IMG/VR virus record: IMGVR_UViG_3300032288_005529
Coordinates: 1 to 38,701 of that record
Direction: 5' to 3' (one strand)
DNA length: 38,701 nt
Source: a virus
Below the pieces are notes generated by a model. That model saw only the letters and a list, made by a program, of their open reading frames with translations. It ran no database searches and had not been told where the DNA came from. Position numbers and translations under genes: made by a program. Positions 1 to 38,701 of this stretch are shown in pieces. Numbering within the stretch: the stretch's first letter is position 1; each line of letters starts with the position of its first letter.

Positions 1-281
1 GATCCGGCTGCGTGTTCCGATTTTCCACCCGTTTTCTTTTGTTGGGATTGTAAGTCCTTAACGTATTTTTCAACGGCTTGGCCTACAGAAAGAGAGTGAG
101 TTTGTTGCAGTCCAACGATTGAAGAAAGGATCGCAACCATGCCATTTTGAGGAACCTTTGTCGCGTCAAAATGGAAATGTTCTACAAGTGTTGAAATAAT
201 TAATCTAGCTCTATCGGGTTTGATTCCGACCGCAGTAGCGATCGCATCGAGGTCATAGGTTTGCTGTGTTTGTGTTGTCAT
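1..281 (-). CDS. Hypothetical protein, C-terminus cut by window edge
   Basis: An open frame begins at ATG (281 reading left) and runs off the window, giving 93+ residues (begins MTTQTQQTYDLDAIATAVGI). The ATG overlaps the stop of the upstream gene in an ATGA arrangement, which indicates translational coupling. It contains a HIP1 octamer at 238-245. The N-terminal half (DLDAIATAVGIKPDRARLII) looks like a small helix-turn-helix; the C-terminal part is Lys/Gln rich. No family recognised. Confidence 0.6.
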   Translation of the reverse strand, partial: MTTQTQQTYDLDAIATAVGIKPDRARLIISTLVEHFHFDATKVPQNGMVAILSSIVGLQQTHSLSVGQAVEKYVKDLQSQQKKTGGKSEHAAG

Positions 282-535
282 AGTCCTTTTACTCTGATAT
301 CGTTCAAAATTCTTTCACGAGTTCGGGTTCTAGCCCGGTTTCGATATTCAATTAACTTGCTTGTTGCCTCTGCGGAAATCATTCCGTCGTGGGGTTGAAA
401 ATCAAATTCTTCAGGAGATAATACGCTTCTTAAATCAGCGCATAAAAGGCGAAGATGGTTGACCGAGATCCCTAATATAGAGGCAACTTGCTCACGGGTA
501 TAGTGGGTTATTTCCTCAATACTTGCGCTCCTCAT
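278..535 (-). CDS. Small helix-turn-helix-like protein
   Basis: An 85-residue protein. Residues 13-33 (TREQVASILGISVNHLRLLC) read as a classic helix-turn-helix, as in MerR/excisionase-type or sigma-like small regulators. The C-terminus is Arg-rich (RNRARTRTRERI). It is the first gene of a two-gene leftward unit, overlapping the next gene by ATGA. A palindromic site lies about 35-55 bases upstream of its start. Role unknown; DNA binding is inferred from the motif only. Confidence 0.6.
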   Translation of the reverse strand: MRSASIEEITHYTREQVASILGISVNHLRLLCADLRSVLSPEEFDFQPHDGMISAEATSKLIEYRNRARTRTRERILNDIRVKGL

Positions 536-568
536 AGTCGGTTGTTAATCGTTTAAGTTTGGTTTCAT

Positions 569-590
569 AAGCGAAATATTTCGTTCGCTT
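569..590. promoter_or_regulatory. Palindromic site upstream of the HTH gene
   Basis: A perfect 12-bp palindrome (CGAAATATTTCG, 572-583) sits inside longer interrupted arms AAGCGAA (569-575) and TTCGCTT (584-590). It lies between the terminator at 659-693 and the start of the leftward gene ending at 278. This is a plausible operator for that gene; no protein partner can be named. Confidence 0.35.
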
Positions 591-654
591 GATACTTAAG
601 ATAAGGGTGATTCAATGGATCATCAATGCGCTTGTGAATTCGCTTGCGAACAAA

Positions 655-693
655 CTAAAAACCCCTGGACTCAAACAAAAGATCCAGGGGTTT
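655..693 (-). terminator. Rho-independent terminator of gene 706-912
   Basis: An 11-bp perfect stem (659-669 pairs with 683-693, 13-nt loop) is followed on the minus strand by TTTTTAGTTTG. It lies directly downstream of the stop of the leftward 706-912 gene and so separates that gene from the next leftward pair. Confidence 0.8.
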
Positions 694-705
694 AAAGGGT
701 TATTT

Positions 706-912
706 TTATTTTGTGGTGTGTTCTTGGTAAACCCTGTATGCGTCCTTTTTGGCTCTTCGAGAGGGGTTGCGATAACCGCAATTCCATTGCCTTACTATTG
801 AATCAGAATAGTCCATTTCTTCTGCTATTCGTTGTAACGTCCATTGCGGAAAATGTTGTTGGAGGAATCTTGCGGGATTGATGTTATCGATGTCGATGTC
901 TTGTTGTAACAT
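706..912 (-). CDS. Small DNA-binding-like protein
   Basis: A 68-residue protein. The segment FPQWTLQRIAEEMDYSDSIV followed by RQWNCGYRNPSRRAK has the shape of a helix-turn-helix with a basic recognition helix. It forms a monocistronic leftward unit with its own promoter region (around 998-1035) and terminator (655-693), diverging from the rightward gene at 1046. Likely a small regulator, possibly acting on the shared divergent promoter region; inferred from motif and position. Confidence 0.65.
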   Translation of the reverse strand: MLQQDIDIDNINPARFLQQHFPQWTLQRIAEEMDYSDSIVRQWNCGYRNPSRRAKKDAYRVYQEHTTK

Positions 913-953
913 TGGTTTAGCCTCAACTTGGGTTTAACGAACTGGTTGGGGTT

Positions 954-988
954 GGGGTTGATCGGCTGTCATCCGGTCAGCCCCTTTT
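954..988 (+). promoter_or_regulatory. Leader hairpin upstream of gene 706-912
   Basis: Arms 954-965 and 973-984 form a 12-bp stem (with G-U wobbles on the plus strand) followed by TTTTGATTT. Read leftward, this is the 5' leader of gene 706-912. Sequence around TCAGCCCCTTTTG resembles the hairpin at 7450-7487, which sits in the same position relative to another leftward gene. It could be a plus-strand terminator or a leader structure. Confidence 0.4.
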
Positions 989-997
989 GATTTGTGA

Positions 998-1035
998 TAC
1001 ACTGATTATACACAAGCTACACACAAATTGTACAC
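998..1035. promoter_or_regulatory. Divergent promoter region with four TACAC direct repeats
   Basis: TACAC occurs at 998, 1009, 1018 and 1031, roughly one helical turn apart. On the minus strand TATAAT (1005-1010) is a good -10 for gene 706-912, with TGTACA (1029-1034) as a weak -35 at 18 bp. The repeats overlap this promoter and the 5' end of the rightward gene, as expected for an operator. Binding protein unknown. Confidence 0.45.
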
Positions 1036-1045
1036 TATTAAGAAT

Positions 1046-1294
1046 ATGACAATAGACGAAAGGACACGATTAGGAATATTGATTCCTGCATGGCACAAAA
1101 AATTATTGTATCTATGGGCTGGATTAAAAGGAACTAGCCCCACTAATTTAGCGGGAAATATAATACAAGCTAGGATAGAAGCCAACCTAGATCAAATAAT
1201 GTTAATGGCAGATTCAAGAGCCAAGGATCTAGGGATAACAACAGAAGAATTTATAGATAGAATCGTAGGTAATAATTCAGATAGCGATAATTGA
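1046..1294 (+). CDS. Ribbon-helix-helix-like protein
   Basis: An 82-residue protein. The start is taken at ATG 1046; an in-frame TTG at 1028 is possible. A short strand (TRLGILIP) is followed by two helices (AWHKKLLYLWAGLKG and TSPTNLAGNIIQARIEANLD), matching the layout of Arc/CopG ribbon-helix-helix DNA-binding proteins. Its stop overlaps or abuts the next gene, a nuclease. Probably a small transcription regulator; the call rests on fold-like pattern only. Confidence 0.55.
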   Translation: MTIDERTRLGILIPAWHKKLLYLWAGLKGTSPTNLAGNIIQARIEANLDQIMLMADSRAKDLGITTEEFIDRIVGNNSDSDN

Positions 1295-1296
1295 CA

Positions 1297-1611
1297 ATGC
1301 TGTCCCGTGCCGAACTAAGATTTGCCGAACTTTGGGATCTTCTTCACCCTGATATTGATCTTCACACCGAATACAGGTTTACCCCTCCCCGTCGATTCCG
1401 CTTTGACTTCGCCTCTATCGATTCAAAAGTAGCAATTGAAATCAATGGCGGCAACTGGATTCGCGGACGGCATACTAGAGCATCAAATCTATCTAATGAA
1501 TACGAGAAGTTGAACCTTGCCACGTTGAACGGTTGGCGGGTGTTCGTGCTATCTCCTGAGATGATTAACGAGGATTGGTTATCAAGAATTGCTTCCTGTA
1601 TTAAAAATTAA
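1297..1611 (+). CDS. PD-(D/E)XK-type endonuclease
   Basis: A 104-residue protein; ATG 1297 preferred over an overlapping TTG at 1291. The core FRFDFASIDSKVAIEINGGN matches the PD-(D/E)XK pattern: an Asp after a strand, then E-x-N with hydrophobic strands. It is followed by GRHTRAS and a conserved EYEKLNLATLNGWRVF segment, as in phage RecU/VSR/DUF559-like nucleases. Such small phage nucleases act as Holliday-junction or repair endonucleases; the substrate here is not shown. Lies directly before the RNR gene. Confidence 0.7.
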   Translation: MLSRAELRFAELWDLLHPDIDLHTEYRFTPPRRFRFDFASIDSKVAIEINGGNWIRGRHTRASNLSNEYEKLNLATLNGWRVFVLSPEMINEDWLSRIASCIKN

Positions 1612-1613
1612 AA

Positions 1614-1642
1614 TTGCTAACTTATTGAGTTTTAATTATAAT
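1614..1642 (+). promoter_or_regulatory. Sigma70-type promoter for nrdB
   Basis: TTGCTA (1614-1619), a 17-bp spacer, and a perfect TATAAT (1637-1642). The ribosome-binding site CGGGAG precedes the nrdB ATG at 1674. The promoter starts just after the stop of the nuclease gene, so nrdB can be expressed independently. Confidence 0.7.
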
Positions 1643-1673
1643 ATCAAAAGCCTTTTAATTCGGGAGTAAAGCA

Positions 1674-2336
1674 ATGACAAATTCCATTATGGAACCCAAT
1701 AAAATCTTCAATCCAAATGGTAATGATGACATTAACCATCGTTCAATTTGGTATGGAGAAACAACCAATTTAATGCAATTGAATGATGTGCGTTATTCTT
1801 GGGCTGTTGGCTTGTATAAACAACTACGTGAGCAATTCTGGATTCCAGAAAAAATCGACATTACCCAAGACGTTAACGACTACCGAAATTTAACACCCGA
1901 CGAGGAAAGAGCTTATGATGGAATTCTTTCTTATTTAACGTTTTTAGATAGTATACAGACTTGTAATATACCACACCTAAAAAGCGTTGTAACGGCTCCT
2001 GAGATAGCATTGTGCATGGCTGAACAAACTTCTCAGGAAGCCATGCACAATCATTCCTACCAACTTATGATAGAAACTATTATTCCAACAGAAAAAAGGA
2101 ATGTTATATATGATTTCTGGAGAACCGATACACTCCTTTTTAAACGCTGTGAATTCATTGCAAGTATGTATCAAAAATATATTGATACACTATCAGAAGA
2201 AAGTTATTTTGAAGCTTTAATGGCTAATTTTATCCTTGAAGGTATATATTTCTACTCAGGCTTCTGCTTCTTCTACAACCTATCTTCAAGAATGTTAATG
2301 TCAGGTTCTGCTGATATATTTAAACTCATCAACCGT
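1674..2336 (+). CDS. nrdB: Ribonucleotide reductase small subunit, exon 1
   Basis: N-terminal 221 codons of a class I RNR beta subunit, which generates the radical for ribonucleotide reduction together with an alpha subunit. Visible ligands are D92 (in YLTFLDSIQTCNIP), E122 and H125 (QEAMHNHSY), E189 (NFILEG); Y129 sits at the radical-tyrosine position. The reading stops at a TAA immediately after codon 221 (KLINR), where homologues continue with DE..H. That stop is the first codon of a group I intron. Joined to 3322-3708 the protein is 349 residues, normal for the family. No large subunit is in the window. Confidence 0.92.
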
Positions 2337-3321
2337 TAAATTTTCATAGCGGCTTTTTGTAGAAATACAAATCGAAAACCCCTCTAATTCAGGGAACATC
2401 TCATAAGAGAAAATCCTGAGCCAAGCGGAAAAGATGAACTCTCTCATGCTATAATTAAATCATTATACACAATGGTTTAATTATGCGTAAGAAACACCCT
2501 AATCTACCATACGAATTATCCCAAGACGGTTTAATATACAAATCAAGAACTCCAGGCATAAAAAAGACAACTAAAAGCAAATATGGATATCATTTTATTA
2601 GTTATGCTGGAACAACCTTTCTTATTCATAGACTGATTTGGGAAACGTTTGTAGGGGATATTCCAAAAGGGTTACAAATCAATCATATTGATGGTAACAA
2701 ATCTAATAATAGACTTTCAAACCTTGAATTAGTCACACCTGCTGAAAATATACACCATGCTTATAAAATAGGGCTAAAGACAGGAAATTCAGCAGAAACC
2801 AATTCAATGGCTAAACTAAGTAATGACCAATATCTTTCAATGATTCATGAAATTGTTAATGGTGCAACAAACGATGAAATAGCAGAAAAATATGGTTTGC
2901 ATTCTCGTTATGTATCATTAGTTAGACACAAGAAGCGTCTAAAAGTTTTATGGGAAAAATACGAAAAAGATAACGGTTGTATCAAAGTTAAAAATAGTCC
3001 GGGTTTGAATAGTAAAATACCGATTGAGTTAAGGGTTGAAGTTATTAAAAGATTACCAAACTTCACTAATAAAAAATTAGCTCAAGAATTAGGTATAGAC
3101 CCGTCTACTATTAGCAATGTTCGTTACAAGAAATCATGGTTAGATGCGTGGGAGATAGTTGATTCCGAAGGTGCAACGACTAGCGAAAGCGTAGGGTCAA
3201 GTGACTCGAAACGAGGGGCTTCCTAATAATAATAGGAAGGTGATATAGTCTAATCTAATAGGTGACTATTAGCAGTTCTTAGAGAACGGGTAAGGATTAA
3301 CGAACCTTATTGAATATTATG
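2337..3321 (+). ncRNA. Group I self-splicing intron in nrdB
   Basis: A 985-nt intron between codons for R221 and D222. P1: exon end AACCGT (2331-2336) pairs with an internal guide at 2349-2354, leaving the U-G pair at the splice site. A conserved P/Q-like segment AATCCTGAGCCAAGC lies at 2411-2425. GACTA (3178-3182) can pair with TAGTC (3246-3250) as P7. The last base is G3321 (omega G). The 5' strand of P7 lies inside the 3' end of the HNH gene. The first three intron bases are an in-frame TAA. Confidence 0.9.
2483..3226 (+). CDS. Intron-encoded HNH homing endonuclease
   Basis: A 247-residue free-standing ORF inside the nrdB intron. The HNH core spans about residues 48-92: FLIHRLIWETFVG, GLQINHIDGNKSNNRLSN, LELVTPAENIHHA. 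Two helix-turn-helix-like modules follow: about 108-143 (NDEIAEKYGLHSRYVSLV) and about 178-215 (NKKLAQELGIDPSTISNV). These would give sequence recognition for intron mobility, cutting an intronless nrdB. The last ~20 codons (Ser/Gly rich) overlap the catalytic core of the intron, so coding and ribozyme constraints coincide there. Confidence 0.9.
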   Translation: MRKKHPNLPYELSQDGLIYKSRTPGIKKTTKSKYGYHFISYAGTTFLIHRLIWETFVGDIPKGLQINHIDGNKSNNRLSNLELVTPAENIHHAYKIGLKTGNSAETNSMAKLSNDQYLSMIHEIVNGATNDEIAEKYGLHSRYVSLVRHKKRLKVLWEKYEKDNGCIKVKNSPGLNSKIPIELRVEVIKRLPNFTNKKLAQELGIDPSTISNVRYKKSWLDAWEIVDSEGATTSESVGSSDSKRGAS

Positions 3322-3708
3322 GATGAACTTTCTCACGTCCGGTTATACCAAAAAATCATCCCTGAAGCAATGCAAACGTTCCCACATTCAATAGAAAAAA
3401 TTTATGAAATGTTTGATAATGCGGTCAAGCATGAGATTTTGTGGGTTAATCATATTGTAGGCAATAATATTTTAGGAATCACCGAATCCAGTACCGAGCA
3501 ATATATTAAATATCTTGCTAATATTCGATTAAAATCCATTGGATTGGAACCGCTTTACACCGATCCGATTTACTTTAAAAACTGCTACTCTCACCTGGAG
3601 AAAATAGCAGATACAGGGAAGGAAGCAAGTGTGAAGGCTAACTTCTTTGATAGTGGTGTTACCAGTTACGTGATGTCTTCTGGTGTTGACGGCTGGGAAG
3701 AGGTTTAA
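3322..3708 (+). CDS. nrdB: Ribonucleotide reductase small subunit, exon 2
   Basis: 128 codons beginning GAT GAA CTT TCT CAC (DELSH), which supply the last two metal ligands (E223, H226 of the joined protein). The catalytic site is therefore completed only after splicing. The C-terminus (FFDSGVTSYVMSSGVDGWEEV) is the acidic tail that typically docks on the large subunit. A TTG at 3310 in the intron could allow separate translation of this piece, but it would be inactive alone. A strong hairpin terminator follows. Confidence 0.92.
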   Translation, partial: DELSHVRLYQKIIPEAMQTFPHSIEKIYEMFDNAVKHEILWVNHIVGNNILGITESSTEQYIKYLANIRLKSIGLEPLYTDPIYFKNCYSHLEKIADTGKEASVKANFFDSGVTSYVMSSGVDGWEEV

Positions 3709-3714
3709 AAATTT

Positions 3715-3751
3715 TTAACCCCTAGCGATCGCAGCAGTCGCTAGGGGTTAA
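3715..3751. terminator. Bidirectional terminator between convergent genes
   Basis: A 14-bp perfect stem (3715-3728 with 3738-3751, 9-nt loop). T-rich sequence follows on the minus strand (AAATTTTTAAAC). It separates nrdB from the leftward gene ending at 3772. A HIP1 octamer GCGATCGC (3725-3732) is built into the stem and loop. Confidence 0.8.
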
Positions 3752-3771
3752 AAGTTGTCAATCAATTCCCC

Positions 3772-4056
3772 CTAATTAACAAACTTGATTTGCTCTTTTT
3801 CTAGGAATTGAAACCATTGTTTTTGTGTTGGAGCCAACTCTCTATTTAAAGGGTGAGGAAACACTCGCCGAGCTATCTTGGCTGCTGCGATCGCCTCTCT
3901 CTTGGTTGGAAAATAACCGGGGATTTTTAACCCGCTAGGGGCGTGAGTGACAACCCAGTAATCGCCCTCGTGGCGGTTTATTGCCAACCATTTTCTAACG
4001 GTTGCTTTAACTGGGATTTTCCCATAGATGGTCTGGGTTACTATTTTTTTTCTCAT
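3772..4056 (-). CDS. Hypothetical basic protein
   Basis: A 94-residue, Lys/Arg-rich protein (MRKKIVTQTIYGKIPVKATV...). It has a middle segment typical of short phage AP2/integrase-arm-like beta proteins (YWVVTHAPSGLKIPGYFPTK) and a helix rich in Ala (REAIAAAKIARRV). Last gene of the leftward early operon, ending at the shared terminator. Function not recognised. Confidence 0.65.
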   Translation of the reverse strand: MRKKIVTQTIYGKIPVKATVRKWLAINRHEGDYWVVTHAPSGLKIPGYFPTKREAIAAAKIARRVFPHPLNRELAPTQKQWFQFLEKEQIKFVN

Positions 4057-4057
4057 G

Positions 4058-4240
4058 CTACCTCTGTTTGTTAATCACTGATGCAGGTTCTCCAATCCAC
4101 TCCTCTTGAATCCTGTATTTCCCTCCGTTTTTGGTAAGTTCTTCAAATTTACGTCGAGCGTCGTTAAGTCGATCAAAACACCCAATTATTGCCACTGGAT
4201 GATCGACTTTTAAAATTGAATAACCGATAAGTTTGCCCAT
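4058..4240 (-). CDS. Hypothetical protein, 60 aa
   Basis: The start is placed at ATG 4240 (MGKLIGYSILKVDHPVAI), preceded by TTAAGGAAC as ribosome-binding site; a longer in-frame start at 4276 would overlap the upstream gene. Mixed alpha/beta, no recognised domain. Separated by one base from the next leftward gene. Confidence 0.6.
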   Translation of the reverse strand: MGKLIGYSILKVDHPVAIIGCFDRLNDARRKFEELTKNGGKYRIQEEWIGEPASVINKQR

Positions 4241-4248
4241 TATGTTCC

Positions 4249-4536
4249 TTAATTTGATTGTTGTTTTCCCCAACATTCGTTACACAATTCGTCGCCAGAC
4301 CCCATAAAACACCAAGGGACTAATCGAGAACATTTTTCACACTCATCCAAAACAGGAACTAAATGACTTGGTTCTTGACAGTCCGCATTAGAGCAGTTGT
4401 CACACTCGCACTCAAAAAAATAGCAACTTATTGTTTTACATTGGCAATAAATTGGTTTTTTTGTGCCAACTTCACAAGCTGTTTTTTGCAACAGATTGAA
4501 CAATGTAGGAGAAATAGTTGAAAGGGTTGCACTCAT
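4249..4536 (-). CDS. Cysteine-rich putative zinc-binding protein
   Basis: A 95-residue protein with about 13 Cys, grouped as CQCKTISC, CECDNCSNADC, CEKCSRLVPWC and CNECWG. Several C-x2-C pairs suggest two or more zinc knuckles. Its start overlaps the upstream ASCH gene stop by four bases. Zinc-rich small early phage proteins often bind host proteins or nucleic acid; no specific role can be claimed. Confidence 0.65.
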   Translation of the reverse strand: MSATLSTISPTLFNLLQKTACEVGTKKPIYCQCKTISCYFFECECDNCSNADCQEPSHLVPVLDECEKCSRLVPWCFMGSGDELCNECWGKQQSN

Positions 4537-4874
4537 TCTATGAAGTCTCCTGGGGTCAATTCACTAACAAGTGGGCTAAAATCGTCAGGGAGTGGAGCCA
4601 CGATTTTCCCAAGGGATAAAACAAACACTAGCGATCCTTGCTCAATTGTCCCCTCGCTCCATTCCGGGTTAGGGACACCCTTACCAATCCCTAAGAGCTC
4701 AACCGTAACGGACGGGACGCTGTTCCCGTATCCGTTGGTAAAGCGGATATGGGTTAACGGCTTATCAAACCGGGTTTGATAATATGGCTTGATTTCTCGA
4801 TATTCCTCCTTTTTTTCACCAGAGGAAATCATATCGAACCATTTCTTTTTGATGGGTAGGATTAGAGTTTTCAT
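4533..4874 (-). CDS. ASCH (PUA-like) domain protein
   Basis: A 113-residue protein. The N-terminus MKTLILPIKKKWFDMISSGE followed by KKEEYREIKPYYQTRF is the typical opening of ASCH-domain proteins, which are PUA-related beta-barrels that bind RNA or modified nucleotides. TVELLGIGKGVPNPEW continues the barrel. Found in many phages as a small accessory protein. Overlaps the downstream Cys-rich gene, consistent with one operon. Confidence 0.75.
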   Translation of the reverse strand: MKTLILPIKKKWFDMISSGEKKEEYREIKPYYQTRFDKPLTHIRFTNGYGNSVPSVTVELLGIGKGVPNPEWSEGTIEQGSLVFVLSLGKIVAPLPDDFSPLVSELTPGDFIE

Positions 4875-4880
4875 TGTTAA

Positions 4881-5231
4881 TTAATAACTACGATCATCGG
4901 AGTCGGGAAGGAGATTAAATGTTTCCTCCTTCCACTTTTCCAAAAGTCTATAGTTCTCCGGTGTTGGCTCACCGTCGTTATTTTCGCCGAAGATTTCAAC
5001 CGCTTTTTTTAAAGCAGTCAAGGCGTTGTCGAAGGATAGAGGGAAATGAAATAACTTCAATCCTTTTTGGGTATGGTAAATCGTCCATTTGCCTTTATCC
5101 CAATGGTCAGTTATTCCCCAATTTCCTATGGCGTACCCTTCTACTTCCTGATATTTAATTGTGGGGAAGTCAGGGTAGAATCGGTTTCCTCCAACAAAAT
5201 TTGTTGCAATCTTAAAGGTTGTCTTTTTCAT
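4881..5231 (-). CDS. Hypothetical protein, 116 aa
   Basis: The start is at ATG 5231 (MKKTTFKIATNFVGG), preceded by a strong GGAGGAAAG; an upstream in-frame start at 5261 falls inside a hairpin and is less likely. The middle contains aromatic-rich strands (GKWTIYHTQKGLKLFHFPLS) and a helix. No family recognised. An intergenic GGGGG/CCCCC hairpin lies just upstream of its ribosome-binding site. Confidence 0.65.
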   Translation of the reverse strand: MKKTTFKIATNFVGGNRFYPDFPTIKYQEVEGYAIGNWGITDHWDKGKWTIYHTQKGLKLFHFPLSFDNALTALKKAVEIFGENNDGEPTPENYRLLEKWKEETFNLLPDSDDRSY

Positions 5232-5247
5232 TTTTCTTTCCTCCGGT

Positions 5248-5266
5248 TGGGGGAATTTCACCCCCA
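5248..5266 (-). other. Intergenic hairpin, GGGGGTGAAATTCCCCC type
   Basis: A 6-bp G/C stem with loop TGAAATT on the minus strand, located between a stop codon and the ribosome-binding site of the next gene. There is no T-run, so it is unlikely to be a terminator. The same core recurs at 6737-6757 in the same operon, also just ahead of a gene. Confidence 0.5.
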
Positions 5267-5276
5267 GAATTATTGA

Positions 5277-6107
5277 TTAAAATGGGAGAGATTCTTTGGC
5301 GATCTCCGAATCAGATGGCGGTAAAGCGGCTAGTATTGCTTCCGGTCGGATTAATGGTCGCTTGGGCTGTAAACCCTGCCAAACAAATTCTTTCGTTTTT
5401 ACGTCGTATCCTACGAAATACTCTTTCCAATTTTCGAGGACTGGGACTTCATAGCTAACAACCTTGCAGGCTGGTGATTTTGTTTTGTCTCCCGCCATTT
5501 CCCGCTTAACCTCAAAAGCAAATACACACAAGGACTTGAATGTCATGGCTTTTTCACTAGCAGGGATTCCGCAAGTAATAGCGTGGCAGGTTGTAATTTT
5601 CTGGATAAATTCCTGCCATTTCTGTGAAAATGACGCTTGAGCCGCGCCTTTGAGTTTTAAACTCAAAGGAACTTGATGTAGAGGCTTATTTTCTTTGTCT
5701 AGCAACATAACTTCAAAGGCTTGAAAGTTAGTAAAGTTTTCATCTGCTCCATGCACGGCTTTTTTGTAGTAACCGGTGAAAACATTATTCTGTTGTTCTT
5801 TAGATGCAGATTTATCTAATGCTAAAACCGGAGTCCGAGGGCATACCAACATCCGCATTTTATTAAGCAAAATGCCTTGCTCGGTTTCTCCTGAACTTTC
5901 AAATGAATAGTCAACCAATGTTTTTTCGTCAAAGTCTAACCATCCAGCTTTAGCAGCTTGATTTATTTCAATAAAATACCCGCATTCTTTAGGTGTTGCC
6001 CCTCTTAATGCTTGAATACGAGGAAGTAGTGCGTTAGGGTCTAAATACTCCTCAGACGCAAACTCATCTTGGATCTGCATTGATTGGTCTTGAATTACTG
6101 AAGTCAT
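5277..6107 (-). CDS. DUF5895-like cyanobacterial phage protein
   Basis: A 276-residue soluble protein. The opening EYLDPNALLPRIQALRG followed by TPKECGYFIEINQA and the internal MRMLVCPRTPVLALDK resemble DUF5895 proteins found in cyanobacteria and their phages; I recall the family by pattern and cannot verify it. It is the longest protein of the left early operon. The 5' leader (6108-6199) is one copy of a repeated RNA element, and there is no clear Shine-Dalgarno sequence. Confidence 0.65.
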   Translation of the reverse strand: MTSVIQDQSMQIQDEFASEEYLDPNALLPRIQALRGATPKECGYFIEINQAAKAGWLDFDEKTLVDYSFESSGETEQGILLNKMRMLVCPRTPVLALDKSASKEQQNNVFTGYYKKAVHGADENFTNFQAFEVMLLDKENKPLHQVPLSLKLKGAAQASFSQKWQEFIQKITTCHAITCGIPASEKAMTFKSLCVFAFEVKREMAGDKTKSPACKVVSYEVPVLENWKEYFVGYDVKTKEFVWQGLQPKRPLIRPEAILAALPPSDSEIAKESLPF

Positions 6108-6199
6108 AAAATTGTTGATTTGTTTAGTTTCTGTTTGGGCTCAATCGCACCGCCCCAACGCCCCACAATCGCACTATGAGGCGTAAGGGAGGGCGATTA
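6108..6199 (-). repeat. Intergenic leader element, copy A
   Basis: Fills the whole space between the stop of gene 6197-6424 and the ATG at 6107. Matches copy B (6435-6515) almost base for base except for an 11-bp insertion and a few changes. On the sense (minus) RNA a 7-bp stem forms between 6178-6184 and 6158-6164 with a 13-nt loop. Candidate cis-acting RNA. Confidence 0.65.
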
Positions 6200-6424
6200 G
6201 GGGGTATCACAATTTCCATTTATATAACAATCGTCTTCTTCCTCTTCCTCCTCTTCCGTATAACCCTTTTTATCTAATTCTTCCCAGAGAGACTCTGCAT
6301 CTTCTACACAAAATTTTGCTGCATTTTTTCTTTCCCAGTAGGGTTCTTTGCTAATAGATACATTGATCTTGGATGCAACCATTAGTCGAATAGAGGCTTG
6401 TTGAATAAATTCTGATTTGTTCAT
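6197..6424 (-). CDS. Hypothetical protein with acidic tail
   Basis: A 75-residue protein starting MNKSEFIQQASIRLMVASKI, with a run of seven Glu plus two Asp near the C-terminus (TEEEEEEEDD). AAGGAAG precedes the ATG. Flanked on both sides by copies of the same intergenic leader element. No known family. Confidence 0.6.
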   Translation of the reverse strand: MNKSEFIQQASIRLMVASKINVSISKEPYWERKNAAKFCVEDAESLWEELDKKGYTEEEEEEEDDCYINGNCDTP

Positions 6425-6434
6425 AACTTCCTTA

Positions 6435-6515
6435 AATTGTTGATTTGTTTATGGGCTAATCGCACCGCCCCAACGCTCCACAATCGCACTATGAAGCGTA
6501 AGGGAAGTTGATTAT
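6435..6515 (-). repeat. Intergenic leader element, copy B
   Basis: Fills the space between the stop of gene 6516-6707 and the start of gene 6197-6424. The equivalent stem is 6494-6500 with 6474-6480. One C-G pair of copy A is a U-A pair here, a compensatory change, and a U-G wobble is kept that pairs only in the sense RNA. Confidence 0.65.
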
Positions 6516-6707
6516 TTACCAGTAAATAGCCAATTCTTTCAATTTTTCAAGCTCGGATTCATAACCGGATTGCCCCATAGAAAACAGTTTGATTGTTTCG
6601 ACGGGCGTAAGGTTTTCAATCCGTTCTTTTGCCGATTTTATGTGTCCCATTCTTACGTTTTCGAGAATTCTTATTGCGACTTCTACCATTTCTTGATGTG
6701 TTTGCAT
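6516..6707 (-). CDS. Hypothetical helical protein, 63 aa
   Basis: Predicted all-alpha (MVEVAIRILENVRMGHIKSA, PVETIKLFSMG, ELEKLKELAIYW). GGAG precedes the ATG at a normal distance. A GGGGG/CCCCC hairpin (6737-6757) lies in its leader. No family recognised. Confidence 0.6.
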   Translation of the reverse strand: MQTHQEMVEVAIRILENVRMGHIKSAKERIENLTPVETIKLFSMGQSGYESELEKLKELAIYW

Positions 6708-6736
6708 TGTTTTTACTCCGTTATTTTGTAGTGATA

Positions 6737-6757
6737 TAGGGGGAATTTCACCCCCTA
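6737..6757 (-). other. Intergenic hairpin, second copy of GGGGGTGAAATTCCCCC type
   Basis: A 7-bp stem TAGGGGG/CCCCCTA with the same TGAAATT loop as 5248-5266. It sits between the small frame at 6762 and the start of gene 6516-6707. Confidence 0.5.
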
Positions 6758-6761
6758 ATTT

Positions 6762-6924
6762 TTATTCAGATTTAGTGTTGATAAGTTGGTTGAATTGATC
6801 CATTTCCCCTTGAGGAACTTGATCGAGAATCTGGGGAATCAACCGATCATCGATTTCATAACATCGGTCGTTGTGTTTCAATTCCTGATAGGCATTAATA
6901 GGAATTGTAAGGTTTGATACTCAT
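6762..6924 (-). pseudogene. Small frame, start out of frame by one base
   Basis: A 52-codon open frame (ends QILDQVPQGEMDQFNQLINT, then KSE) reads well as protein but has no start codon. The only coupled ATG (6924, overlapping the previous stop as TAATG) is one base out of phase and gives MSIKPYNSY then stop. Either a frameshifted gene, or coding-like sequence created around the CRISPR-like repeat (6875-6911) that overlaps its 5' part. Confidence 0.4.
6875..6911 (-). repeat. Solitary CRISPR-repeat-like element, copy 1
   Basis: A 37-nt sequence on the minus strand. It contains the inverted repeat CAATTCCT/AGGAATTG and ends in ATTGAAAC, the 8-nt tag shape of many cyanobacterial type I-D/III repeats. 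It matches 21975-22011 at 33 of 37 positions. No spacer, second repeat or cas gene is adjacent. Sense orientation within the leftward early operon. Confidence 0.6.
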
Positions 6925-7415
6925 TACGCCGCCTCCACTTCCCAACTACGCTCAATTAGCTCGGAGTGAGCGAGGTAGAACGAACCGTGTAACGAATGGG
7001 AGTATTTAAAACCGGTGGCGGTTAGGACTTCGGTGACTGCAAAAAAGTCTTTTCGGTATTGGATGATATATCCTAATTTTGTTCCATGTTCCCACACGGC
7101 TGTTCCAAATTCTTTAGCTAATTCAACGATTTTTTCAGTGGTAGGTAGTTCGGTAGGGGATTCGGATGGGGTATTCATTTTGATTTTTTCCCAATAGTGG
7201 AAGAGTTGACTAACCGACAGCATGGTTGCTCGGTTATTAGTTAACAAAAATCGTAAAATGTCACCCTTGATTTGCACTGACTCGATGTCGGAAGCAGAAT
7301 ACTGAATTGATCCAAAGCTGTCGTAAGTTAAGATTTTGGCGATCGCTTCTTTGTCCGCTAACAAAGAATGAATCTCATGATCTACTTGATTTGTTTGGTC
7401 TATTGCTGTTATCAT
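6924..7415 (-). CDS. Hypothetical protein, first gene of the leftward early operon
   Basis: A 163-residue protein. The N-terminal half (HEIHSLLADKEAIAKILTYD) looks helical and the C-terminal half beta-rich (KLGYIIQYRKDFFAVTEVLT). No recognised family. It is the promoter-proximal gene after the operator-controlled promoter at 7504-7535, so it would be under direct control of the adjacent repressor. The 5' leader holds a hairpin at 7450-7487. Confidence 0.65.
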   Translation of the reverse strand: MITAIDQTNQVDHEIHSLLADKEAIAKILTYDSFGSIQYSASDIESVQIKGDILRFLLTNNRATMLSVSQLFHYWEKIKMNTPSESPTELPTTEKIVELAKEFGTAVWEHGTKLGYIIQYRKDFFAVTEVLTATGFKYSHSLHGSFYLAHSELIERSWEVEAA

Positions 7416-7449
7416 GGTTTTATCTGATGGGGTTTTCCCTGTGTTGTAC

Positions 7450-7487
7450 GAGCGGTTGGCACTGATTCGAGGTCTGGTGTCAGCCGC
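7450..7487 (+). promoter_or_regulatory. Leader hairpin upstream of gene 6924-7415
   Basis: Arms 7450-7461 and 7476-7487 form a 12-bp stem on the plus strand (two G-U pairs), then TTTTGGTTTTG. Read leftward, the 5' end of this leader carries AAAAGCGGCTGAC, like AAAAGGGGCTGAC in the leader of gene 706-912. Either a plus-strand terminator or a shared leader structure. Confidence 0.4.
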
Positions 7488-7503
7488 TTTTGGTTTTGTA
7501 TCT

Positions 7504-7535
7504 ACAATCTTATAATCCGGTTATAAGATTGTCAA
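7504..7535 (-). promoter_or_regulatory. Early leftward promoter with operator O1
   Basis: A perfect 12-bp inverted repeat (7504-7515 / 7521-7532). Its core is TCTTATA, 7-bp spacer, TATAAGA (7508-7528), identical in geometry to O2. On the minus strand TTGACA (7530-7535) is a consensus -35, with TAAGAT 17 bp downstream as -10. The operator therefore fills the space between -35 and -10, where a bound repressor would block RNA polymerase. Confidence 0.8.
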
Positions 7536-7543
7536 GGGGTATT

Positions 7544-7804
7544 TCAAAAATTTTTCACGACCACAGACGGGAAAACCGAGGTAACGTCACAACCAAGATT
7601 AGACAACAGAGTATCTAACTTCTCGCGGCTTACGGCTTCAACGGCTCCAAACTCTAACTTGATAATAGTAGGCTCGGAAACAATCCCACCAGTCAACTCA
7701 GCCAACTGTCGTCGCGATAATTTTTTGGAGTTTCTGATACTCTTCAAGGTTGTTCCGGCTTTCTTATCCCATGCAATCAACAAGACCCGACTATAGGGAA
7801 CCAT
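7544..7804 (-). CDS. XRE-family phage repressor-like regulator
   Basis: An 86-residue protein when started at ATG 7804, downstream of the promoter at 7838-7878 and preceded by GGAAAG; an upstream TTG at 7942 is spurious. TLKSIRNSKKLSRRQLAELT with EPTIIKLEFG is the helix-turn-helix core of XRE/Cro/CI-type proteins. Flanked by two 21-bp operators of the same sequence class: one in its own promoter (O2) and one in the promoter of the leftward operon (O1). This is the arrangement expected of an autoregulated lysogeny repressor. Confidence 0.8.
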   Translation of the reverse strand: MVPYSRVLLIAWDKKAGTTLKSIRNSKKLSRRQLAELTGGIVSEPTIIKLEFGAVEAVSREKLDTLLSNLGCDVTSVFPSVVVKNF

Positions 7805-7837
7805 AATCTTTCCATCTCCATCTCCATTCTTATCTCT

Positions 7838-7878
7838 TCTTATATTGACATTATAAGATTCTTGATTTACCATAACAA
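7838..7878 (-). promoter_or_regulatory. Repressor promoter with operator O2
   Basis: On the minus strand TTGTTA (7873-7878), 17-bp spacer, TATAAT (7850-7855). The -10 lies inside the operator TCTTATA, 7-bp spacer, TATAAGA (7838-7858). Same half-sites and spacing as O1, so autoregulation is likely. Confidence 0.78.
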
Positions 7879-8288
7879 TAGTCTCGGAATTTGGCAAGAC
7901 GTTTTTGCCGAAACACACACCCTCTAGTCCTAGCAAGCACAAGGGGATTCGGTTTTTGGCTTGAGCATTGCTGAAATCTTAGAGAAAAAAAGCTACTTTT
8001 ACGAGAATTGCTTAATAAGTAATCTCACGGAGTTACGCTTGGAAACCTTTTGAAGTGGAGGATGTAGCGATGCGATAGGGATAAACCAAGAATTTGTTTG
8101 TTGTTCAAAAAGTTAGGGAGAAAGGTTAAAAACCCTTCCCCTGGCTTTCTTAAAAAAGTTTTCTCAAGTATTGCATTGATTTTTCTGAATCAATAACACC
8201 CATAACCCCTAATGGGTGTCACCCCTCACTCGTAAAAATGCCCATACAACCTGTTGCACCCAGGTTGTGCCTTTCGATTTGAAACACC
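7879..8288. other. Non-coding regulatory gap before the rightward operon
   Basis: No convincing gene. It holds a 20-bp interrupted palindrome, ATTGATT / AATCAAT (8175-8194). It also holds two hairpins in the leader of the rightward operon: ACACCCAT with ATGGGTGT (8196-8219) and CAACCTG with CAGGTTG (8247-8267). A rightward early promoter is expected here, but I see no strong -35/-10 pair. Confidence 0.4.
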
Positions 8289-8480
8289 ATGACCAAATCA
8301 ACGATGACACCAGCATTGATAACCCTTTTTGGGTTGCTTTTGATTCTTCTAATTCAGGTGAGTAGCCTGTGCCTGTTGATCCACTTCGCCATGTTCTCGG
8401 AACGTGGATCGGGAAGAATCACGGCTAAAACTGAAACAACTGAAGCCCCCTCCCCTGGGGATGGCAGAAGAGATGCCTAA
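8289..8480 (+). CDS. Small membrane protein
   Basis: A 63-residue protein with a long hydrophobic segment at about residues 8-36 (ALITLFGLLLILLIQVSSLC, then LLIHFAMF) followed by a polar tail. The 3' end overlaps the next gene. Start ATG 8289; no clear ribosome-binding site. One membrane pass, no family. Could be a chance frame, but the hydrophobic profile and position at the operon head favour a real gene. Confidence 0.45.
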   Translation: MTKSTMTPALITLFGLLLILLIQVSSLCLLIHFAMFSERGSGRITAKTETTEAPSPGDGRRDA

Positions 8481-8805
8481 TCCTAATTACAGGCTCTTAA
8501 ACCTCCGACGTGACTTGGAACGACGGAATCTAAGCCAACTCAAACAACTAGCAAAAAAACAAGAATTGGGTGTTAAGGATGCGGCGGCAATAGGGAGTGC
8601 CCAACGCCGATCTACTTGGATTAAATTGCTGATTCGGAACGCACCGCAGCAACAACCTCAACCGGAAAAGCCTAAACCGGAAAAGCCTAAACCGGAAGTT
8701 AAAAAACACAAACAACCCGCAATCAAGCAAAGAACTGTCTACGGGTTGAGACGGCTTCCTGTAATTAAAACAACTGTTTACTCCTATGGGGGAGTTAAAT
8801 CATGA
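8461..8805 (+). CDS. Hypothetical basic protein with Pro-Glu-Lys repeat
   Basis: About 114 residues from ATG 8461 (alternative ATG 8473 or GTG 8404). The N-terminal part (RRNLSQLKQLAKKQELGVKD) resembles a SAP/Rho-N-like helix pair that binds nucleic acid. A linker of tandem PEKPK units (DNA repeat around 8665-8700) and a basic C-terminus follow. Stop and next start overlap as ATGA. Function unknown; likely DNA-associated given its place in the replication operon. Confidence 0.6.
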   Translation: MAEEMPNPNYRLLNLRRDLERRNLSQLKQLAKKQELGVKDAAAIGSAQRRSTWIKLLIRNAPQQQPQPEKPKPEKPKPEVKKHKQPAIKQRTVYGLRRLPVIKTTVYSYGGVKS

Positions 8806-9080
8806 AAATCGAAATACCACTTTTTCTGGATGATATGCCTCTATCTCCAGAAGCATTTAGGGTCTATTTTGCGATCGCTCGAAGCATGGCGGAGTTTGAG
8901 GAATTTCCGTCAATCGAGGGTATCACCGCCCGGTGCTTCGGGAAGAAATACGCATTGGGCCGGACGCATACAACCTTGGCCCTGACTGAGTTAATCAAGC
9001 GGAATTTAATCAAGGGCGAACCCGGTAGCTACCAAATCACGCAGCCTGAAGAGTGGAAGATTCCGGGGGGTGTGGCGTGA
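8802..9080 (+). CDS. Winged-helix-like replication-operon protein
   Basis: A 92-residue protein. LSPEAFRVYFAIARSMAEFE is followed by a recognition-helix-like TTLALTELIKRNLIKGEPGS and a wing, as in phage replication/primosome winged-helix proteins. Overlaps both neighbours by four bases (ATGA upstream, GTGA downstream). Probably a DNA-binding accessory of replication initiation; inferred. Confidence 0.6.
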   Translation: MKIEIPLFLDDMPLSPEAFRVYFAIARSMAEFEEFPSIEGITARCFGKKYALGRTHTTLALTELIKRNLIKGEPGSYQITQPEEWKIPGGVA

Positions 9081-9442
9081 AAGTCGTCAGAAGTAAAACC
9101 CCATCAATTGAAGGTATTCTGTCCAATTCAATCTTAAGTTTTAAAGCAACGGGGTTGTTGTTGGTTGTTTTAAGTCAACAAGACCATGAAGGATTGGACT
9201 TTAAATTTTTACGAGACGTTAAAAACGATGGCTCTCTTTCAGTTTTAAGTGGATTGTCTGAGCTTGAGAGAGAGGGTTATTTACTTTACTTCCGATGGAG
9301 AGACGGACAGGGAAGATGGGAGTCTGAATATGTTTTCTTTGAGACTCCCCAACTTAGGGACGAATACCTCCGAATGCTTTCGGGCGAGGAAAAGCAACGC
9401 CTTTCAGTTATTAGCAAACCCACCAAAAGAGGTGCAGCATGA
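9077..9442 (+). CDS. Winged-helix-like protein
   Basis: 121 residues from GTG 9077, whose TG is shared with the previous stop (GTGA). SILSFKATGLLLVVLSQQDH and SVLSGLSELEREGYLLYFRW fit a winged-helix of the DnaD/replication-initiator class often found upstream of phage initiators. Overlaps the next gene by four bases. Not assigned to a named family. Confidence 0.6.
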   Translation: MKVVRSKTPSIEGILSNSILSFKATGLLLVVLSQQDHEGLDFKFLRDVKNDGSLSVLSGLSELEREGYLLYFRWRDGQGRWESEYVFFETPQLRDEYLRMLSGEEKQRLSVISKPTKRGAA

Positions 9443-10644
9443 AACCCTCTATTCTAGCTGCTTTTACAGAAGCAATACCCTATATCCCTGGACTGAGACA
9501 ACAAACAGGGAGTGTAGTCTCAGCAATCCTTATGATGCAACTTGAATATCGTTTTGCCAAGTATCCAGAAGGATTTTATAAGTTTTTGGAGCCACCTCAA
9601 AATGGACATCAAGACTACAGAGATGGGGACAGTTGGGTTGAAGAATTGGCTTTTTCCAAGGATGAGTTTAGAACGGCGTTTGACAAAATTGGAGTCCGTT
9701 ACAGTTCTAAGTCTCAATACGAAGAAGCCAAGGTTAAAGGATCAGAGTTTGGGGAAGGCTACTATTGCTCTTACCTTGATCGTCAATTGGGTCTGACTTT
9801 CTATTTCCGCAATCACGACAAGGTAAACAACCTGGTTTCTCGTGTCGAACCAAGTCAAAAATCGATGGGGTTCCGCCCTCGAAAATCCAGAAATCAACCA
9901 TCAGAAGTTGGATTACGGGAAATCGGGAATCCCAATTTACGGGAAATCGGGAATCCCAATCTCTGTAAATCGGGAATCCCAATCTCTGTAAATCGGGAAT
10001 CCCAATTTACCGATCCTTATATAGATATTTCAGAAAAGACTTCAGAAAAGACTTCAGAAAAGATCCCCCCTACCCCCCAAGGGGGAACCGGACTTTTCTC
10101 TCAAGAAGGGGAAAAGTCAACAGGAGAGGAAGACCGCAACCGCAAGATAGTTGAACCTCCTCAAGTCTTAAAACAGGACTTACCTGAACAAATCAAGTCT
10201 TCTTCCGGTGATCAGACTTCCCCCGCGCCGACACCAATTTTTAGTGTCCACAAGAAGGAACATCAGGATCGGATTGTGGCGGTATACCAATCCAACAAAC
10301 CCGCCGCGTGGTTGCCCGTTAATAACCTCCACAGGGATATCAGAGTGATGGTGGATAGCCTTTTATCCTCTGAGAACTTTCAAGGCGATTTAGAGGCATT
10401 TTTGACGCGCTTAGAGAATGCGCTGAAAGAAATCAATGATCCAACTACCAAGTTCGGCTGGTTCCGTAATCAAGGAAATCTGGGACTGAGAACCCTACTA
10501 TCCAATTACGGTCGGCATTTGATGGAGATTTCCGATCGCTTTCTTGAGCGACAAAAACCACAAGTTCAATCCAACACGCTCCCCGATTGGGCCTTAGAAG
10601 CTCAAAGGGAAATTGAAGCCAGACAACTCAAAAAGGCAGGTTAA
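9439..10644 (+). CDS. Replication initiator-like protein carrying internal iterons
   Basis: A 401-residue protein. The N-terminal domain (residues 1-135, beginning MKPSILAAFTEAIPYIPGLR) looks like a winged-helix replication protein. The middle (about 150-260) is low complexity and encoded by the iterons (REIGNPNL repeated) and the SEKT repeats. A helical C-terminal domain (about 285-380) follows. Position before a loader-like gene and DnaB matches lambda O or phage DnaD-like initiators, and the origin-like repeats lie inside the gene as in lambda O. I infer initiator function from this layout; no diagnostic motif is visible. Confidence 0.65.
   Translation: MKPSILAAFTEAIPYIPGLRQQTGSVVSAILMMQLEYRFAKYPEGFYKFLEPPQNGHQDYRDGDSWVEELAFSKDEFRTAFDKIGVRYSSKSQYEEAKVKGSEFGEGYYCSYLDRQLGLTFYFRNHDKVNNLVSRVEPSQKSMGFRPRKSRNQPSEVGLREIGNPNLREIGNPNLCKSGIPISVNRESQFTDPYIDISEKTSEKTSEKIPPTPQGGTGLFSQEGEKSTGEEDRNRKIVEPPQVLKQDLPEQIKSSSGDQTSPAPTPIFSVHKKEHQDRIVAVYQSNKPAAWLPVNNLHRDIRVMVDSLLSSENFQGDLEAFLTRLENALKEINDPTTKFGWFRNQGNLGLRTLLSNYGRHLMEISDRFLERQKPQVQSNTLPDWALEAQREIEARQLKKAG
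9920..10064. repeat. Candidate replication origin: four iterons plus three 12-mers
   Basis: Four identical 17-bp iterons AAATCGGGAATCCCAAT start at 9920, 9944, 9967 and 9990 (spacing 24, 23, 23). An A/T-rich stretch and three tandem 12-mers TTCAGAAAAGAC (10029-10064; last base differs in the third) follow. Iterons next to direct repeats in an A/T-rich zone is the layout of lambda ori and of many plasmid origins: initiator binding sites plus an unwinding element. Confidence 0.7.
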
Positions 10645-10646
10645 AA

Positions 10647-11006
10647 ATGGACATCAACATCTTGACTAAAAACATCCAAGACCTTCAGGCACACTTCACA
10701 AAACTGCAAAACTTATCCCCCCGAACCCTAAAAGCGTGGTGTGTCCACTTCAGCGAAAATCTCACAGAAATCCAACTAGAGCGAGCCGTTGACGCGGCAT
10801 TGGTTAAGTATGGCTGTGATCACGACCTATCAGCGCAGCAATTAGTCGAGTTAGGGCGAGGAGCTCCATCGGAGCAAAAAGAATTCAAGCCAGAAGTAAT
10901 CGAGGTGGGAATTTCACCCGAACAAGCCGCCAAGAATAAAGCACTTCTGAACGAATTGATCGCCACACATATTAAAAAATCATTAAACGGAGCCGTTAAC
11001 AAATGA
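10647..11006 (+). CDS. Candidate helicase loader
   Basis: A 119-residue helical protein. LKAWCVHFSENLTEIQLERA followed by VDAALVKYG and a disordered tail resembles the small loader/inhibitor proteins (G39P type) placed just upstream of phage DnaB helicases. Stop and the next start overlap as ATGA. Function inferred from size, shape and position between initiator and helicase. Confidence 0.55.
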   Translation: MDINILTKNIQDLQAHFTKLQNLSPRTLKAWCVHFSENLTEIQLERAVDAALVKYGCDHDLSAQQLVELGRGAPSEQKEFKPEVIEVGISPEQAAKNKALLNELIATHIKKSLNGAVNK

Positions 11007-12310
11007 TTAACCTGCAAAACATAGAAGCGGAAGAAGCGGTTTTAGGGGGAATTCTTCTCGATCCAGAAGCTATTAGCCGGGTGGCTGAAACATTACAACC
11101 CGAATCCTTTTCTCTCAGACAACACCAAATGATTTTCAAAGCAGGATTAGCCCTGCATTCTCAAGGTAAACCTACCGATTTAATGACCGTTTCCTCTTGG
11201 TTAGCGGATCAAAAATTGCTAGAGCAAGCGGGCGGACAATTAAAATTAGTTCAATTGATCGGCGGTACTGTTTCCGCTACCAATATCGATCAATACGGGT
11301 TATTGATTTCTGACAAACAAGTCAGAAGAGACTTAATTAAATCTGCTTACAAAATTATTGAACTGGCAGAAGATACAAGCCAAGATTTAGAGACGATTCT
11401 CCAGAAATCTGAGGAGCAAATAGCCAGTATTTCTCAGGCCAGATCTGAACAGGATTTAGTCCCGATTGGCGAAACCTTGATCGACACTTTTCAGGAGATT
11501 GAGGATCGGAGTACGGGAGCTATTCCCCCTGGTATTCCCTGCGGCTTCTATGATTTGGATGCGATGACAGGAGGTTTCCAACGTTCGGACTTGATAATCG
11601 TGGCGGGAAGACCGTCAATGGGCAAGTCCAGTCTAGCGGTGAATTTTGGATATGCGATCGCTAAAAAAAGATTGCCCGTTGCAATCTTCAGTTTAGAAAT
11701 GTCCAACGGGCAATTAGTTCAACGGATGTTATCGAGTGAAGCAAAAATTGAAACTAACCGCATTCGTTCAGGTCAAATTCGAGAGTCCGAGTGGGAGCCT
11801 CTGACCGAAGCTATTAGCAACTTAGCTGAATTGCCAATTTACATTGATGATTCAAGCAATCCCAGTGTTGGCGAAATAAAGAAAAAAGCCAAAAAAGTAC
11901 AGATTGAAAATGGTGGAAAACTGGGATTAATTTTGATTGATTACCTGCAATTAATGGAGGGAGGAAGCGATAACCGGGTGCAGGAATTATCAAGAATTAC
12001 ACGCGGGTTAAAAGGGTTGGCAAAAGAGTTGGACGTACCTGTTATTGCACTATCTCAATTAAGTCGAAGCGTTGAACAACGCACTAACAAGCGCCCAATA
12101 TTATCAGACTTGAGAGAATCGGGAAGTGTCGAGCAGGATGCGGATTTAGTGATGATGATTTATCGAGATGACTACTATAATCCCGACACTTCAGATCGAG
12201 GGATTGCGGAAATCATTCTAGCCAAACACCGGAACGGCCCCACCGGAACCGTCAAACTTTTATTTGATAACCAGTTCACCCAGTTCAAAAATTTAGCGAG
12301 ATCTAATTAA
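11003..12310 (+). CDS. dnaB: Replicative DNA helicase, DnaB family
   Basis: A 435-residue ring helicase that unwinds DNA at the phage fork. The N-terminal domain (NIEAEEAVLGGILLDPEAIS, residues 5-24) is the usual primase-interacting part. The RecA-type domain has Walker A AGRPSMGKSS (about 201-210), SLEMS (230-234) and Walker B LILIDYLQLM (about 309-318). DLRESGSVEQDADLVMMIYR, with the sensor/arginine-finger region, follows. Full normal length. Part of a tightly overlapping operon. Confidence 0.95.
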   Translation: MINLQNIEAEEAVLGGILLDPEAISRVAETLQPESFSLRQHQMIFKAGLALHSQGKPTDLMTVSSWLADQKLLEQAGGQLKLVQLIGGTVSATNIDQYGLLISDKQVRRDLIKSAYKIIELAEDTSQDLETILQKSEEQIASISQARSEQDLVPIGETLIDTFQEIEDRSTGAIPPGIPCGFYDLDAMTGGFQRSDLIIVAGRPSMGKSSLAVNFGYAIAKKRLPVAIFSLEMSNGQLVQRMLSSEAKIETNRIRSGQIRESEWEPLTEAISNLAELPIYIDDSSNPSVGEIKKKAKKVQIENGGKLGLILIDYLQLMEGGSDNRVQELSRITRGLKGLAKELDVPVIALSQLSRSVEQRTNKRPILSDLRESGSVEQDADLVMMIYRDDYYNPDTSDRGIAEIILAKHRNGPTGTVKLLFDNQFTQFKNLARSN

Positions 12311-12525
12311 TGAACACCAAAACTTTACAGCCTGATTTTGGCAGAACAATAACAGAACACAGACGAAAATCAAGACTTTCTCAAAGGCAAATTGTAGAAA
12401 TCTTGCAACAAAAAGGGATCGAAATTACCTGGCAGCAATACTCAAAAATTGAAAACAATCGACTTCTTCCTAGTCAAGATTTAATCGATTCCCTCTCAGA
12501 AATTCTTAGTATTAACAAGGATTAA
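12310..12525 (+). CDS. XRE-type helix-turn-helix protein
   Basis: A 71-residue protein. TITEHRRKSRLSQRQIVEIL and ITWQQYSKIENNRLLPSQDL form a canonical Cro/C1 helix-turn-helix, similar in size to Cro or to MTase control proteins. The start overlaps the DnaB stop as TAATG. It may control the downstream methylase part of the operon. Confidence 0.75.
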   Translation: MNTKTLQPDFGRTITEHRRKSRLSQRQIVEILQQKGIEITWQQYSKIENNRLLPSQDLIDSLSEILSINKD

Positions 12526-12526
12526 A

Positions 12527-12817
12527 ATGCCACAGCATCAGCTTTATGGACTCAGAGGAAAAGCCTACGTCGCCAAATATAAGCGACTTTACGAAGAATT
12601 AAAGGACACAATTGAACAGGACGTTAACAAGGTTAAAACTGAAACCGGAAAATTCAACTTTAATGACTTTGGAGCTTTGTGTATGAAATATCGAATCCCT
12701 GCGTCGGCGATGGATCAATATTTAACTGAAATTCTCCCGAATTGGGGACATGAATATGCGATCAGAAGTCACCGCATAAAACTCAGAGATATTGGAATTG
12801 TTTGGAGTGACGACTAA
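12527..12817 (+). CDS. Hypothetical protein, 96 aa
   Basis: Mostly helical, basic N-terminus (MPQHQLYGLRGKAYVAKYKR). AAGGA precedes the ATG. Overlaps the next gene by one base. No recognised domain; its position among several small DNA-binding proteins suggests a regulatory or replication role. Confidence 0.6.
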   Translation: MPQHQLYGLRGKAYVAKYKRLYEELKDTIEQDVNKVKTETGKFNFNDFGALCMKYRIPASAMDQYLTEILPNWGHEYAIRSHRIKLRDIGIVWSDD

Positions 12818-13257
12818 TGGACAAGCTTGGATGGGAAGATTTAGGAAGTATTATCAATTGGTTCTACGAACAACAAAAACAAGGTAAAACTTCCTTTAAA
12901 GTTCAGGAAATGCGGGACAAATTTAAGCTTAATATCGCAAACGCAAACACCCGAATAAAACGGCTTCTTAAGTTTGAAATCATTAAGCCATTGACTTACG
13001 GGAGATACGAAACAAACCCTTTATCACCTGAAAGAATCCAGGAGATTAAAGACAAAATCATCCCCCCTAATCCCATTTTTAAAACCTATTATTTCAGGGG
13101 AAGACAGCATACCGTCGAATGGATTTACCAAAAGTGTAATCCCCCGATGTCCCTCCAATATTTTGCTCAAAGACTTCAACGGGGATGGTCACTTAAAAAA
13201 GCATTAGAAACGCCAACTAGAAAATACAAAGAGAGGACAATTAATCATGACAGGTAG
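12817..13257 (+). CDS. Winged-helix-like protein
   Basis: A 146-residue protein. SFKVQEMRDKFKLNIANANT followed by RIKRLLKFEIIKPL fits a winged helix. The C-terminal part (RGWSLKKALETPTRKYKERT) has the look of the short motif seen in HNH/NUMOD-type DNA-binding modules. Overlaps the next gene by 11 bases. Function unknown. Confidence 0.6.
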   Translation: MDKLGWEDLGSIINWFYEQQKQGKTSFKVQEMRDKFKLNIANANTRIKRLLKFEIIKPLTYGRYETNPLSPERIQEIKDKIIPPNPIFKTYYFRGRQHTVEWIYQKCNPPMSLQYFAQRLQRGWSLKKALETPTRKYKERTINHDR

Positions 13258-13828
13258 AGGTAGACCCTGGACAGATAAAGAAATTGAAAGACTGCTTATC
13301 CTAAGAAATGAGGGATTAGCATTTTGTCAAATTGCTAAAAAACTAGGAAGACCCATTTCGTCAACCAAGGGGAAATATCACAATATTAAAAACGTCAAAG
13401 TCTCCGATAACCCGAAGCGTGATTGGTCGAGCGAAGAGATTGAGTTGTTAGTAGCTTTGTCCGAAACTTTACCCCGGACAAAATTATTAATAGCTTACAA
13501 CAATGCGGCTGTTAGCAATGGGTTTGTTAAGCGTTCGATTCCCTCTATTCGGAAGCAATTACACAAGCTCGGACAAAGCATGAAACCTCAAATGGGTTGG
13601 TATACTATTGAATCAATTTCAATAGGACTAGGATTCTCTCGACACAAAGTCAAAAGTTGGGTGAATACCGGAAAAATCAAAACCCACAACGAGGGAAAGC
13701 ACACTTATATTCGCACTAGCGATTTAATTAAATTCATTGTGGATCATCCCACTTGTATCCTCAATATTTGTGAAGATGGCTTGCAGTGGTTCTTAGCTCT
13801 TTTGAAAGAAGAAAGGGAGGCTAAATAA
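13247..13828 (+). CDS. SANT/Myb-like plus MerR-like DNA-binding protein
   Basis: A 193-residue protein with two tandem SANT/Myb-type helices in the first 100 residues (PWTDKEIERLLILRNEG; DWSSEEIELLVALSETLP). A second helix-turn-helix near 115-160 (YTIESISIGLGFSRHKVKSW) is typical of MerR/excisionase folds. Multi-module DNA binding is likely. Stop overlaps the methylase start as TAATG. Confidence 0.65.
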   Translation: MTGRGRPWTDKEIERLLILRNEGLAFCQIAKKLGRPISSTKGKYHNIKNVKVSDNPKRDWSSEEIELLVALSETLPRTKLLIAYNNAAVSNGFVKRSIPSIRKQLHKLGQSMKPQMGWYTIESISIGLGFSRHKVKSWVNTGKIKTHNEGKHTYIRTSDLIKFIVDHPTCILNICEDGLQWFLALLKEEREAK

Positions 13829-14874
13829 TGCCTACCTCAGCAACATTGTTCACAGGCGGTGGCGGTGCAGATATTGGGTTAGAAATGGCGGGTTTTCACT
13901 CCCTATGGGGAATCGAACGAGATGAGGGAATCGCAGCCGCCGCCCAATTGAATTTACCCGAATCCCAAATTATTAATGCTTGTGTCTCCCAAGTTGACCC
14001 CCGGCTTTTAGAGCCAGTAGATCTATTGTGGCTTTCACCCCCTTGCCAACAATATTCACAAGCCCGCAGGGGTGATTTAGAAGATCACCAAGACAAAGAC
14101 GCAGGGGTATTTTGCCTCCCCTATATTGAAGCCCTTTGTCCGAAGTGGATCATTCTTGAAAATGTTCCGGGTTATGTCAAAGCAACATCCTTTAAAGAAA
14201 TCCTGGGATGCCTGCAACGATTAAATTATTTTTTCCACTGGAAAGTCATAAACGCGGCTGATCATGGCGTTCCTCAAAACAGAAACCGCTTGATTTTATG
14301 GGCAGTCAGAGAGGGTTTAAAACTCCCATTTTTCCCAGTTCCTCAACGTCGGATCGGATGGTATGAAGCCATATCTTACAATCTGACCGCGTTGCCCGAT
14401 TCAAAATTAGCGGACTGGCAAATCAAACGATTAGAGCAAGTCAAGGACAAGCTAACAGGAATCAGTCTGGTAGATGTGGGCAAAAATTGCACCCGTCCGG
14501 CAACAGTCAAGCCCAAAGACGAGCCGAGTTTTACTATTACAACGGATCACGTCAATAGCCACGCTCCCTTAGTCTTGATGCCTCGATGCGGAGCCAATAT
14601 TCAGTCCGCTACCCCATCTTTACCTCACGAACCAAGCTTTACAATCCGTGCTTTTGGAGAGGGTCGCAATACCCACTGGGCTGATGTGGTGAATTTGGAA
14701 GACTTAACCGCTAAACAAATCACCCCCGAAATTAGCGCGATTCTTCAGAGTTTCCCTGAAAGCTACCTCCTCCCAGAATCCAAATCTCTAGCCCAACGGA
14801 TTATCGGAAATGCAGTTCCCCCGCTATTAGCTAAAGCTTTGGGGACGGCTTTGATTGAATCCAAAGCTGTTTAA
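13828..14874 (+). CDS. DNA (cytosine-5) methyltransferase
   Basis: A 348-residue C5-MTase. Motif I LFTGGGGADIGLEMAG (7-22); catalytic PCQQYS with C73; ENVPG (about 111-115) for motif VI; QNRNR (150-154) for motif VIII; a C-terminal RIIGNAVPP motif X. Transfers methyl from SAM to cytosine in a site set by its target domain, which cannot be read by eye. No matching restriction gene is adjacent, so protection of phage DNA from host restriction is the likely role. Confidence 0.93.
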   Translation: MPTSATLFTGGGGADIGLEMAGFHSLWGIERDEGIAAAAQLNLPESQIINACVSQVDPRLLEPVDLLWLSPPCQQYSQARRGDLEDHQDKDAGVFCLPYIEALCPKWIILENVPGYVKATSFKEILGCLQRLNYFFHWKVINAADHGVPQNRNRLILWAVREGLKLPFFPVPQRRIGWYEAISYNLTALPDSKLADWQIKRLEQVKDKLTGISLVDVGKNCTRPATVKPKDEPSFTITTDHVNSHAPLVLMPRCGANIQSATPSLPHEPSFTIRAFGEGRNTHWADVVNLEDLTAKQITPEISAILQSFPESYLLPESKSLAQRIIGNAVPPLLAKALGTALIESKAV

Positions 14875-14900
14875 AAACATCAACAACACGGAGAAAACAA

Positions 14901-15821
14901 ATGTCAAACATCGAATGGACAGGAGAAACTTGGAACCCAATTATTGGATGCTCAAAAATTAGTGCTGGATGTCGAAATTGTTACGCTATAAACCAAGCTT
15001 TTCGTAACTGGAAAATGGCGGAAGGATTGCCAGAAAATAAGCGAGGGCGGTTGGCTTATTACGAAGGATTAACAAAAGGGTTTGACGACTGGACAGGAAA
15101 ACTTGTCTTTGTTCCTGAAGCGTTAGAGATTCCCTTAAAACGCAAGAAACCTCAGACATATTTTGTTAATTCAATGTCCGATATGTTCCATAAAAATGTT
15201 GAGGATGAATGGCTTGATGAAATCTTTGCTGTGATGGCATTGACCCCACAGCATACTTATCAAATTTTGACTAAACGACCGGAACGAATGCAGGAATATT
15301 TAAGCAATTCAGAAACAATTGAACGAATTGAAGAAGCGGGCTATGAGTTTTCTCACAATATGGATTGCTTAAATAACTGGCCCTTCCCGAATGTTTGGCT
15401 TGGTGTTTCAGTCGAAAATCAGAAAGTGGCTGATGAACGAATTCCTTTGCTTTTAGAAACACCCGCAGCAATTCGATTTCTAAGTTGTGAACCGCTATTG
15501 GAATTTGTCGATCTAAGTCGTTGGCTACCAATTCAATTAGAGGAATGTGGGTGGGAATATTGCCCGGAAATGGCTTCTCTGACTTTTGATTGGGTGATTG
15601 TTGGAGGGGAAAGTGGGCGTGGTGCGCGACGGTGTGATGTGCAATGGCTAGAGGAAATCACCGAACAATGCTTGGCTGCGGATGTAGCAGTTTTTGTTAA
15701 ACAGTTTGGCTCTAAACCCACAGGAATCGATATCAAGCTTTCCGACAAAAAAGGCGGAGATTTTAATCAGTTCCCTGAGTCTCTTCAGTTTCGACAAATG
15801 CCAAAACAATTAGGAGTCTAA
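14901..15821 (+). CDS. DUF5131 / phage Gp37-Gp68 family protein
   Basis: A 306-residue protein opening with IEWTGETWNPIIGCSKISAG and three Cys (C17, C24, C27), the signature of the Gp37/Gp68 (DUF5131) phage family. Related radical-SAM-like proteins bind an iron-sulfur cluster through such cysteines; activity is not proven for this family as far as I know. The conserved YFVNSMSDMFHKNV and ILTKRPERM segments and a GGESG near the end also fit. GGAG precedes the start. Placed after the cytosine methylase, so a DNA- or RNA-modification role is possible. Confidence 0.85.
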   Translation: MSNIEWTGETWNPIIGCSKISAGCRNCYAINQAFRNWKMAEGLPENKRGRLAYYEGLTKGFDDWTGKLVFVPEALEIPLKRKKPQTYFVNSMSDMFHKNVEDEWLDEIFAVMALTPQHTYQILTKRPERMQEYLSNSETIERIEEAGYEFSHNMDCLNNWPFPNVWLGVSVENQKVADERIPLLLETPAAIRFLSCEPLLEFVDLSRWLPIQLEECGWEYCPEMASLTFDWVIVGGESGRGARRCDVQWLEEITEQCLAADVAVFVKQFGSKPTGIDIKLSDKKGGDFNQFPESLQFRQMPKQLGV

Positions 15822-15825
15822 CACT

Positions 15826-16413
15826 ATGACCGCAGCAACTAACAAAACGATTGAAAGGAATTTAAGGGTGGGGGAATGGGTTGAATTAAACCCCCACAAA
15901 CGCCGACCATCTTACTTGATAAAAGGATCGGCGTGGCAAGTTGAAAGTTTTAATACACTTAAACAGACTTGCCAAATTACTAACTGTAAGGAAGGGGAAT
16001 TTCACAGATCGGAAATCCTTGATTTTGAGGAAATTTCCGATTCTTCCCCATTCAAGAAAACTGATATTGTCCAACTTAAAACCGATGCTCGGTATATTGG
16101 GCGAGTCATTAATTGTCAGGGTAATAAAATCAAGGTTCAATGGGCTTATGGAGGGCAGCAACAGACCCTTGATTCAGACAAGATTATCTTATTTATTAAG
16201 ATGATCAAAGGTGAGCAAATCGTTCTCAGTTCTTATCCGTTTAAAAAAGGCGATCGCGTTCACACCACAGACAAGAATTTTGGAAATGTGATTTTAACCG
16301 TAAGGGAATGTTACCCCTCTGGTATGGTCGGATTATCGTGTTCTTTTGATAGCCATTTATCCCTTCCCGGTATTGGATTAACGATTGTTGAGGAGGTGAG
16401 TAACGATGCTTAA
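15826..16413 (+). CDS. Hypothetical beta-rich protein
   Basis: A 195-residue protein with at least three short SH3/KOW-like beta units (RNLRVGEWVELNPHKRRPSY; DIVQLKTDARYIGRVINCQG; KKGDRVHTTDKNFGNVILTV). These look like tandem small barrels. Good ribosome-binding site (GGAG). Possibly an RNA or DNA binder; unassigned. Overlaps the next gene by eight bases. Confidence 0.6.
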   Translation: MTAATNKTIERNLRVGEWVELNPHKRRPSYLIKGSAWQVESFNTLKQTCQITNCKEGEFHRSEILDFEEISDSSPFKKTDIVQLKTDARYIGRVINCQGNKIKVQWAYGGQQQTLDSDKIILFIKMIKGEQIVLSSYPFKKGDRVHTTDKNFGNVILTVRECYPSGMVGLSCSFDSHLSLPGIGLTIVEEVSNDA

Positions 16414-16633
16414 ATCTTCAATTTTATTCACAGATCCACCTCGACAAATTGAACCTGATGGACAACTTTTAATATTCTGGGTTGACGAAGAACCGCCCGA
16501 TCCAGATGACTTTAAATCTCTAAGAGAGTACGAAAATCAGCATAAGATTTGGGCGGAGACTTACCCCGAATTGAATCAAGCTTTAATTCATCGCAATAAA
16601 CAAATAGAAGAGAGGATCAAATGTAATGGTTAA
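16406..16633 (+). CDS. Hypothetical acidic protein, 75 aa
   Basis: Rich in Asp, Glu and Pro in the centre (FWVDEEPPDPDDFKSLREYE). Overlaps both neighbours by eight bases, an operon-like arrangement. No family. Confidence 0.55.
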   Translation: MLKSSILFTDPPRQIEPDGQLLIFWVDEEPPDPDDFKSLREYENQHKIWAETYPELNQALIHRNKQIEERIKCNG

Positions 16634-16808
16634 AAAGTATAAATCAGTTTCCCGTGAACTCTTTGCAAAAGCTAAATCATTGGGATTGTCAACTTCATTC
16701 GATCAAATTTTGCCAGATCTTCGGGATAGCGATCGCCTAAGAAACTCCTCTCCTTATGATGTCGATGATCGGTTATTTGCATATATTCCAGACAGTCAAA
16801 ACGAATAA
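16626..16808 (+). CDS. Hypothetical protein, 60 aa
   Basis: Basic N-terminus (MVKKYKSVSRELFAKAKSLG) and acidic C-terminus. Eight-base overlap with the previous gene; contains a HIP1 octamer (16729-16736). Followed by a hairpin at 16823-16850. No family. Confidence 0.55.
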   Translation: MVKKYKSVSRELFAKAKSLGLSTSFDQILPDLRDSDRLRNSSPYDVDDRLFAYIPDSQNE

Positions 16809-16822
16809 TTTCTAACACAAAA

Positions 16823-16850
16823 AACCGGATTAACAGCAATTAATCCGGTT
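16823..16850 (+). terminator. Hairpin after gene 16626-16808
   Basis: An 11-bp perfect stem (16823-16833 with 16840-16850, 6-nt loop), but no T-run follows on the plus strand. It may be a weak terminator or an mRNA processing/protection hairpin between the upstream genes and the 16883 gene. Confidence 0.5.
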
Positions 16851-16882
16851 ATCAAACCCAGTTATTTTAGGAGAGGATTACT

Positions 16883-17272
16883 ATGTCCAGAATAGCACAA
16901 AAAGGATTTGGAAAACCAAAACTAACAGAAACTCACCAAACCTTTAGGGTTGAATATAAAGCCGTCAACCCTAACGATCCCGATGATGAGCAAGACATTG
17001 AAACCGTTTTTTATAAAGTTCCTTTGAGCAAAGGAACCGCAGAGGATAGACGGTATTTAGTCGCTGCTACTGTTGCCTGTTATTTTGAATCGGAACAAGG
17101 AAAAGAGAAGGGGGTTAATCTGGCTTTTATCTGGAATTCAGAAGCCGCTAATTTTGAGCCAATGTGTCAGCTGTCGTCCATCCCAATTCCAGGGGCGCAA
17201 GTTCTGAATCTTGCAGGATTAAATGTTGAGAAAAGCTTGAAAAATCTAAGTAAAAAAGTTAAGGGGGTTTAG
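16883..17272 (+). CDS. Hypothetical protein, 129 aa
   Basis: Starts after a very strong AGGAGAGGA. Contains a beta-rich N-terminus (QTFRVEYKAVNPNDPDDEQD) and a C-terminal LNLAGLNVEKSLKNLSKKVK. The strong ribosome site suggests abundant expression. Possibly a small single-strand-binding or accessory protein, but no diagnostic motif was seen. Confidence 0.6.
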   Translation: MSRIAQKGFGKPKLTETHQTFRVEYKAVNPNDPDDEQDIETVFYKVPLSKGTAEDRRYLVAATVACYFESEQGKEKGVNLAFIWNSEAANFEPMCQLSSIPIPGAQVLNLAGLNVEKSLKNLSKKVKGV

Positions 17273-17276
17273 AATA

Positions 17277-17531
17277 ATGTTCGGAACAAAGTATGAAGTG
17301 GCGAAAATCCTTAGTCTTGGAAATCCTGATAGTGTCAAGCACTATCACAAACGATGGATCGATGGCATTCACTTCTATAAATGCCCAGGGGGGAGACAAT
17401 CAGGCTATAGGTATAATATCCCTTTGATTGAGCATTGGCTTCAGTGCCATGAAAATCTTGATAGTAGGGAACACATTAACGCGATGGCTGCTTATCAAAA
17501 ATCTCTAAATCCCAAAAAGAATAAAGCTTAA
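17277..17531 (+). CDS. Excisionase-like DNA-binding protein
   Basis: An 84-residue protein. KYEVAKILSLGNPDSVKHYH then WIDGIHFYKCPGGRQSGYRY, then NIPLIEHWL is the layout of small MerR/Xis-type winged helix proteins used by cyanobacterial integrases as recombination directionality factors. It lies about 2.8 kb upstream of attP and the integrase, at the end of the rightward operon. Role inferred from pattern and position. Confidence 0.6.
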   Translation: MFGTKYEVAKILSLGNPDSVKHYHKRWIDGIHFYKCPGGRQSGYRYNIPLIEHWLQCHENLDSREHINAMAAYQKSLNPKKNKA

Positions 17532-17537
17532 AAGTAA

Positions 17538-17561
17538 AACCCGTTGGAAGGTCAACGGGTT
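17538..17561. terminator. Terminator between convergent operons
   Basis: Perfect 9-bp stem AACCCGTTG/CAACGGGTT with a 6-nt loop, located right after the stop of the excisionase-like gene and before the leftward zinc-finger frame. Stems of this kind serve both directions; the T-run is weak. Confidence 0.6.
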
Positions 17562-17566
17562 AAATT

Positions 17567-17704
17567 CTATCTGTATTTATGGTTTGGTCGTTTCTTCCGT
17601 TCAGGATTTTGCTCTCGATGTTCTTTGCAGAATCCTGAACGATTTTGTGGGGAAAGCCTAGCCCCACAAGTTTTACAAAATTTAGGCTTTTTGAAATCGA
17701 CTCT
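17567..17704 (-). CDS. Small zinc-finger frame without a start codon
   Basis: An open 45-codon frame ending KFCKTCGARLSPQNRSG, FCKEHREQNPERKKRPNHKY. It has a C-x2-C ... C-x2-H pattern and is clearly homologous to the gene at 22216-22359. No ATG, GTG or TTG lies between the preceding in-frame stop and the conserved part; the upstream gene 17682-18038 overlaps it one frame away. It may be made by frameshift, be decayed, or act as RNA (it keeps an 11-bp stem, 17598-17608 with 17631-17641). Confidence 0.5.
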   Translation of the reverse strand, partial: RVDFKKPKFCKTCGARLSPQNRSGFCKEHREQNPERKKRPNHKYR

Positions 17705-18038
17705 TCAGAGCCTCTAAGTCTTCCTGGGAATCATCAAAGCAATGCTCCTCACGGAATAGGGCATAATGCAGTTCAGTTAATTCCCCATAGCACGGGGTAT
17801 CACAAAACTTGACCGCTTCGTTAAAATCCCATTCCCCCATTCGTTTCTTGCTGCTTCCCATGCGTTCGGCTGTATGTTCACGGACTGACGGCCCACCATA
17901 ACCACCGCTTGCTCCTGTCACGAAACAGGCAACTGAATTAGCGAAAGCTGCATGATGTTGGTTCGGTGCGTCGGGGTGAGTTGCCTTGCCTAATTCGTAG
18001 GCTTTCTTGAGGATTTCAGAATAATTATCAATGTTCAT
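17682..18038 (-). CDS. Hypothetical protein, 118 aa
   Basis: Start at ATG 18038 with AAAGGAAAC upstream; a longer frame would run through the small membrane gene. Contains HHAAFANSVACFVTGASGGY and a Cys/His-containing C-terminal half (VKFCDTPCYGELTELHYALF). No family recognised. Third gene of the leftward unit headed by the PcfJ-like gene. Confidence 0.6.
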   Translation of the reverse strand: MNIDNYSEILKKAYELGKATHPDAPNQHHAAFANSVACFVTGASGGYGGPSVREHTAERMGSSKKRMGEWDFNEAVKFCDTPCYGELTELHYALFREEHCFDDSQEDLEALKSRFQKA

Positions 18039-18049
18039 GGTGGTTTCCT

Positions 18050-18145
18050 TTAGTAGCTGAATTTGCGAAGTAGGTAGGCTGTGAGGATGCCACAGCCAGC
18101 ACCTAGCAAAGATTCGAGAACGATAGAGAGAATTTGTTGAGACAT
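18050..18145 (-). CDS. Tiny membrane peptide, 31 aa
   Basis: Begins four bases after the stop region of the PcfJ-like gene. Hydrophobic stretch ILSIVLESLLGAGCGILTAY with a small-residue GxGxG-like motif, then LLRKFSY: one predicted membrane helix with a basic C-terminus. Missed by length filters. Function unknown. Confidence 0.5.
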   Translation of the reverse strand: MSQQILSIVLESLLGAGCGILTAYLLRKFSY

Positions 18146-18147
18146 TT

Positions 18148-19977
18148 TTAGTTACAGAGGTTTGCTTGAGACAGCGCATTTAACACTGAACTCCGTAGAT
18201 TGTCGGGTGCGCTACTGTTCCGGTAGCCATAGAATTGTTGGCAAGAATAAGAATTTCCTGCTTTGATCATCTCAACGGTATGAGTAACTCGCCCTTGTTC
18301 CCGAACCGCGAGGATAATAGAGCGACCGCTATTGACCGCTTGCCCATATCCCCCGACGCAGTGAGACAGTTGCTCACCCCATAGCTTCAGTTGAGCGTTA
18401 CAGGTTGGGATTTCCAGTTCCCAACTACCATCAACGGCACAGAGTCCTTGAACCCGCTTGAAGTCAGGGTTGACTTTCAATTCGTAGTCCGGTTGACGAC
18501 GGACATATTCTTTGGCTAGTGTTTCGTGAACAGTTAACCAACACCGCACCCGACCCAGTTCAGGGAAACCCCCATCAGTTTCGCCTAATTGCTTGTACAG
18601 ATACCCGGTATCGCGGACTAGGTTGTTGTCAACGGGGTTGACTTCACCCCGAACCTTAAAGGTTGTGGTCTGAATCATTCTTAAAGCAACCTCTGGGGAA
18701 AGTGATTTCAAGAAAGCGATCGCATCTTCCTGAAACCCGATAACGGAATCTTCAGGAAGATTCAGATATTTTTGCAATAGGTCGGCGTTCCCATTAACTA
18801 ACACCATCGCCCATTTGCGGGGTGTAGGGGAGCTATTTTGGAATGCTCTGACCGTCGCTTTTCCTGCTGTACCGAATAGGTGTTCACAGGCTTTAGCGGG
18901 TGACAGGAAATCAACCAAACCCAATAACAGTTGATCAGAGTTTTTGGACTGATTTAAATCAGTCCAGGGAAGCGACTCATGGGGAAGATTTAGGACAACT
19001 TCTAGTAGTGTTTGATAGTATTTTTTGGCGTATCGGTCGCCGTTGCCATACACCATAAACAGAGGCAACAGTTCAACAAATGACATCCGAGATAGTTCTC
19101 GGAATTTTGCCCAAAAAGCCATTGTTAGTTCATGGCGGTTGTAGGTTTCCGCATGGTATGGGGACTTCCATCCCAGGGAATGATAACCTTTCCATCCAGT
19201 GCTAACGCCTTGATTAATTCCTTCCCATGCCAGTTTTGCTAGAAAGCGGCTTTTTACCGACATCCGACCAATACGTTCGGCAATCCCTTTCGGGAGGTCT
19301 CCACACCATTTCCATGCACGGGCGCAGTCAGGGAGTCGCCATATATTACCAATGCGGTCGTTGACCTCAAAGGCGTTGGCGTTGACCATTACCTTCTTAA
19401 CCCATAACGGGAGTCGGTTAAAGTTGGGGGTAGTAGCAATTGCCAACACCACTGGCTTGTGAACCTGGTAACAGGAATCCCAAGACCGTTTGGGATTCAT
19501 CACCTCTTTGTAGAGGTTTAAAAAGCGTTCGGCTTGCCATTCGTAGCGGATACCGATATCCAGCAGCGCACCCGAAGCAAGCCTAAATTGAGCATCGGGA
19601 TATTCATCATGCCCCAACTTACAAGTTATTAAGTCTTCAGTCCGTGATCTTGCCCAGTACCGGAGTTCTTTGACGGCAGCCCAATCTTTTTTTGCCTGGC
19701 TTAAATTAAATTGTTTGTTGCGTGTTGTGGCGTTGTAACACTGCCACGCTAAAAATTTTGCACCTTGGCTTTTCCCTTCTAACAGTTGGAGGAATTGCTC
19801 ATACCCATCTTCGGGTAGGGACTGGATAAACTCAATTTCCTCAATGGTTAAATCTCGTGAGTTTAGCTGAAACGTATTTTCTAGTCGCCCCGCTATGAGG
19901 TTAACCCCTTCCTCAAAAAGAGCTTCCTGTAAAGTTTGACTATTGCGGACACGCGGGGATTTTTTTGAGTTTGACAT
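18148..19977 (-). CDS. PcfJ-like protein
   Basis: A 609-residue protein. The C-terminal segment LWGEQLSHCVGGYGQAVNSG, ILAVREQGRVTHTVEMIKAG and YSCQQFYGYRNSS matches the PcfJ-like domain (L.HCVG.Y ... R......T.E ... Q..G..N). That family is known from conjugative plasmids and scattered mobile elements; its biochemical role is not established. The rest is helical and unassigned. Transcribed from the promoter-plus-leader repeat at 20007-20088. Contains a HIP1 site (18716-18723). Confidence 0.65.
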   Translation of the reverse strand: MSNSKKSPRVRNSQTLQEALFEEGVNLIAGRLENTFQLNSRDLTIEEIEFIQSLPEDGYEQFLQLLEGKSQGAKFLAWQCYNATTRNKQFNLSQAKKDWAAVKELRYWARSRTEDLITCKLGHDEYPDAQFRLASGALLDIGIRYEWQAERFLNLYKEVMNPKRSWDSCYQVHKPVVLAIATTPNFNRLPLWVKKVMVNANAFEVNDRIGNIWRLPDCARAWKWCGDLPKGIAERIGRMSVKSRFLAKLAWEGINQGVSTGWKGYHSLGWKSPYHAETYNRHELTMAFWAKFRELSRMSFVELLPLFMVYGNGDRYAKKYYQTLLEVVLNLPHESLPWTDLNQSKNSDQLLLGLVDFLSPAKACEHLFGTAGKATVRAFQNSSPTPRKWAMVLVNGNADLLQKYLNLPEDSVIGFQEDAIAFLKSLSPEVALRMIQTTTFKVRGEVNPVDNNLVRDTGYLYKQLGETDGGFPELGRVRCWLTVHETLAKEYVRRQPDYELKVNPDFKRVQGLCAVDGSWELEIPTCNAQLKLWGEQLSHCVGGYGQAVNSGRSIILAVREQGRVTHTVEMIKAGNSYSCQQFYGYRNSSAPDNLRSSVLNALSQANLCN

Positions 19978-20006
19978 GGTATTATTCCTTTAGTGATTTT
20001 TTCACT

Positions 20007-20088
20007 CAAGGGTAGAGTTTGATTTCCGGTCGGCTCTACCCTTGCCCTATTTATAATTTACCCCCCACTTCTTAGAATGTCAAGGGGT
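20007..20088 (-). promoter_or_regulatory. Promoter and 5' leader hairpin, left copy
   Basis: Minus-strand TTGACA (20078-20083), then an A/T-rich -10 region TAAATTATAAA. The 55-bp block 20034-20088 matches 21531-21585 at 53 of 55 positions in inverted orientation. The transcript starts with an 11-bp stem: 20034-20044 with 20007-20017. Drives the PcfJ-like gene leftward. Confidence 0.75.
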
Positions 20089-20169
20089 AGGGGGAGAAAG
20101 TGTAAAATTTTTTCGATTTAGGTTGTAAATTTTGATCATCCACTGGGATCTCACCCTTTAAAAACTCCT

Positions 20170-20192
20170 AATCCCTTGATAAACAAGGGGTT
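20170..20192 (+). terminator. Hairpin with T-run upstream of attP
   Basis: AATCCCTTG (20170-20178) pairs with CAAGGGGTT (20184-20192), then TTGAG. No plus-strand gene precedes it, so it may insulate attP or the integrase from leftward read-around. Confidence 0.4.
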
Positions 20193-20205
20193 TTGAGAAC
20201 ACAAA

Positions 20206-20252
20206 ATACTTTGGGGTAGTAGGGGTCGTGGGTTCAAATCCCGCCGCTCCGA
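20206..20252 (+). other. attP: 3' half of tRNA-Pro(GGG)
   Basis: Canonical tRNA geometry without a 5' half. Anticodon arm ATACT / loop TTGGGGT / AGTAG (anticodon GGG), variable GGGTC, T-arm GTGGG TTCAAAT CCCGC, acceptor strand CGCTCCG, discriminator A. No D-arm or 5' acceptor strand precedes it. A partial tRNA next to an integrase gene is the standard form of attP, which rebuilds the host tRNA on integration. A terminator follows, as after a tRNA gene. Confidence 0.82.
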
Positions 20253-20259
20253 TAAAGCT

Positions 20260-20294
20260 AAAAGCCGGATTCTATAAGGAGTCTGGCTTTTTGA
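20260..20294 (+). terminator. Terminator following the attP tRNA fragment
   Basis: AAAGCCGGA (20261-20269) pairs with TCTGGCTTT (20282-20290), one G-U, then TTT. It would terminate the rebuilt host tRNA-Pro transcript after integration and keep it out of the integrase gene. Confidence 0.7.
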
Positions 20295-20329
20295 CTATCT
20301 AGGGGGTGACACCCCTCTATGGGACATCA

Positions 20330-20357
20330 TTAGACAGCATTAGGCTATATTAGACAG
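20330..20357 (+). repeat. Direct repeats, possible integrase arm sites
   Basis: TTAGACAG at 20330 and again at 20350, exactly 20 bp apart, with CATTAG repeated in between. Lies between attP and the integrase start, where arm-type binding sites are expected. A small palindrome AGGGGGTGACACCCCT (20301-20316) is nearby. Confidence 0.4.
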
Positions 20358-20374
20358 ATTATTGATCATCGAAT

Positions 20375-21523
20375 GTGACACAGCCACAGCAGCCGCAACG
20401 CAAGAAAGCACCCAAGGGAAGTGTACAGATTAGGGTTGTCACCAGTTCCGCCGGGGTAGACTGGCTCCGGTTGGTATGGTCGCACCGGGGGAAGCGATAT
20501 TTTCTGAGTTTGGGATTGGAAGACAACCCTCTGAATCGGATGGTGGCTCAAAAGTTAGCTCTACAAATTCAAGGGGATCTCGTGACTGGAAACTTTGATC
20601 CATCCCTTAAGAAGTACAAGCCACAAAACGAGATTGAGACTAAACCCACGACAATTTCAATTATTAAGTTAGTTGAGCAATATTTAGAATATAAACAACA
20701 GCAAATAGAGTCCGAGACGCTAGAAAAATATAAAGGATTTCTACCTCGAATTCGTCAATATTTTGGAGATAGGGACTTAACCGAAAAATTAGCCTTTGGT
20801 TTCCGTGATTGGCTTTTAGAAATCAATGAACCCATCACAGTTAGAGAGAGAATTGTGTTTTTAAATGCTGTGTATAATTGGGCTGTCAAACGTCAATTAG
20901 TTTCTTGGAATCCTTGGAGTGAAGTTGTTGTTAAAGTTCCACCAAAGCGACAACCTAAACCCTTTTCAGTTCAGGAAATTAAGTTGATTTTGAAAGGATT
21001 TGCAGAGGATCAATACTATTCCCATTATTTGCCTTATGTTGAATTTCTGTTGGGTGTTGGCTGTCGTCCGGGCGAGGCGAACGGATTGCAGTGGAAGCAC
21101 GTTTTAGAAGACTGTTCGGAGGTTTTGATTACTTGCAAAATGACCGTCAAAGGTGAAAGGAAAACGACGAAGACTAACCGCGATCGCTTGATTCCTTTAC
21201 CTCCACGCCTTCAAGCTATTCTTAAGTCGATCCGTCATAACCCTGATCCTGATGCTCCGGTATTCACCACGCCGCGTGGATTGCCGATTGACTCGCACAA
21301 CTTCAGAAATCGCGCCTGGAAACAAGTTTTAGCTAAGGTTGGGGTTGAATATCGCAAGCCTGGTAACTGTCGCCACACCTTAATATCTCACGGGTTATCG
21401 CAAGGGAAGAGTCCCGCAGAAATGGCTCAATTGGTGGGGAATCAGGTCGAGACGATTTACAACCACTATGCAGGGAGTGTGATCCATCGCCCCTCGCTGC
21501 CTGTCTTGCTAGAGGAAGAATAA
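20375..21523 (+). CDS. int: Tyrosine recombinase / phage integrase
   Basis: 382 residues from GTG 20375, the only start after an in-frame stop. The N-terminal arm-binding part (KGSVQIRVVTSSAGVDWLRL) is typical of cyanobacterial integrases; the core-binding domain spans about 95-185. Catalytic: R231 (GVGCRPGEANGL), K near 263, R333-H334 (NCRHTLISHG), nucleophile Y365 (TIYNHYAG). LVGN stands where most have LGH, as in related cyanobacterial integrases. Acts at the adjacent attP in tRNA-Pro. Confidence 0.93.
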   Translation: MTQPQQPQRKKAPKGSVQIRVVTSSAGVDWLRLVWSHRGKRYFLSLGLEDNPLNRMVAQKLALQIQGDLVTGNFDPSLKKYKPQNEIETKPTTISIIKLVEQYLEYKQQQIESETLEKYKGFLPRIRQYFGDRDLTEKLAFGFRDWLLEINEPITVRERIVFLNAVYNWAVKRQLVSWNPWSEVVVKVPPKRQPKPFSVQEIKLILKGFAEDQYYSHYLPYVEFLLGVGCRPGEANGLQWKHVLEDCSEVLITCKMTVKGERKTTKTNRDRLIPLPPRLQAILKSIRHNPDPDAPVFTTPRGLPIDSHNFRNRAWKQVLAKVGVEYRKPGNCRHTLISHGLSQGKSPAEMAQLVGNQVETIYNHYAGSVIHRPSLPVLLEEE

Positions 21524-21530
21524 TTTTTTC

Positions 21531-21613
21531 ACCCCTTGACATTCTAAAAAGTGGGGGGTAAATTATAAATAGGGCAAGGGGAGAGTTGATTTTGCAGTCT
21601 AGCTCTCCCCTTG
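21531..21613 (+). promoter_or_regulatory. Promoter and 5' leader hairpin, right copy
   Basis: TTGACA (21536-21541), 17 bp, TAAATT (21559-21564) with TATAAA just downstream. The leader forms an 11-bp stem CAAGGGGAGAG (21575-21585) with CTCTCCCCTTG (21603-21613). The left copy has a T-A pair where this has G-C, a compensatory change. Drives gene 21639-21896. Confidence 0.75.
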
Positions 21614-21638
21614 CAGTGAACGACACTAAGAGGATTAT

Positions 21639-21896
21639 ATGACACCTGAGCAAAAAGCATTTCAATCCATTTTCCCATCATGGGTTCTTGTTCGCCAGGG
21701 TGAAAAAACTGGTGCTAGATATGCCAAGGGGCAGTTAACGATTTGGTTAATTGATTTGGCCTCCGGCCCTCGTGCAACGCTTCAGATACAGGGGGGAAAG
21801 CGTCCCCTGTATAAAGGACGTGTTACCGAAAACTTTGAAGAAGCCCTTAACGATGTTAAGGGCTTCCTGGAAAAAAACTTTCCGGGCATGGTTTGA
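21639..21896 (+). CDS. Hypothetical protein, 85 aa
   Basis: First gene after the duplicated promoter. Beta-rich (PSWVLVRQGEKTGARYAKGQ; TIWLIDLASGPRATLQIQGG) then a helix (NFEEALNDVKGFLEKNF). No family recognised. The strong promoter and stable leader suggest high expression, perhaps from the lysogen. Confidence 0.65.
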   Translation: MTPEQKAFQSIFPSWVLVRQGEKTGARYAKGQLTIWLIDLASGPRATLQIQGGKRPLYKGRVTENFEEALNDVKGFLEKNFPGMV

Positions 21897-21913
21897 TGTT
21901 TAGGAGGATGGGG

Positions 21914-21991
21914 ATGTTTTCAATTGTTTATTTGCAGTTGAGAGATAAGGCAATAAAACAAATGTCGTATAAAACTCGAAATTCCTTTTAA
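21914..21991 (+). CDS. Possible 25-codon leader peptide
   Basis: ATG 21914 has a near-perfect AGGAGG seven bases upstream (21902-21907). It encodes MFSIVYLQLRDKAIKQMSYK then TRNSF and stops inside the CRISPR-like repeat. It may be a real micro-protein or simply a ribosome-loading site. A longer in-frame ATG at 21896 overlaps the previous stop (TGATG). Confidence 0.35.
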   Translation: MFSIVYLQLRDKAIKQMSYKTRNSF

Positions 21992-22011
21992 TGCCTATCA
22001 GGAATTGAAAC
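21975..22011 (+). repeat. Solitary CRISPR-repeat-like element, copy 2
   Basis: A 37-nt sequence on the plus strand ending ATTGAAAC, matching copy 1 at 33 of 37 positions. Differences cluster in the first five bases plus one in the loop. The inverted repeat AATTCCT/AGGAATT is kept. It lies between two genes of a rightward unit, in the sense orientation, with no second repeat or spacer. Confidence 0.6.
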
Positions 22012-22052
22012 TGGGACATTAGCTTATTACCTAAAATTATGGAGGTTTTAAA

Positions 22053-22223
22053 ATGAAAACAAAAGAAGCAAAAGAACCAAAAACATACAATATCAAACCC
22101 AAGACCCTGTGGAGACAGGGATGGGAAGACGGTTATATGGGGAGAAGCAATAATCAGCCGCAAAACCCTCAATACGCAGATGGTTACTGGCGAGGCATCG
22201 AAGACGCGATGCTAGATGAGTAG
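22053..22223 (+). CDS. Hypothetical protein, 56 aa
   Basis: Begins after GGAGG at normal spacing. Lys-rich N-terminus, then LWRQGWEDGYMGRSNNQPQN, PQYADGYWRGIEDAMLDE. The paired W..G...GY segments suggest a short repeated motif. Its stop overlaps the next start by eight bases (ATGAGTAG). Below common length cut-offs, but well supported by the ribosome site and overlap. Confidence 0.6.
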   Translation: MKTKEAKEPKTYNIKPKTLWRQGWEDGYMGRSNNQPQNPQYADGYWRGIEDAMLDE

Positions 22224-22359
22224 GTGCAAATTGAGTAGGTGCAAATTTTGTGGGAATCCCCTTGCACCTCAAAACCGTTCAGGGTACTGCAAGGAACATC
22301 GAGAGAAAAGCCCTGAACGGAAAAAACGCCCCAATTACAAATATCGCAAGAAAAAATAA
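22216..22359 (+). CDS. Small zinc-finger protein, 47 aa
   Basis: CKFCGNPLAPQNRSGYCKEH with a C-x2-C ... C-x2-H pattern, then a very basic tail (PERKKRPNYKYRKKK). A perfect 15-bp tandem duplication (22219-22248) doubles SRCK near the N-terminus in frame. Homologous to the start-less frame at 17567-17704, on the opposite arm of the integrase. Likely nucleic-acid binding. Confidence 0.65.
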   Translation: MSRCKLSRCKFCGNPLAPQNRSGYCKEHREKSPERKKRPNYKYRKKK

Positions 22360-22367
22360 CAGCCATC

Positions 22368-22397
22368 ACCCTCCTATGATCGGAGGGTTTTATTTTG
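22368..22397 (+). terminator. Rho-independent terminator
   Basis: ACCCTCC (22368-22374) pairs with GGAGGGT (22382-22388), then TTTATTTT. Ends the rightward unit that began at 21536. Confidence 0.8.
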
Positions 22398-22444
22398 GCA
22401 GGACGTGATGGGATGAATGCCCGGAGGTATTGAGTCGAGATTAT

Positions 22445-22511
22445 TAAAAAGATTGAGAGAGTAAGGTGCGAATCTTACTCTCTCGGAAAGTCAATCATTC
22501 TCAATTATTTT
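22445..22511 (-). ncRNA. Candidate small RNA, about 65-70 nt
   Basis: On the minus strand an extended -10 promoter is followed within about 30 bases by an 11-bp perfect hairpin (22474-22484 with 22455-22465, 8-nt loop) and AATCTTTTTAATAA. This is a complete short transcription unit with no reading frame. The outer GATTG/CAATC can extend the stem. Gap 22398-22678 otherwise holds nothing coding that I can see. Confidence 0.5.
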
Positions 22512-22516
22512 CAATA

Positions 22517-22544
22517 ATTATACCATATTTAAACATTAAAACAA
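22517..22544 (-). promoter_or_regulatory. Extended -10 promoter for the small RNA
   Basis: Minus strand TTGTTT (22539-22544), 16-bp spacer, then TGG TATAAT (22517-22525), a consensus TGn-extended -10. It points away from the PAPS-reductase-like gene and toward the hairpin at 22455-22484. Confidence 0.55.
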
Positions 22545-22678
22545 ATATTGATCAATTAAAGACATAATCCCCCTACAAATTATGGTATTTTGTGTTAGGA
22601 TAAAATGAATTAGATTTGATTCGACACGCTCAACAAATCAACTTTTTACAAATTAATTAACCTCAATAAAAGAGAAAA

Positions 22679-23659
22679 ATGGTAACACAATTAGACCTGT
22701 TTGGGAATCATGTTGATGTTCAAGCTAAAGATCCGATCTGGATTTTAAAAAATAGACCTGCACCCGATCCAAACTCCCCCATAGTTGTGAGTTATGGAGG
22801 AGGAACCAACAGCACCGCCATGTTAATTGCAATGGTTTTAAAGGGCATTAAACCCGATTTAATTCTGTTCGCAGATACCGGGGGGGAATTGCCGGAGACG
22901 TATGAATGGGTTAATACGTTTTCTGATTGGTTGCATAATCAAGGATTCCCATCTGTGACTGTTGTAAAACGAGGTAAAGTAGAAGCAGTCAGGGAGCGCA
23001 AGGCGTTAGTTGTTAAATGGGATGTAATAACGAAATCTTTTGATTGGTTCCTTTTATCTCTGTATTTAGGCATCTTGTCCAATGGAAATCAATTTTTTGA
23101 ATACTCTAATTTGTACGAAAAGTGTATAACATTAAAAGCTCTACCATCAAGGGTTTTTAATAAAGGGGAATGCTCTATTAACTATAAAATAAAACCTCAA
23201 CAGTCCTATTTAGAGGGCTTTTACTCTGATATTATAGGGGACACCAAAATCAGAATGTTTATAGGTTTTCATTCCGAAGAAATAGGGAGATTAATCAATA
23301 AAAAGGAAGATCCTTTTGAGACGGAATTTTATAGAAAAGAATATCCATTAATAGAGTGGGGTTTAAATCAAAAAAATTGTATTAGTTTAATAGAATCTAT
23401 TGGTTTAGGTGTCCCTCCGAAATCAAGTTGTTTTTTTTGCCCAAATAGGAAGCCCTCCGAAGTTCTTTTTTTAAAAGAAAAATACCCTGAACTTTACGAT
23501 GCAGCCTGTTTTATGGAGGAAAATTTTGCAGATAGAGCTAAAGAGATTGTGGGATTGGGGCGAACTTGGAGATGGTTGGATTTAGATAAATTGTCAGCAT
23601 TAGAGCAACTCATAATTGACAATAAACAGGAATCAAGAAGATGCGCGTGTATTGATTAG
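22679..23659 (+). CDS. PAPS reductase-like PP-loop (adenine nucleotide alpha-hydrolase) protein
   Basis: A 326-residue protein. The PP-loop VVSYGGGTNSTAMLIAMV (about 36-53), the LILFADTGGELPETYEWV segment and a C-terminal SCFFCPNR Cys pair are those of phage PAPS-reductase/DndC-like proteins. They activate a substrate with ATP, in some relatives for sulfur or nucleotide modification. Single gene between a terminator and tmk. Whether it modifies DNA, tRNA or sulfate cannot be told from sequence alone; no DndB/D/E partners are in the window. Confidence 0.8.
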   Translation: MVTQLDLFGNHVDVQAKDPIWILKNRPAPDPNSPIVVSYGGGTNSTAMLIAMVLKGIKPDLILFADTGGELPETYEWVNTFSDWLHNQGFPSVTVVKRGKVEAVRERKALVVKWDVITKSFDWFLLSLYLGILSNGNQFFEYSNLYEKCITLKALPSRVFNKGECSINYKIKPQQSYLEGFYSDIIGDTKIRMFIGFHSEEIGRLINKKEDPFETEFYRKEYPLIEWGLNQKNCISLIESIGLGVPPKSSCFFCPNRKPSEVLFLKEKYPELYDAACFMEENFADRAKEIVGLGRTWRWLDLDKLSALEQLIIDNKQESRRCACID

Positions 23660-23707
23660 CTTTTGATACAATAGAAACTGTACACAAAAGCTTCAATATT
23701 TTTAGCC

Positions 23708-23734
23708 AAAGCGGGAGTTAAACCCCGCTTTTTA
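23708..23734 (+). terminator. Terminator between convergent genes
   Basis: AAAGCGGG (23708-23715) pairs with CCCGCTTT (23724-23731), followed by TTAATG. Separates the PAPS-reductase-like gene from the leftward tmk. Confidence 0.75.
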
Positions 23735-23737
23735 ATG

Positions 23738-24373
23738 TCAAAATAACCTTGCCTTCAAATATTCCCGATCCTCCTCTGGAATCAGGGGAATAATTAACTT
23801 TTTAATCTCTTCAAATACCAGATCCTCCGACTGGTTAGCATCGATAACAGTCCAACCATGTTGACCTGCCAACTCCAGATATCCAAGCCGTACACGCTCT
23901 AAGAATGGGCGATCGCTTTCCATACAATCCAAGGGTTCTGTTTTGCGACTAAGGGCATTCTCCACAAAGCAATCCAAGATAATCGTTAGGTCGGGCTTTA
24001 ATCCTTCTGTTGCCTCACTGTTGAGCCGTTGGATGCGTGGGATATCTAACCCGTGTCCATAGCCTTGATAGGCGAGTGTTGATGGAGTGAAGCGATCGCA
24101 GAATACCCAAAACCCACAATCGAGCATGGGTTTGATTATAAACTTACAATGCTCCCGTCTATCTTCTATTAATAAATCCAATATTAATAAATCCAACTGT
24201 CTCACTGGGGTGAAGTGGGTTTCCTTTAGCTGTTTTCTAGTCTTTTTGTCAAAGGGTTCCTCAGTTCTGTAGAGCTTGATCTTAGTATTAATTTTTAACC
24301 ACTCGATTAATCGAGTCAAAATCGTACCTTTCCCACTTCCATCTATACCGTCAATCACAATAAATTTGTGCAT
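23738..24373 (-). CDS. tmk: Thymidylate kinase
   Basis: A 211-residue P-loop kinase that phosphorylates dTMP. Walker A IDGIDGSGKGT (7-17), RTEEPFDKKTR (about 36-46) and DRFTPSTLAYQGYG (about 93-106) are all present; LID-region residues follow. Likely pairs with the phage NrdB to raise dTTP during replication. Two HIP1 sites lie inside. An inverted repeat AGGGTGT/ACACCCT (24390-24423) lies in its promoter region. Confidence 0.9.
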   Translation of the reverse strand: MHKFIVIDGIDGSGKGTILTRLIEWLKINTKIKLYRTEEPFDKKTRKQLKETHFTPVRQLDLLILDLLIEDRREHCKFIIKPMLDCGFWVFCDRFTPSTLAYQGYGHGLDIPRIQRLNSEATEGLKPDLTIILDCFVENALSRKTEPLDCMESDRPFLERVRLGYLELAGQHGWTVIDANQSEDLVFEEIKKLIIPLIPEEDREYLKARLF

Positions 24374-24728
24374 AAATCCTCAATAGTAAAGGGTGTTTAA
24401 GATATTAATTTAGATGACACCCTAGATATTAACTAGCACATAGTTATTTTAACAAAAATTACAGCATTTTTTACTTAATAGATGTTAAATAATAGTGAAA
24501 TTAAATACTTGAATTAAAATACTTAAATCCCTATATCCTCTCCGGGCTGAGTGAAGTGATTGCGATCCGTGCCTTTTCCGGGGTTGAGTGTCTAGAGTCT
24601 TAAACCCCTATCAGCAAAGGGATTCACCCACTAGGGGCTTGAGGAATAAAAAATTTTTGCTCTACCTGTTGACACCTGTTGACGCTTGTTGTAGTATTAG
24701 AAATGTAGAAACAACACAGGAGAAAATC
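24374..24728. promoter_or_regulatory. Divergent regulatory gap between tmk and gene 24729
   Basis: A/T-rich left part with the inverted repeat 24390-24396/24417-24423, a candidate operator for tmk. The right part (24538-24640) is G/C-richer and could fold: CCCCTA (24604-24609) with TAGGGG (24632-24637). It may be a structured leader, but I cannot match it to a known riboswitch. No gene seen. Confidence 0.35.
24669..24697 (+). promoter_or_regulatory. Promoter with tandem 10-bp repeat
   Basis: TTGACA (24669-24674), 17-bp spacer, TAGTAT (24692-24697). The block ACCTGTTGAC occurs twice in tandem (24664-24683) and overlaps the -35, so it may also be a regulator site. Drives gene 24729-25109. Confidence 0.65.
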
Positions 24729-25109
24729 ATGAAAGTTATCAACGCCACGCCGCACGCCATTGTTATTTGCTCAAATGAAGGGGTAACTCAAGACCCCAAA
24801 ACCAAGCAGTTCACAGCCGGAAGTGTGACTCCGTTATTCACACTTCCCCCATCAGGAATCATACCCCGTGTGGCAATTGCCAACACCGAATCCGAGCCTA
24901 TTCTCGGTATTCCCGTCCAGTCAGTACAGTATGGAGAGATTGAGGGGCTACCCGAACCCTCTCCCGATGTCTTCTATGTCGTATCGGGACTGGTAGCATC
25001 CGCCGCCGTTAAAGTTGGGCGGACAGATTGTTTAGCTCCTGGTGCGCTAGTCCGAAACGCCAACAACCCTTCAGAGGTTCTAGGCTGCCTTTTTTTGCAA
25101 AAGCCTTAA
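24729..25109 (+). CDS. Phage protein of the MKxxNxTPHxIV type
   Basis: 126 residues from ATG 24729 (AGGAGAAAATC upstream). MKVINATPHAIVIC, a central SVQYGEIEGLPEPSPDVFYV and LAPGALVRNANNPSEVLGC match a widespread small phage family that I recognise by pattern but whose role I do not know. The frame ends 12 bases after a run of seven T (25090-25096), where a -1 slip would continue into a zinc-ribbon frame. Confidence 0.7.
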   Translation: MKVINATPHAIVICSNEGVTQDPKTKQFTAGSVTPLFTLPPSGIIPRVAIANTESEPILGIPVQSVQYGEIEGLPEPSPDVFYVVSGLVASAAVKVGRTDCLAPGALVRNANNPSEVLGCLFLQKP

Positions 25110-25225
25110 TAGTCAGAGTTGGCGACGGTTGCCCTCGGTGTGGTAGCCATAAGATAGTCAGATATGGCTATACCGAACACCGTCGTCGTCGCCTCAAATG
25201 TAAGGATTGCGGAAAACTATTTTAA
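25091..25225 (+). CDS. Zinc-ribbon frame, possibly a -1 frameshift extension
   Basis: Encodes ALIVRVGDGCPRCGSHKIVR then YGYTEHRRRRLKCKDCGKLF: a C-x2-C/C-x2-C zinc ribbon like those of IS1 InsA and transposon proteins. No good start codon: TTG 25028 lies deep within the upstream gene. The frame is joined to gene 24729-25109 by a -1 shift at T TTT TTG (25091-25097), giving a 165-residue product. A stem GGTTGCC/GGTAGCC (about 25128-25149) lies just downstream. Confidence 0.5.
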   Translation, partial: FFAKALIVRVGDGCPRCGSHKIVRYGYTEHRRRRLKCKDCGKLF

Positions 25226-25232
25226 CTTTAAT

Positions 25233-25258
25233 CCCTCTAAACATTTAGAGGGGTTTTT
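25233..25258 (+). terminator. Rho-independent terminator
   Basis: CCCTCTAAA (25233-25241) pairs with TTTAGAGGG (25244-25252), then GTTTTTATT. Directly follows the zinc-ribbon stop. Near-identical to the terminator at 25646-25674. Confidence 0.85.
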
Positions 25259-25306
25259 ATTGATTTATTAGGTATAATATAGATGATGCTTAAATAAGGA
25301 TAAATC

Positions 25307-25387
25307 ATGGTTAGTTATTTAACCCTTTTTGTTGTTTGTTTATTGTTTGGGATTGCTGGTGTTATGCTCGCCAATAAATTAAGTTAA
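25307..25387 (+). CDS. Tiny membrane peptide, 26 aa
   Basis: AAGGA lies seven bases before ATG 25307; TATAAT (25273-25278) upstream. The product MVSYLTLFVVCLLFGIAGVM then LANKLS is one hydrophobic helix with a short basic end. Similar small hydrophobic genes occur at 18050 and 8289. Role unknown. Confidence 0.5.
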   Translation: MVSYLTLFVVCLLFGIAGVMLANKLS

Positions 25388-25407
25388 TTAAACTTCGTTC
25401 ACAAGCA

Positions 25408-25533
25408 ATGTCAAATATTCCTGTAATGAAATTAATACAGGTAACTTGTAGTGAGTTACCTGTATTTGCTGATCGTCCAATTGAAATCCAGGTGTACACA
25501 GAAATTATACCATTATTTAATCTTAATTTGTAG
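25408..25533 (+). CDS. Possible small protein, 41 aa
   Basis: Open frame MSNIPVMKLIQVTCSELPVF then ADRPIEIQVYTEIIPLFNLN. No clear ribosome site. Its beta-like amphipathic pattern looks real, but the evidence is only the frame itself. Confidence 0.35.
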   Translation: MSNIPVMKLIQVTCSELPVFADRPIEIQVYTEIIPLFNLNL

Positions 25534-25564
25534 GTTTAAAGCGTCATTCTTGAGAGTGTCAATC

Positions 25565-25708
25565 ATGACGTTGATTAGGGTTAATTTGTTTTCTGGGTCG
25601 GGTTTCTTGGTTGGTATTTTTATTCATGTTTACTTGGGGGTTAAACCCTCTAAATATTTAGAGGGTTATTTTTTACTCGGTTTGAACAAAAACGTTTCCC
25701 AAGTTTAA
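25565..25708 (+). CDS. Doubtful 47-codon frame crossing a terminator
   Basis: ATG 25565 opens a frame beginning MTLIRVNLFSGSGFLVGIFI, hydrophobic. It runs through the terminator stem at 25646-25665, which argues against full-length expression. Kept as a weak candidate. Confidence 0.2.
   Translation: MTLIRVNLFSGSGFLVGIFIHVYLGVKPSKYLEGYFLLGLNKNVSQV
25646..25674 (+). terminator. Rho-independent terminator, twin of 25233-25258
   Basis: CCCTCTAAA pairs with TTTAGAGGG over a two-base turn (in practice a 6-8 nt loop), then TTATTTTTT. Faces the end of the leftward late operon (gene ending 25712). Confidence 0.75.
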
Positions 25709-25711
25709 TGA

Positions 25712-26404
25712 TTATCGACTAATCACTAACGTCGTAGTCTCAGGTAATCTCACGTCAGGATAAGCCACTCGCCAAACATCGTGACTATAGAGGTTTTTGA
25801 ATTCATACCGAGCGTCTGGCACTTTCTTAATTTCTTTACCCATCTTCAAACTGAGAGCTTTGAGCGATCGCCAATCAAATCTTGACTCATGGATTTTATT
25901 GAACTTAGCGATCCGAACGATAGAGGAGTAATCGAACAACTCATCCAACGCTTCAGACAGTTGATGATTTTCAGCCTCAAGCAACGCTTTCTCAGCTTCT
26001 AACAGTTCTTTAGCTTCTACCTCTGCAATTAACGCCTTGAGAGCTTCTTTATAGTTTTGGGGAAGTGACGCAGGCTTTTGGCTTAATTTGTCTTTAGCTA
26101 CTGCAAACGCTTTAACGAGGTTAACCTTGCAATTTATAACTTGCTCTGTGTTCCGAGAGAATGTCATTAAGAGGGTAGCTTGATCTTCTGTCAGATAGGC
26201 AATGTTCTCAGGACGACCGCCCCGACTCCCTTCTAGGGGTTTCGACACAGCAAATGTAATAACCCCAAACCCTTGCTCTATAACGCTTTGATGTTTTTTG
26301 ATGTTTTGTATTAATGCTCTGTGTTCAATTCCCAGTTCCTCAGCAATCAGTCGAGAATCAACAACTAAAGCACCATTCTGTGTGGTAATGTCAAGAATAG
26401 CCAT
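25712..26404 (-). CDS. Rha-family phage regulator / antirepressor-like protein
   Basis: A 230-residue protein. The N-terminal VVDSRLIAEELGIEHRALIQ followed by NIKKH and NIAYLTEDQATLLMTFSRNT is the Rha domain. A coiled-coil (about 118-155, alternating LLEAEKALLEAENHQLSEAL) follows, then a C-terminal KilA-C/ANT-like domain (SLKALSLKMGKEIKKVPDAR). Rha plus ANT-type proteins act as lysogeny/lysis regulators. Last gene of the long leftward series, with its own operator-like region at 26434-26529. Confidence 0.85.
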   Translation of the reverse strand: MAILDITTQNGALVVDSRLIAEELGIEHRALIQNIKKHQSVIEQGFGVITFAVSKPLEGSRGGRPENIAYLTEDQATLLMTFSRNTEQVINCKVNLVKAFAVAKDKLSQKPASLPQNYKEALKALIAEVEAKELLEAEKALLEAENHQLSEALDELFDYSSIVRIAKFNKIHESRFDWRSLKALSLKMGKEIKKVPDARYEFKNLYSHDVWRVAYPDVRLPETTTLVISR

Positions 26405-26433
26405 GTTTACTCCGTTAAAGTAATTCGTGGTTA

Positions 26434-26529
26434 GACTTAATTAGAAGTTTAGGCTTTTAATTAAGTCGTCTATTTATATTATAATATAAATTCAATACTT
26501 TGGTTTAATTTAGTAAAACTATATAGACT
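26434..26529 (-). promoter_or_regulatory. Operator/promoter cluster upstream of rha
   Basis: GACTTAATTA (26434-26443) and TAATTAAGTC (26458-26467) form a perfect 10-bp inverted repeat, and GACTTAATT recurs near 26526. Between them is a 20-bp perfect A/T palindrome (26472-26491) holding TATAAT-like -10 sequences on both strands. Fits a regulated promoter for rha. Confidence 0.6.
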
Positions 26530-26576
26530 TAATTGCAGTCGCTCAAACCTTCAAAAAATGCACCCTACATTATCAG

Positions 26577-26750
26577 TTAGACACCCTTAATCCATTGCTT
26601 CAAAAGATTGTCTTTGATCATCGATTGCTTCAACAATTCCATGAGATAATCCTGCGCCTGTTCCAAGTTTAGCGTCTTCACTTGTTCATTTAGCATCTTT
26701 AACTTGAATTGTTGCTCTAACGATAAATCTGGCGATTGAATCTCTTGCAT
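26577..26750 (-). CDS. nblA: NblA, phycobilisome degradation protein
   Basis: 57 residues from ATG 26750 with AGAGGG upstream. DLSLEQQFKLKMLNEQVKTL then NLEQAQDYLMELLKQSMIKD, NLLKQWIKG matches NblA (LSLEQQF ... QAQ-[DE]-[FY]-L ... M) along nearly its full length. NblA bridges phycobilisomes to the Clp protease so that the antenna is degraded. Freshwater cyanophages such as Ma-LMM01 and PaV-LD carry it. Placed between the methyltransferase and rha in the late leftward series. Below common length cut-offs. Confidence 0.88.
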   Translation of the reverse strand: MQEIQSPDLSLEQQFKLKMLNEQVKTLNLEQAQDYLMELLKQSMIKDNLLKQWIKGV

Positions 26751-26792
26751 AATTCCCTCTTTAGTTGTGTTAAAAATTGAGTTAATTATAAC

Positions 26793-27626
26793 TCAAAATA
26801 AGCTTAATTGTTTAAATTCCGGTATATTTTCTTGATTAAAATTTTCTAAAATTGTATCGTTTTCTACCGTTTCCCTTGGTTGGTTTACTCGTTTGCAAGC
26901 TATGTCAAAATATTCCTTTTCCTTCTCAATACAGATATAGTTTCGGTTTAATTCTTTGCAAGCGATCGCTGTTGTTCCACTACCACAAAAGGGGTCTAAA
27001 ACTAAATCACCAGGGTTTGTTATCCATTGAATCAATGTAGAAATAAGTTGAACTGGCTTTTGCGTGGGGTGTACGGTTCTTTCGTTTACCTTCATACAGG
27101 GTTTATTGGGTGACTCAATAACGTCTGTTTGATGCCTAGTTCCGTGATTAACCTCAACAAAACCTTCTGGATTTCCCATGTTAAGCTGTTTCCATGCGCT
27201 TCTTTTTAACCCAGGAGATCTTTTTATATATGGAACTCCTGGTTTAAGTATTTTATTAAAAGTTAGTTTTTCTACAGTGTAGTTTGGATACGCAAAAACG
27301 GCATACATTTCCATTTGCGAAGGCGGTTTCTTGGCATTATAAGATCTAAATCCATGATTGGGTTTTAACCACGCTCCTGTCCATCTTATAGGGAAATATA
27401 GAGATAACTGTGCTAACAATTCTATACTTCCAAAACTTGCTATCTGCCCGTTTATTTTGAGTTTTAATAACAATAGTTTAGCCAATGTTTCAATACAATA
27501 ATTCGTTGTATCAAATTCTAACTTCGTTGTTAGATAAGGCGGATCAGTAATCACAGCATCAATTGACTTGTCAGGAATATCCTTTAAAACTTCAAAACAA
27601 TCGCCATGAATAATTTGATTAATCAT
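26793..27626 (-). CDS. DNA adenine-N6/cytosine-N4 methyltransferase
   Basis: A 277-residue MTase of the beta-like order: catalytic DPPY (28-31, in VITDPPYLTTK) precedes the SAM-binding DPFCGSGTTAIACKELNR near 215-232. HPTQKPVQLI (about 187-196) lies between them. Target site unknown. With the C5-MTase at 13828 the phage carries two solitary methylases and no visible restriction enzyme. A HIP1 site (26962) lies in the gene. Confidence 0.93.
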   Translation of the reverse strand: MINQIIHGDCFEVLKDIPDKSIDAVITDPPYLTTKLEFDTTNYCIETLAKLLLLKLKINGQIASFGSIELLAQLSLYFPIRWTGAWLKPNHGFRSYNAKKPPSQMEMYAVFAYPNYTVEKLTFNKILKPGVPYIKRSPGLKRSAWKQLNMGNPEGFVEVNHGTRHQTDVIESPNKPCMKVNERTVHPTQKPVQLISTLIQWITNPGDLVLDPFCGSGTTAIACKELNRNYICIEKEKEYFDIACKRVNQPRETVENDTILENFNQENIPEFKQLSLF

Positions 27627-27759
27627 ATTATATTTGTTGCGGCGAACTTACCATAATTCTATGTTTAAACTGCATTCGATATTATTCAACAAATCAAAAA
27701 GTAGAACACCCTGAATCTAATTATCTCTTTTCCCTGTCAATCGGGGTAAGATTTAACTT

Positions 27760-28038
27760 TCATTTACTCGCTACCAATTCCTTTAAAGTTTTACCCGCCG
27801 AAAAACTGGGTTTAACTGTTGCAGGGATTAACAAAGATTCCCCCGTCTTGGGATTCCGTCCTTCGCGCTCTTTTCGTTCCAAAGTCTTAAACGTTCCGAA
27901 CCCGACTAAAACTACATCCTCTCCCTTAGCTATCGTTTCTGTGATTACGTCGAGGGTAGCACCTAAAACGTCGTGAACCGTCTTTCTAGGCAAGCTTACA
28001 CGGTCGGCGATCGCTTCAACTAATTCCTTTTTATTCAC
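27760..28038 (-). CDS. hup: HU-family DNA-binding protein
   Basis: A 92-residue protein with the full HU pattern: MNKKELVEAIADRVSL, VVLVGFGTFKTLERKEREGR and NPKTGESLLIPATVKPSFSA, then GKTLKELV. Dimeric, bends and packages DNA; may help packaging, replication or integration. Normal length. Contains a HIP1 site. A 130-base gap on its left (27627-27759) holds no gene I can see. Confidence 0.93.
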   Translation of the reverse strand: MNKKELVEAIADRVSLPRKTVHDVLGATLDVITETIAKGEDVVLVGFGTFKTLERKEREGRNPKTGESLLIPATVKPSFSAGKTLKELVASK

Positions 28039-28083
28039 AATAAAATCTCCAATTGTTAATAGTATTATATAACAAAAACATTC

Positions 28084-28296
28084 TTATTCCAAGCAATAAC
28101 TAACAACATTCCAAGGGGATTCAATCTCATTTCCCCACTTCTCCAAACAGAAATTAATAAAAACCTGATAATCCCCTTGAGACTTCATCCACAGTTTAGG
28201 GTACTTCCCTTTCAGTTCCTTGACCGTGAAAGTCTCCTCAGATACCGTCACTTGCCTATTTAATGCTATTAACTTAATTATAGTAGAATTTTTCAT
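28084..28296 (-). CDS. Hypothetical protein, 70 aa
   Basis: TVKELKGKYPKLWMKSQGDY then QVFINFCLEKWGNEIESPW: a small alpha/beta protein with many aromatics. No family. Sits between HU and the membrane/coiled-coil gene. Confidence 0.6.
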   Translation of the reverse strand: MKNSTIIKLIALNRQVTVSEETFTVKELKGKYPKLWMKSQGDYQVFINFCLEKWGNEIESPWNVVSYCLE

Positions 28297-28311
28297 AATA
28301 AAAAGGATTTT

Positions 28312-28725
28312 TTATTGGTCAGGATGGTGTTTAACACTTTTTTTAAACTTATTAATAACTGCAATAGCTTTTTTATATTCTAAATTCAACTTCTGATTTT
28401 TTTCTTGTAAATCAGCTATTTGATTATTGATACTTGAATTGCTTTGCTCTTGTAGTGTGGTTAATTTTTCCTTTAAGTTAATATTCTCAGCTTCGATTTT
28501 GCGAAGATTGTTTTCTCTGTATTCAATCTCCCTTTCAAGAGTCCTAATTTTCCCTTGAAGTTCCACAATTATTTTAGCGTTTTTAATATCAAAAATTCGA
28601 TTAATAGCAATTCCGATTACGCTACTACCACTCAGTAAAATGCCGGTGAACCCCAGGACAGTTTGGATGGTTTGGTCTGGAGGGGTTGTTGTTGTAGTAG
28701 TAGTAGCCTGAAGAATGGTTAGCAT
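28312..28725 (-). CDS. Membrane-anchored coiled-coil protein
   Basis: A 137-residue protein. A Thr run (seven Thr, from ACT/ACA triplets) is followed by one membrane segment at about 22-43 (TVLGFTGILLSGSSVIGIAI). A long coiled coil covers about 52-125 (KIRTLEREIEYRENNLRKIE; NQIADLQEKNQKLNLEYKKA). The shape resembles a spanin or holin-associated protein. With the two multi-pass proteins that precede it, it may form the lysis cassette; inferred. Confidence 0.6.
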   Translation of the reverse strand: MLTILQATTTTTTTPPDQTIQTVLGFTGILLSGSSVIGIAINRIFDIKNAKIIVELQGKIRTLEREIEYRENNLRKIEAENINLKEKLTTLQEQSNSSINNQIADLQEKNQKLNLEYKKAIAVINKFKKSVKHHPDQ

Positions 28726-28726
28726 A

Positions 28727-29227
28727 TTAAGATTTATAGGTATACTTTATAGATAACACAATTCCCACAAGAGTTGAGAAAAAATTCCCGCAAATTAAAG
28801 CAGAAATATTCCCGTTTTGTTCAATTCCTATGGCTCCAAAAAAACCGAGAACAAACAACACTGAAAATATATGGCAGATATTCAATAACAAATAGCAAGC
28901 TACCCAAACGGGAGAGCTAACATAATGATTTTTTTTCAACTTATAAACAAATACCCAACAAATCACACCACTAATTCCTACCCCCAGCATCAAGGCGTTC
29001 AGGAAGTCTATGCTTTCGTTCACGAAATAAATAGAAGTTTTTGGCGGGGTAAATATCACCCCAAAAAAACCTAATAAAATCATCACTAAGAAATGATGAT
29101 TAAAAAACAATGCTTGACCCAAATAATTAAACTTAAAAACTGGTTTGTTGTATCTCTCGTATTCAATCAACGTCGGGAAAGTCCTGTTTTTTTCTCTTTC
29201 TTTCCTTGAGTTTTTTGTTCCGTTCAT
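28727..29227 (-). CDS. Multi-pass membrane protein
   Basis: 166 residues if started at ATG 29227 (an upstream start at 29323 overlaps the previous gene far more). Four hydrophobic segments, including FLVMILLGFFGVIF, LNALMLGVGISGVICWVFVY, VWVACYLLLNICHIFSVLFV and LICGNFFSTLVGIVLSI. Candidate holin-type or superinfection-exclusion protein; unassigned. Confidence 0.55.
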   Translation of the reverse strand: MNGTKNSRKEREKNRTFPTLIEYERYNKPVFKFNYLGQALFFNHHFLVMILLGFFGVIFTPPKTSIYFVNESIDFLNALMLGVGISGVICWVFVYKLKKNHYVSSPVWVACYLLLNICHIFSVLFVLGFFGAIGIEQNGNISALICGNFFSTLVGIVLSIKYTYKS

Positions 29228-29498
29228 AATAGTGTTCCCATACCAAAAACAACGATAGAAAACTGATAAAAATCTGAATAACCAAAGTTGAAACTTTGAT
29301 ATATCCAAATTTTTGATAGCCAAATTTATTTAAACTATCAAATATCAGCATTATACCACTGTTAATCAATAGCGTTGAACTCAAGTATTTATTTAATTTT
29401 CTATCATCAAAAAATAAGAAGATGCCATTAACAATAGAAATTAGTCCGGCAAAAAACAGCAGGAAAATATAGCCAGAATTGTCGATTGTCAATGGCAT
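29163..29498 (-). CDS. Multi-pass membrane protein with basic tail
   Basis: A 111-residue protein with three hydrophobic segments (GYIFLLFFAGLISIVNGIFL, STLLINSGIMLIFD, STLVIQIFISFLSLFLVW) and a strongly basic C-terminus (ERNKKLKERKRKKQ). That shape is common in holins. Overlaps the next gene by about 65 bases. Confidence 0.55.
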   Translation of the reverse strand: MPLTIDNSGYIFLLFFAGLISIVNGIFLFFDDRKLNKYLSSTLLINSGIMLIFDSLNKFGYQKFGYIKVSTLVIQIFISFLSLFLVWEHYYERNKKLKERKRKKQDFPDVD

Positions 29499-29506
29499 AT
29501 TGTTAA

Positions 29507-29821
29507 TTATTTTACTAACGGGTCGTTGTCCATAGATTCAAGTGCGACTAATTCCGCGTCTAATTTTTCTTGATATTCCTTCTCAAAGGCATCAATAAAA
29601 ATAGGGACAAAAGCCTCAACCGCATCGTGCAGCCCTGGATATTTAGCCAGTGGAATCCTAATGATTCCGCTTTTATTTGTTGGGATTATATGACCCGTTT
29701 CGTGGTCAACCATGACAATCACATAACACGCTTCAATAAACTCTCGATTGACAATTCCAGTTTGAGGATTTGCAGTTTCAAACTGTTGTCTGTAAACAAT
29801 TCGATGTTCTTGGTAACTCAT
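29507..29821 (-). CDS. Hypothetical tail-region protein, 104 aa
   Basis: Opens MSYQEHRIVYRQQFETANPQ; a helical C-terminal half (HDAVEAFVPIFIDAFEKEYQ). Lies two bases after the fibre gene and so is likely co-translated. May be a fibre chaperone or accessory by position only. Confidence 0.6.
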   Translation of the reverse strand: MSYQEHRIVYRQQFETANPQTGIVNREFIEACYVIVMVDHETGHIIPTNKSGIIRIPLAKYPGLHDAVEAFVPIFIDAFEKEYQEKLDAELVALESMDNDPLVK

Positions 29822-29823
29822 TT

Positions 29824-32118
29824 TTATGCTCCTATTAATCCGTGAGTTGTCAAATCATCAATCAACGCTTTTACTCTTTCAGCTAATTGTGTAAGAGTTA
29901 CCGTTGAAGTTGCAAAAGTTGTTCGAGTAGCGGTTCCCGTTGGTGCAGTCCAACCAGTTTTTCTATTAGAAACCACTTGATTTATCCCCCAAAAAATCCC
30001 TGTTGAAGTTAGATTAAAGTTTTCAAGAATAGACAAGGTGCTTGTGCTAGGAAGATAAGACAACATAGTAACAAGCGATGCCGCACTCCCACCAATCGAA
30101 CTAGAAGCCGATGCTCTAATTCTAGTTTCTCCTGTATCAAGAGTTTCAAGAACGCTACCGTAGCCACCTAACAAACACCTATAGCCCGAAGAGTTTGTTG
30201 ATGGATAGAGATTTAACGAGAGCAATTTTTTGTTATACAAATTTGTGTCTGACGACATTTCTCCGACCAAAGAAAGTTTTAACGCCCCCCCAATGGTGTT
30301 ATTTCCACCAATATATTGATTTCCTCCAATCCCCTGACCGCCAGGGATTACACTAGCTCCCGTGGTGGGAGAGGTTGAAGGTGTTGTGGAATTAGTTGAT
30401 ATCACACCTCTTAGGTAGGTATTGGTAATATTGAAATCACCAATCGTCACCGTATTAGAGCCGTTACCAGTGGCGTTATAGCCAAAAACATTTTCATTTG
30501 TTGCATTCTGGGTTCCTTTGGTGGCATCGCCAAAGAAGCAGGAGTTATTTGAGACAGTTAATCCCGTAATCCCGTCAGCGATGTAACGTCCTGCATCAAC
30601 TCCAAAACCTGCCAAATTACTCCCTGTAATATTGTTGAAAAGCGCACCAACTCCAGAGGCAGTTAAATTATTCCCTGTAGTGTTATTTTGTAAAGCCCCA
30701 ACTCCAAAAGCAGACGAATTATTCCCTGTAGTATTAGAACGAAGCGTATTAAGTCCAGCGGCAGTTAAACTACTCCCTGTAATATTGGACAAAAGCGCAC
30801 TAACTCCAACTGCCGTTGAATAATTCCCTGTAGTATTATTTTGTAAAGCCCCAGTTCCAAAACCTGCCATACCAATACCTGTGGTATTGGCCTGGAGCAC
30901 ACTAACTCCTGTTATTGTATTTGTGCCTAAACTCCCCCCTCCTCTCCCAATAGGAATCAAATTATAAGAATTGGCACTAACAGTACCCGCAAAAATAGCA
31001 CCCGTAATCCCTAAACTAGCACCACGAATCGCACCCGTAGTAGGAGAGGTTGATTCGGCCGCACTGCTAAAGGTAGTGCTGGTACTATCTACTGAAATTC
31101 TGACTGAATTTCCTGCACGAAGGCTTAGTGTATCTGTTGAATTGGCATAATAAACCCCACCCTGCTCACTCGCATCCGTGTCACCAAATACAACCCCTAC
31201 TTGAGAGGTGTTTCCACCCAAAACACTGATAATTGAACCAGAAGCTACTGTCCCACCACCAGCAGTGAGGAGTAAAGCGGTATGTGCGTTCAACGTGGGA
31301 ACAGTAAAAGCTCCCCCTAATCTTCCTATTGATAATTTTACTGTAGGCGAAACCACACCAAGACCCAAATTGCCTGTTACATTTCCCCCTGCTAGGGATA
31401 GGTAAGAATCAATATCAATCAAATAATTCCCGTTCTCTGTTTTTTTGAGAAATCCTGGGGTGTCAGATAATGCCTGGAGAGCTATTAATTCATTCCCTAT
31501 ACTATTAGTCGAAACCGCAGTTACTTGACCTTTGGCGTTGACGGTAATAACAGGGATTGAACTAGCACCGCCAAACGCACCAACATTACTATTAACTGTT
31601 GCCAGAGTTATCGCGCTTGAAACATTAGCTGAACCATCAAAACTAACAGAGTAAGTTGCGTCTCCAGTTGTTGAAATTGTCCGGGCGTTTGTTAGTTTTA
31701 ACGCCTCCCCCGCCGTTGCCGAGCTTGATATTTCAACATAAACAGTACCAGACCATCGATAGGTTTTGTTAGTATCTTCGGTGACATAAATTTTGCCAGT
31801 CTCACCCGCAACCGGAAACGCTGCAAGGTTAGCAAAATTCAAAACATCATCAACATAAGATGGTAATCTATCTGATGAAATCAACCCCGATGATGCGTTT
31901 AATGCTGTTAAAATCGAATCATTTGTTGTTAATCCTTTAGTGAAGATTGAAACAGTTGGATCTGCTTCAACAGCGATCGCTCCCACGTCAGACGCATTTA
32001 AGCTGATCTGATTTTTAGGAACTTTCGCATTTGAATCAAGAGAAGCAACACCATTGGCGATCGCTTTTTCAATCTGTAAAATAAATTGAGAATAATCAAC
32101 AATTTGACCCATTCCCAT
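29824..32118 (-). CDS. Tail fibre / tail appendage protein
   Basis: A 764-residue, Gly/Ser/Thr/Asn-rich structural protein. The N-terminus (ANGVASLDSNAKVPKNQISL) is typical of fibre anchoring regions. About residues 396-520 hold six 17-residue repeats (LQNNTTGNYSTAVGVSA and variants), the left-handed beta-roll seen in trimeric adhesin heads. It ends TLTQLAERVKALIDDLTTHG, LIGA, a common phage fibre tail end. Probably the host-binding appendage. The DNA repeats make it prone to recombination. Confidence 0.8.
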   Translation of the reverse strand: MGMGQIVDYSQFILQIEKAIANGVASLDSNAKVPKNQISLNASDVGAIAVEADPTVSIFTKGLTTNDSILTALNASSGLISSDRLPSYVDDVLNFANLAAFPVAGETGKIYVTEDTNKTYRWSGTVYVEISSSATAGEALKLTNARTISTTGDATYSVSFDGSANVSSAITLATVNSNVGAFGGASSIPVITVNAKGQVTAVSTNSIGNELIALQALSDTPGFLKKTENGNYLIDIDSYLSLAGGNVTGNLGLGVVSPTVKLSIGRLGGAFTVPTLNAHTALLLTAGGGTVASGSIISVLGGNTSQVGVVFGDTDASEQGGVYYANSTDTLSLRAGNSVRISVDSTSTTFSSAAESTSPTTGAIRGASLGITGAIFAGTVSANSYNLIPIGRGGGSLGTNTITGVSVLQANTTGIGMAGFGTGALQNNTTGNYSTAVGVSALLSNITGSSLTAAGLNTLRSNTTGNNSSAFGVGALQNNTTGNNLTASGVGALFNNITGSNLAGFGVDAGRYIADGITGLTVSNNSCFFGDATKGTQNATNENVFGYNATGNGSNTVTIGDFNITNTYLRGVISTNSTTPSTSPTTGASVIPGGQGIGGNQYIGGNNTIGGALKLSLVGEMSSDTNLYNKKLLSLNLYPSTNSSGYRCLLGGYGSVLETLDTGETRIRASASSSIGGSAASLVTMLSYLPSTSTLSILENFNLTSTGIFWGINQVVSNRKTGWTAPTGTATRTTFATSTVTLTQLAERVKALIDDLTTHGLIGA

Positions 32119-32119
32119 G

Positions 32120-32584
32120 TTAATAACCTCTCACTAATCGAACTGATTTGCCCGCAGGAATAACGATGTTAATTTCAGGGTGTTTGTAGGGATAACAAGA
32201 TTCTAGGTTGATATATTCTCCTGTAGAATAAGTCAATCCGTTTATCGTCACATCTCCTAAAATTACCTTTAAATAAATTTGAACACTACCCGCAGGAATA
32301 ACGGTGTTTGTCGTTAAATCCCTCCAGTCTGCGGTTAAATTTGTTTCAAGTAAACTAACAGGAATTCTGCCACTTGATAAAGCTGGAAGTTTGCCACTAA
32401 TTGCTGTTGCTGTAGCTTCTGTGGCAAGAGAGGAAACATCAGTTGATCCACCTCCACCGCTTTCGTTGGAGATTGCCCTGTAGATCTCCCAATAAGGCAG
32501 GGTTTGAGCAGCATTATCTAAAGCCTCAATCTGAGCGCGAATTAAAGCTGCTGCCTGAGTTTGTTGATCTGCTATATCTGGCAT
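32120..32584 (-). CDS. Tail-associated protein
   Basis: 154 residues from ATG 32584 (an upstream TTG at 32644 gives a longer frame). Helical N-terminus (QTQAAALIRAQIEALDNAAQ), a Gly/Ser linker and a beta-rich C-terminus (GSVQIYLKVILGDVTINGLT). One base from the fibre gene. Probable baseplate or fibre-adaptor protein. Confidence 0.6.
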   Translation of the reverse strand: MPDIADQQTQAAALIRAQIEALDNAAQTLPYWEIYRAISNESGGGGSTDVSSLATEATATAISGKLPALSSGRIPVSLLETNLTADWRDLTTNTVIPAGSVQIYLKVILGDVTINGLTYSTGEYINLESCYPYKHPEINIVIPAGKSVRLVRGY

Positions 32585-32654
32585 ATTTTTAAATAGATCA
32601 ATATAATTCAAGTCTATCCTTTGACACTGTAAAAAGCTTTTCAATATAAGAAAA

Positions 32655-34382
32655 TCACCCTAAAACAATTGCATATTTTTTCGCAGAGGATTCAATATAA
32701 CTTAAAATATCTGATTCCATTTCTATAATACCTTGATGAGAAATAGAGGTCACGGTATTCTCGTAGTAATACGCCACAAAAACCAGATAATTTCCACTTA
32801 AGAAACTAGAAGTCCCATTAATGGCACTGATTGAATTAATAACAGGAGTATACAGACCCAATTCAGACACTGGAACAGAAGATGACGATCCGCCTACTCC
32901 TGTCAGCGTTAAGATTTGGGTCGTTTCGTCAGGTTCCAATGCGACAGAGTACAAATAACCCCCCACCCAAACCCGGACAGAAGTTGCGTTAAATATCCCT
33001 TTTGCATTTCCAGCAATAACATCAGGGTAGTCAGATCTGATAGCTGTAGGACGCGTTAAATTGATTTGTAATTGAGTCGAAGAGCTTAACGCTATCTCCC
33101 TCGCAAAAACGGGTTTCCCGATGCCATTTAAGGTTCCAATCTTTGCTCTTAAAACTTGACCTGCATTTAACTCAGAAACAACTAAACAAGTGCCATTCCC
33201 GTTAATAGCAACGATTTGATTAGCAGTGTTGGCAACTAAACCAAAGACCCCACGCTCTCCCACCCCAATAAATGATCGCCCATTGACAATTCCTGATCCC
33301 GATAAGGCGATCGCACTTAAACCCGTATCAGGGACAATTCGACGTAAATCTAACCCCGCACTAATTAAATTGCCAATGATTGCAGCCACACCCGAATAGT
33401 AGCCAACACGCTCCCCGATTGACAAACTGACCTCTATCTGTGCATTCTCGGCTACTCTACCCCCTAAACTTGCCACGTCAACCTGAATCTCCACAGCAAC
33501 TAGATAGGCATATCCCGATGGCAAATCTTTTTCTAAAATTAATCCCGAATTGTTGTTGGTATAAGTAATTCTTTGATTAATTCCCGTCATCTCCCCACCC
33601 CCAGAGGCGGAGGTATCCAGAGATCCGTCGGTCAATTTGACGTATCCTAAAAATGTCAAATTGACCGCACCTGCACCAAAAAACAGATCAGTTAAGTCCG
33701 TATCCCCCCACGATATCCCTACTGATATGGATCTCCCCGCAAAATAGGGAGATGTCGTTTCGTTTCTGAGCCAAAATTTAACAGGCTCTGAGTAGCTTCG
33801 ATCAACAGCATAATCCGGTCGGATAATGATTTGTTTTTGCTCTTCTGTAAACTCAGAGAGTTGGCGATCGCACCCATTAATTGACCGAGTGGAGGATATT
33901 AAGGTTTGAAATTCCTGGGGATAAACAGCGACCCATTCCCCTCCTACCCATGCCCTAATTTCTCCCCACGCATCAACATAAACCCGCATCCCTTCAATTT
34001 TATTAGTGGGAAGTTGAGAGGTGTTTCCTATGCTTAATTGAGTTTTAAAGTGATCGTCTTTATTAAGTATTATTGTTCCAGGGAGAACATCTAAAGCGGA
34101 ATAAGTGGCAATAACGTAAGCAGCTAAATAGGTGTTTGTGGGGCTAAACGAAAGGATATAAGAAATTGCTTCGTAACCTTCACAATTGCAGTCAGGAACC
34201 GTCACACTCAATCCTTGACCTGCGGTTAAATTGATGGTGGTCGGAGTCGAATATAAGTTGAATCCTTGTCGGTTTTGCATCTGCCAATACAGAGATCCAC
34301 TAACCGCAGTTGTTAGACTTCCGACTGTAACGTTAACAACCGGGGCGGATATTTGAGATGGAATCCCAGCATAAGTTAGCAT
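32655..34382 (-). CDS. Tail/fibre structural protein
   Basis: A 575-residue beta-rich protein (begins MLTYAGIPSQISAPVVNVTV). The central KIEGMRVYVDAWGEIRAWVG followed by GEWV, and SGYAYLVAVEIQVDVASLGG, are typical of phage tail proteins that present receptor or host-recognition domains. No named family by eye. Two HIP1 sites inside. Part of the leftward tail cluster. Confidence 0.65.
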   Translation of the reverse strand: MLTYAGIPSQISAPVVNVTVGSLTTAVSGSLYWQMQNRQGFNLYSTPTTINLTAGQGLSVTVPDCNCEGYEAISYILSFSPTNTYLAAYVIATYSALDVLPGTIILNKDDHFKTQLSIGNTSQLPTNKIEGMRVYVDAWGEIRAWVGGEWVAVYPQEFQTLISSTRSINGCDRQLSEFTEEQKQIIIRPDYAVDRSYSEPVKFWLRNETTSPYFAGRSISVGISWGDTDLTDLFFGAGAVNLTFLGYVKLTDGSLDTSASGGGEMTGINQRITYTNNNSGLILEKDLPSGYAYLVAVEIQVDVASLGGRVAENAQIEVSLSIGERVGYYSGVAAIIGNLISAGLDLRRIVPDTGLSAIALSGSGIVNGRSFIGVGERGVFGLVANTANQIVAINGNGTCLVVSELNAGQVLRAKIGTLNGIGKPVFAREIALSSSTQLQINLTRPTAIRSDYPDVIAGNAKGIFNATSVRVWVGGYLYSVALEPDETTQILTLTGVGGSSSSVPVSELGLYTPVINSISAINGTSSFLSGNYLVFVAYYYENTVTSISHQGIIEMESDILSYIESSAKKYAIVLG

Positions 34383-34402
34383 ATTTTATCCTTAATATTC
34401 AT

Positions 34403-34606
34403 TTAACCTTGTATAACTCGCCACGTTCCTTTATGCTTGAATGCGATCGCTTTACCCGTTACAACACCCTTACAAATAAAACTTTTCCCCATTCCGGTAA
34501 ACATTGATCCGCTACTTCCCAAAGGGTAGGCTTTACCAATTAAAACAGAATTATTAAGCTGTTTTAAGTTTTCCATTATCTTTTTAGAGGTATCTAACGT
34601 CGCCAT
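34403..34606 (-). CDS. Hypothetical protein, 67 aa
   Basis: MATLDTSKKIMENLKQLNNS followed by short beta strands (GKSFICKGVVTGKAIAFKHK) like a small SH3-type fold. Its start overlaps the stop of gene 34594-34767 by 13 bases. Confidence 0.6.
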   Translation of the reverse strand: MATLDTSKKIMENLKQLNNSVLIGKAYPLGSSGSMFTGMGKSFICKGVVTGKAIAFKHKGTWRVIQG

Positions 34607-34767
34607 GCTACGGATTCCCTAATCGTTCTAGTTTGGTTTGTTGCTGTTGCGGTTTGCCCTTTATATTTTCCAATAATTGAACTCCCTGAAACAATCCAGC
34701 TAGGTTGTCCTTTCTCAAGGATTTTTAGTAACTTTTCCGCTAATTCTCTCTCTTTTGGAGATGTCAT
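34594..34767 (-). CDS. Hypothetical protein, 57 aa
   Basis: A small gene missed by length filters: ATG 34767 with CCGGAG upstream. The product MTSPKERELAEKLLKILEKG then QPSWIVSGSSIIGKYKGQTA is a basic helix plus a strand. Overlaps the 34403-34606 gene start, so it belongs to the same unit. Confidence 0.6.
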   Translation of the reverse strand: MTSPKERELAEKLLKILEKGQPSWIVSGSSIIGKYKGQTATATNQTRTIRESVAWRR

Positions 34768-34769
34768 TT

Positions 34770-37142
34770 TTAATTTCTCCGGTTAGGAACAGTAGAAGGT
34801 AAAACCCCTCCCAAGATTATTATAGTCGCATTCTTATCTATTTTAGGATCTTCTCCTTGATTGCTGTTCCCGTCATTATTAAAGTTAGCTAATTCCTCTC
34901 TAACCTCTACTTTTACGCTTCTATTATCCCATAAGCCAAGAGTTAACTGAGTGCCATCTGAAGTACAAATCGGATCTAAGCCATAGATATTTTGACTTCC
35001 ATCAAATTGTAGAGTATAAGACGAAGAAAGTACCCTGAATCTTCCCGTGAATTTATCCCCACTAAAAGTACAAAAATCTCCCCCTTCAATATTTGGGAAG
35101 TGCCAGCTTACTGTTCGAGTTTCTTGGGTGCTTTGTAGGGTACTGATCTTTAATTGGGTTTCTACTGCCTTTTCAGCTTCCTCTAGTGTTGAAGCAGCCC
35201 CAAAACTTAGACTCTCTCCCCCCTCTGACGCCCATTCAGGGATTGAATCAGAGTAGACAAAGTAGCGTTTTCCGACACCTTCTTTTGTCGTTACAACACT
35301 TTTTGTATAGGTTTTTTTGGGTTGCTGTTGCTCCCATGTTGTTTTCCTGTATTGAGCTTCTGGGGGTCTACCCTGAATCTCCCGATATCGAACATTCTCA
35401 ACCCCGTCAACAAACCCTGCTCCCGATGCGGTTAACTCCACTATTTTCTCGGTTGAATATTCGTCGTTCTTTTTAGTCCAAATTGATTGATAATAGCTTT
35501 CTTCTCCTGTAACAAGTGCTGGCAGAGGATCTTCGCTGGTTGAGTCGGGGTGAGCCATTGTCGCAATCGAAGACGCTTGGCGAGATTCCGTCCAGACCAG
35601 CATCGGCTCCACAAAGTCCATGTCAGCAGTGATTAAGCCCACTTTCAACCTTCGATTGGAACCTTCTACTGGGGGTGTGACCTTTGAGAACAATTTTCGC
35701 TGCATTTGCTCGTCCATTTCATCCCAAAAAACCCACTCAATGCTGTAAGGGACTGTATCCTGTTCATAGTCTGCGCGCATTGATTTGATGTAAAAGCTAG
35801 TTACATCTTGCCTGTTTATTTTTTGAAATTTAACTACTTTCCACCAAGGATTTTCGTCTATCATTCCCTCCCCATCAACAAAAGTCATCTCACGGGTATC
35901 AGTATCCCCTCCCGGTTCCTCCTGTTGAAATCGACTTAATTTCCATCCAGACGTGACGATACTTGTTAAGTATTTAGCATTTGAAACCTTAGATTGAAGT
36001 CCCCTCACTGAATCACCACTTCCTAAATATTTTTCATAATCTGGATGCACAGTTAACTGATATTCTATTTCTTTTGTGTTCTGAGGTGTAGTAAGTGTGT
36101 AAATCGGTGGTGAAATTGCCTGATAATAATAACGAGTTTCCTGATATTCGATTAGTTTCCAGTGTCTCCACGGATCAAGAATCATTAATCCATCAGGCGT
36201 TTCAATAAAATCTTTTAAGTAATAAGCAAATCCCCAGGTTTCAATAACCTCTCTGTCTGTTTGCCCGTCAATTGAGTAGGTTGTTCTCCTGACTTTCTTG
36301 GGGCCGGATTGGTCTAAGTTGCTGTCTAAACTCCTTAAAATAGCTGTTCCTTTTGGTGGGTTTGTTACGTCTTGATCATATTCATATTCAGTCTTGTATT
36401 CAGGTTCTTTTTCCTCGAATTCGGGAGGTAAATTTGGGTCAACTTGCTCTTTGTTACTTTCCCTTGGAGTCCATGTCAACGCGGCTCCATTGTAATAGGG
36501 AGCCACACCTAGTTGATTAGAGCCATCTGATATTTGTTCTCCCCAACTAAAGCTATAGCTAGATCCTGAATTGGCTTTTTTAAGGTCAACATTCACCCCA
36601 TAGCAGACATAACAGCCCTTTATTCGAGCATATTCTTCTAATACATCGTCAAGGCTCATCATTGTTTCTGAGTTGACATCCTCAGCCCAGATATCAAAGC
36701 TTCCCGACAGGTTCACACCTGCTTTTGAAGCCAATTTACTCGCCGATATTTTTCCCGTTCTAATATCCACTAAAGGTTTTACCTTTACCTTGCGAGCGCA
36801 TAAAACCTTCCACCATCCCTCTAAATTAATTGAGACAGTATAGACATTAATCTGTTGGGTTCCTCGATAAACGTATCCCGTCCGACTGTAGCTATAACCG
36901 CCATCGGGAGCAACTCTAAATGGAATCCCGTCTATGGTGATTCTTGTATTCCTTGAAGGATTATAAACTTGCTTAAATCCTCCAATATTATCTTCTGTTA
37001 TACCTTCGTAGTTAATCGAGGCACTGGGATGTTCCTCAAAACTCTTTGTAACAGTTAATGACCCTAGCCGAAGAGGAATAGGTAAACTAGGAGGGTTTTT
37101 GATGATATTATTTTTAAATAATGGACGGGAAACAATAGGCAT
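34770..37142 (-). CDS. Baseplate hub / tail tip-like structural protein
   Basis: A 790-residue soluble protein with an N-terminal beta domain (LRLGSLTVTKSFEEHPSASI; VYTVSINLEGWWKVL), a long central part and a C-terminal beta domain (VSWHFPNIEGGDFCTFSGDK; FRVLSSSYTLQFDGS). Size, composition and place next to fibre genes suggest the tail tip or baseplate hub. No catalytic motif seen. Followed closely upstream by the 37147 gene. Confidence 0.6.
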   Translation of the reverse strand: MPIVSRPLFKNNIIKNPPSLPIPLRLGSLTVTKSFEEHPSASINYEGITEDNIGGFKQVYNPSRNTRITIDGIPFRVAPDGGYSYSRTGYVYRGTQQINVYTVSINLEGWWKVLCARKVKVKPLVDIRTGKISASKLASKAGVNLSGSFDIWAEDVNSETMMSLDDVLEEYARIKGCYVCYGVNVDLKKANSGSSYSFSWGEQISDGSNQLGVAPYYNGAALTWTPRESNKEQVDPNLPPEFEEKEPEYKTEYEYDQDVTNPPKGTAILRSLDSNLDQSGPKKVRRTTYSIDGQTDREVIETWGFAYYLKDFIETPDGLMILDPWRHWKLIEYQETRYYYQAISPPIYTLTTPQNTKEIEYQLTVHPDYEKYLGSGDSVRGLQSKVSNAKYLTSIVTSGWKLSRFQQEEPGGDTDTREMTFVDGEGMIDENPWWKVVKFQKINRQDVTSFYIKSMRADYEQDTVPYSIEWVFWDEMDEQMQRKLFSKVTPPVEGSNRRLKVGLITADMDFVEPMLVWTESRQASSIATMAHPDSTSEDPLPALVTGEESYYQSIWTKKNDEYSTEKIVELTASGAGFVDGVENVRYREIQGRPPEAQYRKTTWEQQQPKKTYTKSVVTTKEGVGKRYFVYSDSIPEWASEGGESLSFGAASTLEEAEKAVETQLKISTLQSTQETRTVSWHFPNIEGGDFCTFSGDKFTGRFRVLSSSYTLQFDGSQNIYGLDPICTSDGTQLTLGLWDNRSVKVEVREELANFNNDGNSNQGEDPKIDKNATIIILGGVLPSTVPNRRN

Positions 37143-37146
37143 AATA

Positions 37147-37866
37147 TCAAGTGATTAATTTTAAAGATTGAATGGCATCATCCCAGAAAAACTGACCAGG
37201 TGTAAATTCTCCCTGTTGCTCAACAAACCGTCTACCTCTCCATTCTACATAATCAATAAACCCTAAGTTCTCCCCAATATTAAAGACATTGAGTTGACCA
37301 ATTAGCTCCTGATGTGCGGTATATTGCCCTGTCATCTCCAAAGTTTCCCCTCCTCTAATCCGACAGCAGGAATTAGAGCAATCAATCACAACTCGCTCCC
37401 CTACTTGCCCAAAATTAAGGGGGACACCTCTATTTAAAACTTGAGACACAATCATTCCCGATGGAACAAATACTATCAACTCACACATTACCCTGGGGAT
37501 AGGGGCGTTAAATTCTATGGTTAAATTAATACTATCAGGAACGGTATTAGTCGCAAAATAGACAGTAGTTTTTTGTAAATAGAATCTTTGCCCAGTCAAT
37601 CTATCTGGGTTTGTGGCTTGAATAAAATTGTTTATCCCGACCCGTAGAACAGCTAAAAAAGGCAGATTTATTTTATAAAGGGTAAAGACGGCATCAGGGG
37701 TTGTTAGCTCTATTGGGGAAGGGTTAACGCCAGGGTATTTGTGAAATGTTTTAGTTTGAAATAAAGGAGCTAATGTCTGATTTCCTTGTGCAGACAAAAT
37801 AGGAGCCGATAAATTAAATGGGCTCAGGATTGTTGCGGGTAAGTTAGAATTAGAGAGCGTGAACAT
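37147..37866 (-). CDS. Tail protein, probable distal tail component
   Basis: A 239-residue beta-rich protein (begins MFTLSNSNLPATILSPFNLS) with a Cys pair CSNSCCR near the centre. C-terminal QHEL-like segment absent. Five bases separate it from the hub gene. Distal tail or tail-tip role inferred from position. Confidence 0.55.
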   Translation of the reverse strand: MFTLSNSNLPATILSPFNLSAPILSAQGNQTLAPLFQTKTFHKYPGVNPSPIELTTPDAVFTLYKINLPFLAVLRVGINNFIQATNPDRLTGQRFYLQKTTVYFATNTVPDSINLTIEFNAPIPRVMCELIVFVPSGMIVSQVLNRGVPLNFGQVGERVVIDCSNSCCRIRGGETLEMTGQYTAHQELIGQLNVFNIGENLGFIDYVEWRGRRFVEQQGEFTPGQFFWDDAIQSLKLIT

Positions 37867-37897
37867 AAAAAATTAATTTAACTACTAATATTATCCC

Positions 37898-38314
37898 GTG
37901 AATTATCGCCAAGAATTAAAACAGACCATAGAATTGTTTGTCCCTCAAGTTGAACAAGCATTTCTCAAAGCATTCTTTCTAAAAGACCTCGATTTCGGGC
38001 GGGATTTAATGGTGGGGGAGCGGACGGGTGCGATAGATTGGTATACCTCTGACCTGGGATCTCTTGTAGGAAACGTGATGATTTCGATGGGTTGTAGCTC
38101 CCGATTAAATGCCGAGATAGAAAAAGCAACCGAGGCGATTTATGCCAGACACGGGATATTTTCCATTAACGAGGAGGTTGTTAGAACCCTGAAGCTTTCA
38201 ACCGCCAAGGTACAGCTAAAAGGGGAAGTTAACGCTACAACAGTGCAACAAACTTCTTCTCGGCTCTGGGTAGCAATTTCCACGTTTCAAATTGACTGTT
38301 TTATTGGGTTATGA
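37898..38314 (+). CDS. Lone rightward gene inside the late leftward operon
   Basis: 138 residues from GTG 37898, no clear ribosome site. The helical N-terminus (YRQELKQTIELFVPQVEQAF) and the rest are not recognised. It lies between TerL and tail genes but on the opposite strand; its stop is only two bases from the TerL stop. May be a moron-type gene expressed separately, or an antisense frame. Confidence 0.55.
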   Translation: MNYRQELKQTIELFVPQVEQAFLKAFFLKDLDFGRDLMVGERTGAIDWYTSDLGSLVGNVMISMGCSSRLNAEIEKATEAIYARHGIFSINEEVVRTLKLSTAKVQLKGEVNATTVQQTSSRLWVAISTFQIDCFIGL

Positions 38315-38316
38315 AT

Positions 38317-38701
38317 TTATTTTTTCATCCAATCAGCCAGTCCTTCTCGGTAAGTTTTAGCAAACGCATAGCATACCGCATCGGCTAAGTTAGGCGATCG
38401 CCCGATAATACTCTTAATATCATCTTTTTTTGTAATCATTATTGTTTTTCCAGACTCCCACCACCGGAAGGCACAGAGTTCTTCTTTTAATTGATCGTCA
38501 GGAGGTAAACAGATCGGGATTTGATTCTTGGGGTCTAATAAGTCTCGCAGATTCCAGTACCAATAAGTCCGCATATTAGCAAAAGTCAAGAGTCCGCTTT
38601 TGTCTTTCAAATACTCGCCGTTTCCATCCTTCGCGGCTTCACTTCCTTTCAAGGGAATAACGTGCATTTTCATCCCTCGACAGGTATCGTGAACCGCAGC
38701 A
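38317..38701 (-). CDS. terL: Terminase large subunit, C-terminal part (cut by window edge)
   Basis: 128 residues open to the right edge. AAVHDTCRGMKMHVIPLKGS, then FANMRTYWYWNLRDLL, ICLPPDDQLKEELCAFRWWE and KKDDIKSIIGRSPNLADAVC, AFA match the nuclease-domain end of phage terminases: a conserved LP.D..L..EL and GRSP..ADA.CYA. The packaging motor's ATPase part lies outside the window. Head and portal genes are not in the window. Confidence 0.85.
   Translation of the reverse strand, partial: AAVHDTCRGMKMHVIPLKGSEAAKDGNGEYLKDKSGLLTFANMRTYWYWNLRDLLDPKNQIPICLPPDDQLKEELCAFRWWESGKTIMITKKDDIKSIIGRSPNLADAVCYAFAKTYREGLADWMKK

Follow-up and report, generated by a model that had tools for sequence, protein, structure and literature searches.

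What are four exact copies of a 17-bp sequence doing in the middle of a protein-coding gene? This question is raised by a 38,701-bp IMG/VR virus record, IMGVR_UViG_3300032288_005529, which is probably a fragment and was analyzed over its full length (the window). The first-pass annotation proposed a replication origin embedded in an initiator gene, and those of its sequence-level predictions that were tested came out as expected. We consider it highly probable (∼0.87) that the region from ∼9914 to 10085 is a theta-type origin of the lambda/SPP1 type, embedded in the gene that encodes its own initiator. The features concerned are as follows.

9439 to 10644, plus strand: putative initiator gene, 401 aa, delimited as an ORF with homologues
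9439 to 9888, plus strand: predicted N-terminal DNA-binding domain, probably a winged helix (AlphaFold2 model, VIA-align)
9920 to 9936, plus strand: iteron 1, codon phase 1, encoding EIGNPN
9944 to 9960, plus strand: iteron 2, codon phase 1, encoding EIGNPN
9967 to 9983, plus strand: iteron 3, codon phase 0, encoding KSGIPI
9990 to 10006, plus strand: iteron 4, codon phase 2, encoding NRESQF
10007 to 10064, plus strand: AT-rich stretch with three tandem 12-mers, a candidate unwinding element (GC content, codon identity to relatives)
10065 to 10085, plus strand: C-rich element CCCCCCTACCCCCCAAGGGGG, at a module joint and common to phages of both N-domain types

The protein is laid out as an N-domain (approximately residues 1 to 150), a linker, and a C-domain (approximately residues 268 to 380), the linker being encoded by the iterons, the AT-rich stretch, and the C-rich element. 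The four perfect iterons at 23- to 24-bp spacing that the annotation had listed were confirmed as exact copies of AAATCGGGAATCCCAAT at all four positions, spaced by 24, 23, and 23 bp in the middle of the gene. When up to three mismatches were allowed, AAATCGGGAATCCCAAT matched the 38.7-kb window six times, against 0.32 expected; all six matches lie inside the array, two of them being iterons 1 and 4 read on the reverse strand, and 0 of 100 shuffles reached this count. No other 12-mer is present in four or more copies in the window. Chance was judged on these two window-wide counts; a test that shuffled codons and counted 10-mer copies did not discriminate, because chance alone gives some 10-mer up to five copies. 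Each iteron is near-palindromic (AAATcGGGAaTCCCaATTT, 8 of 9 pairs), with the full 19-mer present in copies 1 and 4, and the third iteron of the relative L018, like that of L063, is the perfect palindrome AAATCGGGATTCCCGATTT. This dyad symmetry fits, as expected, the predicted binding by a dimer.

Repeats of this kind might be the by-product of a recent tandem duplication in a disordered linker, with no function at the DNA level. Some local duplication or homogenization did happen, as indicated by the 24-bp unit shared by iterons 1 and 2 and the 23-bp unit shared by iterons 3 and 4; furthermore, the region encodes a linker, and the 12-mers that follow are in frame (SEKT). Against this account, the spacings place the same iteron in three codon phases, and the repeat therefore appears to be constrained as DNA, not as protein. 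The annotation had stated that the iterons force the peptide REIGNPNL on the protein, which applies to copies 1 and 2 but not to the differently translated copies 3 and 4; its broader suggestion, that selection acts on the DNA rather than the protein, agrees with both the three codon phases and the codon usage of relatives.

The closest relatives, IMG/VR loci L006 to L018, encode initiators with ∼77% protein identity to that of the window and carry the iteron copies in register within the gene, at positions 482, (506), 529, and 552. Codons for the same amino acid are identical to those of the window in 50 to 56% of cases in the N-domain (59 to 66 of about 119) versus 93 to 100% (27 to 29 of 29) across the iterons, AT spacer, and 12-mers, with a Fisher P of 9e-6 to 9e-8 per pair. 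By part, this identity is 100% in the AT spacer and 90 to 100% in the 12-mers; the latter are in frame, so the codon-phase argument is inapplicable to them, and it is their codon identity that points to a constraint at the DNA level. The homologues thus show the reverse of what the annotation had named as evidence against itself, namely, protein repeats kept with scrambled codons. Within the array, 57 to 58 of 68 core positions are identical for L013 and L009 versus 7 of 19 spacer positions (P of about 1e-4), a contrast that is only marginal for L006 and L018 (P of 0.03 to 0.06). The divergence of the spacers argues against a recent transfer of the whole region. In addition, the 18-mer TCGGGAATCCCAATTTAC occurs in 14 IMG/VR contigs, all 14 of which carry this N-domain gene. 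That relatives with diverged spacers keep the cores in place, with near-total codon identity there, and that distant homologues carry unrelated arrays of the same period, makes an accidental duplication very improbable as the whole explanation.

These distant homologues of the N-domain were found in betaproteobacterial, fusobacterial, and alphaproteobacterial plasmids, in a Niameybacter (Firmicutes) genome and its relatives, and in diverged viral contigs. In L024, L025, L028, L030, and L065 to L068, a repeat array is located in the linker just after the N-domain, and the carriers of such arrays include diverged viral contigs, a Firmicutes genome, and betaproteobacterial plasmids; the repeat sequences are unrelated, and the period is the same 23 to 24 bp or its double (46 to 48 bp). 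The N-domain region of these homologues, scored in the same way, yielded no array. Among the more distant homologues, roughly half have no significant 22- to 25-bp array at the linker position. An embedded origin thus appears to be common but not universal in the N-domain family.

Downstream of the iterons, the 12-mer TTCAGAAAAGAY starts at 10029, 10041, and 10053, in two exact copies and one matching at 11 of 12 positions. The annotation was right about three tandem 12-mers in an A/T-rich stretch, but the A/T-richness is modest: the 40 bp from 10013 to 10052 are 27.5% GC, which places them near the 9th percentile for the window; this is unexceptional for this genome and counts against the origin reading. 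The AT-rich element adjoins the iterons and is kept in relatives. A single-stranded hairpin in the AT-rich/C-rich stretch was considered and dropped (folding z of -1.7, not significant). The C-rich element CCCCCCTACCCCCCAAGGGGG occurs once in the window, and most cyanobacterial-type loci, of either N-domain type, have a single strict copy; wherever it is present, it immediately follows the AT-rich stretch on the 3' side. The strict pattern is absent from L065, L066, and L068. A dispersed repeat was rejected on these counts, the one exception to a single copy per locus being L014, with one further weak match, at 10158. Given the single copy and the fixed position, we interpret the element as either origin associated or an exchange joint; a conserved protein motif, P-T-P-Q-G-G, could alternatively explain it.

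The surrounding genes include the following.

8802 to 9080, plus strand: small HTH_36/lambda-O-N-like protein, 92 aa, encoded at the start of the replication genes
9053 to 9442, plus strand: stand-alone initiator N-domain of the PaV-LD type (HTH), 129 aa (phrog_4707, replication initiation protein, 2.2e-13)
10647 to 11006, plus strand: predicted helicase-loader gene, 119 aa (alignment; fold of the L009 relative)
11003 to 12310, plus strand: DnaB-type replicative helicase, 435 aa (Pfam DnaB_C, 2.7e-106)

The gene order is thus initiator, loader, DnaB. The annotation had placed a loader candidate and DnaB just downstream of the gene carrying the origin; DnaB is certain from its Pfam match and is 80% identical to the DnaB of Planktothrix phage PaV-LD, the nearest isolate, and the modeled loader of a relative resembles SPP1 G39P and lambda P. 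The fold test was run on the 195-aa loader of L009, and the shorter window copy is linked to it through alignment alone. The L009 model superposes on SPP1 G39P (1no1) at 1.9 Å over 64 of 67 residues (Z of 8.5); its top Foldseek match is lambda P (9oa1), and G39P and lambda P come ahead of all other matches. In the alignment, the window protein (119 aa versus 189 to 196 aa in relatives) shows an in-frame loss of ∼76 aa from its middle and keeps the G39P-like N-domain and the C-terminal tail. Because the L009 model matches both reference proteins, the prediction of a G39P/lambda P-like helicase loader at 10647 to 11006 is well supported.

The position of the array among these genes bears on another possibility, that the iterons are operators through which the protein binds its own gene and controls the replication operon, with replication beginning at another site, such as a second origin. 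Not every binding site is an origin, the oriR of SPP1 lies outside gene 38 (PMC6316719), and some homologues are without an in-gene array. However, the array here is located in the middle of the gene, over 480 bp into the coding sequence; the AT-rich stretch directly adjoins it and is conserved with it; the loader and DnaB follow immediately 3'; the iterons are swapped together with the N-domain of a replication initiator; and no second iteron copy was found outside the array in the window with up to three mismatches. Operators without an origin are therefore considered unlikely.

The putative initiator itself (ORF 9439 to 10644) has no Pfam, PHROG, or NCBIfam match, although the C-terminal part of one homologue matches the PHROG family "replication initiation O-like" (phrog_678) at 2.6e-9. 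A PDB search with the sequence or a profile returned nothing relevant, and Foldseek against the PDB with the N-domain model (AlphaFold2, pLDDT of 76) gave weak matches only, with E above 0.2. A second look with VIA-align, in which alone these matches surfaced, ranked the initiator N-domains 4pql and 4pt7 first, followed by SarA/MarR-type winged helices; the Z of 6.8 (rmsd of 4.2 to 4.5 over 97 to 99 residues) is below the trust level of 8. We take 4pql and 4pt7 to be RepA_N plasmid proteins. The fold is thus probably a winged helix, and its nearest neighbors may be these two plasmid-type initiator N-domains, both assignments being suggestive only. By sequence, the protein is outside both the lambda O and RepA_N families: the lambda O profiles (TIGR01610, PHROG O-like) gave zero matches to the ORF, Pfam gave no PF06970 (RepA_N) match, and hhalign against three RepA_N proteins gave a probability of 0.2%. 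The N-domain would accordingly represent a sequence-novel, unannotated DNA-binding family, probably of the winged-helix type.

Comparison with PaV-LD and other relatives shows that the replication genes of the window are a natural chimera. The DNA of the window matches L009 from 9431 to 10092 and again from 10957, and it matches PaV-LD and L019 from 10058 to ∼10850; the two blocks of homology overlap at 10058 to 10092, over CCCCCCTACCCCCCAAGGGGG. L009-type loci combine N-domain A, iterons A, C-domain X, and loader X, and PaV-LD and L019 combine N-domain B, iterons B (AACGGA..CCGT type), C-domain Y, and loader Y. The window has N-domain A and iterons A with C-domain Y and loader Y. L009 and L019 are 86 to 95% identical on both flanks of the exchanged block. 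In these swaps, the iteron type travels with the N-domain and the N-terminal part of the loader travels with the C-domain, in agreement with the logic of lambda O and P, which predicts that iterons track the N-domain and that the loader tracks the C-domain. The displaced N-domain B persists in the window as ORF 9053 to 9442, which is 43% identical to the N-terminal part of PaV-LD ORF005R, overlaps the start of the initiator gene (ATGA), and may be either a remnant left by module exchange or a small regulatory protein. As a possible target of this orphan domain, the PaV-LD-type iteron AACGGANAANCCGT was sought elsewhere in the window and rejected, its matches being at the chance level. A profile comparison of the two N-domain types, based on few sequences, detected no similarity. 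The small ORF 8802 to 9080 matches HTH_36 (0.0014) and, below the cut-off, TIGR01610 phage_O_Nterm (0.0036); it is 46% identical to PaV-LD ORF004R. PaV-LD, L009, and L019 each have a counterpart immediately before the initiator gene, and L018 has none.

A module joint just beside the array might suggest a recombination site in place of an origin; a site for partition or incompatibility is another alternative, since plasmids use iteron arrays for control as well. However, no ParA/ParB-like gene was found among the neighbors examined, a ParA score inside DnaB being at the chance level; the neighbors are replication genes, and an AT-rich element closes the array, in the manner of an origin. Such a site is scarcely credible as the sole role of the array, and an embedded origin remains the preferred reading.

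Several known origins are close working parallels by analogy. The lambda ori in O combines an AT-rich region of 40 bp with four iterons that are inverted repeats (PMC5043065, PMC7466680), and the O protein recognizes the origin with its N-domain and meets the loader with its C-domain (PMC5043065, PMC7466680, PMC6022878). The window resembles it in having four dyad-symmetric iterons inside the initiator gene, an AT-rich region on their downstream side, and a loader gene directly after (PMC5043065, PMC7466680, PMC6022878); it differs in the iteron sequence and in encoding its own DnaB, whereas lambda uses that of the host. The likeness to lambda drawn by the annotation thus holds for the architecture of iterons, AT-rich region, and loader but not for the N-domain, which is not lambda O by sequence. 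SPP1 oriL, in gene 38 and served by the loader gp39 and the helicase gp40 (PMC6316719), shares the repeats and AT-rich region in the initiator gene, the order of loader and then phage DnaB, and, as judged from the L009 model, the loader fold; SPP1 has a second origin, oriR, whereas no second origin was found in the window. In plasmid pSK41, ori lies centrally inside rep, which encodes a winged-helix N-domain, a linker specified by ori, and a separate C-domain, and the staphylococcal plasmid pPR9 is a natural N-domain swap (PMC5703833) of the same kind as seen here. The pSK41-type RepA_N plasmids thus share the ori inside the initiator gene and the ori-encoded linker, but the pSK41 C-domain contacts the DnaG primase (PMC5703833), whereas a loader and DnaB module follows here. 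Finally, PaV-LD (ORF004R to ORF007R) shares the C-domain, loader, and DnaB (∼74 to 83% DNA identity over blocks) as well as CCCCCCTACCCCCCAAGGGGG; it differs in having the other N-domain (phrog_4707/HTH_36), which in the window is only a separate small gene. The PaV-LD relative L022, with a 97% identical N-domain, has ∼14- and 25-bp repeats in the linker.

In the proposed mechanism, the winged-helix-like N-domain of the 9439 to 10644 protein, probably as dimers, would bind the four near-palindromic iterons. Their spacing of 23 to 24 bp (about two helical turns) would align them along nearly the same side of the helix, and the nucleoprotein particle so formed would strain and open the adjoining AT-rich stretch with its 12-mers. 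The C-domain of the initiator would then hold the loader, which would deliver the phage's own DnaB to the opened strands and so allow the region to be used as an origin.

General origin markers and the other contents of the window were also surveyed. The GC-skew check suggested by the annotation came out negative, with no inflection at 10 kb; the cumulative skew has its maximum near 24 kb, where it follows the change of coding strand, and skew was rejected as an origin marker because it tracks the coding strand only. DnaA boxes were likewise discarded, with 28 one-mismatch sites versus 30 expected and none in the origin. Two DNA methyltransferase genes are present (13828 to 14874 and 26793 to 27626), one of the C5-cytosine type and one of the N6/N4 type. 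The metabolic genes at 1674 to 2339, 22679 to 23659, and 23738 to 24373 encode a ribonucleotide reductase small chain (221 aa, with the domain matched in part only), a phosphoadenosine phosphosulfate reductase, and a thymidylate kinase, respectively. A 609-aa protein (18148 to 19977) has a C-terminal PcfJ-like domain (3.7e-11), from a family that takes its name from a conjugative plasmid protein. Two large proteins of 575 and 790 aa (32655 to 37142) match the unknown-function families phrog_31840 and phrog_15468, over the first half of these longer profiles only. The leftward gene block encodes a DUF5895 protein (5277 to 6107; 2.9e-47), and L018 has a protein of similar size at a comparable position.

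A search of the literature for iteron-bearing origins in cyanophages returned nothing relevant. The locus would extend an established type of system to a new group of hosts, and its DNA-binding family would be new. More speculatively, the N-domain, iterons, and AT-rich stretch (9431 to ∼10085) might form a self-contained replicon-specificity cassette that travels across phyla among phages and plasmids, with the C-rich element of cyanobacterial phages being both a part of the origin and the joint for cassette exchange, and with the displaced N-domain (9053 to 9442) able to persist as a replication modulator; we regard this extension as possible but doubtful. The natural chimeras split the initiator into two halves, one reading the origin and the other reading the loader. 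The analysis offers a likely function for a protein family that has no Pfam, PHROG, or NCBIfam model and is found in phages, prophages, and plasmids, and, for phages that infect bloom-forming cyanobacteria, it provides a testable candidate origin together with a candidate minimal replicon.
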